Part shown: piece after piece, positions 1 to 64,000 of the stretch
Numbering within the stretch: position 1 is the stretch's first letter
Layout: each line of letters starts with the position of its first letter
Assembly: GCA_002919235.1 (NCBI GenBank)
Contig: PKEX01000033.1
Coordinates: 1-64,000, forward strand
From: Clostridia bacterium
Lineage (GTDB): Bacteria; Bacillota; Limnochordia; DTU080; RSA5
Length of the DNA stretch: 64,000 nucleotides
Direction: 5' to 3'
Program-made: the position numbers and the translations under genes
Notes under the pieces: generated by a model
Database searches by the model: none
What the model was told of the DNA's origin: nothing
The model's input: the letters and a program-made list of their open reading frames with translations, nothing else

Positions 1-9
1 CTCTGACGT

Positions 10-100
10 AGACGTTGAAGGAGTTCCATGGAAGACCTCACCTTCGGAGTACGATGAGTACTCGTCCCGCCCAGGACGGTGAGGTCTTCTCCCAACGTCT
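10..100. repeat. Nested inverted repeat (about 90-nt foldback)
   Basis: Three concentric inverted repeats lie here. The outer arms are AGACGTTG (10-17) and CAACGTCT (93-100). The middle arms are GAAGACCTCACC (31-42) and GGTGAGGTCTTC (78-89). The apical arms are GAGTAC (47-52) and GTACTC (58-63). No open frame explains them, and no T-run follows that would make it a plain terminator. It could be an RNA structure, a DNA cruciform or the end of something left of the window. Nothing else is recognisable before the sfsA stop codon. Confidence 0.5.
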
Positions 101-201
101 GACGCAAAAGAGATAGCAATGACGGTCTCTGTGAAGACTTCTGCAAAAGGGATAAAGATGAGTCGTTCCTGATGCCACTCCTCCACATACCTAGCCCCTG
201 A

Positions 202-1113
202 TTACCCGCCCACCCCCACCTCATCCAGCACCGTCACACCACGCGGCTCAACGAGACACCGGTACGCGTACGCCTCCACTCCTTTGGCGCGCGCTTCCTT
301 CAGGGCCTCCGCAAACTCCGGGTCTGCTTTTGCATGCGGTGCGAAGGCATACGCGTCGTCCCGCTGGATAAACCAGACCACGGCGGCCCGGTAGCCCATT
401 TCGACTGCCTCAGCGAGCTCCCGCAGGTGCCTGGCCCCGCGGGCTGTCGGCGCATCGGGAAAGAGCGCCACGCCCTGTTCCACCAAGTTACATGACTTCG
501 TTTCCACCAAGAAGAGCAGCTTGCTCAGGTCACCGCCCGGACCGCCGCGCTCATCGCCCTTGGATCCGCCGGCTTCAAAGCCGCGCTTTTCAAGCGTCCC
601 CCGCCGTTGGCTGCACTTTCGGGACGGCGATTGCCCCTCCACCCCCACCGACGCCGTCGACACCCCGCCGTCCTCGCCGGGCCTTTCTGGAGCCAGCAAG
701 AAATCCACGCGCCCTTGAGCCCAGGAGACTTCCTTCTTCTGCACTTTATATCCCCGGAACGGCGGCAGCGCTCCAACCTCTACACAGCGCGCAAAGAGGC
801 GATTGGGCATGTGGGCATCGACGGAGACCCAGCGTCCCTCGTACTCCACCAAAAGGAGCGCGCCCACGGTGGCCCGATCGCCTCTTCCCCACAGGTGAGC
901 CAGGCCGAGAGTGCCCGGCTGCAGCAGTTCGGTCATCCTGCCGGAGTTGGGCAGGTGCAGCTTGAACGTTCCATCCAAACGCGCCGTGGACCCGGAAGGC
1001 GGAGTCGCCTCCGGGTCCCACCGGACTTCCACGGCAAAGCGGTTTAGCCGCCGGACCACACGCACCGGCTGCAAGTCGGCTGGAAAAGGCACAAAGGCCC
1101 GGCTGGAGTTCAC
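202..1113 (-). CDS. sfsA: SfsA-family DNA/RNA nuclease-like protein with internal insertion
   Basis: The protein (303 aa, GTG start) matches the SfsA family: RVDFLL near residue 137, VETKS followed by GVALFPDAPTARGARHLREL, and a C-terminal LVEPRGVTVLDEV. SfsA proteins combine an N-terminal OB-like part with a PD-(D/E)xK nuclease fold; the D of RVDFLL and the ExK of VETK would be the catalytic residues. The usual length is about 230 aa. The excess is a Gly/Ser/Arg-rich stretch of about 50 residues between those two motifs, where homologues have only a short turn. The frame stays open through it. No strong ribosome site was found, so the start is uncertain. Family assignment is firm; activity of this variant is not. 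Confidence 0.85.
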   Translation of the reverse strand: MNSSRAFVPFPADLQPVRVVRRLNRFAVEVRWDPEATPPSGSTARLDGTFKLHLPNSGRMTELLQPGTLGLAHLWGRGDRATVGALLLVEYEGRWVSVDAHMPNRLFARCVEVGALPPFRGYKVQKKEVSWAQGRVDFLLAPERPGEDGGVSTASVGVEGQSPSRKCSQRRGTLEKRGFEAGGSKGDERGGPGGDLSKLLFLVETKSCNLVEQGVALFPDAPTARGARHLRELAEAVEMGYRAAVVWFIQRDDAYAFAPHAKADPEFAEALKEARAKGVEAYAYRCLVEPRGVTVLDEVGVGG

Positions 1114-1178
1114 GTCTTAGAAACCGCTCCCAAACGGCTGCACGGCCAGTCGAACTCTCGACCGGCCTCAAGCAGCAG

Positions 1179-1391
1179 CTACTCCATCTTGTGCCCGTAG
1201 TGCTTCTCGATGGCTTCGACGGAGTCGCCGTCGATCACGTAAAGCGCCTGGGGCGAATGGAGCTGGATCACCCGGTTCTCGAAATCAAACGTCGTATCGC
1301 CGAGGTGAATCTCATAGCGGTCGCCGGCGTCGGTGGTGATCACCAGCTCGCCCCACTGCTCCAGTTCCTTCTTCACCGCTTCCATCTTCAT
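1179..1391 (-). CDS. Small hypothetical protein (70 aa)
   Basis: No family is recognised. The product is acidic and soluble, with an N-terminal amphipathic helix (MKMEAVKKELEQW) followed by beta-rich sequence. The start at 1391 was chosen because AAGGAGGT lies 9 nt upstream (1401-1408); a longer frame reaching 1418 would put that Shine-Dalgarno inside the gene. It has no signal peptide, membrane segment or cysteine. It lies upstream of sfsA on the same strand with a gap of about 65 nt and could share its transcript. Confidence 0.6.
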   Translation of the reverse strand: MKMEAVKKELEQWGELVITTDAGDRYEIHLGDTTFDFENRVIQLHSPQALYVIDGDSVEAIEKHYGHKME

Positions 1392-1535
1392 GATGGCACT
1401 ACCTCCTTGTCCAGCCAAGTCTGCCGCCTAGCCAAAGGACAATTCTAGTAAATCACATCTCCTTGCAAATTCCCAGGGGCGTCCTTCCTCTCTTCGCCAG
1501 GACGGTTATACTATGGATGAAAAGGAGTGGAAACC

Positions 1536-2327
1536 ATGTCCCTACGCGCAGCCAAAGTCGCCGCCGTCACCGGCGCCAACCGCGGGCTGGGTCGCGCCAT
1601 CGCCATAGAGTTCGCCCGGGCCGGTTATGCCGTGGTGGTCGGCACGCGCTCCCTCGGCAACGCCGCGGACACGCTGGCGGAAGTCGAGCGGCTCGGCGGC
1701 GACGCCGTCGCCGTCGAATGTGACGTCACCGATTTTGCACAGGTGGAGCGGTTCGTCGCTGCCGCCCATGACACGTACGGGCGCCTCGACGTGCTGGTCA
1801 ACAACGCTGCGATTATTGAACCCATGACCCTCCTGGCCGAGTCGGACCCCGCCGAATGGGAGCTCTCCATCAAGACCAACCTGCTCGGCGTCTACTACGG
1901 CTGCCGGGCCGCCGTTCCCCGGTTCGAAAAGGCAGGCGGCGGCGTCATCGTCAATATTTCATCCGGCGCCGCGCACCGGCCCATCCTCCGGTGGAGCGCC
2001 TACTGCGCCGGCAAGGCGGGAGCGGCCATGATCACCCGCAGCGTGGCTTTGGAGACCCAGGGCACGGGAATCCGGGTCTACGGCTTCCAGCCGGCGGTGG
2101 TCGCCACCGACATGCAACGCAAAATCCGGAGCCGCAGGGTGAACGAGATCAGCGACCTCCCTGCCGACCAGCTCCTCGACCCGCACGTTCCGGCCCGAGT
2201 GGTCGTCCGCCTTTGCGAGCTGGCGCCGGAAGACCTCAACGGCCAGGACCTCACGATCCGCGATCAGGAACTGCTCCGCCGCCTGGGGTTGGACGAACTC
2301 TTGGAGCAGATTCCACCCCGAGCGTAG
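1536..2327 (+). CDS. Short-chain dehydrogenase/reductase
   Basis: A classical SDR of 263 aa. The cofactor loop TGANRGLG is at the N-terminus, NNAA at about residue 89, and the catalytic Ser plus YCAGK follow further on. The C-terminal substrate-binding part is charged and divergent, so the substrate cannot be predicted. The start ATG at 1536 has AAAGGAG 8 nt upstream; an in-frame GTG at 1527 would overlap that site. The gene stands alone, divergent from the small gene at 1179-1391 and convergent with the next gene. Confidence 0.88.
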   Translation: MSLRAAKVAAVTGANRGLGRAIAIEFARAGYAVVVGTRSLGNAADTLAEVERLGGDAVAVECDVTDFAQVERFVAAAHDTYGRLDVLVNNAAIIEPMTLLAESDPAEWELSIKTNLLGVYYGCRAAVPRFEKAGGGVIVNISSGAAHRPILRWSAYCAGKAGAAMITRSVALETQGTGIRVYGFQPAVVATDMQRKIRSRRVNEISDLPADQLLDPHVPARVVVRLCELAPEDLNGQDLTIRDQELLRRLGLDELLEQIPPRA

Positions 2328-2354
2328 CATCGGGCAAGAGTGGGGTTTCGTATC

Positions 2355-2837
2355 TCAACCGGGACCTGAACCGTCGCCGCGCTGCTGCTCTAACCGGCGC
2401 ATCAGAGTTTCGATTTCCTCAGGTGTCAACAGCTCATTCGGGCGCACGTCCGTCGTCTCGACCAACCGCACCCTGAGCTCCCGCGTGGTGAGCCATTCTT
2501 GTCCGGGTTCCATCGTCGTCTCAGGGTGAGGATAGACGTCCCCCGGTCCGACCGGTTCAGCAATTTCATAAAGGTATCCCGGCAGGCGGCCGGAGTGCTT
2601 GATCGTTCGGCGCCCGTGATCATCGATGTCCTGCACCACCAGCGACGGCTTGTGCGAAAACACCCGGGCCAGCTCGGGATCCTGGGTGATGGTACTCCCG
2701 GGGCGCAGGTGTGTCAGCCGAACCGGACTCCCATGATACCACGGCTTGGCGTGATCCCAGTCCACTGCTGTTCCTCCAATCGCAACATTGCGGCAGCCAT
2801 CTTCGCGGCCCTGCGGCGGCACGAAGAGCTCCGGCAC
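2355..2837 (-). CDS. Hypothetical protein, possibly ADP-ribosyltransferase-like fold
   Basis: The protein (160 aa) carries [16 protein letters not shown], an [12 protein letters not shown] segment and a Glu-rich C-terminus. YHGSP/LRPGS followed by a buried hydrophobic strand recalls small ART-like domains such as rifampin ADP-ribosyltransferase, but no catalytic set can be assigned with confidence. The GTG start at 2837 was chosen because AAAGGAGG lies 7 nt upstream; longer in-frame extensions would cover both this site and the promoter at 2877-2905. Function is unknown. Confidence 0.6.
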
Positions 2838-2876
2838 CGGACTGCCTCCTTTAGGAGATACGGATATGCGGATATG

Positions 2877-2905
2877 AGAATATCCGACTCGAATTTCGTT
2901 GTCAA
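2877..2905 (-). promoter_or_regulatory. SigA-type promoter for the 2355-2837 gene
   Basis: On the minus strand TTGACA (2900-2905) is followed after 17 nt by TATTCT (2877-2882). This gives a leader of about 30 nt before the GTG start. The -35 is perfect and the -10 matches 4 of 6 bases. Confidence 0.6.
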
Positions 2906-3032
2906 AGGCGTGCTTACCGCGCGGCGCGATACCGTGAGCCGCGGCGGGCTGGAAGCTCTTCACTGCACAAGGGGGGCGGTCTGCTTGAGTCGTACTCTTG
3001 ATTTACCGAGCTTAAGCAGGAGGCGTTCTTGG

Positions 3033-3695
3033 ATGACCCGGAGTGAGCTGGCCCGCCTGATCGACCACACGCTGCTGAAGCCCGACGCGACGGAGCAGGA
3101 CATCCGGCGCCTGTGCCAGGAGGCCGCGGAGTACGGATTCGCGTCGGTCTGCGTGCACCCGGTGTTTGTTCCCCTGGCCGCGGCGATTCTTTCGGGAACG
3201 GAAATCAGAGTGGGCACGGTGGTGGGCTTTCCGCTGGGAGCCAATTTTCCTGAAGCGAAAGCGTACGAAGCCCGGCTCGCTGTGGAGCGGGGCGCGGTGG
3301 AAATCGATATGGTGATGAACATCGGCGCGCTGAAAGGGGGCGATCACCGCCGCGTGGTCGAGGATATCCGGGCCGTGGTCGAGAGCGCGGGCGAGGGAGC
3401 GCGGGTGAAAGTGATCCTCGAGACGGGCCTGCTCACGGACGAGGAGAAGGTGGCTGCCTGCGAGCTGTCCCGGGAGGCCGGCGCCCACTTCGTCAAGACG
3501 TCGACGGGCTTCGGCTACGGCGGCGCGACCGAGCACGACGTCGCCCTCATGCGGCGGACAGTGGGCGACGCCATGGGGGTCAAGGCTGCGGGCGGCATCC
3601 GGGACGCCGCCACCGCTTTGCGGCTGGTGGCAGCCGGCGCCACCCGCATCGGGTGCAGTGCCAGCGTGGCGGTGGTCCAGGGCTTGGCGGACTAA
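3033..3695 (+). CDS. deoC: Deoxyribose-phosphate aldolase
   Basis: DeoC cleaves 2-deoxyribose-5-phosphate to glyceraldehyde-3-phosphate and acetaldehyde in cytoplasmic deoxynucleoside catabolism. The 220-aa product has the full family pattern: [11 protein letters not shown] at the N-terminus, [21 protein letters not shown], the Schiff-base region FVKTSTGFG, and VKAAGGIRD. Length is normal. The ATG at 3033 has GCAGGAGG about 9 nt upstream; the frame stays open further upstream, but that part is antisense to the neighbouring gene and does not resemble DeoC. No other deo gene is adjacent. Confidence 0.96.
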
Positions 3696-3870
3696 CCGGA
3701 CGCGTCTACGATGATGCCGGCCGGCGCCGCGGCTTTCAGCGCCTGGACGCACTGGGCGGTGGGGGCGTGTCACGGGCAGTTCCCTCCTTCCCCTGGATGG
3801 CCCATCGTCGCATGGGTGCTCCTTGCGACCTGGGCGGCCGGGAGCCCGGGGCGGCCGCGGCACCGCCCGC

Positions 3871-4440
3871 TCAAACGCCCCGGACGTCCGCAAGGTAGCG
3901 GCCCACGTGGTACACCGTATCCACCCAGATCTCGTCTTCGCGTTTTTTGAGGTAGCGGGCCAGTCCGTCCAGCGCCTCCGTGGCGACACTGGAGTGGTCT
4001 CCGCCGATGCCGTGAAAGCAGAAGACTCCCCAGCGACCCCCTTCCATAGTGGACTGCATCATCTCGATCATCTCTCTTGCGGTGACGCCCACTACCAGCC
4101 AGGACTGTACCCTATGCAGGTCGCAGGTGCGGGGGTCGTTGTCGGCGTTACCGACGCTCCGGGCCGTCACGAACCGCCGGGCCACCGACGGCACGTACGA
4201 GCGCTGCTCCGGCCCGTCGCCGACGAAGCTCTGCCCGCAAGGATAGGCGAAGCTCATGGGCCCGGCACCGGGAATCAACGTTTGGATCCGCTCAGTGGCT
4301 GCATCGATATCGGCTTCGATGTCTGCCAGGGTCCAGTCTTCCAGGGCGTGCTTCGGCGGGGTGTAGGGATGCCGCTGGCTGCAGGGATGAGAGATGGTGT
4401 GATTGCCGATTTCATGGCCGCGCTGGTGCACCTGCCGCCA
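3871..4440 (-). pseudogene. Polysaccharide deacetylase, 5'-truncated remnant
   Basis: The readable part has the NodB-type motif HEIGNHTISHPC, a SFAYPCG motif and the late FCFHGIGGDH motif of the polysaccharide deacetylase family, through to a plausible C-terminus. The N-terminal motif (TFDDG in the family), which contributes the catalytic Asp, is absent. Family-like sequence stops near 4440 (WRQVHQRG). Beyond that the frame continues only as the antisense of the divergent ArsR-type gene, whose own 5' end is also missing. It is probably inactive. The break sits at a head-to-head junction of roughly 15 bp. Confidence 0.75.
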
Positions 4441-4486
4441 GCGGTGGACAGACCGATTCGAAGTCCGGATCTCCCCGGCTCTCGCC

Positions 4487-5497
4487 ATGGTGCTGGCACT
4501 GCCGCTGGTCGACCTGGCCGCCAGGTTCCCCGGCATCGATCCGTGGCTGGCCCAGCTGCCTTCCCGCGTCGGGCGGGCGGCCAGAGCGGACATCCGGCTG
4601 CTGTGCGTCCCCTTGTCCGGGGTCATGTCGTACCTTTTGGAAAGCCCCGGCGACGAGGAAAGCATCCAGCCGGCGCTGGACACCCTGGAGTCGGCGCCGC
4701 CCGAGGAGGTGCTCGCTCGGGTGCTGGAGCGCCTGGCCGTCGAGACGGAGGACGCCGCTCCCGAGACGCTTCGCCGGTGGATCCAGAGCGAGCCGGAGCG
4801 GATCGCGGCCATCATTTCGAAGATGGAGCGGCCGAGCTCCGAGGACCCGTTCGCCATCGACGTGGAGCGGGTGCTTACGCTTCTCCGGCGGCCGGCGGAG
4901 CTCAAGTCCATGGTGACGCTGCGGTTCCGCCAGCTGTGGTACGACCATTTCGGCCCCCGGTGGCAGCAGGCCCTGCCCCTCTGCCGCAGCCTCGCAGAGC
5001 AGGCGCGCCGCCATTTCTACCTGGACGATCCCGAGCGAGTGCTCGAAGCGGTCGCCGGCCGGAGCGGGCGAGAGCACCTGGCCCCCGTCCTGCACAAGCG
5101 CATCGTCTTCGTTCCCGTCCCGTTTATCGGGCCGTACATCTCGATGGCCGCCGGCCCTGACCTCCCGGTCTCTTACGTGGGCTTCGGCGTCGTAAAGGGA
5201 GCCCGCGCCAACGGAGAAGCCGCCCGGCGGGACCTCTTGGCCGCCCTCAAGGCCCTGGCCGACGACGCCCGGCTCCACGCGCTGGCGTACATCCGCGACC
5301 GCGGCCAAGCGCGCGCCGCGGACTTGATGCAGCAGTTCGGCTGGAGCCAGCCCGCGACCTCAAGGCACCTGCGGGCCCTGGAGTCCATCGGGCTGCTGCA
5401 ATCCCAGCGCGTCGACGGCGTCAAGAGATACACCCTCGACCGGGACCGAGCCCGGGCCATCGCCCGGAGCCTGGAACACTTCCTCACGCAGCGCTGA
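4487..5497 (+). CDS. ArsR-family transcriptional regulator with large N-terminal domain, 5' end doubtful
   Basis: The C-terminal 90 residues form an ArsR-type winged helix (LHALAYIRDRG, then QPATSRHLRALESIGLLQS and a wing). The first about 230 residues resemble the DUF5937-type domain found fused to ArsR repressors beside MFS exporters. ATG 4487 gives 336 aa, but family-like sequence (FEVRISPAL) begins about 10 codons upstream, where there is no start codon. The native 5' end therefore seems lost at the junction with the truncated deacetylase. The MFS remnant downstream would have been its likely target. Expression today is uncertain. Confidence 0.7.
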   Translation: MVLALPLVDLAARFPGIDPWLAQLPSRVGRAARADIRLLCVPLSGVMSYLLESPGDEESIQPALDTLESAPPEEVLARVLERLAVETEDAAPETLRRWIQSEPERIAAIISKMERPSSEDPFAIDVERVLTLLRRPAELKSMVTLRFRQLWYDHFGPRWQQALPLCRSLAEQARRHFYLDDPERVLEAVAGRSGREHLAPVLHKRIVFVPVPFIGPYISMAAGPDLPVSYVGFGVVKGARANGEAARRDLLAALKALADDARLHALAYIRDRGQARAADLMQQFGWSQPATSRHLRALESIGLLQSQRVDGVKRYTLDRDRARAIARSLEHFLTQR

Positions 5498-5626
5498 ATC
5501 CCGAAAACAGCTTAGGAGGACGTGGTCACGCGTGGAGTCTCTATCCCATCCACAGATGCCCGTGGCACAATCGGTCGAAAGGCAAACTCACGAGAGCCGC
5601 GGCCCTGAGCCGCCCGCCGCCGGCGG

Positions 5627-6055
5627 GTGATGATGGTGGCCGACATCGTGCGGGCCGCCGGCTCTGCCGTGCTCGCGTGGGGGATCATCCATGGGGCGCT
5701 CGAGATGTCGGTCTTGTTGGTGGTCGCCACCGTCGCCGCCACCTGCCGGGTGTTTCACCGCCCCGCCCTCCAGGCATCCATCGTGCAGCTGGTTCCCGAA
5801 TCGGGCCTGAACCGGGCCAACTCCCTCTTTCAACTGGCGGACGCGGCGGCAAACCTGATCGCCCCGGCCGCCGCCGGCGTGATCGTGGCGTGGCTGGGCG
5901 AAGGAGCGGTGGTGGCCATCTCGGCGGCGACGTCCGTGTTTGCGGCGCTGACGCTCCTCATGGCCCGGATCCCGGAGCTTCCCCGCCACGCGGGGGACGC
6001 GGCCGTAGAAGCCACATCCAGCGCATCCCGGGGAGGGTTGGTGTCGGCGAGGTAG
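5627..6055 (+). pseudogene. MFS transporter remnant
   Basis: About four membrane segments of an MFS transporter remain. They include the cytoplasmic loop motif RRRVMMVADIVRA and the segment FHRPALQASIVQLVPE, both typical of the enterobactin-exporter-like MFS group of about 400 aa. The frame is closed by a stop at 5606-5608, just before the conserved loop. The C-terminus runs into unrelated Ala/Ser-rich sequence after the sixth helix. A Shine-Dalgarno (AGGAGG, about 5515) with a short frame starting at GTG 5532 may be the orphaned original start. It follows the ArsR-type gene, the usual repressor-exporter order. Confidence 0.7.
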
Positions 6056-6076
6056 CGCCGTGGGAAGCTAAGAAAT

Positions 6077-6117
6077 GGGCTCCGGACCACGCGGTGGCCC
6101 GCGGCGGTCCGGAGCCC
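6077..6117 (-). terminator. Hairpin terminator at the end of the pilus operon
   Basis: Perfect 12-bp arms GGGCTCCGGACC (6077-6088) and GGTCCGGAGCCC (6106-6117) enclose a 17-nt loop, directly after the last pilus gene. The minus-strand continuation ATTTCTTA is only moderately T-rich. Confidence 0.6.
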
Positions 6118-6120
6118 TGT

Positions 6121-6633
6121 TCATTGACACACCGGGAATGCATTGCGCGGCAGGACCTGCGTCTCAAACCGCTCCCGGGGCGCAGGCCGTCCCCGGCCGG
6201 TCAATTCGAGCCGGATCGCGATCAGGCCCCCGTCGCAGGACACGCCGAAGTCTGTCACCGATCCGAGGTAAACTTGCGGAGCGCCGCCGTCCAGGGAACG
6301 GGTGACGACGCCGTCCTGCTCCATCCAGCGGTACACCACAGTCGCTTCGTCCAATGTGAGGGAAAGCCCCTTTCCCCCCGCCAGGACGACCACTTCCTCC
6401 GCCTGCCGGACGCCCCCGTACCGCGTCCCACCCGAGGAGAAGCCTTCCCGGATCTCCTCCATCGCCCTCAGGCCTTCCATCCGCAGGTCGTACTCGGTGG
6501 TGAGCCTGTGCTGGACCGCAAAGATATCCTTAGAGAACGCTGCGGCAGCCAGTGCGATGACGCCGATCAACGCGGTGGCGACCAAGAGCTCCATCAAAGT
6601 GAATCCGGGGGACATCCCGGGACGGGGCTCCAC
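6121..6633 (-). CDS. Minor pilin, PilW/GspJ-like
   Basis: The protein (170 aa) has a type III prepilin signal: GFTLMELLVATALIGVIAL, with cleavage expected after Gly 10 and Glu at mature position 5. A beta-rich globular domain with a C-terminal Cys follows. It is one of three consecutive minor pilins at the end of the operon and probably helps prime or cap the pilus. The GTG start at 6633 has GGGAGGTG 5 nt upstream. It overlaps the 3' end of the upstream gene by 40 nt, indicating translational coupling. Confidence 0.8.
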   Translation of the reverse strand: MEPRPGMSPGFTLMELLVATALIGVIALAAAAFSKDIFAVQHRLTTEYDLRMEGLRAMEEIREGFSSGGTRYGGVRQAEEVVVLAGGKGLSLTLDEATVVYRWMEQDGVVTRSLDGGAPQVYLGSVTDFGVSCDGGLIAIRLELTGRGRPAPRERFETQVLPRNAFPVCQ

Positions 6634-8198
6634 GCTCGCACCTCCCGCCAGCCGAGAAGCTCCATGGGACCGTCGTAGCGGCGACCAATACCCAGGTGGA
6701 ACGTCTTCATGCGCTCTTCGACGGCTTCGAAATAGCGTCGAAACCGTTCCTCCCCGTACCAGTCGGGAATGTAGATGTTTGACGCAATGATGGAACCGTG
6801 AACTTCGGCGCCTCCCAAGTTTGTGCCGTTGTAAATGCGCGTCGGCGCATAGATGCCGCCATGCAGCTTGCCACTGCCCGACATGACGATGGGTCTATCG
6901 CTGTATCTTGGATCCGTGTCGAATAGAAATACCACGTCAGGTGGATAGGCGCCGGCGAATGCTCCGCCCGAAATGTCCAATCCCCCGCGAACGTAGAAGA
7001 CGTTCCAGGGAGCATCGGGTTCGCCTGTGCCGGCGATCATGCCGCTTCCACTAATTGTCACGTCTCCATCAATATAAGCAGTCACTCCATCTTCAAATAC
7101 GAGGAAGTCTCCATGACCGTTTATCTTCAGGTCACCGTTGATCCACAGACTGGAACCCCCGGCAAGTCTTATAGCTCCACTTCCGCCGATGGCAGCGTCA
7201 CTGCCGGAATGCAACATCGCGTTCACAAACTGCGCAGTCCCGGCTCCCCCAATTGCTAATGTATCGCGCACATAAACCGTGACGTTTTCAAATGTGGCAA
7301 CGGAACTTCCACCCACGTCGAATTTCCCGCCGACGAAGAGGGTCACGTTCTTGAATGACGCAGTACCCTGGCTGATCACGAAGTCGCCATCGACGTAAAT
7401 CGTGCTGTCGCTGACGGTGAGAGACCAATTCCCTCCGAGACTAAACCGCCCGAAGCGAACATTCGATCCGGCAATCTTTGCGCCGGTGCTATCCCAGTCA
7501 AGGGTATATTCCCCTGGCCATAAACACGTCTCGTGATCGATGTCCCTCGTTCTCGTTGCCGCGTTCGCGCATCGCCTCGAATAGCTGGGGAAGGTGCCGG
7601 GTGACGCGGTTGACCGGTCCCACGACTCCCAACTGATGGGAAACCATTGGTAATCCTTTTCGATCGCCGTCCGAATCCAGTGAGTGTGAAACAGCGGTAC
7701 CGTTTCAAATTCCGGAAAGCGGATGTCCAGCGCCGTACGATACACCTGCGTCCGGTTGCCCCGCCGCTGGTACCCCGTGACAGCGACGGTGAACACATCG
7801 TTCGCTTGAGGGACGACCTCCAGAGCGCAAAATCCGCCTGTCTCCGTAAAGGCGTGCTCCGTGACCAGCGTCGCAAGGCTTTCCTGGGGCCTTGAGGGGT
7901 TGAAACGGCCCTCGCGCAGCCAGGCGAGGGCGTAGTGGATTCCCGACTCGGCGTAGTCGAAGGCGGCGACGCGGTCGAGCTGGGTAAGTGACAGCCGCAG
8001 CGAAGACGGGGCCAGCCGCAGAAGCGCACCGGCCACGACGGCCAGCACGCCCAGGAGGGCGATGACGGCAAACAGCGCCCATCCGCCCTGCGCGGTGCGG
8101 TCCTCTCGGAGCTGGGGCGGGCCCTGCCTCTCACACGCCTGTCCCGAATCCATCTCCCGGCGCCGCAGCAGGCGGCGGAACACGACCCTCACCGGCAT
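6594..8198 (-). CDS. Large PilX-like minor pilin with beta-solenoid domain
   Basis: A 534-aa protein with a PilX-type N-terminus: a short charged leader, then the hydrophobic helix WALFAVIALLGVLAVVAGALL and the YAESGIHYALAWLREG segment. It lacks the canonical GFTLxE. The middle and C-terminal parts are repetitive, Gly/Ser/Asn-rich strands (IYVDGDFVISQG, LFVGGKFDVGG, YIDGDVTISGSG) that suggest a right-handed beta-helix of the DUF7305/polymer-forming kind. Ordinary PilX proteins are about 200 aa. The DNA for the solenoid (about 7040-7480) is visibly more A+T-rich than its neighbours. The start at 8198 has GGGGAGGTG just upstream and overlaps the preceding gene by 10 nt. A role as pilus-tip adhesin is inference. 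Confidence 0.75.
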   Translation of the reverse strand: MPVRVVFRRLLRRREMDSGQACERQGPPQLREDRTAQGGWALFAVIALLGVLAVVAGALLRLAPSSLRLSLTQLDRVAAFDYAESGIHYALAWLREGRFNPSRPQESLATLVTEHAFTETGGFCALEVVPQANDVFTVAVTGYQRRGNRTQVYRTALDIRFPEFETVPLFHTHWIRTAIEKDYQWFPISWESWDRSTASPGTFPSYSRRCANAATRTRDIDHETCLWPGEYTLDWDSTGAKIAGSNVRFGRFSLGGNWSLTVSDSTIYVDGDFVISQGTASFKNVTLFVGGKFDVGGSSVATFENVTVYVRDTLAIGGAGTAQFVNAMLHSGSDAAIGGSGAIRLAGGSSLWINGDLKINGHGDFLVFEDGVTAYIDGDVTISGSGMIAGTGEPDAPWNVFYVRGGLDISGGAFAGAYPPDVVFLFDTDPRYSDRPIVMSGSGKLHGGIYAPTRIYNGTNLGGAEVHGSIIASNIYIPDWYGEERFRRYFEAVEERMKTFHLGIGRRYDGPMELLGWREVRAWSPVPGCPPDSL

Positions 8199-8638
8199 TG
8201 CCGCACCTCCCCGCGAACCCGATCCCACTGCTCCGCAGTGAGGATGAAGCGGTGGACGATCGGAGAGACTCCCTCACCTCGCTGGACGCTCGCCTCGACC
8301 ACCGGAGCCCGATCCTTGAGCGCAGGATCCGGGTAAGCCGGGTCGTCATCAACGATCCGGAACTCCACGGCGTAACTGCCGGACACGGTGTGCCGGTACG
8401 TCCTGCCGCCCTGGAGCTGGTCCAGCAGCTCGCAGCTGTTGGCTCTCGCCCACTCGACGGCCGCTTGGAGCGCCTGCGCCTGGTGGGCCCGCTCGCGACT
8501 GAGACGCAGCGCGAGCGGGCCTTGGGGACCGCCGACGAGGTAGTAGATCGCCGCGGCGCTCATGAGGAGGATCGCCAAGGCGACCAGGACTTCAACTACG
8601 GTAAACCCCGCTTCCCGGCGCGAGTCTAGTACCGCCAT
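8189..8638 (-). CDS. Minor pilin, PilV/GspI-like
   Basis: The 149-aa protein has the prepilin signal GFTVVEVLVALAILLMSAA after an 11-residue leader and a small C-terminal domain ending in Cys. It overlaps the end of the secretin gene by 13 nt and the next minor pilin by 10 nt. With its two neighbours it would form the minor-pilin set processed by PilD and assembled through the PilC platform. Confidence 0.8.
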   Translation of the reverse strand: MAVLDSRREAGFTVVEVLVALAILLMSAAAIYYLVGGPQGPLALRLSRERAHQAQALQAAVEWARANSCELLDQLQGGRTYRHTVSGSYAVEFRIVDDDPAYPDPALKDRAPVVEASVQRGEGVSPIVHRFILTAEQWDRVRGEVRQCR

Positions 8639-10854
8639 CCGAGCCGAATGCCCCCGCTCAACCCTGCCCGGCGCCCGGGAACGTCGAAGGTCGAAGCGTC
8701 GCCGAACACATGCCCGTAGGAGGCGAAGAGCTCGACGCCGATCTTTGGACTGGCCTGCTCAAAGTTGGCCAGGATGCCGGCGGAGAGGTCGAGCACGAAT
8801 CGTCCTCTCTCTCCGGGCGCTTGCAGGCGCTCCAGGACCACGCCGGCCCAGGGCCTCGTGCCGTAGGAATCCAGCGGCCGTCCGAAGTAGCGCCGGCCGA
8901 TCCCCAGGCCCCAGGTGACCTGGTTCTTCTCGTCGACGTGGGCGTAGAGCCGGGTCAAGGTCCCGTAACTCTCCTTGGCATTTTCAAGCTGCACATCGAC
9001 GACCGAGTTCAGCGCCCGGACAAGGTCCACGAAAGCCCGGGACTCAACGGTTCCGGCCTTTTCGCCGCCGAGCGCAGAGCCGGCACGGCCGGCCGCCGTC
9101 GCCTCCCCGGGCAACGCGTCAACCGCAGTCTCGGTCTGCACGCTTCTCTGTGCCGCGCCGGAGAACTCCTCGCTGGCGCCTCCCGTCGCGGCCCTTTGCT
9201 CTGGTTCAACGATGTGCGGGATGAGGAAGATCACCATCTCGCTCTGGCTGCCTTCGGTTTTTTCCCTGCCGAAGAGGCCGCCCACCAGGGGAAGCTCGCC
9301 CAAGAACGGCAAGCTCTCCTCTTCCGCCTGCTGGCTCTCCTCCACCAAGCCGCCGATCACCAGAGGCTGCCCGTCTCGCACACGGACGCGGGTCCGCACT
9401 TCCCGGGTGCGCAGCTCGGGCAGGCCGGCGCTGGTCCGCCGCGTGACACTGCTGACTTCCGTGAAGATGTCAAGCGTGATGTAATCGTCCCGGTCCACCG
9501 ACGGGATCAGCTCCAGGCGGATTCCGGCCTCGATGAATTCCACCGACTGGCTGACCTGCCCATCGCTGTCCCGCGACTCCACCACGATGGGAATCCGCTC
9601 CCCGATGAGGATATCTGCGGCGTGATCCTCCACCGCCGCGAGCCGGGGGCTTGCCAGCAGTTTGGTCTTGCCCTCACGCTCCAGGGCATCAAGGGCTGCG
9701 ATGAGCTCTGCGGGATCCCAGTTCAGCGTGACGGTGGCGGCGGTCCCGCTGCCGCGCAAGGTGGGGAGCTGCCAAACCACTCCGAGCTCCCGCAGGGCTT
9801 CGGAACGGATCTCTTCAAGCCGCGCCTCGACGATCACCTGCCGCCTGGGCTGGTCCAGCTCCTCGAGGAGCTCCAAGACGCTTTCCACCGTGCCGGAAGG
9901 GGCGTCGATGATGACCTGCCGCCACGCTTCGTCCGCCCGGATCTGAGCCTCCGGGTACATCGCCGCCAGCACCTCCGCGGCCCGCGCGGGATTCACGTGG
10001 TCGAGCCGCCGCACGGCGATCCGCCGCAGATTGGGCTCTTCGGTCCGGCCGGAGCGGACCGTCAGGACGTTACCCACCAGCTGGTAGTCCAGCCCCGCGG
10101 CGGCCGCCACCTGGGCCAACGCGTCCTCATAGGGCATGCCGTCCAGCCGGGCAGTGATGGTCTCCGAAAGCTCCCCGTCGATCACCAGGTTCCATCCGGC
10201 CAGAGCGGAGAGCTCCCACAGCACCGTCTCCACCGGCTCCCGCCGGTAGCTCAGAGAGACTCCCTGCGGCCGGTCGTATTCCGCCAGGAATTCAAGGGCC
10301 GACTCCACGTCCCGGCTCGGCCCCTGCAGGATCAGCGCGCCTGCCTGGGCGTCCGCAACCGCGGCGATCCTTGGGTAGAGCGCGGCGACCAGCTCCCGGG
10401 CTCGCTCTAGCGGCGCATGCTGGAGGGCGTGCACCACCAGCCGGCCCCGGTCCACCGCTGCCGCCGGCGCTTCGCCCGCCGTCACCACCAGGGTGTTGCC
10501 CCGGAGCTCGTACTGGAGCCCGGCCACCGCCATGATCAGATCCAGCGCTTCTTCCAGGTCGACCTGGCGGAGGGACACGGTGATGCGCCCGCTGACGGCC
10601 GGATCGATCAGCACGTTGAGCCCCGCCATGGCCGCCACGCTTTGCACCACCTGGACGACGGGCGCGTCGTCAAACTCCATGTCAATGGCCGCGCGGCCGG
10701 ATAACGCCTGGGCGAAGGCCGCTCCTCCAAGGGCGCTCACGGCGAAGCAGGCGGCGAGCGCCAGCAAGAGCAGGCTCGTCGCAAAAGGCCGGAGCCCGCC
10801 GGTGTGAAGCAGACGAAAATTCTTCGTGTTCAGCGCGGTTCTCTTGACGCTCAC
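8626..10854 (-). CDS. pilQ: Type IV pilus secretin with C-terminal barrel-like extension
   Basis: A 742-aa outer-membrane secretin homologue. After a long positively charged N-terminus and hydrophobic signal come two STN/N0-like modules (about 55-125 and 190-260), an N1 module (RRIAVRRLDHVNPARAAEV), and the secretin core (LLASPRLAAVEDHAADI; VEFIEAGIRLELIPSV; GQPLVIGGLVEES; LPFLGELPLVGGLFG). About 189 residues follow the core. Their last 100 read as alternating strands (QVTWGLGIGRRYF, RFVLDLSAGILANF, KIGVELFASYGHVF) ending GGIRLGWRY, which resembles an OMP C-terminal signal. No amidase-binding AMIN domain was seen. The GTG start at 10854 lies 4 nt after the preceding stop. The secretin call is firm; the barrel reading is inference. 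Confidence 0.9.
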   Translation of the reverse strand: MSVKRTALNTKNFRLLHTGGLRPFATSLLLLALAACFAVSALGGAAFAQALSGRAAIDMEFDDAPVVQVVQSVAAMAGLNVLIDPAVSGRITVSLRQVDLEEALDLIMAVAGLQYELRGNTLVVTAGEAPAAAVDRGRLVVHALQHAPLERARELVAALYPRIAAVADAQAGALILQGPSRDVESALEFLAEYDRPQGVSLSYRREPVETVLWELSALAGWNLVIDGELSETITARLDGMPYEDALAQVAAAAGLDYQLVGNVLTVRSGRTEEPNLRRIAVRRLDHVNPARAAEVLAAMYPEAQIRADEAWRQVIIDAPSGTVESVLELLEELDQPRRQVIVEARLEEIRSEALRELGVVWQLPTLRGSGTAATVTLNWDPAELIAALDALEREGKTKLLASPRLAAVEDHAADILIGERIPIVVESRDSDGQVSQSVEFIEAGIRLELIPSVDRDDYITLDIFTEVSSVTRRTSAGLPELRTREVRTRVRVRDGQPLVIGGLVEESQQAEEESLPFLGELPLVGGLFGREKTEGSQSEMVIFLIPHIVEPEQRAATGGASEEFSGAAQRSVQTETAVDALPGEATAAGRAGSALGGEKAGTVESRAFVDLVRALNSVVDVQLENAKESYGTLTRLYAHVDEKNQVTWGLGIGRRYFGRPLDSYGTRPWAGVVLERLQAPGERGRFVLDLSAGILANFEQASPKIGVELFASYGHVFGDASTFDVPGRRAGLSGGIRLGWRY

Positions 10855-10857
10855 GCC

Positions 10858-12069
10858 TCATTCGCCCCCTCCAATGGCAAGTTCCAGGAGTCGCCCCGTC
10901 GCGGTGCGAAGCACCACCCGGTCGCCCAGGATCTGTTCCACGGTGATCCCGTCGAGGGTCGTCCCCTCGCGCACCACGTGGCTTCGCCGGTCTAGCGAGA
11001 GCACCGCCAGCCTGTCGTCTTCCTTGACCACGATCCCGTCCACCCTCAGCCGGGGCAGATCGTAGCCGGCGAGCAGCCGTTCCACCTCGTCGAGACGGGC
11101 CCCGCTGCCCCGGACCACCAGGGTTCCCGCAGCCTCGTCGGCCCAGATGTCCTCCGGGGGCAAGAGCATCGCCGCCAGCGCGCGGGCCTGCTGCGTCGTG
11201 ATATAGCGGAGCGGGATGATCCGCACCTCCTTGGTCACCACGGGAGGTGCAGGAACGGCTACGGCGGGCCCGGTTCCCGCGTCCGGCGCCGCTTTAGCAG
11301 CCGGCATGTCCCGCTCGTCCACGATCACGATGGTATTGCCGTCGATGCGGTACCTAAAGCCTGCCTGCCGGGCCACGAGGTCCAGCGCTTCACGCACGCT
11401 GGCGCCTCGCAGGAACAGCGTGAGCTTTGCCTGCGTCTCGGGGACGGCGATCAAGTTGTAGCCCCCCGCCCGCGCCAGGGCGCTCAAGACCGTCCTTACG
11501 TCCGCGTCGACGAAGTCCAGTTCCAGCGGGGGCGGCACGTCCCGCTCCTTCAGGAACGCCTCCGCCGCCCGGATCTGCGCCGCGTCGCCCCGGATCAACA
11601 CGCCCCGGCCCACCCGGTCCGCCCGGACCACCGCCGGCTGGACCACCATTTCCAGCGCCGGGACCACCGCCTCCGGGTCGATGTGCCGCAGCGGGATAAA
11701 CGCGGTCCTCACTTCTTGAAACTGGTCCGCCAGCCGCTCCCTGGGAGCGACGACCAGGGTGTTCCCCACGAACGTGTAACCGTAGCCGCTGCTCTTCACC
11801 ACCAAGTCCACGGCCTGCCTCGGGTCCATGCCCTGCAGGTAGAAGGTGACGGAGCCGCGCACTGCCGGGTCGGTGACCACGTTGAACCCGCCCACATCCC
11901 CCAGCACCCGCAGCACGTCCCGGATGTCGGCCTCTTTGAAATCGAGGTCGACTGCGGCTGCCGACACGGGCGCCGCCAGGAGGAAAGCCAGAAGGACGAG
12001 CCCCGTCCTGACAAGCCCGCGGGCCTTCTTTTCACGCAGGTGTTGCATCCGGCTCCACCCTCTGCTCAT
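10858..12069 (-). CDS. Secretin N-domain protein with PilP-like C-terminus, no secretin barrel
   Basis: The 403-aa exported protein repeats secretin periplasmic modules: a signal peptide (LVLLAFLLAAPVSAAAV), an STN domain (DLDFKEADIRDVLRVLGDV), an N1-like segment, a second STN domain (ELDFVDADVRTVLSALARA) and another N1-like segment. There is no secretin core. The last 65 residues (VDGIVVKEDDRLAVLS ... LELAIGG) resemble the PilP/GspC beta-domain that docks inner-membrane components to the secretin. It may form a periplasmic ring below the true secretin. It sits between the PilO gene and the secretin with ATGA-type overlap. Confidence 0.78.
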   Translation of the reverse strand: MSRGWSRMQHLREKKARGLVRTGLVLLAFLLAAPVSAAAVDLDFKEADIRDVLRVLGDVGGFNVVTDPAVRGSVTFYLQGMDPRQAVDLVVKSSGYGYTFVGNTLVVAPRERLADQFQEVRTAFIPLRHIDPEAVVPALEMVVQPAVVRADRVGRGVLIRGDAAQIRAAEAFLKERDVPPPLELDFVDADVRTVLSALARAGGYNLIAVPETQAKLTLFLRGASVREALDLVARQAGFRYRIDGNTIVIVDERDMPAAKAAPDAGTGPAVAVPAPPVVTKEVRIIPLRYITTQQARALAAMLLPPEDIWADEAAGTLVVRGSGARLDEVERLLAGYDLPRLRVDGIVVKEDDRLAVLSLDRRSHVVREGTTLDGITVEQILGDRVVLRTATGRLLELAIGGGE

Positions 12070-13052
12070 CTCGTCTCACTCCCTATCGAGAGCCTTGCAT
12101 CCAGCCCGCCCACCCGGATCACCGCCGCGCCGCGTTCGATACGGACCAGCGTCACGCCGGAGGCGCTCTCGCCCGGCCGCAGCGCGCGGCTCTCGCCGTT
12201 GATGGAGAGCACGGCCATGTCCGTCCCTCCTCGCTGGACCAACCCGGTCAGCATCACATGAGGTGACGGCAGGCCCGCCGCGCGGGCTAGGCTCCAAAGC
12301 TCGGGCGGCGGCAAAAACGGGCTGACCTGCGCGGGGCCGGCTCTAGTGATCACCCCGGCGGGGGCTCCCCCGCGCCAGCCCGGCGCTCCTTCGGGCCGCT
12401 GAGCCACGACGGCGAGCGCCGTTTCGGCGAAGAGATGCACTTCGGCGGGGTTCACCGTCGGTTCCGCCTCAAACCGCCGGAAGGAGAGAGTCGGCACCGT
12501 CCCTTCCAGGGCCGTCACAAAGCGCAGCGCCGAAGCGAAATCTCCTACAAATCTGAACGTGACGCGGACTTCGCCCTCGGTCCCGTTCCAGCTGGGAGGC
12601 GCGTAGTCGATCCACGTCACCTGGCCTCCGGAGGACCGCCCCAGCGTCTCCAGCCGGCCCACCACCACCGGCACATCGGTCCGCTCGGGGACCACGGCGT
12701 AAAGCTCTCGCACCTGCTCTTCCAGGACGACGGCGGCCTCCCGCTCCTCTGCGATCTGCTGCAGCACTGCCGGGAGCGTTTCGACGGCCCGGACCTGCCG
12801 CTCAAGCTCCGCCCGGGTGGCCGAGGCGTCGAGGTACACCTGGACGTTGTAATACGTCCCCCAGCCGACCACCACCAGGTAGTGCAGCGCCACCACCGCT
12901 GTCCAGACCCGGCGCCGGAACGACAAGGGTTTGGCTCGCCACCAGCGCACCACGGGGCCCAACGGACCGCGCCCGGGCTCCTCCGGCTCCGGCGAAAAGC
13001 CTCTCCGTTCCTCGGGAGCGGGCACCGGCTCATGGCCCAACACCAGCATCAC
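12066..13052 (-). CDS. pilO: PilO-like pilus alignment protein fused to a PilP-like domain
   Basis: The protein (328 aa) has a cytoplasmic N-terminus, one membrane segment (WTAVVALHYLVVVGWG), a coiled-coil stretch and a ferredoxin-like PilO fold (GEVRVTFRFVGDFASALRFVTALE). PilO is normally about 200 aa. The additional C-terminal part ends in VMLTGLVQRGGTDMAVLSIN and then RIERGAAVIRVGG, a PilP-like beta-domain after a Pro-rich linker. No separate pilP gene is present, so PilP function may be provided here and in the downstream gene. Start GTG 13052 overlaps the pilN stop; ATG 13049 is also possible. Confidence 0.8.
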   Translation of the reverse strand: MMLVLGHEPVPAPEERRGFSPEPEEPGRGPLGPVVRWWRAKPLSFRRRVWTAVVALHYLVVVGWGTYYNVQVYLDASATRAELERQVRAVETLPAVLQQIAEEREAAVVLEEQVRELYAVVPERTDVPVVVGRLETLGRSSGGQVTWIDYAPPSWNGTEGEVRVTFRFVGDFASALRFVTALEGTVPTLSFRRFEAEPTVNPAEVHLFAETALAVVAQRPEGAPGWRGGAPAGVITRAGPAQVSPFLPPPELWSLARAAGLPSPHVMLTGLVQRGGTDMAVLSINGESRALRPGESASGVTLVRIERGAAVIRVGGLDARLSIGSETR

Positions 13053-13600
13053 CGCGCGCCCCCTTTCAGCTGCAGGCGGATCACCAGCGCGCGCAGGTAC
13101 GGATCCTCGTCCCCGATCCGGTCCAGGGCCACCAGCTCCACGTCTTCCACGTCGTCCAGCTCACGGAGGGAACGAAGCAGGCGCGACACAGACGAAACGT
13201 TGGCGGTATACCCTTGGAGCACCACCTGCTCTCCCGGCGCCAGCGCGAGCCGCTCGAGCCACACGTCCCGGGGAAGGATCCGGGCCACCGTCTCCAGCCG
13301 GGAGGAGACGGCCGCCGAACCCGCGGCCAGCGCCTCGAGGCGGTTCTTCTCCTGCTCCAGCTGTGCGTTGTGCTGGCGAACGTCCCGGAGCTCCCGCTGG
13401 GCCGCCTGGAGCTGGATGATCCGGGGCTGGAGGGCGTCCAGTTCCCGGCGGTAGAGCCCCGCCGCCCGGGCGTTGAACACCGTCACCAAGATCAGGAGCG
13501 CCGTAAATCCCCATGCGCCGATGGCCGCGACGCGGAGCCAGTCCACCCCGCCCCGGCCCTTGCCCCGCTCCTCGGGGGGAATCAGGTTGATGCGGATCAA
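13049..13600 (-). CDS. pilN: Type IV pilus assembly protein PilN
   Basis: PilN (183 aa) opens with MIRINLIPPEER, the conserved PilN peptide that binds the groove of PilM. Then come one membrane helix (GFTALLILVTVFNARAAG), a coiled coil (about 55-90) and the PilN beta-alpha domain. It links cytoplasmic PilM to the periplasmic PilO complex. A TTG start overlaps the pilM stop (TTGA), so translation is coupled. Confidence 0.92.
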   Translation of the reverse strand: MIRINLIPPEERGKGRGGVDWLRVAAIGAWGFTALLILVTVFNARAAGLYRRELDALQPRIIQLQAAQRELRDVRQHNAQLEQEKNRLEALAAGSAAVSSRLETVARILPRDVWLERLALAPGEQVVLQGYTANVSSVSRLLRSLRELDDVEDVELVALDRIGDEDPYLRALVIRLQLKGGAR

Positions 13601-14574
13601 AGCTCGGCCAACCCCCTTTGCGCCAGGCCGGCGGCCACCGCATACCGCGGCGCTTCCTCCGGTTCAAACGACCGGCCCCCAGGACCAGTGAGCGGCTGAG
13701 CCGCCACGGCCGGCAGCCCCACTTCCGCGCCGATCAGCCGCGCCAGGCGGTCGATGCGGTTTCCCGCTCCGCTCACCACCAGCCGCGGCACCAGCTCCGC
13801 CACGTCGTGGCCCCGCACCTCCACCCGGTGAAACTCCAGAGTCTGCGTGACCACGCTGACCACTTCCCGCGCCGCCCTCGCCGCGTACTCCGACAGGACG
13901 GGCTCGCCCGCGCCGCCGTCCGGATCCGCCCCCAGCTCCTCCAGGAGCGCCCCGGCCGCCACCGGGACCTTCCGGCTGAGCTGGTAGACGCCGTCCCGCA
14001 CCACCAGCACGTGGACGAACTCCGGCCCCACGTGCACGTAGCCCACCCCGCCCTCGCCCGGAACCGCCCACGGCAGCGAGAGCGCAAAGGCGTCCATGAT
14101 TTCGGGGTGAATGCGCTCGGCCCGCAGGGCACCGAGGTAGTCGTAAACCAGCTTCCCCGGGGCGGACACCACCAGAAGCTCTTGCCGGCCGTTTTCGTTC
14201 TGGAGCACCTGGAAGTCGAAGAGGATTTCCTCCTCCGATTCCACCGGAAAGCGAACCTGCTGCTTGAGCTCCCACTGGATCGCCTGCCGCAACTCGGCTT
14301 CGGGCATGGGCGGCATGTAGAGCCGCCGCACGTCGATGTGCTCGCTGGCGATGGAAAGGCACACGTTGGCCCGGTCCGCCCTGGCCTCCCGCAGCGCCTC
14401 TTTCACCGCCGCCCCGAGGGCCCCGGGATCCGCCACGCCCGTGCGCGTCACGGCGCCCGGCGGGAGCACCACCGTCGCGAAGCCCGCCAGCATCGGGCCC
14501 CGCCGTCCCTGCCGCAGCGCCACCACGGTGACGGCCTTTTGATGGATCTCCACACCCACAGCTGCGCGTGCCAC
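13597..14574 (-). CDS. pilM: Type IV pilus assembly protein PilM
   Basis: An actin-like/FtsA-like cytoplasmic ATPase of 325 aa. Typical segments are AAVGVEIHQKAVTVVAL (phosphate 1 loop), LPPGAVTRTGV, RRLYMPPMPEAELRQAIQWE and a VVSGAGNRI nucleotide motif. It forms the cytoplasmic ring that holds the PilN tail. Length and gene position (between pilC and pilN) are normal. Confidence 0.92.
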   Translation of the reverse strand: MARAAVGVEIHQKAVTVVALRQGRRGPMLAGFATVVLPPGAVTRTGVADPGALGAAVKEALREARADRANVCLSIASEHIDVRRLYMPPMPEAELRQAIQWELKQQVRFPVESEEEILFDFQVLQNENGRQELLVVSAPGKLVYDYLGALRAERIHPEIMDAFALSLPWAVPGEGGVGYVHVGPEFVHVLVVRDGVYQLSRKVPVAAGALLEELGADPDGGAGEPVLSEYAARAAREVVSVVTQTLEFHRVEVRGHDVAELVPRLVVSGAGNRIDRLARLIGAEVGLPAVAAQPLTGPGGRSFEPEEAPRYAVAAGLAQRGLAEL

Positions 14575-14587
14575 GCGCCGCGCCCCC

Positions 14588-15802
14588 TTACCGGATGACG
14601 TTGGCCATGTTGAACATGGGAACGAACACCGAGAGCACGATCAGAAAGATGACCCCGCCCAAGAGCACCAGGATGAGCGGCTCGATGATGGAGGTCAGCG
14701 TCTTCACCGACTGCTCCACCTCCAGCTCGTAAAAGCCGGCCGCCTGGTCCAGCATGGCGTCCAGCTCTCCCGTCTCCTCCCCCACGCGGATCATCTCCAC
14801 CAGCATGGGCGGGAACACTTTCGCCTCCCGGCGCAGCGGCTCGCTGATGCCGCTCCCCCGCTGAACGCCGGCCCGGGCCGCCGCCAGGTCCGCGGCCACC
14901 GCCGCATTTCCCACGATCTTTTCGCAGCTCTGGAGCGACCGGACCATAGGGAAGCCGCTGACGAAGAGGAGGCTGAGGGTCCGGGCGAACCGGGCGAAGA
15001 TCACCTTGCTGACGAGCTCTCCCACCACCGGGAGCCGCAGGATCCACGCATCCCGCAGGCGCCGCCCGGCAGGCGTGCGAAAGTAGTAGCGCGAAGCCGC
15101 GGCAGCGGCGACCGCCGAAAGCAGGAACCAGACGATGTTCCGGACGATGAAGTCCCGAACGGCCAGGATGGCCCCGCTCACTGCGGGCAGCTCGACGCCG
15201 AAATCCGCAAAAATCCCGGCAAACGTGGGAAGCACGTAGAACATCACGAAAAGGGTGACGGCAAACCCGAAGAGGATGATGACGGTGGGATACGCCATCG
15301 CCTGCTTGATGTCGCCCCTCAGCTTGGCGTCGCGCTGGTAGAAGTCGGCCAGACGGTTCAGCACCTCCGGCAAGTGGCCGGACGACTCGCCCACTTCCAC
15401 CATGTCGAGAAAGAGGCCGGGAAAGATGCGGTCGTGCTTGCGCAGGCTTTCCGTGAGGCTGCTGCCGCCGCTGACGTCGCGCCGCGTCTCCTCCAGCGCC
15501 TCTTTCAAGGCCGCGTGGCGCTGCTGGGAGGCGAGCAGCTGGAGGCTGGTGACCAGCGGGATGCCGGTCTCCACCATGACGGCCAGCTGGCGGCAGAGGA
15601 CGGACAGGTCTCTGGGACCCGGTTTTCGCCTGCGGGAAAACTGCAAGAGAGATTGCTTGGGACGGGCGGGCCGCACCGTGGAAGGAAAGTAGCCCCGGAC
15701 CCGAAGCCGTGAGGCCACCTCGTCCGGCCGCTCGGCCTCCATCGTTCCCGAGACCAGCTTGCCGGTATGGTCCCAAGCTTTGTATTCGAAAAGCTCAGCC
15801 AT
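14588..15802 (-). CDS. pilC: Type IV pilus platform protein PilC/GspF
   Basis: Inner-membrane platform of 404 aa with two GspF domains. The first begins near LSVLCRQLAVMVETGIPLV, the second near FARFARTLSLLFVSGFPMV, and each is followed by hydrophobic helices; the C-terminus is FVPMFNMANVIR. The ATG at 15802 (MAELFEYKAWDHTGKLV) matches the normal PilC N-terminus. Upstream in-frame codons to 15940 look non-coding. PilC transmits PilB/PilT rotation to pilin extraction and insertion. Confidence 0.94.
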   Translation of the reverse strand: MAELFEYKAWDHTGKLVSGTMEAERPDEVASRLRVRGYFPSTVRPARPKQSLLQFSRRRKPGPRDLSVLCRQLAVMVETGIPLVTSLQLLASQQRHAALKEALEETRRDVSGGSSLTESLRKHDRIFPGLFLDMVEVGESSGHLPEVLNRLADFYQRDAKLRGDIKQAMAYPTVIILFGFAVTLFVMFYVLPTFAGIFADFGVELPAVSGAILAVRDFIVRNIVWFLLSAVAAAAASRYYFRTPAGRRLRDAWILRLPVVGELVSKVIFARFARTLSLLFVSGFPMVRSLQSCEKIVGNAAVAADLAAARAGVQRGSGISEPLRREAKVFPPMLVEMIRVGEETGELDAMLDQAAGFYELEVEQSVKTLTSIIEPLILVLLGGVIFLIVLSVFVPMFNMANVIR

Positions 15803-15869
15803 CTCCACACCCCCATGGCCGCCGCAGCAGCCATCCCCCGGAAACCGCGTGACAAAGGCCGGCACATCT

Positions 15870-15921
15870 AGCTCTCGAAGGGGCGAGCACTTTTCTGAGA
15901 ACGCTCGTACCTTCGAAAGCT
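15870..15921. repeat. Hairpin between pilT and pilC
   Basis: AGCTCTCGAAGG (15870-15881) and CCTTCGAAAGCT (15910-15921) are near-perfect complementary arms with an inner CGAGC/GCTCG pair. No T-run follows on the minus strand. It may modulate RNA processing or readthrough between pilT and pilC. Confidence 0.45.
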
Positions 15922-15936
15922 CTCTGACATTCTTTG

Positions 15937-15948
15937 GCAAACGTTTGC
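15937..15948. promoter_or_regulatory. Perfect palindrome, LacI/PurR-type operator shape
   Basis: GCAAACGTTTGC is a 12-bp perfect palindrome with the central ACGT seen in LacI/GalR/PurR-family operators. It lies just after the pilT stop codon and about 135 nt before the pilC start. No LacI-family gene occurs in the window, so this is a candidate only. Confidence 0.3.
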
Positions 15949-15955
15949 GAAATCC

Positions 15956-16984
15956 CTACGAACGGCGGCGCAGTTCGTACTCTTCGCTGGAGATCAGCCC
16001 GCGGTGAAACAGCTCCCGCAGCGAGGCGTCCATGGTCTGCATCCCCGAGCGGGCCGCGGTTTCGATCACCGAGTCGATCTGGTGCGTCTTCCCCTCCCGG
16101 ATCAAGTTGCGGATGGCCGGCGTCGTGATCATCACCTCGACGGCCAGCACCCGTCCCTTGCCGTCGGCCCGGGGCACCAGCTGCTGCGAGATCACGGCCT
16201 GGAGCACCCCGGCCAGCTGCAGCCGCACCTGAGACTGCTGGTGAGGCGGGAACGAATCGATGATGCGGTCGACCGTCCCGGCCGCGCTCCGGGTGTGCAG
16301 CGTGGAGAGGACCAGGTGCCCGGTCTCGGCAGCTCGGATGGCCACCTCCATCGTCTCGGTGTCCCGCATCTCGCCCACCAGGATCACGTCGGGGTCTTCC
16401 CGCAGCGCCGCCCGCAGGCCCGCGGCGAAGCTGTGGGTGTCCCCGCCCACCTCCCGCTGGTTGACGATGCTCCGCTTGTGGCGGTGGAGGTACTCGATGG
16501 GGTCCTCCAAGGTGATGACCACCGCCGAGCGGTTGTTGTTGATCCAGTCGATCATCGCCGCCAGCGTGGTGGACTTGCCGTTCCCCGCCGGCCCCGTCAC
16601 CAGGACCAGGCCGTCCCGCAGGGCGCTGATCTGCTTCAGAATCGGAGGCAGGCCCAGTTCTTCGAAACTCGGGATCTCGTTGGCGATGGCCCGGATCGCC
16701 ACCGCGGGCGTCCCCCGCTGCCGGAATACGTTGATCCGGAACCGGCCGAGGCCTTCGATGCCAAACGAAAAGTCGATTTCCCCGGCGGCCAGGAACTCCC
16801 GCCACTGGTCGGGCGACATCAGCGCCTGAAGGACCGCCTCAATCGCCTCGGGCGTCATCTTGGGCTGGTCCGGTATCGGCTGAATGTTCCCGTGCACCCG
16901 CACCGTCGGAGCGACTCCCGCCGAGAGGTGCAAGTCGGATGCTCCGGCGTCAACGACGTATTTCAAGAGGCTTTTCGCGTCCAT
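15956..16984 (-). CDS. pilT: Pilus retraction ATPase PilT
   Basis: PilT (342 aa) powers pilus depolymerisation and twitching. It opens with LLKYVVDAGASDLHLSAG, has Walker A GPAGNGKST at 131-139 (family usual GPTGSGKST), LEDPIEYLHRHK, the Asp box REDPDVILVGEMRD, the His box, and GLISSEEYELRRRS at the C-terminus. Length is standard. The gene lies between pilB and pilC. Confidence 0.95.
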   Translation of the reverse strand: MDAKSLLKYVVDAGASDLHLSAGVAPTVRVHGNIQPIPDQPKMTPEAIEAVLQALMSPDQWREFLAAGEIDFSFGIEGLGRFRINVFRQRGTPAVAIRAIANEIPSFEELGLPPILKQISALRDGLVLVTGPAGNGKSTTLAAMIDWINNNRSAVVITLEDPIEYLHRHKRSIVNQREVGGDTHSFAAGLRAALREDPDVILVGEMRDTETMEVAIRAAETGHLVLSTLHTRSAAGTVDRIIDSFPPHQQSQVRLQLAGVLQAVISQQLVPRADGKGRVLAVEVMITTPAIRNLIREGKTHQIDSVIETAARSGMQTMDASLRELFHRGLISSEEYELRRRS

Positions 16985-17054
16985 GGCCCGTACCCCGTGT
17001 CCATCCAGAACAGCGCTGCTGCCGCTGCGCCGTCATCAATCCATTGTCCGGCGG

Positions 17055-18746
17055 CTAGTTCTCGTCCACGGTCCCGTAGACCGTCCGCATCACTTCCCGC
17101 ACCGACGTCTCGCCCGCCAGCACCCGCCGGATCCCGCTCTGCCGCAGGCTCACCATGCCGTTGGCCGCCGCGGCCGCGGCGATCTCATCCTCCGGCGCGC
17201 CGCACTGGATCAACCCGCGGATGGTCTTGTCCACGACCAAGACCTCTTCAATCGCCAGCCGGCCGTGGTAACCCGTATTCCGGCAGGCGGGGCAGCCGAC
17301 GGGCTCATACAGGACGGCGTCCTCCGCGGCCGGTCCCAAGAACCGGCGCTCGAGCGGATCCAGTTCGGCCACCGGCCGCCGGCAGCGCACGCACAGCTTG
17401 CGGACGAGCCGCTGGGCGATGATCCCGATCACCGTACCGGCCACCAGGTAGCGCTCGACGCCCATGTCCGTCAAGCGCCCCAGCGTCGCGACGGCGCTGT
17501 TGGTGTGCAGCGTGCTCAAGACCAGGTGGCCCGTGAGCGCCGCCCGCACCGCGATCTCGGCCGTCTCCTCGTCCCGCATCTCGCCCACCATGATGATGTC
17601 CGGGTCCTGGCGCAGGACTGAGCGGAGCGCGCTGGCAAAGGTGACGCCCGTTCCCCGGGGGCTCACCTCTACCTGGTTGATCCCTTCCATTCGAACCTCG
17701 ACCGGATCTTCGATGGTGATGATGTTCACGTCGGGCGTGTTCAGCGCGCGCAGGAACGCATACAGCGTCGTCGTCTTTCCGCTCCCGGTGGGCCCGGTGA
17801 CGAGGATCATCCCCTGGTGCCGGGCGAGCATCGCCCGGATGGCACTGGCACTCTCCGGCTGGAAGCCCAGAGCCTCGATGTCCATGACTTCGCTCTGGAG
17901 CGGCAGGAGACGGAGGACCACTTTTTCGCCGTATATGGTAGGCAGCGTCGACACCCGCACGTCCACGGGCGTATCGCCAAACGCCACCCGGGTCCGGCCG
18001 TCCTGCGGCGTCCGGCGGTTGGTGATGTCCAGGTTGGCCATCACCTTGATCCGCGAGACGACGCCCCCCGCCAGCCGCTTGGGCAGCTCCATCGCCTGCT
18101 GCAGCGCGCCGTCGACACGAAAGCGAACGATGGTCTCGTCTTGCCGCGGTTCGATGTGCACGTCCGACGCCCGCGCCTCGACGGCCTGCTCCAGGATGAG
18201 GTTCACCATCCGGACGCTGGGCGCGTCGCCGATCTCGTCCTCCGGCGCTTGAACCTCCTGGCGCTCCTCGTCCTCGCCGTACTGCTCGATGATGTCGCGC
18301 GCCCGGCCCGGCACGCCCATGAGGCGCTGGTACGCCCGGCGGATCTCGCCCGGAGTCGCCACCAGGGGGCGGATCTCAAGACCGGTCAAGGCCCGGACGT
18401 CGTCCAGCGCGTGGATGTTGTATGGATCCGCCATGGCGAGGTACAAGGCCCCGTCTGCCAGCTTGACGGGAAACACGAAGTGGCGCCGGATCACTTCGGG
18501 CGGGACCAGGGAGAGCAGCTGGCCTGAGTGGTCGACCTCTTCCAACCGGAGTCGGGGCAGTCCGGTCTCCTCAGCCAAAGCCGCGGCCACTTCATCTTCG
18601 GTCACGTAGCCGAGATCCACCAGGATCTCGCCGATCCGCTCATTCCTGCTCTTTTGGAGCCGGAGAGCCTCCTCCACCTGGTCGCGGCTGACCAGCCCGG
18701 CTTCGACCAAGAGGTCTCCCAGGCGCTTGCGCGCCCTTGCGGCCAT
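17055..18746 (-). CDS. pilB: Pilus extension ATPase PilB
   Basis: PilB (563 aa) has an N-terminal MshEN-type domain (RLGDLLVEAGLVSRDQVEEAL), which in relatives can bind c-di-GMP. The ATPase core has ASDVHIEP, Walker A GPTGSGKTT at about 318-326, the Asp box RQDPDIIMVGEMRD and the His box HLVLSTLHTNSA. Two Cys pairs (CVRCRRP and CPACRNTGY) form the zinc motif. ATG 18746 was chosen because GGGGAG lies just upstream. Confidence 0.95.
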   Translation of the reverse strand: MAARARKRLGDLLVEAGLVSRDQVEEALRLQKSRNERIGEILVDLGYVTEDEVAAALAEETGLPRLRLEEVDHSGQLLSLVPPEVIRRHFVFPVKLADGALYLAMADPYNIHALDDVRALTGLEIRPLVATPGEIRRAYQRLMGVPGRARDIIEQYGEDEERQEVQAPEDEIGDAPSVRMVNLILEQAVEARASDVHIEPRQDETIVRFRVDGALQQAMELPKRLAGGVVSRIKVMANLDITNRRTPQDGRTRVAFGDTPVDVRVSTLPTIYGEKVVLRLLPLQSEVMDIEALGFQPESASAIRAMLARHQGMILVTGPTGSGKTTTLYAFLRALNTPDVNIITIEDPVEVRMEGINQVEVSPRGTGVTFASALRSVLRQDPDIIMVGEMRDEETAEIAVRAALTGHLVLSTLHTNSAVATLGRLTDMGVERYLVAGTVIGIIAQRLVRKLCVRCRRPVAELDPLERRFLGPAAEDAVLYEPVGCPACRNTGYHGRLAIEEVLVVDKTIRGLIQCGAPEDEIAAAAAANGMVSLRQSGIRRVLAGETSVREVMRTVYGTVDEN

Positions 18747-18806
18747 TCGCTGCTCTCCCCTGTCTTTAGCTAACAACTTCCTCGCTGGGCGTAGCTGCTG
18801 GCCTTA

Positions 18807-19223
18807 TCACGGCGTTTCGGGGCAACCTTGGTCCTTGTTCTGACCGGAAGGTACCAGTTCATTTCCGAACGGTACCCAGACGCAGGCCATCGGGGCATTG
18901 TTTTGAGGATCAACGGTCAATGCTCTGACCTTCGCACCGTCGCTCCACGGATCATTATCGAGATACTGGTCATTCATCAACGTCTCGATGTCTTTTGGCC
19001 ATTCATGATTTTCCAGCTGGTATAGTTGTGCTGCCGTGTTCAGATCGCGCCAGTAGACGTCCGCCTGAGCCCTGGCTGCCCGCCGCTGGACCGCGTTATA
19101 CCCGGTGAATCCAATGGCCGCGAGCACGCCGATAATGGCCATGACCAGCATCAGCTCGACTAGCGTGAACCCCCGGTCATCCCGACGAGTTACGCGGATC
19201 AGCTGGTTCAGCTGACGCAGCAT
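18807..19223 (-). CDS. pilA: Major type IV pilin
   Basis: Prepilin of 138 aa: an 18-residue leader ending at GFTLVELMLVMAIIGVLAAIGF, with Glu at mature position 5 and a hydrophobic polymerisation helix. A short globular head carries Cys residues in the last 30 positions (ACVW and GCPETP) that could form a terminal disulfide. It is first in the pilus operon, with its own promoter and a GGAGGAG ribosome site 8 nt upstream. Its short head resembles GspG/PilE-like major subunits. Confidence 0.92.
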   Translation of the reverse strand: MLRQLNQLIRVTRRDDRGFTLVELMLVMAIIGVLAAIGFTGYNAVQRRAARAQADVYWRDLNTAAQLYQLENHEWPKDIETLMNDQYLDNDPWSDGAKVRALTVDPQNNAPMACVWVPFGNELVPSGQNKDQGCPETP

Positions 19224-19502
19224 CGTCGATACTCCTCCTCACGCGTTTTTGCAATGTGTCGTATCGCCTTCTCCCTGTGTCACGGCAAGCCCCGACCCTG
19301 CCGCGGCATTTCCCCGTGAATTTTGATAACCGCATGTTTTGGCACTTTTCAAGGGACAGAGAGGCGACACTTTACTTTTAATTGGACGGAAGCCAGCAGA
19401 TTCCTTCTCATAATTTTCCAGGCGGCAGACGCAGGCCGGAAGGGCGTAAGACGGGAGTGGTGGTTCTATGGTGGTTCCCACCTGGGCGTGACGTCAAGTG
19501 GG
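19224..19502 (-). promoter_or_regulatory. pilA promoter and leader
   Basis: On the minus strand TTGAAA (19347-19352) and TATCAA (19323-19328), 18 nt apart, form a plausible SigA promoter. They leave a leader of about 90 nt before pilA. The leader contains CACGG/CCGTG arms that could fold. I compared it with the c-di-GMP riboswitch core and found no match. No convincing gene was seen between pilD and pilA. Confidence 0.5.
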
Positions 19503-20264
19503 TCACGAAAACGGGAAGGCATCCAGCAGAGCGCTGCGCCTTACAACCCAGACGACCAGCGCTCCCGCGGCCAGAAAGGGACCGAACGGAAGACGCGAAC
19601 GCCGCGAGACTTTCCCTGCGGCCATCAACGCAAGGCCGATCGCCGCACCGATGACACTTCCTGTCAGCAGCGCAGCGACCGCCCCTCCCGGCCCGAGATA
19701 CACCCCGATGGCGGCCAGGAACTTCGCGTCGCCCAGGCCCATGCCTCCTTTGGAAAGCCAGCGAATGAGCGCGATGACCCCGAAACCGCCGGCGGCCCCG
19801 GCAACGGCGCTGGCCGGAGCCGTCCCGGTGACTCCCAAGAAGGCGAAGACGAATCCGAGGGCCCCGGCCGCCAAGTTGAGACGGTCCGGAAGGAGCATGT
19901 GTTCCAAGTCGATGACGCTCATCAAAACGAGGAAGCAGAAAAAGACAGCCGAAGCGACAAACTCGCCCACGCTCGCGCTGGCGAAATACATCGCCGTGAT
20001 CCCGGCCGCCGTCACCAGCTCGATCAGCGGGTACCGGAGCGAGATCCGGCCGCCGCAGTGGCGGCACCTGCCGCGGCTCAGCACGTAACTCACCACCGGG
20101 ATCAAGTCGCGCGCTTCCAGCGGGAAGCGGCAACTCGGGCATGCCGAACCTGGCATCACGAGGGAAAGGCCCCGGGGAATTCGCCACGAAGCCGCGCCGA
20201 TGAAGCTCCCCACCGCCAGGCCGGTTGCGAAAAGCAAGAAAAGGATCCACCCATTGGCCGCCAC
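19503..20264 (-). CDS. pilD: Prepilin peptidase/N-methyltransferase PilD
   Basis: An integral-membrane aspartyl protease (about 253 aa) that cleaves the Gly-Phe bond of prepilins and N-methylates the new end. Two cysteine pairs (CPSC, CRHC) form the zinc-binding methylase-associated loop. The catalytic Asp residues are in VIDLEHMLLPD and GMGLGDAKF. About seven hydrophobic segments follow. GTG 20264, with AAGGA just upstream, was preferred to an ATG at 20309 that would overlap the end of fabH. Confidence 0.93.
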   Translation of the reverse strand: MAANGWILFLLFATGLAVGSFIGAASWRIPRGLSLVMPGSACPSCRFPLEARDLIPVVSYVLSRGRCRHCGGRISLRYPLIELVTAAGITAMYFASASVGEFVASAVFFCFLVLMSVIDLEHMLLPDRLNLAAGALGFVFAFLGVTGTAPASAVAGAAGGFGVIALIRWLSKGGMGLGDAKFLAAIGVYLGPGGAVAALLTGSVIGAAIGLALMAAGKVSRRSRLPFGPFLAAGALVVWVVRRSALLDAFPFS

Positions 20265-20283
20265 GCCGTCCTTGCCGCTCCCC

Positions 20284-21273
20284 TCATCCCCAGCGCCAGA
20301 GGGCCGCACCCCACAAGAGCCCCCCGGCGAAGGCCGTGAACATCACGTAGTCGCCCTTCTCCAGCCCTTCCTGGTGGTACCACTTGTGCAGCGCCAGCGG
20401 GATGGTCGCCGCGGACGTGTTCCCGTACTCGGCGATGCAGTTGGCCACCCGGCCGGACGGGATGCCCAGCCGCTCCGCAAGCGCGTCCATGATGCGGAGA
20501 TTCGCCTGGTGCGGCACGATCACCCGCAGGTCGCCCGCGGACAGGCCTTGGCGGTCGAGCAGGGTGTTGACGGCGTCGGCCATCCCCTGCACCGCCACCT
20601 TAAACACCGCCCTTCCGTCCTGGTGGATGTACGGCTTGGGATCGGCGCCCAGCTGTTCCAAAACCTTGGCAGGGCTCGACCGGTGCGGGCAGTAGACAAG
20701 GCCCGCCTTTTCGCCGTCGGCTGCGAGGGTGAAGTCGACCAGTCCCACGCTCTCGTCCTCCACCCGGGAAAGCACTGCTGCCCCGGCGCCGTCGCCGAAG
20801 AGAATGCAGGTGGCGCGGTCCGTGTAGTCGACGATGCGGGTCAGGGTGTCGGCGCCGATCACCAGGACATGCCGGTACGCGCCGCTTTGGACGAACTGGG
20901 CGCCGAGGACCAGGGCGTTCAAGAATCCCGAACACACCGCATTAATGTCCAAAGTCGCGGCCCGCTTCGCTCCGAGATTCGCCTGCACGAGACATGCGGT
21001 GGGCGGAAAGGTGAGGTCGGGCGTGGTGGTGGCCAGGATGATAAAGCCAATCTCCTCCGGAGAAAGGCCCGCGTGCTGCAGCGCCTCCCGGGCGGCCCGG
21101 GTGGCCAGATGGCTTGTCCCTTCCCCGGGAGCGGCGACCCGCCGCTCCCGAATGCCGGTGCGGGTGACGATCCACTCGTCGCTGGTCTCCACCATCTGGG
21201 ACAGGTCGTGGTTGGTGAGCCGGCGCTCGGGCACATAAGCCCCCAGGCCGGTGACGGCGACGCCGTAAGGCAT
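20284..21273 (-). CDS. fabH: 3-oxoacyl-ACP synthase III
   Basis: FabH condenses acetyl-CoA or branched acyl-CoA with malonyl-ACP to start fatty-acid synthesis. The catalytic triad is visible: Cys in DINAVCSGFLNA, His in PHQANLRIMD and Asn in EYGNTSAATIP. Other family segments are TSDEWIVTRTGI and FGDGAGAAVL. ATG 21273 has GAGGAGGAG 6 nt upstream. A FapR-type operator lies immediately upstream. No other fab gene follows; pilD is next, 20 nt after the stop, and probably shares the transcript. Confidence 0.95.
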   Translation of the reverse strand: MPYGVAVTGLGAYVPERRLTNHDLSQMVETSDEWIVTRTGIRERRVAAPGEGTSHLATRAAREALQHAGLSPEEIGFIILATTTPDLTFPPTACLVQANLGAKRAATLDINAVCSGFLNALVLGAQFVQSGAYRHVLVIGADTLTRIVDYTDRATCILFGDGAGAAVLSRVEDESVGLVDFTLAADGEKAGLVYCPHRSSPAKVLEQLGADPKPYIHQDGRAVFKVAVQGMADAVNTLLDRQGLSAGDLRVIVPHQANLRIMDALAERLGIPSGRVANCIAEYGNTSAATIPLALHKWYHQEGLEKGDYVMFTAFAGGLLWGAALWRWG

Positions 21274-21300
21274 GCGGGCTCCTCCTCGATCCAAGGGAAA

Positions 21301-21317
21301 TTAGTATCTGGTACTAA
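21301..21317. promoter_or_regulatory. FapR-type operator upstream of fabH
   Basis: TTAGTATCTGGTACTAA is a near-perfect 17-bp palindrome (TTAGTA/TACTAA arms). It matches the Bacillus FapR operator, the malonyl-CoA-released repressor of fatty-acid genes including fabH. It starts 27 bp before the fabH ATG, inside an A+T-rich patch where the promoter would be expected. Confidence 0.8.
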
Positions 21318-21527
21318 TACTAGATATATGATGCACCAGAAACGACATCCTGTAAACCCTGCCTGAGCGCGGCCCCACTTGCGGGCGTCCCTTCGATAAG
21401 CAGGACTTTTTGCAACAATAGCCAACTTCCGCTCTATACTGCGCGCCAAGTTGGTCGAGGGCGTTCACGGGAGCAAGCGCGTTGGACCGGCGGCGGTCCG
21501 CTCCAACGGCGGGATGGGGGTGACGTG

Positions 21528-22304
21528 ATGGACGCCCGGATGATGATCTGCCCTACGTGCGGTGCCCGGTTTGAGGCCGGTACCTCCTACTGTCCCCACG
21601 ACGGGACCAAGCTCGAGCCCCTTCCCCAGCCGGCTCATCCGGATGAGGGCCAGGCCGAGTGGCGAGTCCAGCCCCGGGTCGGAGAGCTCCTGTCGAGAGG
21701 CTGGGAACTGCTGAAGGCGGATGCCGGCAAATACTTCCTCATCTACCTTGCGCTCGGCATTCCCACGATCATTCCCGGCATCGATTCGCTGTGGACAGTC
21801 GTATCCTTGATCTTCCCCTTCTACGCCGGAGGGTACGTGATCATGCTGCGGAGGGCCCGCGGCCTAGAGCCGCGGCTTGAGGATTACGGCCGCATCTTCT
21901 CGCTGGCCGGCACGCTGGTGCTGGTGCACTGCGTGAGCCTCGCGCTCTCCACGGTCGGCCTCATCCTGCTGGTCGTCCCGGGAATTTACCTGCTGGTGTC
22001 ATACAGCATCGCGATCCCCCTCGCGCTGGACAGGGGAATCGGGTTTTGGCAGGCCCTCGAGACGAGCCGCCGGGTGATCACGCGCCGGTGGTTCACCGTT
22101 TTCGGTGCCATACTGGCGACGGCGCTGCTCGCGGGCGTGGGCGCCTACGCCGCCGGGTCCGTCCTCGGCCTCATCGCCGGGAGAGGCGCGGCAGCCTTGG
22201 GCGGCCTCATCGATGCCCTGTTCATTGGACCGGCCAGCGCCGCGGTGGTCGTCTCGATCTACGAGGCGGCGCTGGGAGTCAAAGGCGAGGGCGTGGCCCG
22301 CTAG
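21528..22304 (+). CDS. Zinc-ribbon integral membrane protein
   Basis: A 258-aa protein. It opens with a zinc ribbon (ICPTCG, then YCPHDGTKL), has a soluble linker, and then about five to six hydrophobic segments resembling DUF975/glycerophosphodiesterase-type membrane domains. Typical of that group are VGELLSRGWELLKA and a GVGLIL-like turn in LSTVGLILLVVPGIYLLV. Function is unknown. ATG 21528 or the GTG just before it (21525) are both possible. Confidence 0.7.
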   Translation: MDARMMICPTCGARFEAGTSYCPHDGTKLEPLPQPAHPDEGQAEWRVQPRVGELLSRGWELLKADAGKYFLIYLALGIPTIIPGIDSLWTVVSLIFPFYAGGYVIMLRRARGLEPRLEDYGRIFSLAGTLVLVHCVSLALSTVGLILLVVPGIYLLVSYSIAIPLALDRGIGFWQALETSRRVITRRWFTVFGAILATALLAGVGAYAAGSVLGLIAGRGAAALGGLIDALFIGPASAAVVVSIYEAALGVKGEGVAR

Positions 22305-22384
22305 GAGCCGGAGCTCAAGGGCACACTGCAGCGGGCGCGTCCCCTTCACCATTTTCGGAGTGACGGCCGCCCCGCTCACACCAC

Positions 22385-23008
22385 TCAGTAGATCAAGAGC
22401 GGCGTCTTTCCCAGGAACTCCGGCGACTTGGCCTGCTTGAGGATGAAGTCGGCCACGTCCGCCCGGGAGATCGTGCCGCCCCGCACCCCCTCAAGGTCCA
22501 CCAGCGCCCGGTAGCGGCCGGTGCGCGGCCCATTGGTCAACAGGCCCGGGCGCACGATGATCCACCGCGCCACCCGGCGCCGGATGATCTCCTCCTGGCG
22601 GTCTTTGTCGGCGTAGATCCTCCGCACCACCAGCGGCAGCACCAGGCGGTCGTAAAAGAAGCCGCCGTGCCCCTTGCTGTCCCCGGCGCCGACGCCCGTT
22701 ACGGCGATGAGCAGCTGCTGCGGCTTGAGGGCGCGCGCCAGGTTCTCCGCGGCCCGGGAGAACAGGGTGACCTTCTTGAAGACGTTCTTGGTGCCAAGGC
22801 AGTCGCAGACGACGTCCTGCCCTTCGACGACTCTCGCCACGGCGTCCGGGTCCAGAGCATCGCCGGTTTCGATGCGCAGCCGCTCGTGCCGGACAGCCAG
22901 CCGTCCCGGATTGCGCACCAGGACGGTGACGTGGTGCCCGTCCTCGAGCGCCGCTTTCACCACCTCAAGGCCGATGCCCCGGGTCGCACCGATCACTGCG
23001 ATGTTCAA
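22385..23008 (-). CDS. NAD(P)-binding protein, atypical SDR
   Basis: The protein (207 aa) begins MNIAVIGATRGIGLEVVKAAL, a Rossmann GxTxxIG loop of the atypical SDR5/NmrA-like group, followed by VLVRNP and GDALD. Later segments are VTGVGAGDSKG, RWIIVRPGLLTNG and ISRADVADFIL, as in flavin reductase/biliverdin reductase B-like proteins. The TTG start at 23008 was chosen for AAGGAGG 8 nt upstream. The substrate is unknown. Confidence 0.8.
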   Translation of the reverse strand: MNIAVIGATRGIGLEVVKAALEDGHHVTVLVRNPGRLAVRHERLRIETGDALDPDAVARVVEGQDVVCDCLGTKNVFKKVTLFSRAAENLARALKPQQLLIAVTGVGAGDSKGHGGFFYDRLVLPLVVRRIYADKDRQEEIIRRRVARWIIVRPGLLTNGPRTGRYRALVDLEGVRGGTISRADVADFILKQAKSPEFLGKTPLLIY

Positions 23009-23198
23009 CGAGCTTTCCTCCTTCCGCCTTCGGCGGGAGCCGGGGCTCCTCAAGGCGCATCCCCCCGTCACGCTGGCTTTCGCGACTTCCCGCGCCGTCC
23101 ATCTCTGTTTCGAGCTACGTTCCGAATTGTATGTCCTGCTGCGTTCTGCGTCCCCCGCGACGCTCGCTTCTCGCTTCGCGCTGGCGCCGGGCTCCTCT

Positions 23199-24253
<1,055 letters not shown>

Positions 24254-24257
<4 letters not shown>

Positions 24258-25246
24258 GCGAACTTCACCTCGGCCACTTCGCCGCTCTTGGACACGTAAT
24301 GGCAGGCGACCCGGTGGCCCGGAGCGCCCTTCTCCTCCAGCACGGGCTCTTCCGCCGCGCAGCGGGCGTCGGCCAGCGGGCAGCGGGGGTGGAACCGGCA
24401 CCCGCTGGGCGGCGAAAGCAAGTTAGGCGGCGTCCCGGGAATCGAGACGATCGGCGCCCTCTCCGCCCGGATGTCAGGAAATGCTTGCGTCAGCCCTTGC
24501 GTGTACGGGTGCTTCGGGTTGACCAGCACCTCTTCCACCGGCCCGTACTCTACGATCTTGCCGGCGTACATCACCGCCACGTCGTCGCAGGTCTGCGCCA
24601 CCACCGACAAGTCGTGGCTGACCAGGATCATGGAAAGCCCCAGGCGCTGCCTCAGGTCCGAGATGGCCTTCAGCACCTGCGCCTGCACCATCACGTCCAG
24701 CGCCGTGGTGGGCTCGTCCGCGATGACCACCTCCGGGTTGCACGCCAGAGCCATGGCGATGACCGCCCGTTGCTTCATGCCGCCGCTGAACTCGTGCGGG
24801 TAGTGGCTGTAGCGGGCCGGGTTGATCCCCACCATCTCCAGCAGCTTCTTAGCCCGCTCCACCGCCTCTTCCTTGGTCGCCTTCTCGTGGGCCAGGATCG
24901 CTTCGGCGATCTGGCTGCCCACGGTGAGCACCGGGTTGAGGGCGTTCATGGCCCCTTGAAAGACCATGGCCAGCCGCTTCCAGCGGACGCCCTTGCGAAA
25001 GGCCTCTTCCTCCATGGCCATCAGTTCGTCGCTGCCCAGGCGCACCGAGCCGCCCACCACCCGCCCGTTGGACGGCAAGAGGCGCAGCAGCGTCAGCCCC
25101 AGGCTGGACTTGCCGCAGCCCGACTCGCCTACCACCCCGAGGGCGCGCCCCGCCTCCAGGGTAAAGCTGATATCGTCGACAGCCCGCACCTGACCGTTGC
25201 GGGTGTGGTAGTACATCTTGAGGTTTTCCACAACCAACTGCGCCAC
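24254..25246 (-). CDS. Peptide ABC transporter ATPase (OppD/DppD type)
   Basis: ATPase of 330 aa: Walker A GESGCGKSS, VFQGAMNALNP, signature FSGGMKQR, Walker B VVIADEPTTALD, and the C-terminal GCRFHPRCPLADARC motif. It pairs with the next ATPase as a heterodimer. The GTG start at 25246 gives MAQLVVENLKMYYH, the usual start of the fold. The frame runs further upstream but is not homologous there. Confidence 0.93.
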
Positions 25247-25307
25247 AGCGCCCACCTGCCCCTTTCCCAGCTCGCGCCGCCAGCCGCCCCGCTGGCGCCC
25301 GTGCGGC

Positions 25308-26795
25308 TTACCGCTCTTGGTTTCTGCGGTTGAGGATGTCGTCGAGCGTGTTGCCGATAAACACAAAGGCCATCGCCAGGATGGTCAGGGCGAGGCCGGG
25401 CGGCAGGATCCACCACCACGCCAGCTCGCCGAAGGCGCCAAAGCTCTTGGCGTTCTGCAGCATGCGGCCCCACGTCGGCACCCTCGGGTCGCCGAATCCG
25501 AGGAAGCTCAGGGTCGCTTCGCTGACGATGGCTCCCGGCACCAGCAGCACCAGCGAGGCGAAGACCAGCCCGAGCACGTTCGGGAGGATGTGGGCCCGCA
25601 TGATGTAACCGGGCGTAGCCCCGGCGGCGCGCGCCGCTTCGACGAAGGTCCGCTCCCGCAGGGTGAGCGTCTGCGACCGCACCAAGCGGGCGACGCTCAT
25701 CCACGAGAACAGCGCGATGAGAATGATCAGGTTCCAAAGGCTCTTGCCCAGCACCGCCACGAAGACGATCAAGATGGGCAGGAACGGGATGGAGATCAGC
25801 ACGTCGACGACCCTCATGAGCACCTCGTCGACCCAGCGGCCCAGGTACCCGCTGACGATCCCCACCACCGTCCCCACCACCACGGCGATGACGGCCACCA
25901 CGAAGCCGATCAGCAGCGACGTGCGGGTGCCGTAAAGGAATTGGGCCCACAGGTCCGCTCCCAGGTGATCGGCGCCGAGCACGCCGTGGAGCTTGCCGGG
26001 GATGCGGAAGCGGCTCTCACCCAGCGTAAAGAGAGCCTCTCCTCCCTCGCCGGCGTTCGCCGTCAGCTCCAAGACTACCCGGTACTCGCCCTGCGTGTTG
26101 ATGAGCTCTGCGGCCAGGTTCGCCAGCGGGCGAAAGCCGAGCCGCATCTTGAGCTGCATGTCGCGGGAGTCGACCCGCTGGGTGGTCCACCGCACTTGGT
26201 TGCGCAGGGACCGGGACGTCCACAGATCGTAGGCCCGCCCGTCCGCCGTTTCAAAGCGGATGACGGCCTGTCCGGTGGCGCCGCCCTCGCCGGTGAAGGC
26301 GTACGGCACCTGGAGGATAAAGGTATCCGGCGGATTCGAGCGGTACTCGAACGCGTGCTCCAAGACGAGCCGCGCCGGCCCGGGACCTGTGGTACGCACC
26401 TCCATCACCCGCTGGCCATCCCGCTCGCCCCACTCCACCACCATGTTGTCAGCCGTCCGGATGTCCCATTCTTCCAGGAGGAACCGGTCGACGGTGACGG
26501 GGTCCATGCGGTAAGCCGGAAAGTACGACATCCAGGCCGGCCGGGCCATCCCGTCCGCCAGGAACTGATCCTGCAAGGGATCGTACGGCGTCAGCCAGGG
26601 AGCCGCCAGGCCCAGGAACAAGAACACGAGAAAGATGCCAAGCCCCAACATCCCCCGGGGAGAACGCCGGTACTCCTGCCAGACCTCCCGGAGAGTCCCG
26701 GGGCGGCGGCCGTTGTTCTTGCGAGCGATGGGCGCCGGGCCGGCGGCGGGCGTCTCCCGGGGCGTGGATGAAAGCGAATGGCTCACGGCACTCAC
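25308..26795 (-). CDS. Peptide ABC permease, DppC type, with large external insertion
   Basis: The permease (495 aa) has TM1 at about 48-70 and the DppC core from GVLGADHLGADLWAQFLYG onward, including EAARAAGATPGYIMRAHILPN. About 200 residues lie between TM1 and TM2 (from about 75 to 275), rich in beta-strands, where ordinary DppC (about 300 aa) has a short loop. That part would face outside the inner membrane and may dock the unusual binding protein. It starts with GTG overlapping the permease B stop. Confidence 0.9.
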   Translation of the reverse strand: MSAVSHSLSSTPRETPAAGPAPIARKNNGRRPGTLREVWQEYRRSPRGMLGLGIFLVFLFLGLAAPWLTPYDPLQDQFLADGMARPAWMSYFPAYRMDPVTVDRFLLEEWDIRTADNMVVEWGERDGQRVMEVRTTGPGPARLVLEHAFEYRSNPPDTFILQVPYAFTGEGGATGQAVIRFETADGRAYDLWTSRSLRNQVRWTTQRVDSRDMQLKMRLGFRPLANLAAELINTQGEYRVVLELTANAGEGGEALFTLGESRFRIPGKLHGVLGADHLGADLWAQFLYGTRTSLLIGFVVAVIAVVVGTVVGIVSGYLGRWVDEVLMRVVDVLISIPFLPILIVFVAVLGKSLWNLIILIALFSWMSVARLVRSQTLTLRERTFVEAARAAGATPGYIMRAHILPNVLGLVFASLVLLVPGAIVSEATLSFLGFGDPRVPTWGRMLQNAKSFGAFGELAWWWILPPGLALTILAMAFVFIGNTLDDILNRRNQER

Positions 26796-27757
26796 CTCAG
26801 TCGGATGCGCGGGTCGACCAGGCCGTACACCAGGTCGGCCAGGAGATTACAAATAAGCACGGCCAAGGCAATGACAAAGAAGGACGCTTGAACCACCGGA
26901 TAATCCTGCTGCAGGGTAGCGTCGATCAGGTACCGCCCGATTCCGTACAGCGAAAAGATGGACTCGGTGATCACTGCGCCCGTAATCAGGCCCGGAAGCG
27001 AGAGGAAGATCAACGTCACGATGGGCGGGAGCACGCTCCGGAAAGCGTGGCGGTAGAGCACTTCCCGCTTCGTCAGCCCTTTTGCCCGGGCGGTGAGCAC
27101 GTAGTCCTGCCCCAGGGCGCCCACCACGTTGTTGCGGGTGTACAGGTACCAGGACCCGTACCCGCTCAGGCTGACGGCGGTCACCGGCAGCACCAGGTGG
27201 TAGATCCGGTCGATCACCGTCGGCCAAAACCCTGTCGGAGGGGGAACGCTCATCGTCCCGCGGATCGGAAAGATCGGCCAGAAGTACCCAAAGGTGAGCA
27301 GAAGCAAGAGGCCGATGAAGAAGCTGGGCATCGCATTCAGGAAGAGGGAGACGCCGGTGACGCCCGTCTCAAGGCGGCTGCCCTGGCGCGTGGCCATGGC
27401 GATCCCCAGCACCACCCCGACCACCACGTTGATCACGAACGAGGTGCCGAGCAGCATGAGCGTATTGGGCAGCCTGGCCAAGAGCTCTCCCAGCACCGGC
27501 TGGCGTGTGGTAAAGGACCGGCCGAAGTCGAAGGTGATCATGCTTTTCAAGTAGAGGAGATACTGCGTCCAAAGAGGCTTGTCCAGGCCGTACCTCTCGC
27601 GCAGGAGCTGCCGCACTTCCGGCGTGAAGTCCGGGCTCAGAATGAGTGAGACCGGATCCCCGGGCATGACCCGGAAGATGACGAAATTCAACGTCATGAT
27701 GACGAACAGTGTGAGCAGCGCATAGCCCACCCGGCGCCAAAAGTACGCGCCCGTCAT
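26792..27757 (-). CDS. Peptide ABC permease, DppB type
   Basis: A six-helix permease of 321 aa with the usual start YFWRRVGYALLTLFVIMTLNF, the PGDP motif, and the EAA-like loop YVLTARAKGLTKREVLYRHAF. Length is normal. It lies downstream of the binding-protein gene after a 295-bp gap holding several hairpins, which would allow lower expression of the membrane components than of the binding protein. Confidence 0.94.
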   Translation of the reverse strand: MTGAYFWRRVGYALLTLFVIMTLNFVIFRVMPGDPVSLILSPDFTPEVRQLLRERYGLDKPLWTQYLLYLKSMITFDFGRSFTTRQPVLGELLARLPNTLMLLGTSFVINVVVGVVLGIAMATRQGSRLETGVTGVSLFLNAMPSFFIGLLLLLTFGYFWPIFPIRGTMSVPPPTGFWPTVIDRIYHLVLPVTAVSLSGYGSWYLYTRNNVVGALGQDYVLTARAKGLTKREVLYRHAFRSVLPPIVTLIFLSLPGLITGAVITESIFSLYGIGRYLIDATLQQDYPVVQASFFVIALAVLICNLLADLVYGLVDPRIRLR

Positions 27758-27895
27758 ACCACCACGACCTTTCCCCTGTCACCCGTCGACCGGGCCCATC
27801 CCATGCCGCACCGCGACGGCGATCGATCCACCGTGCTGCCTGCCGCAGCACGCATGGCCTGTTGCAGTATGAATTCCTTGGTCTATTGCACGAAA

Positions 27896-27920
27896 GGCAG
27901 GTCCATGCGATGGACCTGCC
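27896..27920. repeat. Perfect hairpin in the binding protein-permease gap
   Basis: GGCAGGTCCAT (27896-27906) and ATGGACCTGCC (27910-27920) form 11-bp arms around a 3-nt loop. On the minus strand it is followed by TTTCG. It may act as a partial terminator or 3'-end stabiliser for the binding-protein mRNA. Confidence 0.6.
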
Positions 27921-27943
27921 TCCCTGCAGGGACAAAACGTACA

Positions 27944-28030
27944 GCGGCAGGTTGCCGCGCCTCTTACCCGTCTAGATTCGCAAGCAGGTTGCCGCGCTCC
28001 TTCCCCGCCGGGAAGGCCGCGGCAACCTGC
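27944..28030. repeat. Alternative hairpins sharing CAGGTTGCCGCG
   Basis: A 20-bp stem with 1-2 nt bulges is formed by 27984-28005 and 28010-28030 (outer arms GCAGGTTGCCGCG/CGCGGCAACCTGC, inner arms CCTTCCC/GGGAAGG). A second copy of CAGGTTGCCGCG at 27948-27959 could pair with the same right arm, or fold on itself (GCGGCA/TGCCGC, 27944-27958). The structure lies just after the binding-protein stop. Competing pairings could serve as attenuator or mRNA stabiliser. Confidence 0.55.
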
Positions 28031-28052
28031 AAGCTAACGTATTCGTCTGGCG

Positions 28053-29750
28053 TTACCGGTCGAGCCCGGCCCAGAAGTCCTCGTAGCGCTCCACCCGGAC
28101 GTACTCGCCGGGGACGTACTCCTTGAAGACGAACGGGCCAGTCCCGATCATCTTCGTGAGCCCGGGCACCGTCGGATGCGGCTCCTTCCAAGGCTCGAAC
28201 TCGTCGAACTTCTCGACGCCTTCCCAGATGTGCTTGGCCAGGAAGCCGGCGACGTTGTAGGTGTGCCAATAGCTCACGTTGTCGAAGTACACCGTGATGG
28301 TGTAGTCATCGTGCACTTCGGCGTGGCTGTAGTTGTCCCAAGCCGCCTTGTACTTGGGCACCTGCTGCTCCTTCAGGTAGTCCATGGTGAACTTGATGTC
28401 ATGGGCCGTGAAGGGCACGCCGTCGTGCCAGGTGATGTCCTTGCGCAGGTAGTAGGTGACCTTGGTGCCCTCGTTGCCCTCGGGCGTGGTCCAGGTCCCC
28501 ACCTCCCAGCGCTCCGCCTCCCAAGGCATGTCCTCGTTGTTCTCAGGCTCCGGAGCGATGAGGCCGGGGCCGTAGACCAAGCCGAAGATGCGGGCGTCGT
28601 ACGCCGAGGTGCCCACCAGGATGTTCAGGTTCCCTGGCTCCTGCTCCAGCACCCAGCGGATGGTGCCGCCCCGCTCCTGGTTGACCAGGCGGATGTTCAG
28701 CGGCGTCCAGATGCTGTCCTGGGCATTGCTGGCCGCGCCGAAGCCCAGGTGCGGCACGTACCCGGTGACGATGTCGGAGCGGAACGCGTCCATGTACGGC
28801 CGCGAGTAGAGCGGGATGTAGGGCAGGAGCTCGGAGAGCATGGCCTGCGCCTCGTAGGCCGCCTCGAAGGCGTCCTCGTAGGTGCGCGGCGTCCAGACCT
28901 TTTCGGCCAGCGCGTCGTACTCGGGGTCACGCAGACCCGGGGTGTTGTCGCCGCCGTCCACGTCGAAGTTGGAGTGGAACAGCGTATAGAGGTGCGTCGG
29001 GAACCGGCCCAGGCTCCAGGCCAGGGCGTACATGTCGAAGTTGCGGCCGCCGTCCACCTCGTTGCTGATGCGGTCGACGATCACGTTGAAGTCCAGCGGT
29101 TCAGCCTTGATCGGAAGCCCGATGGACTGCGCCGCCTCGGCGACCATCATGCCGAGCATGGCCGAGGTGGCCGCCACTTCCATGGTGGGCGTCATAATGG
29201 TCATCTCACGCATCCGCTCGCCCGTGTTGGGGTCAATGCGGACGCCGTCCGGCCCCATCACGTACCCGGCCTCGTCCAGAATCTGCTTGGCCAGCTCCGG
29301 ATCGTACGGATACGTGTCGACGTCGGGGTTATAGAACGGCGACGCTGGGGGCACGAACTCCGCCAGCGGCAGCATGTAGCCCTGGAAGAGCGAGAGGATG
29401 ATCTCCTCGCGGTCGATCACGTGTGCCAGAGCCTGGCGGACCACCGGGTCGGAGAGCGGCGGGCGCCGCATGTTGATCCCGAGGTAGAACATGTGGTAGC
29501 CCGGGCTGACCGTGATGTCCACGTTGGGCTCCGCCTCAAGGCGCTGGATGTGCGCAGGCTGGGCCAAGCCCGGGAGCACGTGGATGTCCCCCCGCAGCAG
29601 GGCGATGATCTGCGCCTCTTGGTCCATAATGATGGGCAAGATGATCTCGTCAACGTGCGGCCCCCTGGTGCCCCACTCGACGCCCTGCGCCAGCGCGCTG
29701 CCGCTCACCAGGAGCGCCAGGAGGATGACAAATGTCAGTATCCGACGCAA
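28053..29750 (-). CDS. Peptide-binding protein (SBP family 5), apparently circularly permuted
   Basis: The exported protein (565 aa) starts at TTG 29750 (AGGAGGT 8 nt upstream) with signal MRRILTFVILLALLVSGSA and an LAQ cleavage site, no lipobox. Residues about 30-355 correspond to the usual C-terminal part of family-5 binding proteins (PHVDEIILPIIMDQEAQIIA; LSDPVVRQALAHVIDREEI; PYIPLYSRPYMDAF). Residues about 361-565 correspond to the usual N-terminal part (TIRWVLEQEPGNLN; YYLRKDITWHDGVPFTAHD; GTGPFVFKEYVPGE) and end at YEDFWAGLDR. In normal proteins DFWAG leads straight into P-x-VDEI, so the two ends here meet exactly at that site. It is the first gene of the operon. Confidence 0.85.
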   Translation of the reverse strand: MRRILTFVILLALLVSGSALAQGVEWGTRGPHVDEIILPIIMDQEAQIIALLRGDIHVLPGLAQPAHIQRLEAEPNVDITVSPGYHMFYLGINMRRPPLSDPVVRQALAHVIDREEIILSLFQGYMLPLAEFVPPASPFYNPDVDTYPYDPELAKQILDEAGYVMGPDGVRIDPNTGERMREMTIMTPTMEVAATSAMLGMMVAEAAQSIGLPIKAEPLDFNVIVDRISNEVDGGRNFDMYALAWSLGRFPTHLYTLFHSNFDVDGGDNTPGLRDPEYDALAEKVWTPRTYEDAFEAAYEAQAMLSELLPYIPLYSRPYMDAFRSDIVTGYVPHLGFGAASNAQDSIWTPLNIRLVNQERGGTIRWVLEQEPGNLNILVGTSAYDARIFGLVYGPGLIAPEPENNEDMPWEAERWEVGTWTTPEGNEGTKVTYYLRKDITWHDGVPFTAHDIKFTMDYLKEQQVPKYKAAWDNYSHAEVHDDYTITVYFDNVSYWHTYNVAGFLAKHIWEGVEKFDEFEPWKEPHPTVPGLTKMIGTGPFVFKEYVPGEYVRVERYEDFWAGLDR

Positions 29751-29800
29751 AACTACCAACCTCCTATCCACATAAAAGGGATGGACCACGCGGTTTCAAT

Positions 29801-29814
29801 CCAGCTTTAGCTGG
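29801..29814. promoter_or_regulatory. Palindrome upstream of the binding-protein gene
   Basis: CCAGCTTTAGCTGG is a 14-bp near-perfect inverted repeat (arms CCAGCT/AGCTGG) about 50 bp before the TTG start. Its position suits an operator, but no matching regulator is known to me. Confidence 0.35.
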
Positions 29815-29896
29815 GACTTACGCCGACGACCTCGCTCTTACCACTCCTCCCCCCACAGGCACGAAGTAACACCGGTTACACACGAAGGTGGACCCG

Positions 29897-29928
29897 CGCG
29901 GGAACATCCGCTCGCGGGAACATCCGCT
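29897..29928. repeat. 16-bp tandem duplication
   Basis: Two adjacent perfect copies of CGCGGGAACATCCGCT, in non-coding sequence upstream of the peptide transporter operon. Confidence 0.7.
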
Positions 29929-30224
29929 TATGGGACCTTTTCTTTCTCCCCCCTCCATTCGATTCCTGTCGCGTCTAACGAGAATCACGCGTGTATACAG
30001 CACAAATGCCATAAGTTTCCAGGAAATAGCCCTTGAGCACTAATTTAAGTCATGCCAATTGTGAATTGCCGGTGATGTCGGTTCCGACCGGGACGTCGTG
30101 TCCCATCCAGACGTGGGCTCGAAGGGCGCTGGTGCCACCGGGTTTTTCGGCGCCACCCCGCGGTGCGCGGGACCATCTTGCCAAGTTTGATCTTCCTTGT
30201 GAAAGTGACCACGATCGCTCCTCT

Positions 30225-30500
30225 GCCCGGATTTGTGTGACCGCCGGGGTTCGCTCGCCCAAGAGTGGGCGCGTGTCCCTGTCCAGCTGCCCAATTTTGG
30301 GCATCGTCTGGCTTTCCCTTCTTTCATGATCTTCACGGGAGAACGCGCGTCCGGCGTTCTCCAAGCTCCAGGCGCTGTCCCCCGACCCCCTATTTAGTGA
30401 AAGCACCCACGACCCCGAACCTGCCCAAAGGCGGGCGCGTGCCGTCGCTTCGCTGCCCATTGGTGGGCATCAAGGTGCCGCCTCGTGCCCACTTCTGGGC
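30225..30500. repeat. 32-bp-periodic array of GCCCA-N4-TGGGC palindromes
   Basis: Five 14-bp palindromes occur: 30257-30270, 30289-30302, 30423-30436 (one mismatch), 30455-30468 and 30487-30500. Starts within each cluster are exactly 32 bp apart. A degenerate half-copy (GCCCG) at 30225 keeps the same phase. The N4 centres differ (AGAG, ATTT, AAGG, TTGG, CTTC). The first and third copies share a following GCGTG, the second and fourth a following ATC, so a two-unit block was probably duplicated. Spacers of 18 bp are unique. Confidence 0.8.
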
Positions 30501-30576
30501 AGGCCCGCGAAAACGGCGGCACCGCGGAAGAATTCACTGCCCCCGGAAAAATTCGTCCCATATCATATAAAACCGA

Positions 30577-30605
30577 TTGACAAAGTACACATTTCCGTGT
30601 ATCGT
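30577..30605 (+). promoter_or_regulatory. SigA-type promoter reading toward the sulfur island
   Basis: TTGACA (30577-30582), a 17-nt spacer and TATCGT (30600-30605) form a good vegetative promoter. The transcript would begin near 30612, about 400 nt upstream of the rhodanese start. Confidence 0.6.
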
Positions 30606-31018
30606 AACCCGTAAGTCACGGCGTCGCCCGTCTGGAACAAGCCCGCCGGCGTCACGGTGCGGCATACGGGGTCGCTCAGCACATCACATCTGAAGGTCAC
30701 CTCAAAGCCGAGATCGTGACGCTGGCCGCAGCAGGGTTAGAGAGCAGCAACCCGCAGGGGAAAATTTGGCCGAAGGTTTCACACGCACCACGTGCTTTTC
30801 GAATCGATCGAGTCACGACGCACCCCGAATCCTTGCACCATCGCACCATCGCACCTTCCCCCACCGACGCAACACCCGCACACGGTCTCCCGTCGCCGCA
30901 CTGGGTAGCGCTTCACCACTCAACGCCTCAACGGCCGAAGTCCCCGCTCGCGGCGAGCCCGTCCTGACCCGGCGCCGGCGCCATCACTCCATCACCAAAT
31001 CAAAAGGAGGCAGTGTCG

Positions 31019-31960
31019 ATGAGTAGCCGCGTGTTGATTCCGGCGAACCCGAAGCTTTTGCGACTGGCGGGACTCGTGCTCTGTGTGGGGGTGCTCATCG
31101 CCTGCTCGGCGATGGCGTGGGCGCAAGGGTACGCGAATCCCCACCTCCTGGTGGAGCCGGCCTGGCTTGCAGAGCACCTGGACGATCCCAACATCCGCAT
31201 CGTCGACGTGCGGGGCGACGCCCTCTACCTGAGGGGCCACATTCCGGGTGCCGTCTCGCTCGACGGGACCCAGGCGATCAACGACCCCAACTCTGAGATC
31301 GCCGGGCACTTGCTCGGCCCCGAAGAGTTTGAAAAGGTCATCCGCGGCCTGGGCATCAACGACGACACCATCGTGGTGGTCTACGACCAGTCGAGTTCGA
31401 ACGCGGCCGCCCGGCTGTTCTACGCCCTCGAATACTACGGCCACAAGGACAAAGTGCGCATCCTCAACGGCGGGCTCGCCGCCTGGACCGCCGAGGAGCG
31501 CCCGCTGGAGTCGGGCCGGCGCGACGTGGCTCCCGGCAGCTTCACCGCCCGGCCCAACCCTGAGCTCCAGGCGGACGCGGAGTACGTGAAAGCGCAGATC
31601 GGAAAAGAAGGCGTCGTCATCCTGGACGTGCGGTCCGAAGGGGAGTACCTGGGCACGGACGTGCGCGCCGCACAGGGCGGCCACATCCCCGGCGCGACGC
31701 ACCTAGAGTGGACCGTGGCCGTGGAGGACGGCTCGGTGCAGAGGTTCAAGCCCGCCGAGGAGCTCTGGCAGATCTTCGGCGCCGCAGGCGTCTCTCCCGA
31801 CGCCGAGATCATCCCCTACTGCCAGACCAACGTCCGCGCGTCGCACACGTACTTCGTCCTGCGTTTGCTGGGCTTTGAGAAGATCCGCCCCTACGAGGCT
31901 TCGTGGGCCGAGTGGGGCAACCGCGACGACGTGCCCATCGTGGCGGGAAGGGAGATCTAA
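31019..31960 (+). CDS. Exported two-domain thiosulfate sulfurtransferase (rhodanese)
   Basis: A 313-aa protein with a signal peptide (LAGLVLCVGVLIACSAMAWA) and two rhodanese domains. The first (IVDVRGDALYLRGHIPGAV) lacks the active cysteine; the second ends in the loop YCQTNVRAS, with Cys as persulfide carrier. It should transfer sulfane sulfur from thiosulfate outside the cytoplasmic membrane. ATG 31019 has AAGGAGG 8 nt upstream. It is followed by the thiosulfate-type transporter, suggesting extracytoplasmic thiosulfate handling. Confidence 0.92.
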   Translation: MSSRVLIPANPKLLRLAGLVLCVGVLIACSAMAWAQGYANPHLLVEPAWLAEHLDDPNIRIVDVRGDALYLRGHIPGAVSLDGTQAINDPNSEIAGHLLGPEEFEKVIRGLGINDDTIVVVYDQSSSNAAARLFYALEYYGHKDKVRILNGGLAAWTAEERPLESGRRDVAPGSFTARPNPELQADAEYVKAQIGKEGVVILDVRSEGEYLGTDVRAAQGGHIPGATHLEWTVAVEDGSVQRFKPAEELWQIFGAAGVSPDAEIIPYCQTNVRASHTYFVLRLLGFEKIRPYEASWAEWGNRDDVPIVAGREI

Positions 31961-31976
31961 AGAAGGGAGATCTAAA
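31947..31976. repeat. 15-bp tandem duplication at the rhodanese-tsuA junction
   Basis: GAAGGGAGATCTAAA occurs twice in tandem, with a partial third copy (GAAGG). The first copy contains the rhodanese stop codon. The second copy and partial third supply the GAAGG ribosome site of the next gene, so a slippage duplication spaced the two genes. Confidence 0.7.
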
Positions 31977-31981
31977 GAAGG

Positions 31982-33361
31982 ATGAGCCTCAACCACACTT
32001 CCAGCATCTCCGGCGCGCCCGCTGCGGCCCATCCATCCGGCATTCCCCACAGCCCTACCGTCCCTGGCGTTCCTGGCGCCCCGCTCTCCTTTGGGGAGCG
32101 AGCGCGCCAGTTCCACCGCCGCGTGTTCGTCGATTACTGGCCGTACTGGGCGGCCTGCCTGGCGGCGGCGGTGCTCAACATCGTGCTCCTCGCCTACTGG
32201 GGCAGCGCCTGGGGCGTCACCGGCGAGCTCACCCGCTGGGGCGGGCATATCGTCACCGCTCTCGGGATCGACGCCAAGAGCTGGCCGTACTTTCAGGAAA
32301 TCGGCCTTGAGGGGAGCCCGCTCCAGCGCACGTCCGGCTACCTCACCATCGGCATGCTGGGCGGCGCGCTGGTGGGCGCCCTGGTTTCGGGCAACTTCCG
32401 CATCCGCATGCCCCAGCAGCGGCGCCGCCTGGTCCAGGGCTTTGTCGGCGGGCTGCTTTCGGGCTTCGGCGCCCGCCTCGCCATGGGCTGCAACCTAGGT
32501 TCGTTCTTTAGCGCCATCCCCCAGTTCTCGCTGCACGGCTGGCTCTTCATGCTCGGGCTCTTCCCCGGAACGTACCTCGGCGTGAAGCTGGCCGTCCACC
32601 CGTGGGTGATGGGCCCCGCCACCCGGCGCCCCGCCGCCGGACGCCGCCGGGCCGCCCCCAGCACCCGCTGGCAGCCCTACGCCGGCGCGGCGGTGGCCGC
32701 CTTCATCGGCCTGGGCGCGTGGAAGGCCTCCCTGGTCGAACCCGCCTTCGGCGTGCTGCTGCTCTTTGGCACCGGTTTCGGGTTCATCATTCAAAGGGGC
32801 CGGATCTGCTTCACGGCGGCCTTCCGGGAGATGTGGATCACCCGCCAAGGGGAGCTGGCCCGGGCGCTGGCGCTGGGCATGGCCGTCTCCACGCTGGGCT
32901 TTGCCGCGCTGATCTCCCGCGGGATCGGCGGCAACATGCAGGTGGCGAGCCTGGGTGTCCTCGTGGGCGGGATCCTCTTCGGCATCGGGATCGTGCTGGC
33001 CGGCGGCTGCGAGAGCGGCTGGATGTACCGTTCGATGGAAGGGTACGTGCAGCTCTGGATGGCCGGGCTCGGCACCATCACCGGGGCGACGCTGCTGGCC
33101 TGGGCGTGGCACGGCCTCGGCCTCTACGACCTCCTGGTGGCCGGCTGGCCCGCCATCAACCTGGTGGACGCCTGGGGCTGGCCGGGAGCCATCTTTGGCA
33201 CGCTGGCCCTGCTGGCCGCGTGGTATGCGCTGGTCACCTGGTGGGAGAGCCTGCCCAGCCGCCCGGCTTCCACGCCGGCGCACGCGCCGGGCCCGGCCCG
33301 GAAGGCACCGGCCTTCGCGGGCGGTGCGCCGCAGCCGGCCCCGCGGCAGCGCATCCCGTGA
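31982..33361 (+). CDS. tsuA: YeeE/YedE-family thiosulfate transporter
   Basis: A 459-aa membrane protein with about nine to ten hydrophobic helices and the three cysteine motifs of TsuA-like thiosulfate importers: AMGCNLGSFF, RGRICFTAAFRE and LAGGCESGW. A Ser/Pro-rich cytoplasmic N-terminus (about 45 aa) and a Pro-rich C-terminal tail are added to the usual core. A TusA-like gene follows, as in the known yeeE-yeeD/yedE-yedF pairs, where the small protein accepts the imported sulfur. Confidence 0.9.
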   Translation: MSLNHTSSISGAPAAAHPSGIPHSPTVPGVPGAPLSFGERARQFHRRVFVDYWPYWAACLAAAVLNIVLLAYWGSAWGVTGELTRWGGHIVTALGIDAKSWPYFQEIGLEGSPLQRTSGYLTIGMLGGALVGALVSGNFRIRMPQQRRRLVQGFVGGLLSGFGARLAMGCNLGSFFSAIPQFSLHGWLFMLGLFPGTYLGVKLAVHPWVMGPATRRPAAGRRRAAPSTRWQPYAGAAVAAFIGLGAWKASLVEPAFGVLLLFGTGFGFIIQRGRICFTAAFREMWITRQGELARALALGMAVSTLGFAALISRGIGGNMQVASLGVLVGGILFGIGIVLAGGCESGWMYRSMEGYVQLWMAGLGTITGATLLAWAWHGLGLYDLLVAGWPAINLVDAWGWPGAIFGTLALLAAWYALVTWWESLPSRPASTPAHAPGPARKAPAFAGGAPQPAPRQRIP

Positions 33362-33419
33362 CGGAGCTCGCTGCAGGTTCATTTCTTGATAAGAACTTGA
33401 TGAAAGGTGTGAGCGTGCG

Positions 33420-33701
33420 ATGACCCAGCCCATCCAACCCGACCGTGTCCTCGACCTGTGCGGCGAGTGCTGCCCGTACCCGCCCATCCTGACCATGCAG
33501 GAGATCCAGCAGATGAAGCCGGGCGAGGTCCTCGAGGTGATCGTGGACCATCCCCCGTCCGTCACCACGGTGCCCACCGTCGTCACGATGGAGGGCCACG
33601 AGGTGCTGGGCGAGCCGGTGCGCCAGGGGGCCGAGTTCCACATTTTCATCCGGGTGAAGGCGACGGGATCGGCTCCGGCGGCGGAGGCGGCCGGGCAGTG
33701 A
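33420..33701 (+). CDS. tusA: TusA-family sulfur carrier
   Basis: A 93-aa TusA-like protein with the motif LDLCGECCPYPPI, in which the Cys of CPYP would carry the persulfide. Two additional cysteines (positions 14 and 17) precede it, unlike most TusA proteins. The beta-alpha fold is otherwise conserved (MQQMKPGEVLEVIVDHPPS-like spacing), with a short Ala-rich tail. It lies directly after the transporter. Confidence 0.9.
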   Translation: MTQPIQPDRVLDLCGECCPYPPILTMQEIQQMKPGEVLEVIVDHPPSVTTVPTVVTMEGHEVLGEPVRQGAEFHIFIRVKATGSAPAAEAAGQ

Positions 33702-33822
33702 GCTCCGGCCCGCCGGGGCGGCCGCGGAGGCCGGTGACACCCGGCGACGCCCCGAGACAGCCATACCCCACCGCTCTCCCGGCGCGGCACGGCGCCGGAG
33801 CCGAGCGAGGTGAACCGCGTTG

Positions 33823-34773
33823 ATGAACCAGGTGTTGATCCAAGGAAAAGACCGCTGGGTGCTGGCGTTCGTCGTGGTCCTCGTGGGCGTCATGATCGCC
33901 GCCATCGCCCAGACCATCGCCGCCGGCCGGGAAGGGATCGTCCGCCGGGACGCCTGGACGGAGACCGCCCAAGGGCTGGTCCAAGCGCTGCTGGCGGGCG
34001 AGGAGGTCCAGGTGGTCGACGCCCGTTCCGCGGCGGCTTACGAAGGAGGCCACGTGCGGGGGGCGCTCTCCCTTCCCGCCGCCTCCCTGGTCGACGAGGC
34101 GTTCGGTGCGGCGCGGCTCTGGCCCGAGATCATCGCCGCGGTCGCCCAGGCCGGCGTCGATCCGGAGCGGCCCACCGTGGTCTACGCCGCCGATCCCAAG
34201 GACGCCGCGTACGTCGTGTGGGCGCTGCGGGCCGCGGGGCTCGCCGACGTCAAGCTCCTGGCCGGCGGCGTGATGGCGCTGCTCGAAGCGGGAGCACCCG
34301 TGGAAACGGGGCCTGCGGACGCCCGGCCGCGCTCCGTGGACGACTACCCGGGCCGCCAGGCGCCCGCCAAGGAGATCGCCGTCGACCTGGCTGGGCTCTA
34401 CGGGGGCCGGGGCAACCCGGTGCAGCTGGTCGATACCCGGGCTGCGGCGGCGGAGGCCATCCACCTCGCGGGCGCGGCGACGCACGTCGTCGAAGGAAAC
34501 GCCCTGGTGCACGGGGACGGGGTGAAACGCTCGCGCCTGGCGGTGAACAAAGCCCTGAGGCCGCTGGGCAGCGAGACGGCGGTGGTTTACGGCGACGACG
34601 TGCGGGACGCGGCGCTGGTGTGGTGGGGCCTGGCGAGCGAGGGCAAGAAGGCCCAGCTCTTCATGGACGGCTTTGCGCTCTGGCAGGCCAGCGGCCTGCC
34701 CACCCAAGCGGTAGACCGGGCCCCGGCCGCGGCGCAGCCCTCGGGGATGCGGGTCGGTGGCGGCTGCGGTTAA
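33823..34773 (+). CDS. Membrane-anchored rhodanese-like protein without active cysteines
   Basis: The protein (316 aa) has an N-terminal anchor (WVLAFVVVLVGVMIAAIA) and two rhodanese-like domains (VQVVDARSAAAYEGGHVRGA and a second starting NPVQLVDTRAAA). The residues that should be the catalytic Cys are Ala (VVYAADPKDAAYVVWAL) and Gly (VVYGDDVRDAALVWWGL). It is probably a non-enzymatic binding or scaffold partner of the exported sulfurtransferase. The last residues (RVGGGCG) include a lone Cys. Confidence 0.82.
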   Translation: MNQVLIQGKDRWVLAFVVVLVGVMIAAIAQTIAAGREGIVRRDAWTETAQGLVQALLAGEEVQVVDARSAAAYEGGHVRGALSLPAASLVDEAFGAARLWPEIIAAVAQAGVDPERPTVVYAADPKDAAYVVWALRAAGLADVKLLAGGVMALLEAGAPVETGPADARPRSVDDYPGRQAPAKEIAVDLAGLYGGRGNPVQLVDTRAAAAEAIHLAGAATHVVEGNALVHGDGVKRSRLAVNKALRPLGSETAVVYGDDVRDAALVWWGLASEGKKAQLFMDGFALWQASGLPTQAVDRAPAAAQPSGMRVGGGCG

Positions 34774-34807
34774 GGCCCGCCCGGAGGACGGCGGCTCTCG
34801 CTCCGGA

Positions 34808-35506
34808 TCAGAGGGGTTCGCCGCGGTCGAAGTTGAGCTTGGGCGGGTAGGCCAAGTCGACGCCGGGCTTGACCTCGTGGACGAAGGGGTACCCCGGCTC
34901 GCCGCCCATGTCGAAGGTGAAGGCGATCAGGGCGGTGTGCTTGAGCCAGAAACCCACCGCGCTGGCCCGGTTTTCCTCCGTGTACGCCCCGTGCCAGTAG
35001 ACGTAGCCGGGCGGTCGGGGCTCGCCGAGCCAGGCCAGGGGCACGTCCCCCGTCAAGAGCTGGAGAACCACTCCCTCCTGCTCCGGCTGGGGGACCTGCC
35101 CCTCCGGGATGGGCAGGCGGACCAGGTAACCCTCGACGGCGTACAGGAGCCGGCCGTCGGCCACGCCGCTGGCGTGGACCTTGTCGGTGTTGTAGTGGAG
35201 GCCGCAGATGCGGCCCTCCTCCGGGTCCAGCCAGCGCCAGTAGTGGCCGTGGATGCCGCCGAAACGAAGGAGTTCCCCTTCATAAGTAAAGGCAACGATG
35301 CGCTGCCAGCCTTCCGGCGGCGTGCGGGGATCGAACGGGGGAGCGGAGCGAGCCCACTGCTCACACGATTCCTGCGCGCCGGCGCCGAGGCCGGCCAAGA
35401 GGCCGGCGGGGGTTGCTCCCAAGCCGGCGGCCGCCGCGCAGAGCGCTGCCAGCGCAGCCGCCGCGGCAGCGATCCAAACCCACGTCTTATTGACCCTTCG
35501 CCGCAT
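34808..35506 (-). CDS. Membrane-anchored or secreted protein of unknown function
   Basis: A 232-aa protein with an N-terminal signal or anchor (WIAAAAAALAALCAAAAG) and no recognised domain. The extracytoplasmic part is rich in aromatic residues (HGHYWRWLDPEEG, GYVYWHGAYTEENRAS) and has few cysteines. It is oriented against the surrounding sulfur genes. ATG 35506 has GAGGTGGA 8 nt upstream, which supports a real gene. Function is not predicted. Confidence 0.65.
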   Translation of the reverse strand: MRRRVNKTWVWIAAAAAALAALCAAAAGLGATPAGLLAGLGAGAQESCEQWARSAPPFDPRTPPEGWQRIVAFTYEGELLRFGGIHGHYWRWLDPEEGRICGLHYNTDKVHASGVADGRLLYAVEGYLVRLPIPEGQVPQPEQEGVVLQLLTGDVPLAWLGEPRPPGYVYWHGAYTEENRASAVGFWLKHTALIAFTFDMGGEPGYPFVHEVKPGVDLAYPPKLNFDRGEPL

Positions 35507-35557
35507 TCGCCGTCCACCTCACCGCTCCGGAGCTCCCGTCAAAGGAGGTTGAGCCCG

Positions 35558-36274
35558 ATGCTGGAGAGCACGCCCTCCCTGGCACTCGCCTGGGGCGCAG
35601 GGGTTCTCACCTTCCTGTCGCCGTGCGTGCTGCCCCTCGTCCCGAGCTATTTGGCGCTCATCGGCGCCGCGGGCGCCGGAACCGAGGCCCGGGATCTCCG
35701 GGTATCCCGATTTAATATCGTAAGATTACTCCACGCCGTCCCATTTGTCCTTGGCTTCAGCGTGGTCTTTCTCGCGCTGGGCTGGTCCGCCGGCTGGGTG
35801 GGCGAGGCGCTGCTGCGTCACAGGGTGGTCTGGCAGCGGGCCGGCGCCGTCGTGGTGGCCGTGCTGGCGCTCACCGTGTTCTTTCCTGACCGCTTCCCGT
35901 GGCTGATGGTCGACCGGCGGCTGCGGCCTCGCCGGGTCGGGGCCACGGCGTTCGGGGCATTTCTCACCGGCCTCGGCTTCGCCGCCGGCTGGACGCCGTG
36001 CATCGGGCCGGTCCTGGGTTCAATTCTCATCCTCTCGAGCACCGACCCTGGCCGCTCCACGCTCCTCCTCGGCGCCTACGCGGCCGGCGTGGCCCTGCCG
36101 TTCCTCCTCAGCGCCGCCTACGCGCCCAGCCTGGGCCGGGCCAAGCAGGTTGCCCGCTGGCTCCGGCCGGCCAGCGGCTGGCTGCTGGTGGCCACCGCGC
36201 TGCTCCTGTGGTTTGACGGCCTGGCGCCGCTGCTCTCGTGGGTCATCGCCCGCACCGGCTTCACCGGGTGGTAA
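35558..36274 (+). CDS. ccdA: CcdA-type transmembrane thiol-electron carrier
   Basis: A 238-aa DsbD/CcdA-family protein with six hydrophobic segments and the two reactive-Cys motifs LSPCVLPLVPSYL and GWTPCIGPVLGS. It moves reducing equivalents from cytoplasmic thioredoxin to extracytoplasmic partners, here probably the TlpA-like protein encoded next. ATG 35558 has AAAGGAGGTT 8 nt upstream; the longer open frame upstream is not homologous. Confidence 0.95.
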   Translation: MLESTPSLALAWGAGVLTFLSPCVLPLVPSYLALIGAAGAGTEARDLRVSRFNIVRLLHAVPFVLGFSVVFLALGWSAGWVGEALLRHRVVWQRAGAVVVAVLALTVFFPDRFPWLMVDRRLRPRRVGATAFGAFLTGLGFAAGWTPCIGPVLGSILILSSTDPGRSTLLLGAYAAGVALPFLLSAAYAPSLGRAKQVARWLRPASGWLLVATALLLWFDGLAPLLSWVIARTGFTGW

Positions 36275-36360
36275 CGCGGGACGCGCCGTCCGCCGGCCCG
36301 AAAGCGAAAACCGAGAAGGCGCGAACGGACACGAAATTGTTTAAGAAAGGCGTGATCGTG

Positions 36361-36984
36361 ATGGCGCGGCTCTCCCTGCGCCGCCGGCCCAATATCCTCC
36401 TGAAAGGCAGTTTTACCGTCCTGCTTCACACCGCTCTGCTGGCTACCGCGGTCGCCGTCGCGGGGCTTTCGCCCTCGATCCCCGCCCACGCCGCAGCCTC
36501 CGGGCTCCCGGAGGCGCCCGATTTCTCCCTCGTAGAGCTGCTTGACGGCGGGGAGATCGACGTCTTCACCCTGAGCGAACACACCGGGCGCCCGGTGGTG
36601 CTCTACTTCTGGACCACCTACTGCCCCTACTGCGCCGTCGATCTCCCTCGCCTGCTCCAGGCCTTTCCGGAGCTGGGCAAGGACCCCGATGGGCCCCTCT
36701 TTCTCGCCGTCGACGTGGGCGAGCGCGAAGCCGTCGTGCGGGCCCACCTGGAACACAAGGGTTACGACATGCGGGTGCTCCTGGACCGGGAGCGGGAGGT
36801 GGCCTTCATGTACCGGGCCATCGGCACGCCCACCTACGTCTGGATCACCGCCGACCGGCGCATCGCCCGCCAGCACCTAGGGCCGCTGGCGCCCGAACTC
36901 TTTGCGCAGTACCTGCGGGAAATCGTGCCCGATGAGGCAGCGCCCGGGACCGCCAGCGGCCCTCCAGCGGAGCCCCGCGGCTGA
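36361..36984 (+). CDS. TlpA/ResA-like extracytoplasmic thioredoxin
   Basis: A 207-aa exported thioredoxin-fold protein: signal segment LLHTALLATAVAVAGL, then APDFSLVELLDG, the active site WTTYCPYCAVDLP, the cis-Pro segment IGTPTYVWI and a disordered C-terminus. The CPYC site is unusual for TlpA/ResA (often CEPC/CPPC) and more like glutaredoxin. It is the expected partner of CcdA and may reduce the exported rhodanese or its products. Confidence 0.9.
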   Translation: MARLSLRRRPNILLKGSFTVLLHTALLATAVAVAGLSPSIPAHAAASGLPEAPDFSLVELLDGGEIDVFTLSEHTGRPVVLYFWTTYCPYCAVDLPRLLQAFPELGKDPDGPLFLAVDVGEREAVVRAHLEHKGYDMRVLLDREREVAFMYRAIGTPTYVWITADRRIARQHLGPLAPELFAQYLREIVPDEAAPGTASGPPAEPRG

Positions 36985-37019
36985 CCCACCGCAGCGGGCC
37001 GGTGCGAGCGCCGACTTCG

Positions 37020-37997
37020 CTAGTTCCACTGCTGGCGGATGCGCTTGGCCTGGCGCACGTACTTGTCGACGGCCAGCCCGGCCAAGGCCCCTTGCGCCGC
37101 GGCGATCACCGCCTGCCGCGCCTCGCTGCAGACGACGTCGCCCACGGCGTAGACGCCGGGCTGGCTCGTGGAATGATCCCGGGGATCCACCTCGATGCAG
37201 CCGTCCTCGTTCAGCTTGACGCTGGCGTCGACGAAGCTGGTCATGGGCCGGTTCCCTTTCAGGTAGACGAAGACCCCCGAGACAGGCAGCCTCTCCGTTT
37301 CGCCGCCCACGTCCAGCTCGACCCCGGTCACCGTCCGCTCTCCCACGATCCGCACCGGCCGGGCGCTCTCCATGAGGCGGACGTTGGCAAACTCCGCCAC
37401 CCGGGCCGCCTGCTCTTCGGTGAGCCTGCCGCGGGGGATCAGGTAGATGGTCCGGGCGAACCGGGCGATGACGGCCAGTTCATCCGGCATGGCCTCGCTG
37501 TTTCCGATGACCGCCACCTCTTTGTCCTGGAAGAACGCCGCGTCGCACGGGGCGCAGTAGCTGACGCCTTTGCCCAGGAACTCCGCCTCGCCGGGAATCG
37601 AAGCCTTGCGGCCCAGAGCCCCGGAGGCGATGATCACCGTGCGGGCCTTGTAGACGCCGGTGGAGGCAAAGACCAGCTTGGGGTCGCTGGCCAGGTCCGT
37701 CGAAAGCACCTGGGCCTGGACGATCTCCGCGCCGAAGCTCTCCGCCTGCCGGCGGAAGCGCTCGAGGAGCTCGGCGCCGGAGAGCTCCTCCGGGACGCCG
37801 GGGTAGTTGACGATGAGCGAGGTGGCGGCGAGCGCCCCCGCTCGCGGGTTCATGTCCAGCACCACGGTGCGGAGCTTGGCCCGGGCCGCGTACAGGGCGG
37901 CGGAGAGCCCCGCCGGGCCCCCGCCGATGATCACCGTGTCGTAGACGTCGTCGCGTTGAGCGCGCGCCTCGGTACTCAGTGACAGTTCCAGCGCCAT
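37020..37997 (-). CDS. Thioredoxin reductase-like flavoprotein lacking the NADPH motif
   Basis: The 325-aa protein has the FAD loop IIGGGPAGLSAALYAARA, the redox pair CAPCDAAFF and the C-terminal FAD motif YAVGDV. In the NADPH domain, the usual GGGDSAxEE and HRR signatures are replaced by VIGNSEAMPDELA and LIPRG. By analogy with ferredoxin-dependent and deeply rooted thioredoxin reductases, the electron donor is probably not NADPH. It follows the PDO gene by 5 nt, and PDO is its probable substrate. Confidence 0.85.
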   Translation of the reverse strand: MALELSLSTEARAQRDDVYDTVIIGGGPAGLSAALYAARAKLRTVVLDMNPRAGALAATSLIVNYPGVPEELSGAELLERFRRQAESFGAEIVQAQVLSTDLASDPKLVFASTGVYKARTVIIASGALGRKASIPGEAEFLGKGVSYCAPCDAAFFQDKEVAVIGNSEAMPDELAVIARFARTIYLIPRGRLTEEQAARVAEFANVRLMESARPVRIVGERTVTGVELDVGGETERLPVSGVFVYLKGNRPMTSFVDASVKLNEDGCIEVDPRDHSTSQPGVYAVGDVVCSEARQAVIAAAQGALAGLAVDKYVRQAKRIRQQWN

Positions 37998-38002
37998 GGC
38001 CC

Positions 38003-38707
38003 TTACCTCGCTACTGCCGAGAGAAGCTTGGCTTCCTCGTCGTTGAGCTTGCCGGCGGCCTTGAGGACGTAGAGCATCGCGTACCGCTCGGGCATCGCGC
38101 CCTCCATGTGCGTCTCCTCGTTGATGACGGTCCGCGGCACGCCGAACACCCCGTACCGCTGGGCCAGCTCGGGGAACTCCTGGGCCTCCACCATGTCGGC
38201 CTGGACGTAGTCGCTCTCGATGGCCAGCTTATGCGCAAACCGCACCGCCGACGGGCAGTAGGGGCACGTGGGCGTCACGAAGACCTGGATGTGAACGGGC
38301 GTGTCGATGCGGGCCAGCTGCTCCAGCGTCTCTTCGGAGAGATCCGTCTTCCCCTTGGAGACGTCGATGATGTCCTCGAGCAGCGTGCTGAATTCGTAGC
38401 CCGCGGGGATGCCGTAGTAGCGGACGCCGTAGTCCTTGGTGCCCACCACGGCAATGGCCGGGATGCGGGCGATCTGGTACTCTTCCACTTTCTCCTTTTC
38501 CGTGTGGAAGTTGACCACTTCAACGGAGACCTTGTCGGAGAGCTCGGCCAGCTCCTGCGTGAGCTTCACCGTCTGCTCGCAGTACATGCAGTCCGGCTGT
38601 CCAGGGAGCTTGAGGCTGCCCTGGGTGAACACCACCAGGCGAACCGGGTTCTCCAGCTCCTCAAACATCTCCCGGATAACGGCGCGGTCCTTTTCACTGA
38701 TCAGCAT
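38003..38707 (-). CDS. Protein disulfide oxidoreductase (PDO, tandem thioredoxin folds)
   Basis: A 234-aa cytoplasmic PDO with two thioredoxin folds, with active sites DCMYCEQT in the first and TPTCPYCPSA in the second. PDOs are typical of thermophiles and archaea, where a TrxR-like enzyme reduces them. ATG 38707 has GGAAAGGA 8 nt upstream. It forms a two-gene operon with the reductase-like flavoprotein. Confidence 0.92.
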   Translation of the reverse strand: MLISEKDRAVIREMFEELENPVRLVVFTQGSLKLPGQPDCMYCEQTVKLTQELAELSDKVSVEVVNFHTEKEKVEEYQIARIPAIAVVGTKDYGVRYYGIPAGYEFSTLLEDIIDVSKGKTDLSEETLEQLARIDTPVHIQVFVTPTCPYCPSAVRFAHKLAIESDYVQADMVEAQEFPELAQRYGVFGVPRTVINEETHMEGAMPERYAMLYVLKAAGKLNDEEAKLLSAVAR

Positions 38708-38785
38708 CTCTCGCACATCCTTTCCGCAAGACCGTGAAGTAAGCCAAGTGTCACCCTTACCTTACTCCACGGGCGGCGGTGAAGG

Positions 38786-38803
38786 ATGTACGGTTTCATA
38801 CAT
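38786..38803. promoter_or_regulatory. Candidate Crp/Fnr-type operator upstream of the PDO gene
   Basis: ATGTACGGTTTCATACAT has the ATGTA-N8-TACAT geometry. It lies about 80 bp upstream of the PDO start and just downstream of the Crp/Fnr-family gene. The half-sites differ from classical TGTGA/TTGAT, so it is only a candidate for the neighbouring regulator. Confidence 0.35.
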
Positions 38804-38893
38804 TCGCGGGAGGGTAACGGCCGGGCCAAGAGCGAAGGCCGCGCCGGGCGTGCTGGTGCGGGGGATGCGGGATCCGCGCCTCGCCGGGCGCGG

Positions 38894-39589
38894 TCAAAAC
38901 GCCTCGATCTGCTCCTCGAGCCGGCGGGGATAGACGCGCATGGGGCCCGAGCGCCGGTAGGCGATGGCGCCGCTCTTGCGGAACTGCGCGAGGAGGCTGG
39001 TCACCTGCTCGCGGGTGGTGCCGATGCGCCGCGCCATCTCTTCGTGGGTGGGGTACTCCTCGCAGAGAAGGCTGCCGTCGGGCTGCGGGACGCCCTGCTG
39101 CGCCAGGCGCAGGAGGAGCAGGCCGAGGCGGGTGCGCACGTTGGCGAAAGCCAGCTCCGCCACCTGCTCTTCCAGCGCGCTGATGCGGTGGCAAAAGAGC
39201 TGGAGCATGGCCAAGGCGCCGTCGCGGCCCGAGACCAATTGGATGATCTCCTCGACCCCCAGCCGGACGATCTCTGCGTCCTCCATGACCACGGCGCGCT
39301 CGTTGCGCTCCCGCCGCTGGCAGAGGCAGAACTGGCCAAAGAGCTCCCCGGGGCCCCAGACGCCGGTCACCAGCTCTTTCCCTTCGGATGAGAGGACGCT
39401 GGTCCGCACGACTCCGGCGTTCACGAGGTACAGGTGATCGACGATATCGCCGTAGTCGTATACGACCGCCCCCGCCGCCAGCCGCTCCGGGCGGCCGAAC
39501 TTGGGCAGGTGCTGCCTGCCGGCGCGGATCACGTCCATGAACGCAGTGCACTGCCGGTGCGTGGTAAAGACCAGCTCGTGCCGGGCCAT
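38894..39589 (-). CDS. Crp/Fnr-family transcriptional regulator
   Basis: A 231-aa regulator with a cyclic-nucleotide-type beta-roll (GAVVYDYGDIVDHLYLVNAGVV; GELFGQFCLCQRRERNERAV), a dimerisation helix and a Crp HTH (YPTHEEMARRIGTTREQVTS). Three cysteines lie in the sensor domain (one near position 14, two in FCLC) but not in the classical Fnr cluster spacing. ATG 39589 has AAGGAGG 7 nt upstream. Its position in the thiol-redox island suggests redox or sulfur control. Confidence 0.9.
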   Translation of the reverse strand: MARHELVFTTHRQCTAFMDVIRAGRQHLPKFGRPERLAAGAVVYDYGDIVDHLYLVNAGVVRTSVLSSEGKELVTGVWGPGELFGQFCLCQRRERNERAVVMEDAEIVRLGVEEIIQLVSGRDGALAMLQLFCHRISALEEQVAELAFANVRTRLGLLLLRLAQQGVPQPDGSLLCEEYPTHEEMARRIGTTREQVTSLLAQFRKSGAIAYRRSGPMRVYPRRLEEQIEAF

Positions 39590-39840
39590 GCGCTGCCCTC
39601 CTTCTCCGGATGGACCCTGAGTGCGGCGTGCGGCGCAGCCAGTGCGCGACGAGGCTCCATCGCCAGAGTTGGACGGCGCGGGCCCGGGTCCCTCTTCGGA
39701 CGGCCGCAAGAGCGGCACCGCCCGGCAGGAAAGCCGCCGTCTTGAACAAAAAGAAGGTGTTCCGGGTCCGGCAGAGAAAGCAGACTCTTCAGATGATGAC
39801 AACGCGGTCCGTTCTGGACACTCGACAAGGGGAACCGGGC

Positions 39841-40032
39841 GTGGACCAATGTAAAATCTGGGACTCGATCGGCCAGCTGCGAGCGAAGCTCTTCGGGGCC
39901 ATCGAGTCTTACCGTTCCTTCCGCCATCCGCACGTGATCGAGGCCTCCGTCCGCCTTGACGAGCACCTCAACCTGTGCCGTCGCTGCTCCCATTTCCCCT
40001 GTTCGCTGGTGAAGGAGCAGCAGTCGATGTAA
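39841..40032 (+). CDS. Spo0E-like sporulation regulatory phosphatase
   Basis: A 63-aa protein resembling the Spo0E/YisI/YnzD aspartyl-phosphate phosphatases that act on Spo0A~P. A first helix IGQLRAKLFGAIESYR is followed by a second with the signature ASVRLDEHLN (family SxxLDxxI/LN). It adds a Cys-rich tail (LCRRCSHFPCSL) not usual in the family. The GTG at 39841, preceded by AAGGGGA, gives the normal short length. Longer in-frame starts lie in non-conserved sequence antisense to the Crp gene. Confidence 0.75.
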   Translation: MDQCKIWDSIGQLRAKLFGAIESYRSFRHPHVIEASVRLDEHLNLCRRCSHFPCSLVKEQQSM

Positions 40033-40036
40033 GAAA

Positions 40037-40067
40037 GGCGGCGCTTCCCCCGCCGGGAAGCGCCGCC
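40037..40067. terminator. Bidirectional hairpin terminator
   Basis: Perfect 13-bp arms GGCGGCGCTTCCC (40037-40049) and GGGAAGCGCCGCC (40055-40067) enclose a 5-nt loop between convergent genes (Spo0E-like and chemoreceptor). T-rich flanks are weak on both sides. Confidence 0.7.
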
Positions 40068-40073
40068 ATCCAT

Positions 40074-41954
40074 TCAACCGCTGGCCTTTTCGCCGGTCGT
40101 CAGCCGGAACCGTGCCACCAGCTGGCTCAGCTCCTCTGCCACTTCCATGAGCCTCGACGACGCGCCCCGCACCTGGGCCACGTGGTGGTTCACCTGCTCC
40201 GCGGAGGCCACCACTTCTTCAGCCGAGGCCGCGGTCTCCGCGGCGATCGACGAGATCTCGTTCATCGCGTCGGTCACCTGGACGCTGGCGGCGGACATTT
40301 CCTCCGTAGCGGCGGTGTTCTCTTCGATAATGCTGGCAACTTCCGTGGCCCGCTGGACGATTTCATCCGTATCCTCCGCCACCCGCTCCGCGGCGCCGGC
40401 GATCCTGCGGGCGCTCTCGCTGCTCTTGGCCACGCTCCTGACGATCTGGTCGAGGGCCTCCCCCACCTGGCCCGCCAGTTTCGACCCGGCCTCGGCCTCC
40501 TGCGTGCTGCTTTCGACGGCGCCCACCACCTCTTGGATCCCCGCTTGGATGGTCTCGATCAGTTCGCTGATTTGGCGGGCGGACTGGGACGAACTCTCGG
40601 CCAGCTTGCGCACCTCGTCCGCGACCACGGCGAAGCCCCGCCCGTGCTCGCCGGCCCGGGCCGCTTCGATCGCGGCGTTGAGCGCCAGCAGGTTGGTCTG
40701 CTCGGCGATGCTGCTGATCAAGGCGACGATCTCGCCGATGCGCTGCGAATGCCGCCCCAGTTCGTGCACCCGGGAAGCGACTTCCTCGATGCGCTCCCGC
40801 ATGCGCTCGATGCCCTCGACGGCGGCGCGCACCGCCTCGCCGCCGGCCTGCGCCGTCTTGACGTCTTCTTCGGAGTCCTTCGCCACTTCGACTGCCGCTG
40901 CGGAGACTTCATCCATGGCCTCCGCCATCCGCTGGATCAGGGCATTGATCTCCTGCACCTGCTGCGCCTGGCTCTGAGCCCCGCTGGCGATTTGGTCGAT
41001 CGCCTTCCGCAGGTGCTGCGCGGAGACCGCAGTCTCATTGGAGTTGGAAGCCTGCTGGTTTGCGCCTTCGGCCACGTGGTTGATGGCCGCGACGATCTGC
41101 GACGTGGCGCTGGCCGACTCCTCGGCCATGGCCGCCAGCTGCCGGCCGTTCTCCATCAGCTCCGCGCTGGCCCGGCCGATGGCCGCCATCATGGAGCGCA
41201 GGCTCTCCACCATCCGGTTGAACGCCCTGGCCATGTCCCCGATTTCGTCCCGCGAGCGGACGTTCAGGGTCTCCACGGTCAAGTCGCCGTCCGCCAGGCG
41301 GTCGGCCGCGCCGGCCACCATCCGCGCCGGCCGCGAGATGCTCCAGGTCACCACGATGGCCGAAAAGCCGCCCAGGAGGAGCGCGACGGCGGTGAAGACG
41401 ATCATCACTCTCCGGGATTGGGCAGCCACGGCTTCCGCTTGGAGCTGCAGCTCCTCCCTGCGCCGAGCCTGATACGCGATGAGCTCGTCGACTGCCTGGA
41501 GGAGCTGGCTCCTCGTGGCGTCGAGCCCGGCCACGTACTCCAGGTACTCGGCTTCATCCATCCGGCTGCGAAGATCGAACAGAGCCCCTGCGCCGCGGAC
41601 GTATTCGGCTTGCAAGGTTTGGACGCGATCGATCAGATCAAGGGCTGTCTGGGAGACCGAATGAGAGCGAAGGCTTTCCAGCGCCTGAACCGCGGCCTGG
41701 TCCGCGGCGTCAAAGCGAGAGCGAAAACTGGGTTCCCCAGTCGAAAGAAATACGGCCAATGAAAAGGACGAGGTCATCACGTGAGTTGCCACTTCCTGGC
41801 TGAGACGGACGTTGTTTGCGATGCGTACGACCTGGCCTTCAAAGATCCCGACAACCCGGTTCAGCCCGCTCAGGCCAGACAAGAGCACGCCTCCGAGCAA
41901 GATCAACACGAGCCCGAATGCTGCAGTCATCTTGGCGCCAACACTGACGCGCAC
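40074..41954 (-). CDS. Methyl-accepting chemotaxis protein
   Basis: A 626-aa transmembrane chemoreceptor: TM1 ([19 protein letters not shown]), an external helical ligand domain of about 150 aa, TM2 ([20 protein letters not shown]), a HAMP domain ([19 protein letters not shown]), and a long cytoplasmic coiled coil with the signalling tip [20 protein letters not shown]. No other che gene is in the window. The ligand is unknown. GTG 41954 is preceded by GGAGGGAG. Confidence 0.95.
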
Positions 41955-42173
41955 GTTGCCGCTCCCTCCACGTCCTTGTGTACTCGGAGTTCAAGTCCGA
42001 TGTTGTGCTGCTTCCCTACCATGGACGCGTGCACTTCGCGAGCTCCGCCGTGCTCGAAAAGCCCTATGAAGTTGTCGTGATGACCGCGACCTTGAGGAGC
42101 CTCACCACCGCAGCCGGTCGATGGTTTCTACCATAAGTCATCGGCACGTACCGCCCCCGGGTTGACCGCCGGT

Positions 42174-42203
42174 TTGACCCGGCGCCTCCGATCCTGGTAC
42201 AAT
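42174..42203 (+). promoter_or_regulatory. SigA-type promoter of the opuC operon
   Basis: TTGACC (42174-42179) and TACAAT (42198-42203) are 18 nt apart. The -10 matches 5 of 6 bases and the -35 matches 5 of 6. The transcript would start near 42210, upstream of the riboswitch. Confidence 0.7.
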
Positions 42204-42333
42204 GACCTTGTACTCGAGGCAGCAGGAGACTGGACTGGAAGGAGGGATCGGCTCCTCTTCCCCAAAGCCGCGCGGGAGTGGCCGCGCGGGTCATGCAACG
42301 GACCGCAGCATGAATAACGCCCTCAGAATGTAG

Positions 42334-42500
42334 AGTGCCGCTAGGCCGAATCTCGACTCTAGAGAGCGGGGGAACCAACGCCCAACGATGGGCACCGGGG
42401 TGAATCCTGCGCCGTCCGGCCCCCGGGCGGTGCGGGTAGGGAGCGCTCTTTCCGCCCGAACCCGTCAGCTAACCTCGTAGGCCTTAAGCGAGAGAGGACA
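42334..42500 (+). ncRNA. Cyclic di-AMP riboswitch (ydaO/yuaA class)
   Basis: The class-defining conserved segments occur in the right order: GCCGCTAGGCCGAATC, GGGGGAACC (42368-42376), GGGGTGAATCC (42397-42407), GGGTAGGGAGCGCTCTTTCC, and GTCAGCTAACCTCGTAGGC (42464-42482). This class binds c-di-AMP and usually switches genes off. It is known to control osmolyte and potassium transporters and cell-wall enzymes. Its placement before an OpuC-type glycine betaine/choline transporter fits. Exact ends are approximate. Confidence 0.92.
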
Positions 42501-42808
42501 ACGCCGCATCGCGCGCTATCTCCTTTCTCCCTTCTTGTTCGACGGCTGTCTGGTGAACGAAGCGTGTGGTTTCGAGGGTAACGGCGTCTTTTCGTGTGTC
42601 CTTGCGGTGCATCCCGGTCTTTCGCGACGGAAGCCGGGACCGATCGTGTTCGTCCTACTGCCCCCGCCGGCTCGAGCGGTCATGGAGCCAGGCGCCCGGC
42701 TCGAGCCTTTGAGCGGCGTCTGCGTGCCGTGTTCCGGCCGTGCGCGGCGGTCTCAACCGACGGTGTGCTGCGGTCTCGCCCGATTCTCAGACGGACGGGG
42801 GGATGACG

Positions 42809-44155
42809 ATGATTCGCTTCGAGGAAGTTCATAAGAGCTACGGCGGCGTCCACGCCTTGCGCGGCGTCGACATCGAGGTGCGCGAAGGCGAGTTTACGGT
42901 TCTCATCGGTCCCAGCGGCTGCGGGAAAACCACCGCGCTGAAGATGGTGAACCGGCTCATCACGCCCACCAAGGGGCGAGTCCTGGTGGGCGGCAAGGAC
43001 GTGGCGCAACTCGACGCGGTCCAGCTGCGCCGGGATATCGGCTACGTCATCCAGGAGACGGGCCTCTTCCCCCACATGACCATCGCGGAGAACATCGCGC
43101 TGGTCCCGCGCCTTAAGAAGTGGCCGAAATCCCGCCGCGACCAGCGGGTCGACGAGCTGCTGCACCTGGTGGGCCTGGACCCCGATGAGTACCGCCACCG
43201 CTATCCTCGCCACCTGTCGGGGGGCCAGAGGCAGCGGGTGGGCGTGGCCCGGGCGCTGGCCGCCGATCCGCCGATCATCTTGATGGACGAGCCCTTCGGC
43301 GCCACCGACCCCATCACCCGCAAGCAGCTCCAGCGGGAGCTGGTCCGCATCAAGCAGCAGGTGAAGAAGACGATCCTCTTCGTCACCCACGACATTTCGG
43401 AAGCCTTTGTCCTGGCGGATTCCATCTGCCTGCTCCGGTCCGGCCGGGTGGTCCAGCACGACACTCCCGAAGGCTTGATCCGCCGGCCTGCGGAACCGTT
43501 CGTCACCGAGTTCATCGGCGACGAGGCCCTCCTGCACGAGCTGGAATACCTGAGGGCCGGAGAGGTCGGCGAGTCGCGCATCGTCACCCTGCCTGACACC
43601 AGCTCCGTCCAGCAGGCGCTGCAGGCCTTCTCAAACAGCGGGATCAAGGCCGTCTGCCTCGTGGACGAGAACGGCCGGCTCACCGGCGTCATCACCCGGC
43701 GCGACCTCGCCGTCGCCGGGTTGGACCACGCCGGCGGCACCGGCCCGAGCAGCGGCAAGGCGGCCCGGGCCTTGAACAACGGCGCTCTCGAGAGGCCTGC
43801 CCGGGAACTGGCGACCCTGGATCCTCCTCACATCCGCCATGACGAACTGGTGCGGGAGAGTTTCCCCCGCCTCATCCACCCGGGCCGGGACAATGCCGAC
43901 GCCGGCGACTACCTGGTGGTCGTCGACGGAAACCGGCGGCCCCGGGGGCTCATCGGGTACGAGGATCTCGTCCGGCTCATCGCCCGGCTGTCCAAGGGGG
44001 CGCCGGAGGGCGGGTTCTCGCCCAGCTCTGCGGATGGCCAGGCGCATCCTGCCCGCCGCACCGCCGGGCCGGGTGACGGAGCATCGTTTGAGGTCACGGC
44101 GGGGGGGAGCCAAAGGGATGCCCGCTCCGCTCTAAAGGAGGAGCGCAGCGCATGA
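42809..44155 (+). CDS. opuCA: Osmoprotectant ABC transporter ATPase with CBS domains
   Basis: A 448-aa ATPase: Walker A GPSGCGKTT, VIQETGLFPHMT, signature LSGGQRQR and Walker B IILMDEPFGATD, then two CBS domains (VTLPDTSSVQQALQAFSNSG and a second ending YEDLVRLIA). CBS domains of OpuCA-type proteins sense ionic strength or c-di-AMP. A disordered tail of about 65 residues is longer than usual. The ATG at 42809 matches the family N-terminus (MIRFEEVHKSYGG); ATG 42803 is an alternative. Confidence 0.92.
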   Translation: MIRFEEVHKSYGGVHALRGVDIEVREGEFTVLIGPSGCGKTTALKMVNRLITPTKGRVLVGGKDVAQLDAVQLRRDIGYVIQETGLFPHMTIAENIALVPRLKKWPKSRRDQRVDELLHLVGLDPDEYRHRYPRHLSGGQRQRVGVARALAADPPIILMDEPFGATDPITRKQLQRELVRIKQQVKKTILFVTHDISEAFVLADSICLLRSGRVVQHDTPEGLIRRPAEPFVTEFIGDEALLHELEYLRAGEVGESRIVTLPDTSSVQQALQAFSNSGIKAVCLVDENGRLTGVITRRDLAVAGLDHAGGTGPSSGKAARALNNGALERPARELATLDPPHIRHDELVRESFPRLIHPGRDNADAGDYLVVVDGNRRPRGLIGYEDLVRLIARLSKGAPEGGFSPSSADGQAHPARRTAGPGDGASFEVTAGGSQRDARSALKEERSA

Positions 44156-44823
44156 GCTACCTGCTGGACAACTGGAACCAGGTCGCCGCGCTCGCCGGCC
44201 AGCACCTGGTGATCGTCCTGGTGGCCATGGGCCTGTCGACGGCTTTCGGCGTGCCCCTCGGCATCCTGGCCGCCCGGATCAAGAGCCTCGGCCCGTGGAT
44301 TTTGGGCACGTTCGGCATCTTTTACCTGATCCCGAGCCTGGCGCTGTTTGCCATCCTGGTCCCCTTCACCGGGCTGGGGCTTGAGCCCGCCATCATCGGC
44401 CTGGTGCTCTACTCGCAGCTGCCCATCGTGCGCAACACGGCGACGGGCCTGCTCAACGTCGACCCGGCGCTGATCGAAGCCGCCCGCGGCATGGGCATGA
44501 CCCGGGCGCAGCGGCTGTTCATGGTGGAGCTCCCGGTGGCGCTGCCGGCTATCGTGGCGGGACTCCGGGTCGCGGCGGTGATGTCCGTGGGCGTGGCCAC
44601 CATCGCGGCGTACGTGGGGGCGGGCGGCCTCGGAAACCTGATTCTCAGGGGCATGCAGCTGCTCTACCCGGAGATGGTGGTGGCCGGAGCCCTGCCTGCC
44701 GCGGTGATGGCCGTCGCCGTCGACTTGGCCTTCGTGGCCTTAGAGCGGCTGGCCCGCCGGCGCGTGGCCGCGGGCGGGCGCGAGGGGGCGGCGCCGCAGG
44801 CCGAAAACCTGGCCGCCGTGTGA
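44152..44823 (+). CDS. opuCB: Osmoprotectant ABC permease
   Basis: A five-to-six-helix permease of 223 aa with the EAA-type loop IEAARGMGMTRAQRLFMVELPVALPA and FYLIPSLALFAILVPFTGLG, both typical of OpuCB/ProW. It overlaps the ATPase gene by 4 nt (ATGA) and so is translationally coupled. Confidence 0.92.
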   Translation: MSYLLDNWNQVAALAGQHLVIVLVAMGLSTAFGVPLGILAARIKSLGPWILGTFGIFYLIPSLALFAILVPFTGLGLEPAIIGLVLYSQLPIVRNTATGLLNVDPALIEAARGMGMTRAQRLFMVELPVALPAIVAGLRVAAVMSVGVATIAAYVGAGGLGNLILRGMQLLYPEMVVAGALPAAVMAVAVDLAFVALERLARRRVAAGGREGAAPQAENLAAV

Positions 44824-44873
44824 CGGCGCGCCGCGGCTGGTCGCGGAAAGCTGCGGAAAGGAGGTAGCCCCTG

Positions 44874-45515
44874 GTGGCGCGCTTTTGGGAGCATTTCCTG
44901 CTTTACCGGGACGAAGTGCTCTGGCTCACGCAAGAGCACATCGTGATGACCTTGACCGCCCTTGGACTGGCGTTTGTCATCGCCGTACCGCTGGGAATCC
45001 TCGCGAGCCGCTCCAAGGCGCTGCAGTATCCCATCCTCTGGCTGGCGGGCCTGGGGCAGACCGTCCCGAGCCTTGCCCTTCTGGGCCTGCTCATGCCGCT
45101 GCTCGGGATCGGATACCCCCTGGCCATCGCCGCCCTGACGGTGCGGGCGCTGCTTCCGATCCTCATGAACACCACCACGGGGATCATGAACGTGAGCGAC
45201 GCCGTCATCGAGTCGGCGAAGGGGATGGGCATGACCCGCGCCGAGATCCTCTGGATGGTGGAACTGCCTTTGGCGGCGCCGCTCATCGCCGCCGGGGTCC
45301 GGACGGCCGCCGTGCAGTGCGTCAGTATTGCCACGCTGGCCGCGTTCGTGGGTGCCGGCGGCCTGGGCGACCTGATCTTCCAGGGGATCCTGGAGGTCTC
45401 CACCACCAAGCTCCTGCTGGGCGTCATTCCCGCCGCCGTGCTGGCGCTGGGCGCCGAGTTCCTGCTGGGCAGAGTCGAGTGGTGGATCACCCCCCGCGGC
45501 CTGCGGGAGGCCTAA
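44874..45515 (+). CDS. opuCD: Osmoprotectant ABC permease, second copy
   Basis: The second permease (213 aa, GTG start, GGAGG upstream) has the same fold as the first, with ESAKGMGMTRAEILWMVELPLAAPL. Together they form the heterodimeric channel of OpuC. The gene lies before the binding-protein gene, whereas B. subtilis has opuCC before opuCD. Confidence 0.9.
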   Translation: MARFWEHFLLYRDEVLWLTQEHIVMTLTALGLAFVIAVPLGILASRSKALQYPILWLAGLGQTVPSLALLGLLMPLLGIGYPLAIAALTVRALLPILMNTTTGIMNVSDAVIESAKGMGMTRAEILWMVELPLAAPLIAAGVRTAAVQCVSIATLAAFVGAGGLGDLIFQGILEVSTTKLLLGVIPAAVLALGAEFLLGRVEWWITPRGLREA

Positions 45516-45542
45516 TCCATTTCTCTTAAGGAGGCGATACCC

Positions 45543-46466
45543 GTGTTCGCACGCACCCGACGCTTGGAGATGAAGATGAGGCTGATCCTCCTCACCGCAG
45601 TGATCGGCCTGGTTTTGGCCGTCCCGTTCCAGGCTTCGGCCCAGGAGCGCACGTTGGTCGTGGGCGGCAAGAACTTCACCGAGCAGTACATCCTGGCCCA
45701 CATGATCGCGGAGCTGCTCAAGGCGCACGGCTATCCGGCCGAAGCCAAGCCGGGCCTCGCCTCGGGCGACGTGATCCTCAGCGCGCTGCGCCGCGGCGAC
45801 ATCGACATGTACGTGGAGTACTCGGGCACCGCCTGGACGGGCTTTCTCAAGCAGCCCACGGAGGTGGGCATCGATGCCGACTGGGTCTATGAGCAGACGG
45901 CCAAGGGGATGAAGGAGCAGTTCGGCCTCGACTACCTGCCGACCCTCGGCTTCAGCAACGCCTACGTCTTCGCCGTGCCCCGCGCCTTCGCCGAGGAGCA
46001 CGGGCTCGAAAAGATCTCCGACCTGATCCCCCTGGCCGGCCGGCTCACCCTCGGCGGCACCCTGGCCTTCATGGGAGACCGGCCCGACGGGATCCGGGGT
46101 GCCGAGGCGGTGTACGGCTTCAAGTTCCGGCGCAACCGGGCCATGGACCACGCCCTTCTCTTTCAGGCCCTGCAGCTGCGGCAGGTGGACGTGATCGTCC
46201 CCTTCTCGACGGACGGGCAGATCGCGGCCCTTGACCTGGTGGTGTTGGAGGATGACCGGGGCGTCTTCCCGCCGTACCACGCGGGCATCCTGGTGCGGGA
46301 GGACGTGCTGGAGGAGAATCCCGGGCTGCGGGAGATCCTCGAAAAGCTCTCCGGGCGCATCGACGAGCGCACCATGGCGGAGCTCAACTACGAGGTGGAC
46401 GGCAAGCGCCGCGACGAGCGAGAGGTGGCCTTGGAGTTCCTCAAGGAGCAGGGTCTGATCGACTGA
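45543..46466 (+). CDS. opuCC: Osmoprotectant-binding protein
   Basis: A type II periplasmic binding protein of the OpuAC/OpuC/ProX group (307 aa), with the hallmark GGKNFTEQYILAHMIAELL and later DIDMYVEYSGTAWTGFL. The signal peptide ends in ASAQ without the lipobox usual for monoderm Bacillota, so the mature protein may be free in a periplasm. It should bind glycine betaine, choline, carnitine or similar solutes. GTG start, AAGGAGG upstream. Confidence 0.9.
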   Translation: MFARTRRLEMKMRLILLTAVIGLVLAVPFQASAQERTLVVGGKNFTEQYILAHMIAELLKAHGYPAEAKPGLASGDVILSALRRGDIDMYVEYSGTAWTGFLKQPTEVGIDADWVYEQTAKGMKEQFGLDYLPTLGFSNAYVFAVPRAFAEEHGLEKISDLIPLAGRLTLGGTLAFMGDRPDGIRGAEAVYGFKFRRNRAMDHALLFQALQLRQVDVIVPFSTDGQIAALDLVVLEDDRGVFPPYHAGILVREDVLEENPGLREILEKLSGRIDERTMAELNYEVDGKRRDEREVALEFLKEQGLID

Positions 46467-46516
46467 TCCGGCCGGCTGTCCCGGCGGAGAGCAACCGTCC
46501 TTTCGCCGTCCCACAC

Positions 46517-46560
46517 GGCGTGCGAGGCCCAGGGGATTTCCGGGGGTCTCGCACGCCTTT
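46517..46560 (+). terminator. Intrinsic terminator after the opuC operon
   Basis: GGCGTGCGAGGCCC (46517-46530) pairs with the segment ending GGTCTCGCACGCC (46545-46557), followed by TTTCCTTT. Confidence 0.85.
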
Positions 46561-46731
46561 CCTTTGCCCTCCGCCTCCCTTGGATTCGGCGGAAAAAAAT
46601 GACCCTTGAATATTTAGTCGTTGCAGGACGACGCGCACCCGATGGTGTACTTTCACGTGTTGACGCCGGAACCTCCGGTGTCGTATCCCTCGCGCGATCG
46701 CCGTGCGATCGCCGCTCGAAAGGAGCCCACT

Positions 46732-48090
46732 ATGACAGACCAAGCCCCTCACACCATCCCTTCCCGGCAGCGCCGCGTCGTCATCATGGGAGCTGCCGGC
46801 AGAGACTTCCACAACTTCAACGTCGTCTACCGCGGCAATCCCAACTACCGGGTGGTCGCCTTCACGGCGACGCAGATCCCGGACATCGAAGGCAGGGTGT
46901 ACCCCGCTTCGCTGGCGGGACCGGACTACCCGGACGGGATCCCCATCGTGAGCGAGGCCGAGCTTCCTGACCTGATCCGTCGGGAGCACGTCGACGAAGT
47001 GGTCTTCGCCTACAGCGACGTCTCCCACCAGTACGTGATGAACCGCGCCTCGCTCGCCATGGCCTGCGGCGCCGACTTCCGGCTGCTCGGCCCGGACAGC
47101 ACCATGCTCGAGGCGTCCGTTCCGGTGGTGGCGGTGACGGCGGTCCGGACGGGCGCCGGCAAGAGCCAGACGACGCGCCGAGTGGCGGAAATTCTCACTT
47201 CCCGGGGGCTGAAAGTGGTCGTCGTCCGCCACCCCATGCCCTACGGCAACCTGGAAGAGCAAGTGGTGCAGCGCTTTGCGTCCCTCGAAGACCTAGAGAA
47301 GCACCGCTGCACCATCGAGGAGCGCGAGGAGTACGAACCGCACATCGACCGCGGCAACGTGGTCTACGCCGGCGTCGACTACGGCAAGATCCTGGAGCAG
47401 GCTCAGAGCGAAGCCGACGTCATCCTGTGGGACGGCGGCAACAACGACTTCTCGTTCTTCCGGCCCAACCTGACCATCACCGTCGTCGACCCGCACCGTC
47501 CCGGCCACGAGACGTCGTACCACCCCGGCGAGACCAACTTCCGCATGGCCGACGTGCTGGTGGTGAACAAGATCGACTCCGCCAGCCCGGCGAATGTCCA
47601 AGCCGTGCTGGACGCCGCCAAAGCCGTCAACCCCACGGCCACGGTGGTGATGGCCGAATCGCCCATCACCGTCGAGGACCCGGACGCTGTACGGGGCAAG
47701 CGGGCGCTGGTGGTGGAGGATGGTCCCACGCTCACCCACGGCGGCATGGCCTACGGTGCGGGCGTGATCGCCGCCCGCAACCTGCAGGCGACCCTGGTGG
47801 ATCCCCGCCCGTACGCGGTGGGTTCGCTCAAAGGCGTGTTTGAGCACTACACCCAGCTCTCCGACCTGCTCCCCGCCATGGGCTACGGGGCCACGCAGAT
47901 GCGGGAGCTTGAGGAGACCATCAACGCGACGCCCGCCGATGTGGTGGTCATCGGCACGCCGATCAATTTGGGCCGCCTGCTGACGCTCAACAAGCCTGCG
48001 GTCCGGGTGCGCTACGACCTCAAAGAGGTGGGCGACGTCACCCTCGAGTCGATCCTGGAAGAGAAGATCCTGCCGCTGGTGAAGCGGTAG
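46732..48090 (+). CDS. Cyclic 2,3-diphosphoglycerate synthetase-like protein
   Basis: A 452-aa protein matching the family of archaeal cyclic 2,3-diphosphoglycerate synthetase. An N-terminal Rossmann-like part (RRVVIMGAAGRDFHNFNVVY) is followed by VFAYSDVSHQYVM and a P-loop-like ATPase domain (VTAVRTGAGKSQTTRR). Then come DVILWDGGNNDFSFF and LVVNKIDSA. In hyperthermophilic methanogens the enzyme makes the thermoprotectant cDPG from 2,3-diphosphoglycerate; in bacteria the function is unproven. ATG 46732 has AAAGGAG 6 nt upstream. It is monocistronic, between two terminators. Confidence 0.85.
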   Translation: MTDQAPHTIPSRQRRVVIMGAAGRDFHNFNVVYRGNPNYRVVAFTATQIPDIEGRVYPASLAGPDYPDGIPIVSEAELPDLIRREHVDEVVFAYSDVSHQYVMNRASLAMACGADFRLLGPDSTMLEASVPVVAVTAVRTGAGKSQTTRRVAEILTSRGLKVVVVRHPMPYGNLEEQVVQRFASLEDLEKHRCTIEEREEYEPHIDRGNVVYAGVDYGKILEQAQSEADVILWDGGNNDFSFFRPNLTITVVDPHRPGHETSYHPGETNFRMADVLVVNKIDSASPANVQAVLDAAKAVNPTATVVMAESPITVEDPDAVRGKRALVVEDGPTLTHGGMAYGAGVIAARNLQATLVDPRPYAVGSLKGVFEHYTQLSDLLPAMGYGATQMRELEETINATPADVVVIGTPINLGRLLTLNKPAVRVRYDLKEVGDVTLESILEEKILPLVKR

Positions 48091-48217
48091 GCCGCCGGCG
48101 GCGGACGCGCTCACGAACAGCGGTGGACGCGCGCACGAGCAGCGGTGGAGGCGGGCACGAGCAGCGCCGGCCGCCGTCCCGATGCGGCCGCAGGCGGAGA
48201 ACACTGTGAAACGCAGC

Positions 48218-48258
48218 CGACCTCCGGGAACGATCGATCCCGGAGGTCGCTTTGTCTT
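48218..48258 (+). terminator. Intrinsic terminator after the cDPG synthetase-like gene
   Basis: CGACCTCCGGGA (48218-48229) and TCCCGGAGGTCG (48238-48249) form a perfect 12-bp stem, followed by CTTTGTCTTTGTTGTCTTT. Confidence 0.85.
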
Positions 48259-48459
48259 TGTTGTCTTTGGGGCGCTCAGATTTCCGGCAGTCCTGGATTT
48301 CCGGCGTGCCCCGATTCCCGGTGTGCTCGCGGATAGGCTGGATTTTCCCCTTCGCCCCGCCCGACGCGGCTTCGGCCCCGCGCGGATGGTGTGGGTTCTG
48401 CCCCGCCGTTCACCGGTTGATAGCTCGTGTCATTTGTGCGATTTGCACGCTGGACCGAT

Positions 48460-48657
48460 CTGTACATGAAATTGACACTTCCAACCACCGCGCGCTGTCA
48501 ATAGTGTGTACAGAACGGAAGTTACATACGGTGGGAGCACCGGCGGGGAAGTGGGCGTGCGGATTTCCGGCTGAATCTCCCAGCTAAGAAGCGGGCAGAT
48601 GGGAGGATTGCGCCCGTCGCACGGTGTGCGGGAAGTCATCTGTACACGGTATTGACA
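48460..48657. repeat. Three copies of an 18-bp element CTGTACA-N4-ATTGACA
   Basis: Copies lie at 48460-48477 (plus), 48496-48513 (minus) and 48640-48657 (plus). The first two face each other across 18 bp and make a 54-bp inverted repeat. The N4 differs in each (TGAA, ACTA read on minus, CGGT). Each contains TTGACA, so the copies might be -35 regions. The third is followed after 18 nt by TGTAAA, a possible -10. An operator or a small mobile remnant are alternatives. Confidence 0.6.
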
Positions 48658-48761
48658 GTCGAACCGGGGGAAACCTGTAAAGATCATGCACCGATCCGTG
48701 TCACCGGCGTGAACGCCGACAAGACCGCCGCCGGCAGAGCGTGGAAGGGCCCCGCGCTGCC

Positions 48762-48799
48762 AGAGCAAGAACGTGTTACCAGAGCAAAAACGTGTTGCC
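48762..48799. repeat. 19-bp tandem repeat
   Basis: AGAGCAAGAACGTGTTACC is followed directly by AGAGCAAAAACGTGTTGCC (two mismatches), next to the esterase terminator. Confidence 0.65.
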
Positions 48800-48803
48800 G
48801 GAA

Positions 48804-48836
48804 CAAAAAAAGCGGGGAAGCTGCGCTTCACCCGCT
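48804..48836 (-). terminator. Intrinsic terminator of the esterase gene
   Basis: On the minus strand AGCGGGTGAAGC pairs with GCTTCCCCGCT (one bulge), followed by a run of seven T. Confidence 0.85.
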
Positions 48837-48845
48837 CGCCCAGAT

Positions 48846-50093
48846 CTACTCCAGCACCGGCCGGTCCCAAGTGATCCAGCGGGCCAGGTCCGTGCTGTAC
48901 GGGGTGCGGACGATCTCGGTCTCAACGGACTCGTCGCCGAGGAGGAACCGGTCCAAAAACGCGGCCACTTCCGCCCGCTGGCTCTCCGGCACCATGCAGT
49001 GAGGATGCCCCGCAACGATCGAAAAGCCGAAGCGCTCGGGGACACCCAGCGCTTCCCACACCTTCTTCGCCGCCATGCTGGACACGTAGGCCGACTCTTC
49101 GGCCAGCCACTCGTAATCGGGGTTGCCGAGTACGAACAGGGCCCGCGGCGCCACCATGGCCATGAGCTCGTGATGGTCGTAAGGCAGCCGCGCCACGGCG
49201 TCGGCGAACTGGAAAAACTCCGGACGGTACCAGGAGCGCGTGGTCCTGGCCAGGGTCTCCCGCTCGCCGGGCAGGCTCTCCGTCACCCGCCAGGCCGCGG
49301 CCCCGCCCCCGCCCGGCTCCTGGGCGATGGTGAGGGCGATCCGCTCGTCAAACGCGCCGGCGTAGAGTGCGATCTTTCCCGCGAAGGAGCAGCCCGTCAC
49401 GGCGATGCGGGACGTGTCCAGGTTCAACTGCTCCTTCACCATCTCCAGGCCGTCGATGATCCGGCTGATCCCCCAGGCCCAGGCGGCGTACTTGCCAATG
49501 TCGGTCTTGAACGCCTGGTAGAAGGGTTGAGTTTCCTTGTCCGGGTACACATCGGAGATCTCGAGAAAGTTGAACGCCACCGTCGCGATGGGCCGGCTCA
49601 GGACCAGGTCCGGCGGAAGGCTCCCCGTCCCCCACCCGACGCCGATCAACGCCGGAAACGGTCCCTGGCCCTCCGGCAAGGTCACCTTCGCCGTCAAGGT
49701 GAGCTCGGCGCCGTGGTCCCGGACCTTCACCTTCAGGAGCTGCTCTTCCCGGGAGAAGCTGGCCTCGAGCTCCTCCGGCCGGGGCGGCTTGTATCCCAGC
49801 TGGTAGTGCTGGATCTCCTCCGCGATCTCGGCCCGCCGGCAGCGCCACTCCTCCCGGCGGGTGATCACCCCGGAGCCGTCCGACCACTCGAACGGATTGG
49901 GAAGCGACATGATGATGGGGAGTTCGTGCAACGCCGGCAGCGGCGGCTTCGGGCAGTCCGCGCCCGTGTGCTCCACCGGATACGACAGGGGAAAGCCCAT
50001 CCCGTTCACGCTCCCGTCCAGCGGCTCTGCTGCGGCCGTGACTGTGGCTGCGGCGAAACTGGCTGCAAGGATCAGGCCGAGTACCTTCCGCAT
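48846..50093 (-). CDS. Secreted glucuronoyl methylesterase-like protein (CE15)
   Basis: A 415-aa exported alpha/beta hydrolase (signal peptide about 1-22). The nucleophile motif is VTGCSFAGKIAL (CE15 G-C-S-x-x-G-K). A Glu follows in IAQEPGGGGAAAW and the catalytic His in VAGHPHCMV, the CE15 order. CE15 enzymes split lignin-glucuronoxylan ester links. The start has GGAGG about 9 nt upstream. It lies next to the sulfonate-type transporter without obvious functional link. Polysaccharide substrate is inferred from family only. Confidence 0.85.
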   Translation of the reverse strand: MRKVLGLILAASFAAATVTAAAEPLDGSVNGMGFPLSYPVEHTGADCPKPPLPALHELPIIMSLPNPFEWSDGSGVITRREEWRCRRAEIAEEIQHYQLGYKPPRPEELEASFSREEQLLKVKVRDHGAELTLTAKVTLPEGQGPFPALIGVGWGTGSLPPDLVLSRPIATVAFNFLEISDVYPDKETQPFYQAFKTDIGKYAAWAWGISRIIDGLEMVKEQLNLDTSRIAVTGCSFAGKIALYAGAFDERIALTIAQEPGGGGAAAWRVTESLPGERETLARTTRSWYRPEFFQFADAVARLPYDHHELMAMVAPRALFVLGNPDYEWLAEESAYVSSMAAKKVWEALGVPERFGFSIVAGHPHCMVPESQRAEVAAFLDRFLLGDESVETEIVRTPYSTDLARWITWDRPVLE

Positions 50094-50186
50094 CGCGCAA
50101 GACCTCCGCGGTGCCTCAAGTACGCTGCACCTTGATACGTTGCACCATGCCGCGTTCGAGTTCGGCCAGGATTTTCCTGCCGCCCG

Positions 50187-51041
50187 TCAGGAAACGCGCC
50201 AGCGCTGGGCTTGGATCCGGCGGATGAGCGCGTCCATCGACCAGCCGATAAAGCCGATGACCAGAATGATCGCCATCACTTCGGGATAGGCCAGCCGGTC
50301 CCGGGCGTCGAGGATGGCGTAGCCCAGGCCGGCCCGCACGCCCAGCATTTCGGCGGGCACCAGCACGATCCACGCCACGCCCAGGCCCAGCCGCAGGCCG
50401 GTCACCACGTGCGAAGCCACGGCCGGGATCACCACGTGGCGCAGGATCTCGGCGCTGCTCGCGCCGAGGCTCCGGGCCATCTCGATCCACCGGCGGTCGA
50501 CGCGCCGCACCCCTTCGGCGGTACTCAGGAGGATGGGCCAGACTGCGCTCACGGCCAGCAGGAAGTAGATGGGGGCGTCGCCGATGCCCAGTACCATGAC
50601 GGCGATGGGCATCCACGAGATGGGGGAGATCATCCGGACAAATTGGATCGCGCCGGACGACGCCCGCTCGAGCCAGCGCAGCCTCCCAATGAGCAGGCCG
50701 GCGGGCACGCCGGCGAGGAACGCGATGGCGAGCCCGACGCCCACTCGCCGCAGGCTGACCAGGATGTGCGTCCACGTCCGCTGCTGCTGGACCACCCGGT
50801 TCAGCGCCTCCAGGGCCCGGGCGGGCGAGAACACCTCGAGAATGGGATTGAGCCCGACCGCCGGCGACGTGAGCAGCGTCCAAGCAGCTAGAGCCAGGGC
50901 GAGCCCAGCCAAGGGCGCCCACGCCGCGCCCTTTCCCTCGCCGGCCCGGGAAACGGCCGTGCGGAAGAGGCCGCTCCGGGGCGCACCGGCGCGGGAGAGG
51001 CCGGCGCGGAGGATGATGCTCGGGGAAAGCCGCATCTTCAC
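50187..51041 (-). CDS. ABC permease, sulfonate/nitrate/taurine type
   Basis: A 284-aa BPD-type permease with an N-terminal cytoplasmic extension, six hydrophobic helices and the EAA loop WIEMARSLGASSAEILRHVVIPA, as in SsuC/TauC/NrtB. GTG at 51041 overlaps the stop codon of the binding-protein gene (GTGA). The longer open frame upstream is not homologous. Confidence 0.9.
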   Translation of the reverse strand: MKMRLSPSIILRAGLSRAGAPRSGLFRTAVSRAGEGKGAAWAPLAGLALALAAWTLLTSPAVGLNPILEVFSPARALEALNRVVQQQRTWTHILVSLRRVGVGLAIAFLAGVPAGLLIGRLRWLERASSGAIQFVRMISPISWMPIAVMVLGIGDAPIYFLLAVSAVWPILLSTAEGVRRVDRRWIEMARSLGASSAEILRHVVIPAVASHVVTGLRLGLGVAWIVLVPAEMLGVRAGLGYAILDARDRLAYPEVMAIILVIGFIGWSMDALIRRIQAQRWRVS

Positions 51042-52240
51042 GGAGCGATCACCTCGATGCGGGTCCACTGCGGGGGCAAGCCGAAGGCGGCGAGGCCGCC
51101 CACCGCGCCCAGCGCCTTGCGGACAGGGCCGTCGCTCACCAGCTGCCCGTGGGCTGCGGCCGGGTCCAAGTCGTCGAGAAACGCCCGGTCGCCTTCGACG
51201 TACGTCCCCTGCAAGAAGCGGACCAGCGCTTCGGTATACGACGGATACGGGTACGGGATGAAGTCGATGCGCTGGTTGTTCCACTCGGGGTGCTGGATGG
51301 CTCCGGTGCCGCCGTAGTGGTCGTGGTCGTAGTACGTCAGCGTCCGCTCGATGGCGGCCAGAGGCTGGGGCAAGTAGCCCTCGCCCGCAGTGGAAAGAAG
51401 GCGCGCCACCTCCGGCCGGTTCTCCCGCATCCAAAGCTGCGCCTTGACCAGCGCCCGGACCACGGCCTCGGCCCAGGCGGGGCGCCTTTCCAGGTCGTCT
51501 TCCCGCATCACCACCACGCAGCAGGCGTGGCGCAGCCACACGTCGCCGGTAAAGCGCAGGATCTTGCCGACCTCCATCACCTCGGCGGCGGCGTTGAAGG
51601 GTTCCGCCACGATGTAACCGGCGATGGCGCCGTTCGCCAGGGCCGCGGGCATGTCTGAAGGGGCCATCACCACCAGCCGCACTTCGCCCTCGGCCAGCCG
51701 CTCCCCGGCGTGCTCCGCCGGCCGCAGCCCGTGGCGGCGCAGGAGCTCCTGCAGCACCACGTTGTGGATGGAGTACCAGTACGGGATGGCCACCGTCCGG
51801 CCGGCGAGGTCGGTCACCCGGGAGATGCCGGGGTCTACCGTCAGCGCCGAGCCGTCCGTGTGATTCCATGCGACGACCTTGACCGGCACCCCTTGGCCAA
51901 ACCGCATCCAGACGGCGGTGGGCATCAGCACGTGGATCACGTCCACCTGCCCCGCGACGAACGCTTCGACGATCTGGGACCACCCGCGAAAGAGGTAGGG
52001 CCGCTCGACGGTCAGCCCTTCCGCCTTATAAAACCCTTTCGCGTCCGCAATGAGAAGAGGCGCCGCATCGGTGATCGGCAGGTAGCCGATCTTGAGCGGC
52101 TTGTCGTCGCCGGCCCGAAGCGCCGGCCGGGCTTCCTGCACCTGCTGCCGCCCGCAGCCCGCCAGGAGCGAACTCGCGAAGAGGCTGCCCGCCCCAAGGC
52201 CCAGGAACCTCAAGAACTCCCTACGGCTCCACGTGCGCAT
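51038..52240 (-). CDS. ABC substrate-binding protein, SsuA/NrtA type
   Basis: A 400-aa lipoprotein with a twin-arginine-type start (WSRREFLRFLGLGAGSLFA) and lipobox LLAGC. The body is an SsuA/ThiY/NrtA type II binding fold (IGYLPITDAAPLLIADAKGFY; GYIVAEPFNAAAEVM). It is longer than SsuA (about 320 aa) and near NrtA length. The ligand may be a sulfonate, nitrate or another small anion; the flavoprotein encoded in the same operon favours an organosulfur compound. Confidence 0.88.
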   Translation of the reverse strand: MRTWSRREFLRFLGLGAGSLFASSLLAGCGRQQVQEARPALRAGDDKPLKIGYLPITDAAPLLIADAKGFYKAEGLTVERPYLFRGWSQIVEAFVAGQVDVIHVLMPTAVWMRFGQGVPVKVVAWNHTDGSALTVDPGISRVTDLAGRTVAIPYWYSIHNVVLQELLRRHGLRPAEHAGERLAEGEVRLVVMAPSDMPAALANGAIAGYIVAEPFNAAAEVMEVGKILRFTGDVWLRHACCVVVMREDDLERRPAWAEAVVRALVKAQLWMRENRPEVARLLSTAGEGYLPQPLAAIERTLTYYDHDHYGGTGAIQHPEWNNQRIDFIPYPYPSYTEALVRFLQGTYVEGDRAFLDDLDPAAAHGQLVSDGPVRKALGAVGGLAAFGLPPQWTRIEVIAP

Positions 52241-53024
52241 CCGCCATCGCCTCTCCCAAACCGCCCGTCGCCCGCAGGTCCGCCAAGATGGACTGCTTCA
52301 GCTCCCAAAACTCGCGGGACGCGGCCAATGTCTCGGGCTGCTCCAGCGCCCGCCGGTCTTTGGGCGGCGCGTCGTAGATCCGGTGAATACGGCCGGGACG
52401 GGGCGTCATCACGGCGATGCGGTCGCCCATGATCAGCGCCTCGTCCAGGTCGTGCGTGACAAAGAGCGCCGCGGTGCCCTCCTCCTTGAGCATGCGGACG
52501 AGCCAGATCTGGAGCTCCATCCGCCGCAGGGCGTCCAGCGAGGCGAAGGGTTCGTCAAAGAGGATCGCCGTGGGACGCTGGAGGAGCGTGCGGGCCAGCG
52601 CCGCCCGCTGCGCCATGCCGCCCGAGACCTGCGAAGGGTACGCGTCCCCAAACGCCTCAAGCCCCACGCGCCGCAGGAGGTCGTCCACTTCCCCTGCGGC
52701 CCCCGGACGCCGGTGCGCTGCGAACCTCGCGGCAAGGGCCGCGTTCTCCCGCACCGTAAGCCACGGGAGAAGGCGGGCCTCCTGAAACACCACGCCGATG
52801 CGGGGATCCGGGCCGTCCAGCCGCCTTCCCTCAAAGCGGATCTCGCCGCGGCTCAAAGGCTCAAGGCCCGCGATGGCCTTGAGCAGCGAAGATTTGCCGC
52901 AGCCGCTGGGTCCCACCACGGAGAGAATCTCGCCCCGGCGCACCTCGAGGTCGACGCCGTCGAAGGCCGTGACCGCCCGCCCGTTGAGAATGTAATCCTT
53001 GCCGGCGCCAGCCACCTCGATCAC
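52221..53024 (-). CDS. ABC ATPase, SsuB/TauB/NrtD type
   Basis: A 267-aa ATPase with Walker A GPSGCGKSS, VFQEARLLPWLTV, signature VSGGMAQR and Walker B AILFDEPFASLD. It overlaps the upstream acyl-CoA-dehydrogenase-like gene by 4 nt and the binding-protein gene by 20 nt. Confidence 0.92.
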   Translation of the reverse strand: MIEVAGAGKDYILNGRAVTAFDGVDLEVRRGEILSVVGPSGCGKSSLLKAIAGLEPLSRGEIRFEGRRLDGPDPRIGVVFQEARLLPWLTVRENAALAARFAAHRRPGAAGEVDDLLRRVGLEAFGDAYPSQVSGGMAQRAALARTLLQRPTAILFDEPFASLDALRRMELQIWLVRMLKEEGTAALFVTHDLDEALIMGDRIAVMTPRPGRIHRIYDAPPKDRRALEQPETLAASREFWELKQSILADLRATGGLGEAMADAHVEP

Positions 53025-54112
53025 GACACGCCTGCCTCCTCGTACCGGGCCAGCTCCGTCCTGAGCTGGACGAGGCTCGGGCTCTGCACGGGGAAAAACG
53101 CCGCTTCCCGCAGCCTCCGGGCCGTGTCGCTCTCCGACAAGTACGCCGCGCCGCCGGCGGCCTCAAGCTCCAGCCACACCGCCTGCACCGCCAGCTCGGC
53201 CAGCTCTTTGCGGACCTTGAGCGCACGGTAAGTCTTGTCTTCCCCGCCGTGGCGGGCCAGCGCCCTGAGCTCCGCTACGAGGCGGGCCAGGGCGTCGTCC
53301 AGCTCCCACGCCCGGTCGGCCAGCACGGCCCGGGGGCCGGACAAGTTCCGGAACACGCTCGCCAGCGCGGCCTCGGCCAGGCCCCAGGCCAGCGCCGACT
53401 GCAGGATCAAGAACGCCGGCCGGACTCTCTGGAGAAACGCCCCGCCGTCCCGGGCGATCACCCACTGCTCGGAGAGGGGCACGTCCTCGAGGAGCAGCGA
53501 AGCCGATGCCGAGCCCTCCAGCCCAAAGAGAGGAAGCCTCGGGCCGGGGCTCACGCCCGGCGAGTCGCCCGGCACGGCCAGCAAGAGGATGGAATCTCGG
53601 CACCGCGCCGCCACCGCGACGACGAAGCGGTCTCCTACCAGGTTGGACACCCACGGCAGGCGCCCGGAGAGGACGAACCCGCCTTCCCGGGGCTCGGCGC
53701 TCACCCGCAGCTCCTCCAGGGAGGCGATGTGCTTCATCGCGTTGGCCAGGCCCGTAGCCCCCCACCGCTCGAGCCGGAGCGCTTGGGGCAGCACCTGCGT
53801 GGTCAGGAAGGGGCTGACGCTGGCCGTGACGTACTCCAGGAACATCCGGTGGCACCACAGGCTGAAGGCAGACGTGAGGCAGCTCCCGGCCACGGTGGCG
53901 ATGACCTCGGCCATCTCCTCCAAGCTACCGCCGTCGCCCCCCAGGGCCGCCGGCACGCCCCGGCTCAGCCAGCCCCTGGCCGCCAGCAGCCGCAGTCCTT
54001 CGTGCGCCGGCTCCTGGCAGCGGTCCACCGACCGGGCCCGCCCGGCGAACCACTCCGCGATCTCCCGCCGCTCCCGCTCCGGAAGCCGCCATCCTTGGGT
54101 ACGCTCCGCCAT
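53021..54112 (-). CDS. Acyl-CoA dehydrogenase-like flavoprotein (SfnC/DszC-like)
   Basis: A 363-aa protein with the acyl-CoA dehydrogenase fold: N-terminal helical domain (GWLSRGVPAALGGDGGSLEEM), the middle beta-domain (GFVLSGRLPWVSNLVGDRFVV) and a C-terminal helical bundle. The conserved catalytic Glu of true dehydrogenases is not evident. Members coupled to SsuABC-type transporters are FMNH2-dependent monooxygenases of organosulfur compounds, so desulfurisation is plausible. ATG 54112 starts 6 nt after the upstream stop. Confidence 0.78.
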   Translation of the reverse strand: MAERTQGWRLPERERREIAEWFAGRARSVDRCQEPAHEGLRLLAARGWLSRGVPAALGGDGGSLEEMAEVIATVAGSCLTSAFSLWCHRMFLEYVTASVSPFLTTQVLPQALRLERWGATGLANAMKHIASLEELRVSAEPREGGFVLSGRLPWVSNLVGDRFVVAVAARCRDSILLLAVPGDSPGVSPGPRLPLFGLEGSASASLLLEDVPLSEQWVIARDGGAFLQRVRPAFLILQSALAWGLAEAALASVFRNLSGPRAVLADRAWELDDALARLVAELRALARHGGEDKTYRALKVRKELAELAVQAVWLELEAAGGAAYLSESDTARRLREAAFFPVQSPSLVQLRTELARYEEAGVS

Positions 54113-54117
54113 GGCCG

Positions 54118-54645
54118 TCAGGCACCCACTTGCTTGATGGAGGTCAGGGAGTCGATCGGCGCCTCGACCGCCTCCCGCGCCTTCTTCACCCACTCCTCGC
54201 CGGGCGAATCGTAAAAGCACAGGCACTTGCTCATGTCGGTGCAGACGTACGTGCGCTCAAAGCTCACTTCGGGCACCAAGGCGTAGTTGGCCGACTTTTC
54301 CTTCTTCCGCTCCAGGTACTGCTCCATGGTGAGACCGGCGGGAAGGTTCCATTCCACCAGGTAATTGGCCTTGCCGGCCTTGGCCTTGACCTCCTCCAGC
54401 TCGGCCCCCACCAAGAGCACCTCCTTAGCCTGGGTTACCTCGAGTCCCGCGCGCTGGACCGCTTGCTCCAGCCGGGCGGCCTCCGGCGCCTCCGCCACCA
54501 GGAACGCCCGCCCTGCTTCGAGGCCGATCTGGGCCTCGATGATTTCACCGTCCCCTTCCAGCGCTTTAGAAATGGCGTCGAGCGCTTCGACCACTTCGGC
54601 TTCGCCCCGCCCCCCCAGCGGGATCTCCACGAGATAGAGCGGCAT
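54118..54645 (-). CDS. DUF4242 protein with additional N-terminal domain
   Basis: The C-terminal 90 residues match DUF4242 (YLVEWNLPAGLTMEQYLE; FERTYVCTDMSKCLCFYDSP), a ferredoxin-like family including a nickel-binding actinobacterial protein. The first 85 residues (MPLYLVEIPLGGRGEAEVVE) look like a second related half, making 175 aa where DUF4242 is usually about 90. It is the first gene of the sulfonate-type operon and has its own promoter. GAGGAGG lies 7 nt upstream. Confidence 0.8.
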   Translation of the reverse strand: MPLYLVEIPLGGRGEAEVVEALDAISKALEGDGEIIEAQIGLEAGRAFLVAEAPEAARLEQAVQRAGLEVTQAKEVLLVGAELEEVKAKAGKANYLVEWNLPAGLTMEQYLERKKEKSANYALVPEVSFERTYVCTDMSKCLCFYDSPGEEWVKKAREAVEAPIDSLTSIKQVGA

Positions 54646-54897
54646 AAGGAACCCTCCTCAATCTGGCCCTGATCCAAGGCTCATGTAAAGTTTCTTTATG
54701 GGAATACTCATAATTGCCGCAGGAACAGTCTACCAAAGCACGCCGCATAAAGTCAATCATAAAGAGCGGTTTACTCTAAATTGCGGGCGCACTCTCCGGC
54801 CGGAGCAAGGCCCGCTCGTCCCCTTGAGTCTCGACCCGCCAACCCCGTACGTGATCGACAACCTACCATGTGGACCCGCCGTGGGAAAAAGGCGCAC
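54646..54897 (-). promoter_or_regulatory. Promoter and leader of the sulfonate-type operon
   Basis: On the minus strand TTGACT (54751-54756) and TAGACT (54727-54732) are 18 nt apart, giving a leader of about 75 nt before the DUF4242 gene. No riboswitch was recognised. The rest, up to the next gene's stop, shows no gene. Confidence 0.55.
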
Positions 54898-55623
54898 CTA
54901 GCCGGCGAGCCGCCGAACCAGCACGGCGGCGGTCACCGCCAGCGCCAGGATGCCGCCGCCGGCCACTCCCATCCAGCGGGGCCAACCGGAAAGCTCGTGG
55001 AACGCCCGGGCCTTTCGAATCCACTGGAAAAGCCGGGGCAGATCCCGCCAGGTGAACACTTCCCGCTCTCCCAGCGCCACCCAGAGCTTTCCCTCCTGGC
55101 CCCGGACGTCGAAGACGGCGCCGTAGTACGTGCCGGCAGAAGGCAGCTGCACGCGGGCCTCTCCCACGATGAGCGACCGGGTGCCCGTCACGGGTTCGTA
55201 AAACTCCTCAGGCTGTCCGTTCGCCGAGACTGCCAGGCCGCCCCGGCTGGTTCCCGGCGGCGGCTCGATGGCAACGCCCTCGAGGCGGCCGTCAAGGCCG
55301 GGGCCGAAGAGGGCCAGTGCCGGCTCACCGGCCACCTGCGACGGCCCCACGGGCACGCCCAGCTGCACGCGCAGTTCCTGCGGGCGGTCGCTCTCCACGG
55401 CGAACCACTGGACCGGAGCATCGGCGGTCAATTCGTAGTAGATGACACGGGAAACCGAAGGGTCCGAAAAGCGAACGGCGGCCCCAGGGCTGGGCGCCCC
55501 GGAGCCGGCGAACGACGGGCGGTTGGCCAGGGCCGGTGAAGAGGCCCCCAGGACTAGCAGGACCGCAGCGACCGCCGCCCCTGAGAACCCTGTCCCCCCC
55601 ACAGCGCCGGGCTGTCCTTGCAC
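54898..55623 (-). CDS. Surface protein with signal peptide and C-terminal anchor, unknown function
   Basis: A 241-aa protein with an N-terminal signal (GAAVAAVLLVLGASSPALA), a beta-rich external part (VIYYELTADAPVQWFAVES; SLIVGEARVQLPSAGTYYGAVF) and a C-terminal helix WMGVAGGGILALAVTAAVLV followed by RRLAG. Such proteins sit with one terminal anchor outside the cytoplasmic membrane. GTG 55623 has GGGAGGTG 6 nt upstream. It is divergent from the fusion gene that follows. No family recognised. Confidence 0.65.
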   Translation of the reverse strand: MQGQPGAVGGTGFSGAAVAAVLLVLGASSPALANRPSFAGSGAPSPGAAVRFSDPSVSRVIYYELTADAPVQWFAVESDRPQELRVQLGVPVGPSQVAGEPALALFGPGLDGRLEGVAIEPPPGTSRGGLAVSANGQPEEFYEPVTGTRSLIVGEARVQLPSAGTYYGAVFDVRGQEGKLWVALGEREVFTWRDLPRLFQWIRKARAFHELSGWPRWMGVAGGGILALAVTAAVLVRRLAG

Positions 55624-55866
55624 CGCCGACACCTCCCGGGATAGTCTGCCCCAGAAGGCACGGGGACGCGAGGGCGTCCCTTTTTCCCAACTCTCCACTT
55701 CGACTACGTCTGGCGGTGGGCGCAAAGCCCCCGGTGCCCCGCGGCGGGCCTCGTCCGGGCCGGGTTCTGGCTGGGGAGGCGCCGTTCCGCTCCCGCCCGG
55801 AACATCATAAACTGGCCGGAGACGCTGCCGCCTTCCGCGGCAAGACGCCCGAAAGGACGGATCTCC

Positions 55867-57534
55867 GTGCCAAGAGTCCGCGTCATCGTCCAAGCCCGCA
55901 CCTCGTCGGCCCGGCTTGCCGGAAAATCCCTGCTGCCCGTAGCCGGCTACCCGGCCGCGGTCCTCGCGGCTCTGAGGGCGAGCCGCGGCAGCTGGGAAAC
56001 GGTGCTGGCCACTTCGGACCACCCCTCGGACGACCGGTTGGCCCGCCTCGTCGCGGCGGCCGGGATCAGGGTGGTGCGGGGCCCGCTGGACGACGTGCTG
56101 GAGCGGTTCACGCTGGCCGCCGGGGGCCTTCCCGACGACGCCGTGGTGGTCCGGCTCACCGCCGACAACCTCCTCCCCGACGCCGCGCTGGTGGACGAAA
56201 TCCTGGCCGAGCTCCAGCACCGGGGGGTCCCCTACCTCTGCACGTGGTCTCCTGAGCTCGACGTCCCCTTGGGTCTCAGCGTCGAAGCCTTCACCGCCGG
56301 AGCGCTGCGCAGGGCGGCCCGGACCGCCCCGCCGGGCGACCGGGAGCACGTGACGCCGTGGATCCGCCGCACCTTTGGCGCGGCGCGCCACCGCCCCCGG
56401 GGACTTCCCGCCGGCTGGGGACGGCTCTCCTGCACCATCGACACGCTGGGCGACTACCTCCGCGTCGCCCGGGCTTTCGACGGCGCCCCGGATCCGGTGG
56501 GAACCAGTTGGCTCGAGCTCTGCCGCCGCCTGGCAGAAGGCGAAAGCCTGCTGCCACCGGCCGTGCCGCTGGTGAGCACGCCGGACGGTCTCCACAGCCG
56601 GCTGGTGGTGGGAACGGCGCAGCTGGGCGGGCCGTACGGCGTGACCAACCAAGGACGAGTCCCCACGGACGAGCTCGCCTCAGCCATCGTCCACAAAGCC
56701 GTTGCTCAAGGCGTCACCCAGTTCGACACGGCCCGGGCGTACGGGGAAAGCGAGCGCCGGCTGGGCAGCGCGCTCGCCAGCGCCGCCCAGCGCGGCCTTC
56801 TCAGAGGCGGCAGGAACGTCCGGGTGATCACCAAGCTCCTGCCCATGGACGAGGTGCCAGACGAGACGCCGGCGCGGTGGCTCGAAAACGCCGTCGACGC
56901 CAGCGTCTTCCGCTCCTGCCGGGAGCTGGGAGTGAAAGAACTCTCCGCCGTCCTCGTCCACCGGGCTGCCGACCGCCGGCGCTGGCAGGGGCGGGTCTGG
57001 CGGCGCCTCATCGCCCTCCGGCGGCAGGGCGTCATCGGCGCGCTGGGCGTCTCCGCGGCGACGCCCGAGGAGGCCCTCGACGCCCTGCTGGACCCCGACG
57101 TCCGCCTGCTCCAGATCCCCTTCAACCTCCTCGACTGGCGCTGGAAGGAGTACGGCATCGACGCCGCGGCGGCCCGCCGCCCCGACGTGAGCGTCCATGC
57201 CCGAAGCCCACTGCTTCAAGGCCTTCTCACTCCCGGCTCGGCCGCCTTTTGGCCCCGGGTGCCCGGCGTCGACCCTCGCGCGGTCCTCGACCGCCTGGAG
57301 CGGGCGGCGAAGGAGTTTGAGCGCGAGAGCGTGCTCGACCTCGCGCTGGCCTACGTGCGGGCCCACGGCTGGATCCACGGCGTGGTGGTGGGCCTTGCCG
57401 GCCCGGACCAGGTGCAGGAGGCGGCCCGGCTCTTCCGCCTGTCCCCGCTCTCGCCTGAGCAGGTGGCCCTGCTGGACGCCCGGGGGCAGCGGCTTCCCGT
57501 CGACCTCCTCGATCCCGCGAGGTGGCCCCGGTGA
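55867..57534 (+). CDS. Cytidylyltransferase (SpsF-like) fused to aldo/keto reductase
   Basis: A 555-aa two-enzyme chain. Residues 1-235 form an SpsF/NeuA-like nucleotidyltransferase (VIVQARTSSARLAGKSLLPV; VVVRLTADNLLPD). Residues about 240-555 form an aldo/keto reductase: VVGTAQLGGPYGVTNQGR, FDTARAYGESERRLG with catalytic Asp and Tyr, VITKLLPM and VLVHRA. SpsF-type enzymes activate acidic sugars for spore-coat or surface glycans. The fusion suggests reduction and CMP-activation of one sugar. It overlaps the following SDR by 4 nt. Confidence 0.85.
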   Translation: MPRVRVIVQARTSSARLAGKSLLPVAGYPAAVLAALRASRGSWETVLATSDHPSDDRLARLVAAAGIRVVRGPLDDVLERFTLAAGGLPDDAVVVRLTADNLLPDAALVDEILAELQHRGVPYLCTWSPELDVPLGLSVEAFTAGALRRAARTAPPGDREHVTPWIRRTFGAARHRPRGLPAGWGRLSCTIDTLGDYLRVARAFDGAPDPVGTSWLELCRRLAEGESLLPPAVPLVSTPDGLHSRLVVGTAQLGGPYGVTNQGRVPTDELASAIVHKAVAQGVTQFDTARAYGESERRLGSALASAAQRGLLRGGRNVRVITKLLPMDEVPDETPARWLENAVDASVFRSCRELGVKELSAVLVHRAADRRRWQGRVWRRLIALRRQGVIGALGVSAATPEEALDALLDPDVRLLQIPFNLLDWRWKEYGIDAAAARRPDVSVHARSPLLQGLLTPGSAAFWPRVPGVDPRAVLDRLERAAKEFERESVLDLALAYVRAHGWIHGVVVGLAGPDQVQEAARLFRLSPLSPEQVALLDARGQRLPVDLLDPARWPR

Positions 57535-58373
57535 CGGACGCAGCTTCGCTTCCCGGGCGCCTGCGGGAAGCTGCGGCGCCGGAGCTTTTCCGCCTGGACG
57601 GGCGCACCGCCCTGGTGACGGGCGCCGGGGGCCGGCTGGGCCGGGCGCTGGCCTCGGGGTTGGCCGAGGCAGGAGCGCACGTCATCCTGAACGGCCGCCG
57701 GCCCGAGCCGCTGGAACGGCTTCAGGACGCGCTCCGCGCCCGGGGCCTCGAAGCCTCCGCGCTCCCCTTCGACATCACGGACACCGCCGCCGTCCGCCGC
57801 GCCGTCGCAGCCGTGGAGCAGCGCTTCGGGAAGCTGCACGTCCTTGTCAACAACGCCTACGCCGGCAGGACCGGCGGGCTGGACGACGCCACGGACCACG
57901 AGTTCGCCGCCGCCTACGACGTCGCGGTGATCGCCGCGTTCCGGCTGATCCGGGAGACCTGCCCGCTCATGCGCCGGGCGGTGGCCGAGACGGGGCACGC
58001 GGCGGTGATCAACGTCGCTTCGATGTACGGCAGCGTCAGCCCCGACCCGTCCGTGTACGGCGCCAGCGGCATGCAGAACCCGCCCTTTTACGGCCCGGCC
58101 AAAGCCGCCCTCATCCAGCTCACACGCTATGCCGCATGCCACCTGGCCCCCCTCGGCATCCGGGTGAACGCCCTCTCCCCGGGGGCTTTCCCTCCCCCGG
58201 GCGTGCTCGCCCAGCACCCGGACTTTCGCCGCAACCTCGAGCGCCGCACGCCGCTGGGCCGCACCGGCGACCCCGTCGAGCTCAAAGGCGCCGCCGTCTT
58301 TCTGGCCTCCGACGCCTCCAGCTTCGTCACGGGCGCGGTCCTCCCCGTCGACGGCGGCTGGACCGCGTGGTGA
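57531..58373 (+). CDS. SDR oxidoreductase of a surface-sugar pathway
   Basis: A 280-aa SDR: TGAGGRLGRALASGL cofactor loop, NNAYAG, catalytic Ser with FYGPAKAALIQLTRYAACHL, and VDGGW near the end. The sequence NPPFYGPAKAALIQLTRY is typical of SDRs next to nonulosonic-acid (PtmA-like) and spore polysaccharide genes. The GTG at 57531 overlaps the stop of the cytidylyltransferase-AKR gene, so both act in the same pathway. Confidence 0.85.
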   Translation: MTDAASLPGRLREAAAPELFRLDGRTALVTGAGGRLGRALASGLAEAGAHVILNGRRPEPLERLQDALRARGLEASALPFDITDTAAVRRAVAAVEQRFGKLHVLVNNAYAGRTGGLDDATDHEFAAAYDVAVIAAFRLIRETCPLMRRAVAETGHAAVINVASMYGSVSPDPSVYGASGMQNPPFYGPAKAALIQLTRYAACHLAPLGIRVNALSPGAFPPPGVLAQHPDFRRNLERRTPLGRTGDPVELKGAAVFLASDASSFVTGAVLPVDGGWTAW

Positions 58374-58543
58374 GCTGCCAAAGTCATTTTGAATCCATCC
58401 TGCCAACCCAAACTTTCAACGGCGGAGCCTGTCAAATCATTTCGAAACCGCCCGCGGCTCCCGTGGCACACGCCTTGCCCCCTGGATATGGATGTTCCAA
58501 AAGTGTTTCGATTTGAGATCCGGTAGCAAAGGTGTGAGGCTCG

Positions 58544-59236
58544 TTGGCACGCCGGGATTGGTACGAGTGGATGAGGCTGCCCATCAAGAAGGTGGCCATT
58601 GTCGGCGGCGCGCCTTCCCGCAAGGAAGCGCCCCTGAACGACAAGACGTGGGAGATCTGGGGCCTGGGCGGGCGCTCGCTGAAGCTCCGCCGGGTGGACC
58701 GCTGGTTTGAGATGCACTCCGTGCCGCAGCTGGTCCGCGCGTACAACCGCAAGGAGCGGCACGGCTACGAGCGGCACATCACGTTTCTCCGCTCCTTGAA
58801 GGTGCCGGTGTACATGCAGAAGCCGCACCCGCTCATCCCGAACAGCGTCGCCTACCCGCTCGACCAGGTGCTGGATGAATGCGGGCGGTGCTTTTCCAGC
58901 TCCGTCGCCTACATGCTGGGCCTCGCCATCTACGAGGGATTCCAGGGCATCGGCATGTGGGGCGTCAACATGGCCAGCAAGAAGGAGTACCTGTACCAGT
59001 GGCCGGGGGTGCAGTACCTCCTGGCCCTGGCGAAAACGCGGGGGATCGGCGTCTACCTGCCCCCGGACTGCCCTATCACCATTCCCGCCAGGCCCAAGCT
59101 GGTCCCTGTCACCGTTCTCTACGGCTACGACTGGGACCACCCGGACGCGTGGTGGAACCGCCTGAAGGAAAAGAAAGCCAAAGCAAAGGTAGAGCGGAAA
59201 AAGAAGAAAGCGAAGAAGAAGAAGCGCAAGAGATAA
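58544..59236 (+). CDS. Phage-type hypothetical protein with lysine-rich tail
   Basis: The first 200 residues match a Rossmann-like family common in phages and prophages: KKVAIVGGAPSRKEAPLNDK, WEIWGLGG, RWFEMHS, PVYMQKPHPLIPNSVAYPL, SSSVAYMLGLAIYEGF and GMWGVNM. The last about 25 residues are almost only Lys/Arg/Ala (KEKKAKAKVERKKKKA and onward). A TTG start at 58544 (AAAGGTG upstream) or ATG 58571 is possible. No phage genes surround it, so it is an orphan, perhaps domesticated or a glycan-related enzyme. Confidence 0.7.
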   Translation: MARRDWYEWMRLPIKKVAIVGGAPSRKEAPLNDKTWEIWGLGGRSLKLRRVDRWFEMHSVPQLVRAYNRKERHGYERHITFLRSLKVPVYMQKPHPLIPNSVAYPLDQVLDECGRCFSSSVAYMLGLAIYEGFQGIGMWGVNMASKKEYLYQWPGVQYLLALAKTRGIGVYLPPDCPITIPARPKLVPVTVLYGYDWDHPDAWWNRLKEKKAKAKVERKKKKAKKKKRKR

Positions 59237-59279
59237 GGGACCGGGGCAGCCGGATTCAACGGGAAGTACGGGTCAAGGT

Positions 59280-61055
59280 TCATCCCCGAAGGACAGGAGG
59301 CCGGCTCGCCCGCGCGGTTTCCCCGTGGATGGTTTCCGCCTGCGCCGCCGGAGCAGCTCCCGCCGGCGCAGGCGACGCCGCATCGCCCCCCTGCGGCACC
59401 ACCAGCGGCGTTCCCGTGAGCGGATCCGGGAAGACCGAACACCGCATGCCAAAGACCTCCCGGACCATCTCCTCCGTCATCACGCTGCCCGGCGGCCCCT
59501 CCGCCACCACCCGGCCTTCTTTCATCACCACCAGGTGGTCCGCGTAGAACGACGCCTGGCACAGGTCGTGGAGCACCATGACCACCGTCTTGCCCTCGGT
59601 CTCGTTCAGTTCCCGCACCAGCTCGAGCACCTCGATCTGGTGCGCGAGGTCCAAGAACGTGGTGGGCTCGTCGAGGAGGAGCACCGGCGTGCTCTGCGCC
59701 AGGGCCATGGCCAGCCGCACCCGCTGGCGCTGCCCTCCCGAAAGCGCCTCCACCGGCCGCCACCGAAGCTCCGCCGTGCCCGTCACTTCCAGCGCCCGCT
59801 CCACGGCCCGCTGGTCTTCGGGCGTCCACTGGCGGTACCAGCGCTGGTGCGGGTAGCGGCCGCAGGCCACCAGGTCTTCCACCAGCATGCCGGGGGGCAC
59901 CGGCGCCTCCTGCGCCAGGATGCCCAGCTCCCGGGCGAGCGCTCTCGGCCGGAACGCGTGGAGAGGCCGGCCGTTCAGCCACACTTCTCCCTCGGCGGGC
60001 AATAGGCCCGCGAGGGCCCGAAGCAGCGTCGACTTGCCGCAGGCGTTGGGCCCCACGATGGCGCTCACCTTCCCCGCGGGGAAGGCGGCGGAGACGTCCC
60101 GCAGCACCGTGCGGCCGTCGTAGCCGGCGCTCAGCCCGCGGGCCTGCAGGGCGTCCCGCGGGGCGCCGGGACGAGAGCGTCTCCCGGCCGGGCCGTCTTC
60201 GGGCAAGCTGCCGTCACCCCGTTCGCCGCCGTTTTCGCCGGTCTCAGCAGCCAGCTCCAGCATCCGCCACAGGCTCCGCCCCCGGGCGACGCACCAGGGG
60301 ATCCCGGAGCTCGCGCACTCCACCACGTCGCACTCCACGCCGTAGACCTGCTGCAGCGTGCGGGGCTGAAGCACCTCGCCGGGCGGCCCCTGGGCGACGA
60401 TCGTGCCGTCCCGCATGGCGATGACGTGGTCGCTGACCCATGCGGCGGCGTTGACGTCGTGCAGCACCGCGACCACCGTCCGGCCCTCCTGGCGCGCCAG
60501 GCGGCGGATCAGCCGCAAGATCTCCTGCTGGTGGGCGAGGTCCAGGTACGTGGTGGGCTCGTCCAGGAGGAGAATGGGCGTCTCCTGGGCCAGGGCCATC
60601 GCGATCCAGACCCGCTGGCGCTGCCCGCCCGAGAGCTCGTCCACGGCGCGCTCCCGCAGGTGGGCCACCCCGGCCAGCTCCAGCGCCCGCTCCACCGCGG
60701 CGTGATCCTGCGCGCTCATGGGCTGGAGCAGGCTGCGGTGAGGGTAGCGGCCCCGGCGCACCAGGTCTTCGACGGCGATGACGTCGGGCGCGCTGGGGTG
60801 CTGCGGCAGGAGGCCCAGGCGCCTGGCCACCTCTTTGGTGGGCAGCCGGTGAATGGCCTCGCCGTCCAGGATGACCGTTCCGGACGCGGGGGCGATCAGC
60901 CGCGCGAGGGCTCGCAGCAGGGTGGACTTGCCGCACCCGTTGGGCCCGATGATGGAGGTGACCACCCCGTCGGGCACCGACACGCTCAAGGATTCGACCA
61001 CCGCCGGGCCGCGGCCGTAGGCCAGCGTCACGCGGTCTGCCAGGAGCCGGCTCAT
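59280..61055 (-). CDS. Two fused iron-siderophore ABC ATPases
   Basis: A 591-aa chain with two complete FecE/FepC-type ATPase domains. The first has GPNGCGKST, LSGGQRQR and ILLLDEPTTYLD. The second, after a disordered Gly/Pro/Arg linker of about 40 aa, has GPNACGKST, LSGGQRQR and VLLLDEPTTFLD. Single ATPases of this family are about 260 aa. The fusion would work with the two permeases encoded upstream. A disordered Ala/Pro-rich tail ends the protein. Confidence 0.93.
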   Translation of the reverse strand: MSRLLADRVTLAYGRGPAVVESLSVSVPDGVVTSIIGPNGCGKSTLLRALARLIAPASGTVILDGEAIHRLPTKEVARRLGLLPQHPSAPDVIAVEDLVRRGRYPHRSLLQPMSAQDHAAVERALELAGVAHLRERAVDELSGGQRQRVWIAMALAQETPILLLDEPTTYLDLAHQQEILRLIRRLARQEGRTVVAVLHDVNAAAWVSDHVIAMRDGTIVAQGPPGEVLQPRTLQQVYGVECDVVECASSGIPWCVARGRSLWRMLELAAETGENGGERGDGSLPEDGPAGRRSRPGAPRDALQARGLSAGYDGRTVLRDVSAAFPAGKVSAIVGPNACGKSTLLRALAGLLPAEGEVWLNGRPLHAFRPRALARELGILAQEAPVPPGMLVEDLVACGRYPHQRWYRQWTPEDQRAVERALEVTGTAELRWRPVEALSGGQRQRVRLAMALAQSTPVLLLDEPTTFLDLAHQIEVLELVRELNETEGKTVVMVLHDLCQASFYADHLVVMKEGRVVAEGPPGSVMTEEMVREVFGMRCSVFPDPLTGTPLVVPQGGDAASPAPAGAAPAAQAETIHGETARASRPPVLRG

Positions 61056-61068
61056 CTCTATCTCCCAC

Positions 61069-62154
61069 CTAAACGCGCACCTGCGTGCGATACAGCAGGT
61101 ACAGGAAGTAGGGCGCCCCCAGCGCCGAGGTGATCACGCCCGCGGGCATGCTCACCCCGAGCGCATGCTGCCCGATGAGATCGGAGCCGAGGACGAGAAG
61201 GCCGCCCACCAGCCCCGTGAGGACGAACACGCCGCCGCTCATGGGCCCGGCCAGCATCCGGGCGAAGTGCGGCGACATCAACGCGACAAAGCCGATGGGC
61301 CCCGCGATCGACACAGCGATGCCGCTCAGCGCGCACCCAGCGACGATCAGGGCCAGCCGGGTGCGCTCCACCCGCATCCCCAGCGACTGGGCGGTGACGT
61401 CGCCCAGCTGGAGCACCTTCAGGGACCACATGAGCACGGCGCCCACCGGCGCCAAGACGGCCAGCGAGGCCGCCAGCACCCGCACGTCGCTCCAGTCGCT
61501 GGCGTAGACGCTGCCCGTCATCCACAGCATCGCCCGGCTCGCGTCGTGGATCTCCGCCCGGGTGAGCAGGAAGGTGGTGGCCGCGGTGAGCACGGCGTTC
61601 ACCCCGATGCCTACCAGGATCAGCCGGGAGCCGGAGATCCTCCCCCGCCACGTGAGAGCGTAGATGACGGCCGCAGCCAGCAACGCCCCGGCGAAAGCGG
61701 CCGCCGGCACGTAGCCCGCCGGCCGCTTCATGACGATCCACAACACGGCGGCGACGGCGGCTCCCGAGTTGACGCCGATGATGTCCGGCGCCACCAGGGG
61801 GTTTCGCACGATCCCTTGAAAGATGGCGCCCGCCATGGCCAGCATCGCCCCGACGGCCAGGGCCACCAGCACCCGCGGCAATCTCAGGTCGAGGATGATG
61901 AAGCGCGCGGCGCCGGAGCCGGCTCCGGTGAGCACCTGGTACACCTCGGGCAGGGACAGCGGATAGCTCCCCAGCGTCAAGCTCCAGGCTCCCATGGCCA
62001 GCGCCAAGGCCAGGGCCCCCAGGACCAGCCCGGTCACCCGCCGCCGCATCCGAAACGACACCGGCCCGGCCCGCACCACTCGCAGGCCCGGAGCCGCGGG
62101 CTGCCCCGCCGTCGCCTGGGTCACCTGCTTTGCCGCCTGCTCCTTGGGACTCAT
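61069..62154 (-). CDS. Iron-siderophore ABC permease (FecD type)
   Basis: A 361-aa FecCD-family permease with LPRVLVALAVGAMLAMAGAI, RNPLVAPDIIGVNSGAA, AGPIGFVALMSPHFARMLAG and about nine to ten helices. The N-terminus carries an additional cytoplasmic stretch of about 35 residues. ATG at 62154 overlaps the stop of the other permease (ATGA). Confidence 0.93.
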   Translation of the reverse strand: MSPKEQAAKQVTQATAGQPAAPGLRVVRAGPVSFRMRRRVTGLVLGALALALAMGAWSLTLGSYPLSLPEVYQVLTGAGSGAARFIILDLRLPRVLVALAVGAMLAMAGAIFQGIVRNPLVAPDIIGVNSGAAVAAVLWIVMKRPAGYVPAAAFAGALLAAAVIYALTWRGRISGSRLILVGIGVNAVLTAATTFLLTRAEIHDASRAMLWMTGSVYASDWSDVRVLAASLAVLAPVGAVLMWSLKVLQLGDVTAQSLGMRVERTRLALIVAGCALSGIAVSIAGPIGFVALMSPHFARMLAGPMSGGVFVLTGLVGGLLVLGSDLIGQHALGVSMPAGVITSALGAPYFLYLLYRTQVRV

Positions 62155-63215
62155 ACGCCCGCCACCTGTCTGCGCCGGGCGAGGGCGATCAAGAACGGCG
62201 CGCCCACCAGGGCGGTGACGATTCCCACCTGCACCTCGGAGGGCCGGGCGATCACCCGGCCGGCGATGTCCGCCGAGAGCAGCATGAGCGGGCCGACTAT
62301 CACGCAGAAAGGCAGCACCCAGCGGTAATCGGGCCCCACCAGGCCGCGGACGATGTGAGGCACCGCCAGGCCCACGAAGCCGATGGGCCCAGCCGCCGCC
62401 ACGGCGCCGCCCACCATCAGGACGGAGAGGCCGCCGACGATCAGCCGGGCCCTGCCCGTGTGCATTCCCAGCGCCCGGGCGGTCTCCTCGCTCATGCTCA
62501 GCACGTTCAGCTGCTCCGCCCCGAGCAGCATCCCGATCATGCCCACCGCCATGAAGGGCAGCACGGCATAAAACACCGAAAGGTCCCGTCCGGCCAGCGA
62601 CCCCGCCAGCCAAAAGCGGACCACGTCCAGCGTTTCCTGGCTGTAGAGCAGGATCGCCGTAAGCCACGAGTTGAGGAGCGACGCGACCACCACGCCCGCC
62701 AGGGCCAGCTTCACCGGCGTGCCCCCGCCCGGACCCGTGGAGCCGATCGCGTACACCGCGGCGGCCGCTCCGAGACCCCCGGCAAAGGCAAACCAGACAT
62801 ATTGAAGGGGATGCGCCAGCTGGCCGAAGTAGACGGCGACCACCACCCCAAACGCGGCCCCGGCGTTGACGCCCAGGATCGACGGGTCCGCGAGGGGGTT
62901 GCGGGTGGTCGCCTGCAGGGCGGCGCCTGCCACGGCCAGCGCCGCGCCGGCGCCCAGGCCGATCACCGTCCGCGGAAGGCGCAGGAAGCGGACCACCGTC
63001 TGTTCATACGACTCCGGCGAATACCGGAACAAGGCATCGAAGGCATCGGCGGCGGTGACAGGGACCGAACCGAAGCGCAGGCCCGCTGCCGCGACGGCTG
63101 CCAGCAGGACCGCGGCCGCCGCCAGCGCGGCCAGCCGCGCCTTGCTGGACCGCAGCGGGGCAGCGGAAGACGCAGCTTCAAGCCTCCGGACCGGTCCGCC
63201 CTTCTCCACGCTCAC
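62151..63215 (-). CDS. Iron-siderophore ABC permease (FecC type)
   Basis: A 354-aa FecCD-family permease with LPRTVIGLGAGAALAVAGAA, RNPLADPSILGVNAGAA and AGPIGFVGLAVPHIVRGLVG. The GTG at 63215 overlaps the stop of the FhuF-like gene (GTGA) and has GGAGGGGAAGG upstream. It forms the heteromeric channel with the FecD-type permease. Confidence 0.93.
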   Translation of the reverse strand: MSVEKGGPVRRLEAASSAAPLRSSKARLAALAAAAVLLAAVAAAGLRFGSVPVTAADAFDALFRYSPESYEQTVVRFLRLPRTVIGLGAGAALAVAGAALQATTRNPLADPSILGVNAGAAFGVVVAVYFGQLAHPLQYVWFAFAGGLGAAAAVYAIGSTGPGGGTPVKLALAGVVVASLLNSWLTAILLYSQETLDVVRFWLAGSLAGRDLSVFYAVLPFMAVGMIGMLLGAEQLNVLSMSEETARALGMHTGRARLIVGGLSVLMVGGAVAAAGPIGFVGLAVPHIVRGLVGPDYRWVLPFCVIVGPLMLLSADIAGRVIARPSEVQVGIVTALVGAPFLIALARRRQVAGV

Positions 63216-64000
63216 CGGGACCCTTCCCCTCCTTCGAGGCTCGCCCGGATCGTTTCCCTGCGCCAGTCGTCGGGGCGGAGCGGGCAGCTCACGCAGTAGA
63301 GCTCCTCGCCCGGCTGCGCCGCCTTTCCCCTGCGGTAGTGGAGGCAGCAGGTGCCCCGCACCATGTGGAGCTCCTCCCCGCCGCGCCACTGCACCGGGAA
63401 CGGCCGGGGCCTCACCCTCAGCCTCGGCTCCCTGGCGGCCAGCCGGCTGATGACGCTCATCGCTTCGTCCCAGGCGGCCCACGGGTCGCGCCCGTACAGC
63501 CGGGCCAGCCAAAGCCCGCTGCCGGCCACTTGGTCGGCCACCTCGCCCCAGAGCGCGGGCCAGCCCAGGCCCGACACCTCTCTCACACGCTCGAGGAGCG
63601 GCTCCATCCCGGCCAGCGTCTCGGCCAGGGCGTCCCAGAGCTGGTCCCGGCTGCCCAACACCGAAATCCCGGGCAGGCCCTGGGCCGGGTCGCCCGCCAC
63701 CACCGCGACCCGCGGGTCCGCCAGGGCCACCCCGTCGACGCGGCTCCGCTCTCCCACGTGCAGCCGAACCCCTTCCAACGGGCTCAGCGGCAGCCGCGCT
63801 TCGGCCAGGACCGGAAAAGCCCACGCCAGCACGACGGCGCTCACGTACGCGCGGGAGAGCACCCCGGCGGCGAACCTCCGGTCGCCGCTCCTCGCCGCCA
63901 CCCGCTCGAACCACGCGGCCGCGAAGCCGCGGTCGAGCAGCTGCGCCGCGGGGATCCACCCGTCGCCTTCCGGGATCCCGACCTCAAACCGGCGATACCG
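63212..64000 (-). CDS. FhuF-like siderophore-iron reductase, cut by the window edge
   Basis: The frame is open to base 64000, so the 5' end is missing; at least 262 aa are visible. The C-terminus has the FhuF-type [2Fe-2S] motif MVRGTCCLHYRRG followed by YCVSCPLRPDDWR (CC-x-n-C-x2-C). FhuF proteins reduce ferric siderophore in the cytoplasm to release iron, which fits the transporter encoded downstream. No binding-protein gene is seen; it probably lies beyond the edge. GTG 63901 is an internal candidate start but homologous sequence seems to continue upstream. Confidence 0.85.
   Translation of the reverse strand, partial: RYRRFEVGIPEGDGWIPAAQLLDRGFAAAWFERVAARSGDRRFAAGVLSRAYVSAVVLAWAFPVLAEARLPLSPLEGVRLHVGERSRVDGVALADPRVAVVAGDPAQGLPGISVLGSRDQLWDALAETLAGMEPLLERVREVSGLGWPALWGEVADQVAGSGLWLARLYGRDPWAAWDEAMSVISRLAAREPRLRVRPRPFPVQWRGGEELHMVRGTCCLHYRRGKAAQPGEELYCVSCPLRPDDWRRETIRASLEGGEGSR

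Follow-up and report, generated by a model that had tools for sequence, protein, structure and literature searches.

The window, i.e. the whole stretch of 64,000 nucleotides analysed here (contig PKEX01000033.1 of a Clostridia bacterium assigned to Limnochordia), encodes a rotated member of binding-protein family 5 (SBP_bac_5, cluster C). Its segments N, C1 and C2 are each present in a single copy and run in the order C1-C2-N, whereas the norm of the family is N-C1-C2. It is rather probable that the protein serves an ABC importer of the Dpp/App type, that it acts as a normal trap for a peptide-like solute and that it is docked by an extra domain of the permease DppC.

Chain order, break and fold

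The gene is located on the minus strand at 28053..29789 and encodes 578 amino acids from a GTG at 29789 (an alternative TTG start at 29750 gives 565). Residues 1-35 (29685..29789, minus) form a signal-like stretch, recognised by eye and by a pattern count in relatives; a simple pattern rule finds AxA in the start region of 60 of 83 relatives and a lipobox-like pattern in two of the 83. Export of the protein is predicted, the basis being this signal-like start. Directly behind it the normally C-terminal part (C1 and C2) begins with GPHVDEI and occupies residues 36-372 including the linker (28674..29684, minus), and the normally N-terminal part, from RGGTIRWVLEQEPGNLN to YEDFWAG, ends the chain as residues 373-578 plus the stop codon (28053..28673, minus). 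The junction comprises residues 361-372 (28674..28709, minus), bounded by a conserved Trp that belongs to the former C-terminal end and by the residue preceding RGGTI, which agrees with the short linker described in the first-pass annotation.

The same annotation had claimed that the C-terminal part comes first and the N-terminal part last, and the alignments bear this out. Pfam SBP_bac_5 matches the protein in two stretches, C-part and then N-part (E 1.1e-69, 235.8 bits, cut-off 32.4). Against Escherichia coli DppA, query residues 38-179 correspond to chain residues 204-343 and residues 390-574 to 18-206; profile A1, built from 91 C1-C2-N proteins, aligns with Bacillus subtilis AppA in the same manner (37-348 to chain 212-517, 431-562 to chain 83-209). 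Tandem duplication as the nature of the gene is ruled out by the single copy of each segment, as had also been claimed. A 544-aa open reading frame on the plus strand (28176-29810) runs antisense to the entire binding-protein gene; similar long antisense frames occur along the binding-protein operon and are probably an effect of base composition.

The break had been assigned to the DFWAG/VDEI hinge where the two domains join, and this assignment has to be rejected. According to the domain map of Haemophilus influenzae SapA, domain Ia comprises residues 35-68, 230-312 and 532-561, domain Ib residues 69-229 and domain II residues 313-531 (PMC8519434). Window residue 44 aligns to SapA model position 242 (the numberings may differ by a few), within the 230-312 stretch of Ia, and by this alignment the break is therefore placed inside domain Ia, about 70 residues ahead of the Ia/II crossover, and not at the inter-lobe hinge. 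In structure comparison (Foldseek, VIA) the matches in the rows shown are all family-5-type proteins, each covering one part of the window protein only, and the closest solved relative is the peptide binder AppA. The predicted fold of the permuted chain is that of the usual trap with two lobes.

Conservation and origin of the rotated order

A database search with the window protein scored 413 proteins, of which the best 120 were mapped for N, C1 and C2. The closest among the matches listed, P0003-P0084, all run C1-C2-N (82/82; P0004 is the window's own protein and P0032 is cut short within N). Further down the same listing P0089 is C1-C2-N, P0087 is C2-N-C1 and P0085, P0086 and P0088 are pieces, and in P0090-P0122, again among the matches listed, the N segment comes first. 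A full-length permuted match was found in 17 of the 72 genomes of the class, while in G008 and G009 the gene is divided over two contig pieces; in a sample of the phylum the permuted protein is matched at E <= 1e-60 in 26 of 398 genomes. Source names of the matches are Bacillota and Limnochordales, with one Sphingobacteriaceae, and a scan of genome contigs with the window protein yielded two loci, both bacterial. Because so many independent genomes share the C1-C2-N order, misassembly of the window gene is ruled out. The named relatives are annotated as ordinary substrate-binding or hypothetical proteins, and it can be said that routine annotation conceals permuted family-5 proteins. The permutation had been described as rare; a natural permutation it is, but it is less isolated than supposed, since a large family shares it and a second permutation also exists. 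In three genomes two permuted binding-protein genes adjoin each other (G312:C70, G335:C101 and G379:C125, G379 also at L075).

The second rotation, C2-N-C1, is broken inside the other lobe and is found in archaea and Bacillota. Before tree building, nearly identical rows were thinned out, and of the normal-order rows every second one was kept; in the main tree (101 rows, 464 columns) the segments were reset to canonical order. On this tree C1-C2-N costs two changes owing to one normal-order row, P0261, which falls inside or beside the group. When the C1-C2-N group is held together, the likelihood is slightly better (AU p 0.684); the window's permutation is compatible with a single origin, which is not rejected. 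Forcing C2-N-C1 into one clade is rejected (AU p 6.8e-6), which suggests that this order arose, or was undone, more than once, a result that is model-dependent because the branches are long.

If the window's permutation arose once, it could have done so by in-frame tandem duplication, after which the outer parts were lost. An aromatic residue ahead of a GPxVDE motif near the chain start, together with a YW/FW pair at the chain end, is found in 68 of 81 window-like proteins; this is suggestive of an old junction motif partly kept at both chain ends and thus fits an origin by duplication. A direct duplication intermediate of the window permutation was not seen, the sole tandem duplicate being P0260. 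This protein of 1019 aa consists of two complete normal-order family-5 proteins, head to tail (N-C1-C2-N-C1-C2), and represents the type of intermediate required by the duplication route, yet it is placed elsewhere in the tree.

The DppC insert and its linkage to the permuted protein

The window operon runs SBP-DppB-DppC-DppD-DppF, with two permeases and two oligo_HPY ATPases, all on the minus strand, and this order is kept in relatives. DppB (26792..27757, 321 aa) matches Pfam BPD_transp_1 and BPD_transp_1_N; the ATPases DppD (24254..25366) and DppF (23199..24401), both with provisional starts, match ABC_tran and oligo_HPY. The DppC-type permease (25308..26795, 495 aa, Pfam OppC_N and BPD_transp_1) has a gap of 224 aa from TM1 to the core and contains an insert of 182 aa as cut (26025..26570, minus). 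The insert is predicted to be extracytoplasmic because of its situation between TM1 and TM2; transmembrane and signal features were assigned with simple rules on hydropathy and sequence pattern. By sequence it has no useful match among solved structures (best E 0.24, filamin-C), and neither the window copy nor the L101 copy matches Pfam; the copy of L072 gives weak, sub-threshold matches to PKD and DUF7311 (E 0.015-0.074).

For the comparison of gaps the permuted and normal-order operons were chosen by their binding protein and not by DppC. In short C1-C2-N operons, window included, the TM1-to-core gap is 193-288 aa in 20 of 20; of the 46 normal-order operons measured, 44 show 40-51 aa and the other two (L066, L067) 108-109 aa. 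An insert of about 180 extra residues is thus carried by all 20 permuted operons and by none of the 46 of normal order. The operon table excludes L063, whose contig ends inside dppB; the normal-order operon L127 has no measurable gap, L129 is N-N-C1-C2 with a gap of 41 aa, and four others have no binding protein in reach. L066 and L067 are normal-order operons directly adjoining a permuted operon, and their DppC (L066:8901-10280, L067:10393-12015) has about 65 more residues from TM1 to the core. In C2-N-C1 operons the gap is 41-46 aa in six of seven, and permutation as such therefore does not demand an insert. The seventh, L083 (10605-12395, genome G022), has a DppC with an unrelated, repeat-rich insert of about 280 residues at the same TM1-TM2 place, beta-propeller-like by eye.

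A search of the class for the insert gave 19 genomes with a strong match, 18 of which also have the permuted gene; conversely, of 19 genomes that carry the permuted gene, 18 match the insert strongly. In both exceptions (G007, insert without the permuted gene; G071, permuted gene without a strong insert match) the contig ends in dppB. The locus L095 has a weak insert score of 20. Among the 398 phylum genomes the insert profile, to which 13 of the 26 genomes supplied a row and the other 13 none, matches 27 and the permuted protein 26, all 26 common to both; these counts concern the short type, as genomes with the long type fall below the search cuts. Both features lie on one contig in 25 of the 26 (they are split in G006), the contig of the single insert-alone genome, G399, begins inside dppB, and the permuted protein alone occurs in 0 of 398. 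Fisher's p on genomes is 6e-40; it ignores kinship and is therefore not used as proof. When a tree was built from the DppC core with the insert removed, all 40 DppC sequences from permuted operons fell to one side of a single branch (SH-aLRT 92, not starred). Permuted protein and insert look like one old pair kept together rather than repeated independent gains; as the pair appears to have had one origin, the linkage would be conserved co-inheritance.

A divergent family of proteins of about 830 residues belongs to the same subject. Of the weaker insert matches in the class, 24 reach beyond the conserved tail (start at query position 130 or earlier), and 20 were fetched, G054:C43, G063:C96, G070:C106 and G071:C112 being left out. 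At all 20 loci the DppC gap measures 199-205 aa and DppB has a divergent protein of about 830 aa upstream of it (shorter at contig ends), a pairing of 20/20 that was found through the insert. Comparison of profiles gives the family order as C1 (98.5 %), C2 (92.6 %) and N (89.4 %); taken singly, 9 of 19 proteins show C1 followed by C2, and N reaches 12-16 bits in 3 of 19 with nothing in the rest. Since 14 of these proteins themselves went into the profile behind the "long" label, the label shows family membership, and the C1-C2-N order rests on the profile comparison. Short-type and long-type inserts are homologous (97.5 %, E 6e-12). At the long-type loci (L101-L120) the distance from DppB TM1 to a YGLDKP-like motif is 46-49 aa in the 10 of 20 loci at which it was measured, and mostly 22-24 aa elsewhere.

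Probable mechanism, rival explanations and known systems

According to the favoured reading, the permuted protein would open and close around its ligand in the manner of other family-5 proteins and would deliver a peptide-like solute to the DppB/DppC pair. The substrate is probably peptide-like, because AppA, the nearest solved relative, is a peptide binder. The window protein reached no NCBIfam equivalog cut-off, and neighbouring genes gave no hint of a substrate in ten proteins of L068, L069, L072, L074, L076, L077 and L078: at three of these seven loci the neighbour is DNA polymerase III alpha, and the others are SpoIIE, EPSP synthase, two FAD-type oxidoreductases, a LiaF-like protein, an amidohydrolase and a weak beta-propeller match.

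The P2 loop of MalF, which sits at another place of another permease than the DppC insert, touches the maltose-binding protein during docking. By analogy, the DppC extra domain would likely touch the permuted protein upon docking. It would be placed to do so because it lies in the region that corresponds to the scoop motif of E. coli DppB, a stretch of about 30 residues in the TM1-TM2 region which enters the cleft of DppA (PMC12136057). Scoop and P2 are both permease-borne periplasmic elements touching the binding protein, which resembles the role proposed for the insert; however, the scoop measures about 30 residues and belongs to DppB (PMC12136057), in contrast to about 180 residues in DppC.

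The rotation could instead be a harmless accident inherited with the operon, the DppC domain serving substrate capture or a hold on the envelope. A single origin of the pair would suffice to explain the linkage, and C2-N-C1 operons, working as far as gene content shows, have an ordinary DppC in six of seven. Against this, the pair with its homologous inserts is kept across the large divergence between the short and long families, and among the operons and genomes examined one part occurs without the other only at contig ends, so that we regard a neutral permutation as unlikely. More improbable still is that the rotation was favoured because it moved the anchor-bearing chain end, the bacterial window-like group having later lost its anchor. 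Tethering was raised by the authors of TpMglB-2 for their own permuted protein (PMC4990184), and among database proteins a C-terminal TM-like segment, scored by a simple hydropathy threshold, occurs in 19 of 26 other C1-C2-N and 22 of 24 C2-N-C1 proteins as compared with 27 of 193 of normal order, a count confounded by kinship because many of the anchored proteins carry archaeal names. Nevertheless, such a segment is present in 0 of 82 window-like proteins.

Very little weight can be given to the joining of two normal genes, in the cell or in the assembly. In the tree of C1 and C2 the closest non-permuted row is P0261, which is not the closest for the N-part, and this would fit a chimera; in both the N-only and the C1+C2-only tree, however, the rows closest to the C1-C2-N group include archaeal C2-N-C1 proteins, and this argues against a fusion of unrelated genes. 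The first-pass annotation regarded the gene as a permuted one, and permutation rather than a chimeric join is upheld by the shared order of the independent genomes (with the 82 relatives, the 17 of 72 genomes of the class and its two with a split gene, and the 26 of 398) and by several nearest relatives that the two partial trees have in common.

Beyond the reading of a permuted protein docked by the DppC domain, it is possible, although we put this forward tentatively, that permuted protein and DppC domain form a matched docking pair that defines a distinct importer class and that, with the second rotation arising repeatedly in archaea and bacteria, family 5 represents a natural laboratory of permutation. 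Large multi-domain proteins with a natural permutation rarely come with relatives of every order for comparison. In family 5 the normal order occurs alongside two rotations and a tandem duplicate, and the origin and effects of permutation are therefore testable by comparison within one family. A rotation tied to a new permease domain also makes a concrete prediction on the docking of binding proteins at importers.

The AppA and DppA systems resemble that of the window in the sequence and predicted fold of both parts of the binding protein and in an operon of two permeases and two ATPases. They differ in the order of the parts, and no insert in E. coli DppC is described in the available part of PMC12136057. 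Permutation as such is already known from other types of binding protein. TpMglB-2 (Tp0684; Type Ic, Cluster Bc) is an exported ABC binding protein that is naturally permuted and whose relatives keep its order; it shares natural permutation with the window protein and differs in its Type I sugar-binding fold, its lipoprotein nature and another break, and a linked permease domain is not mentioned in the available part of that report (PMC4990184). The window protein lies outside the Type I (Cluster B) fold and belongs to family 5 by Pfam and by the structural matches in the rows shown. OpuAC and ProX, which bind glycine betaine, are related by a circular permutation found by structure; they constitute another group of binding proteins with less than 24 % identity and are not of family 5 (PMC2395249). 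A search of the literature, with most subscription journals outside its reach, found no permuted family-5 protein and no such DppC domain, and within the literature searched the family-5 case and the DppC pairing appear to be new.

Elsewhere in the window a sulfur cluster (31013-34773) comprises a rhodanese, a Sulf_transp protein of YeeE/YedE type, a short TusA-like frame assigned by eye (33420-33701) and a second rhodanese. On the minus strand, 17058-18803 encodes a type II/IV secretion ATPase (T2SSE with an MshEN domain), a pilus or secretion gene.
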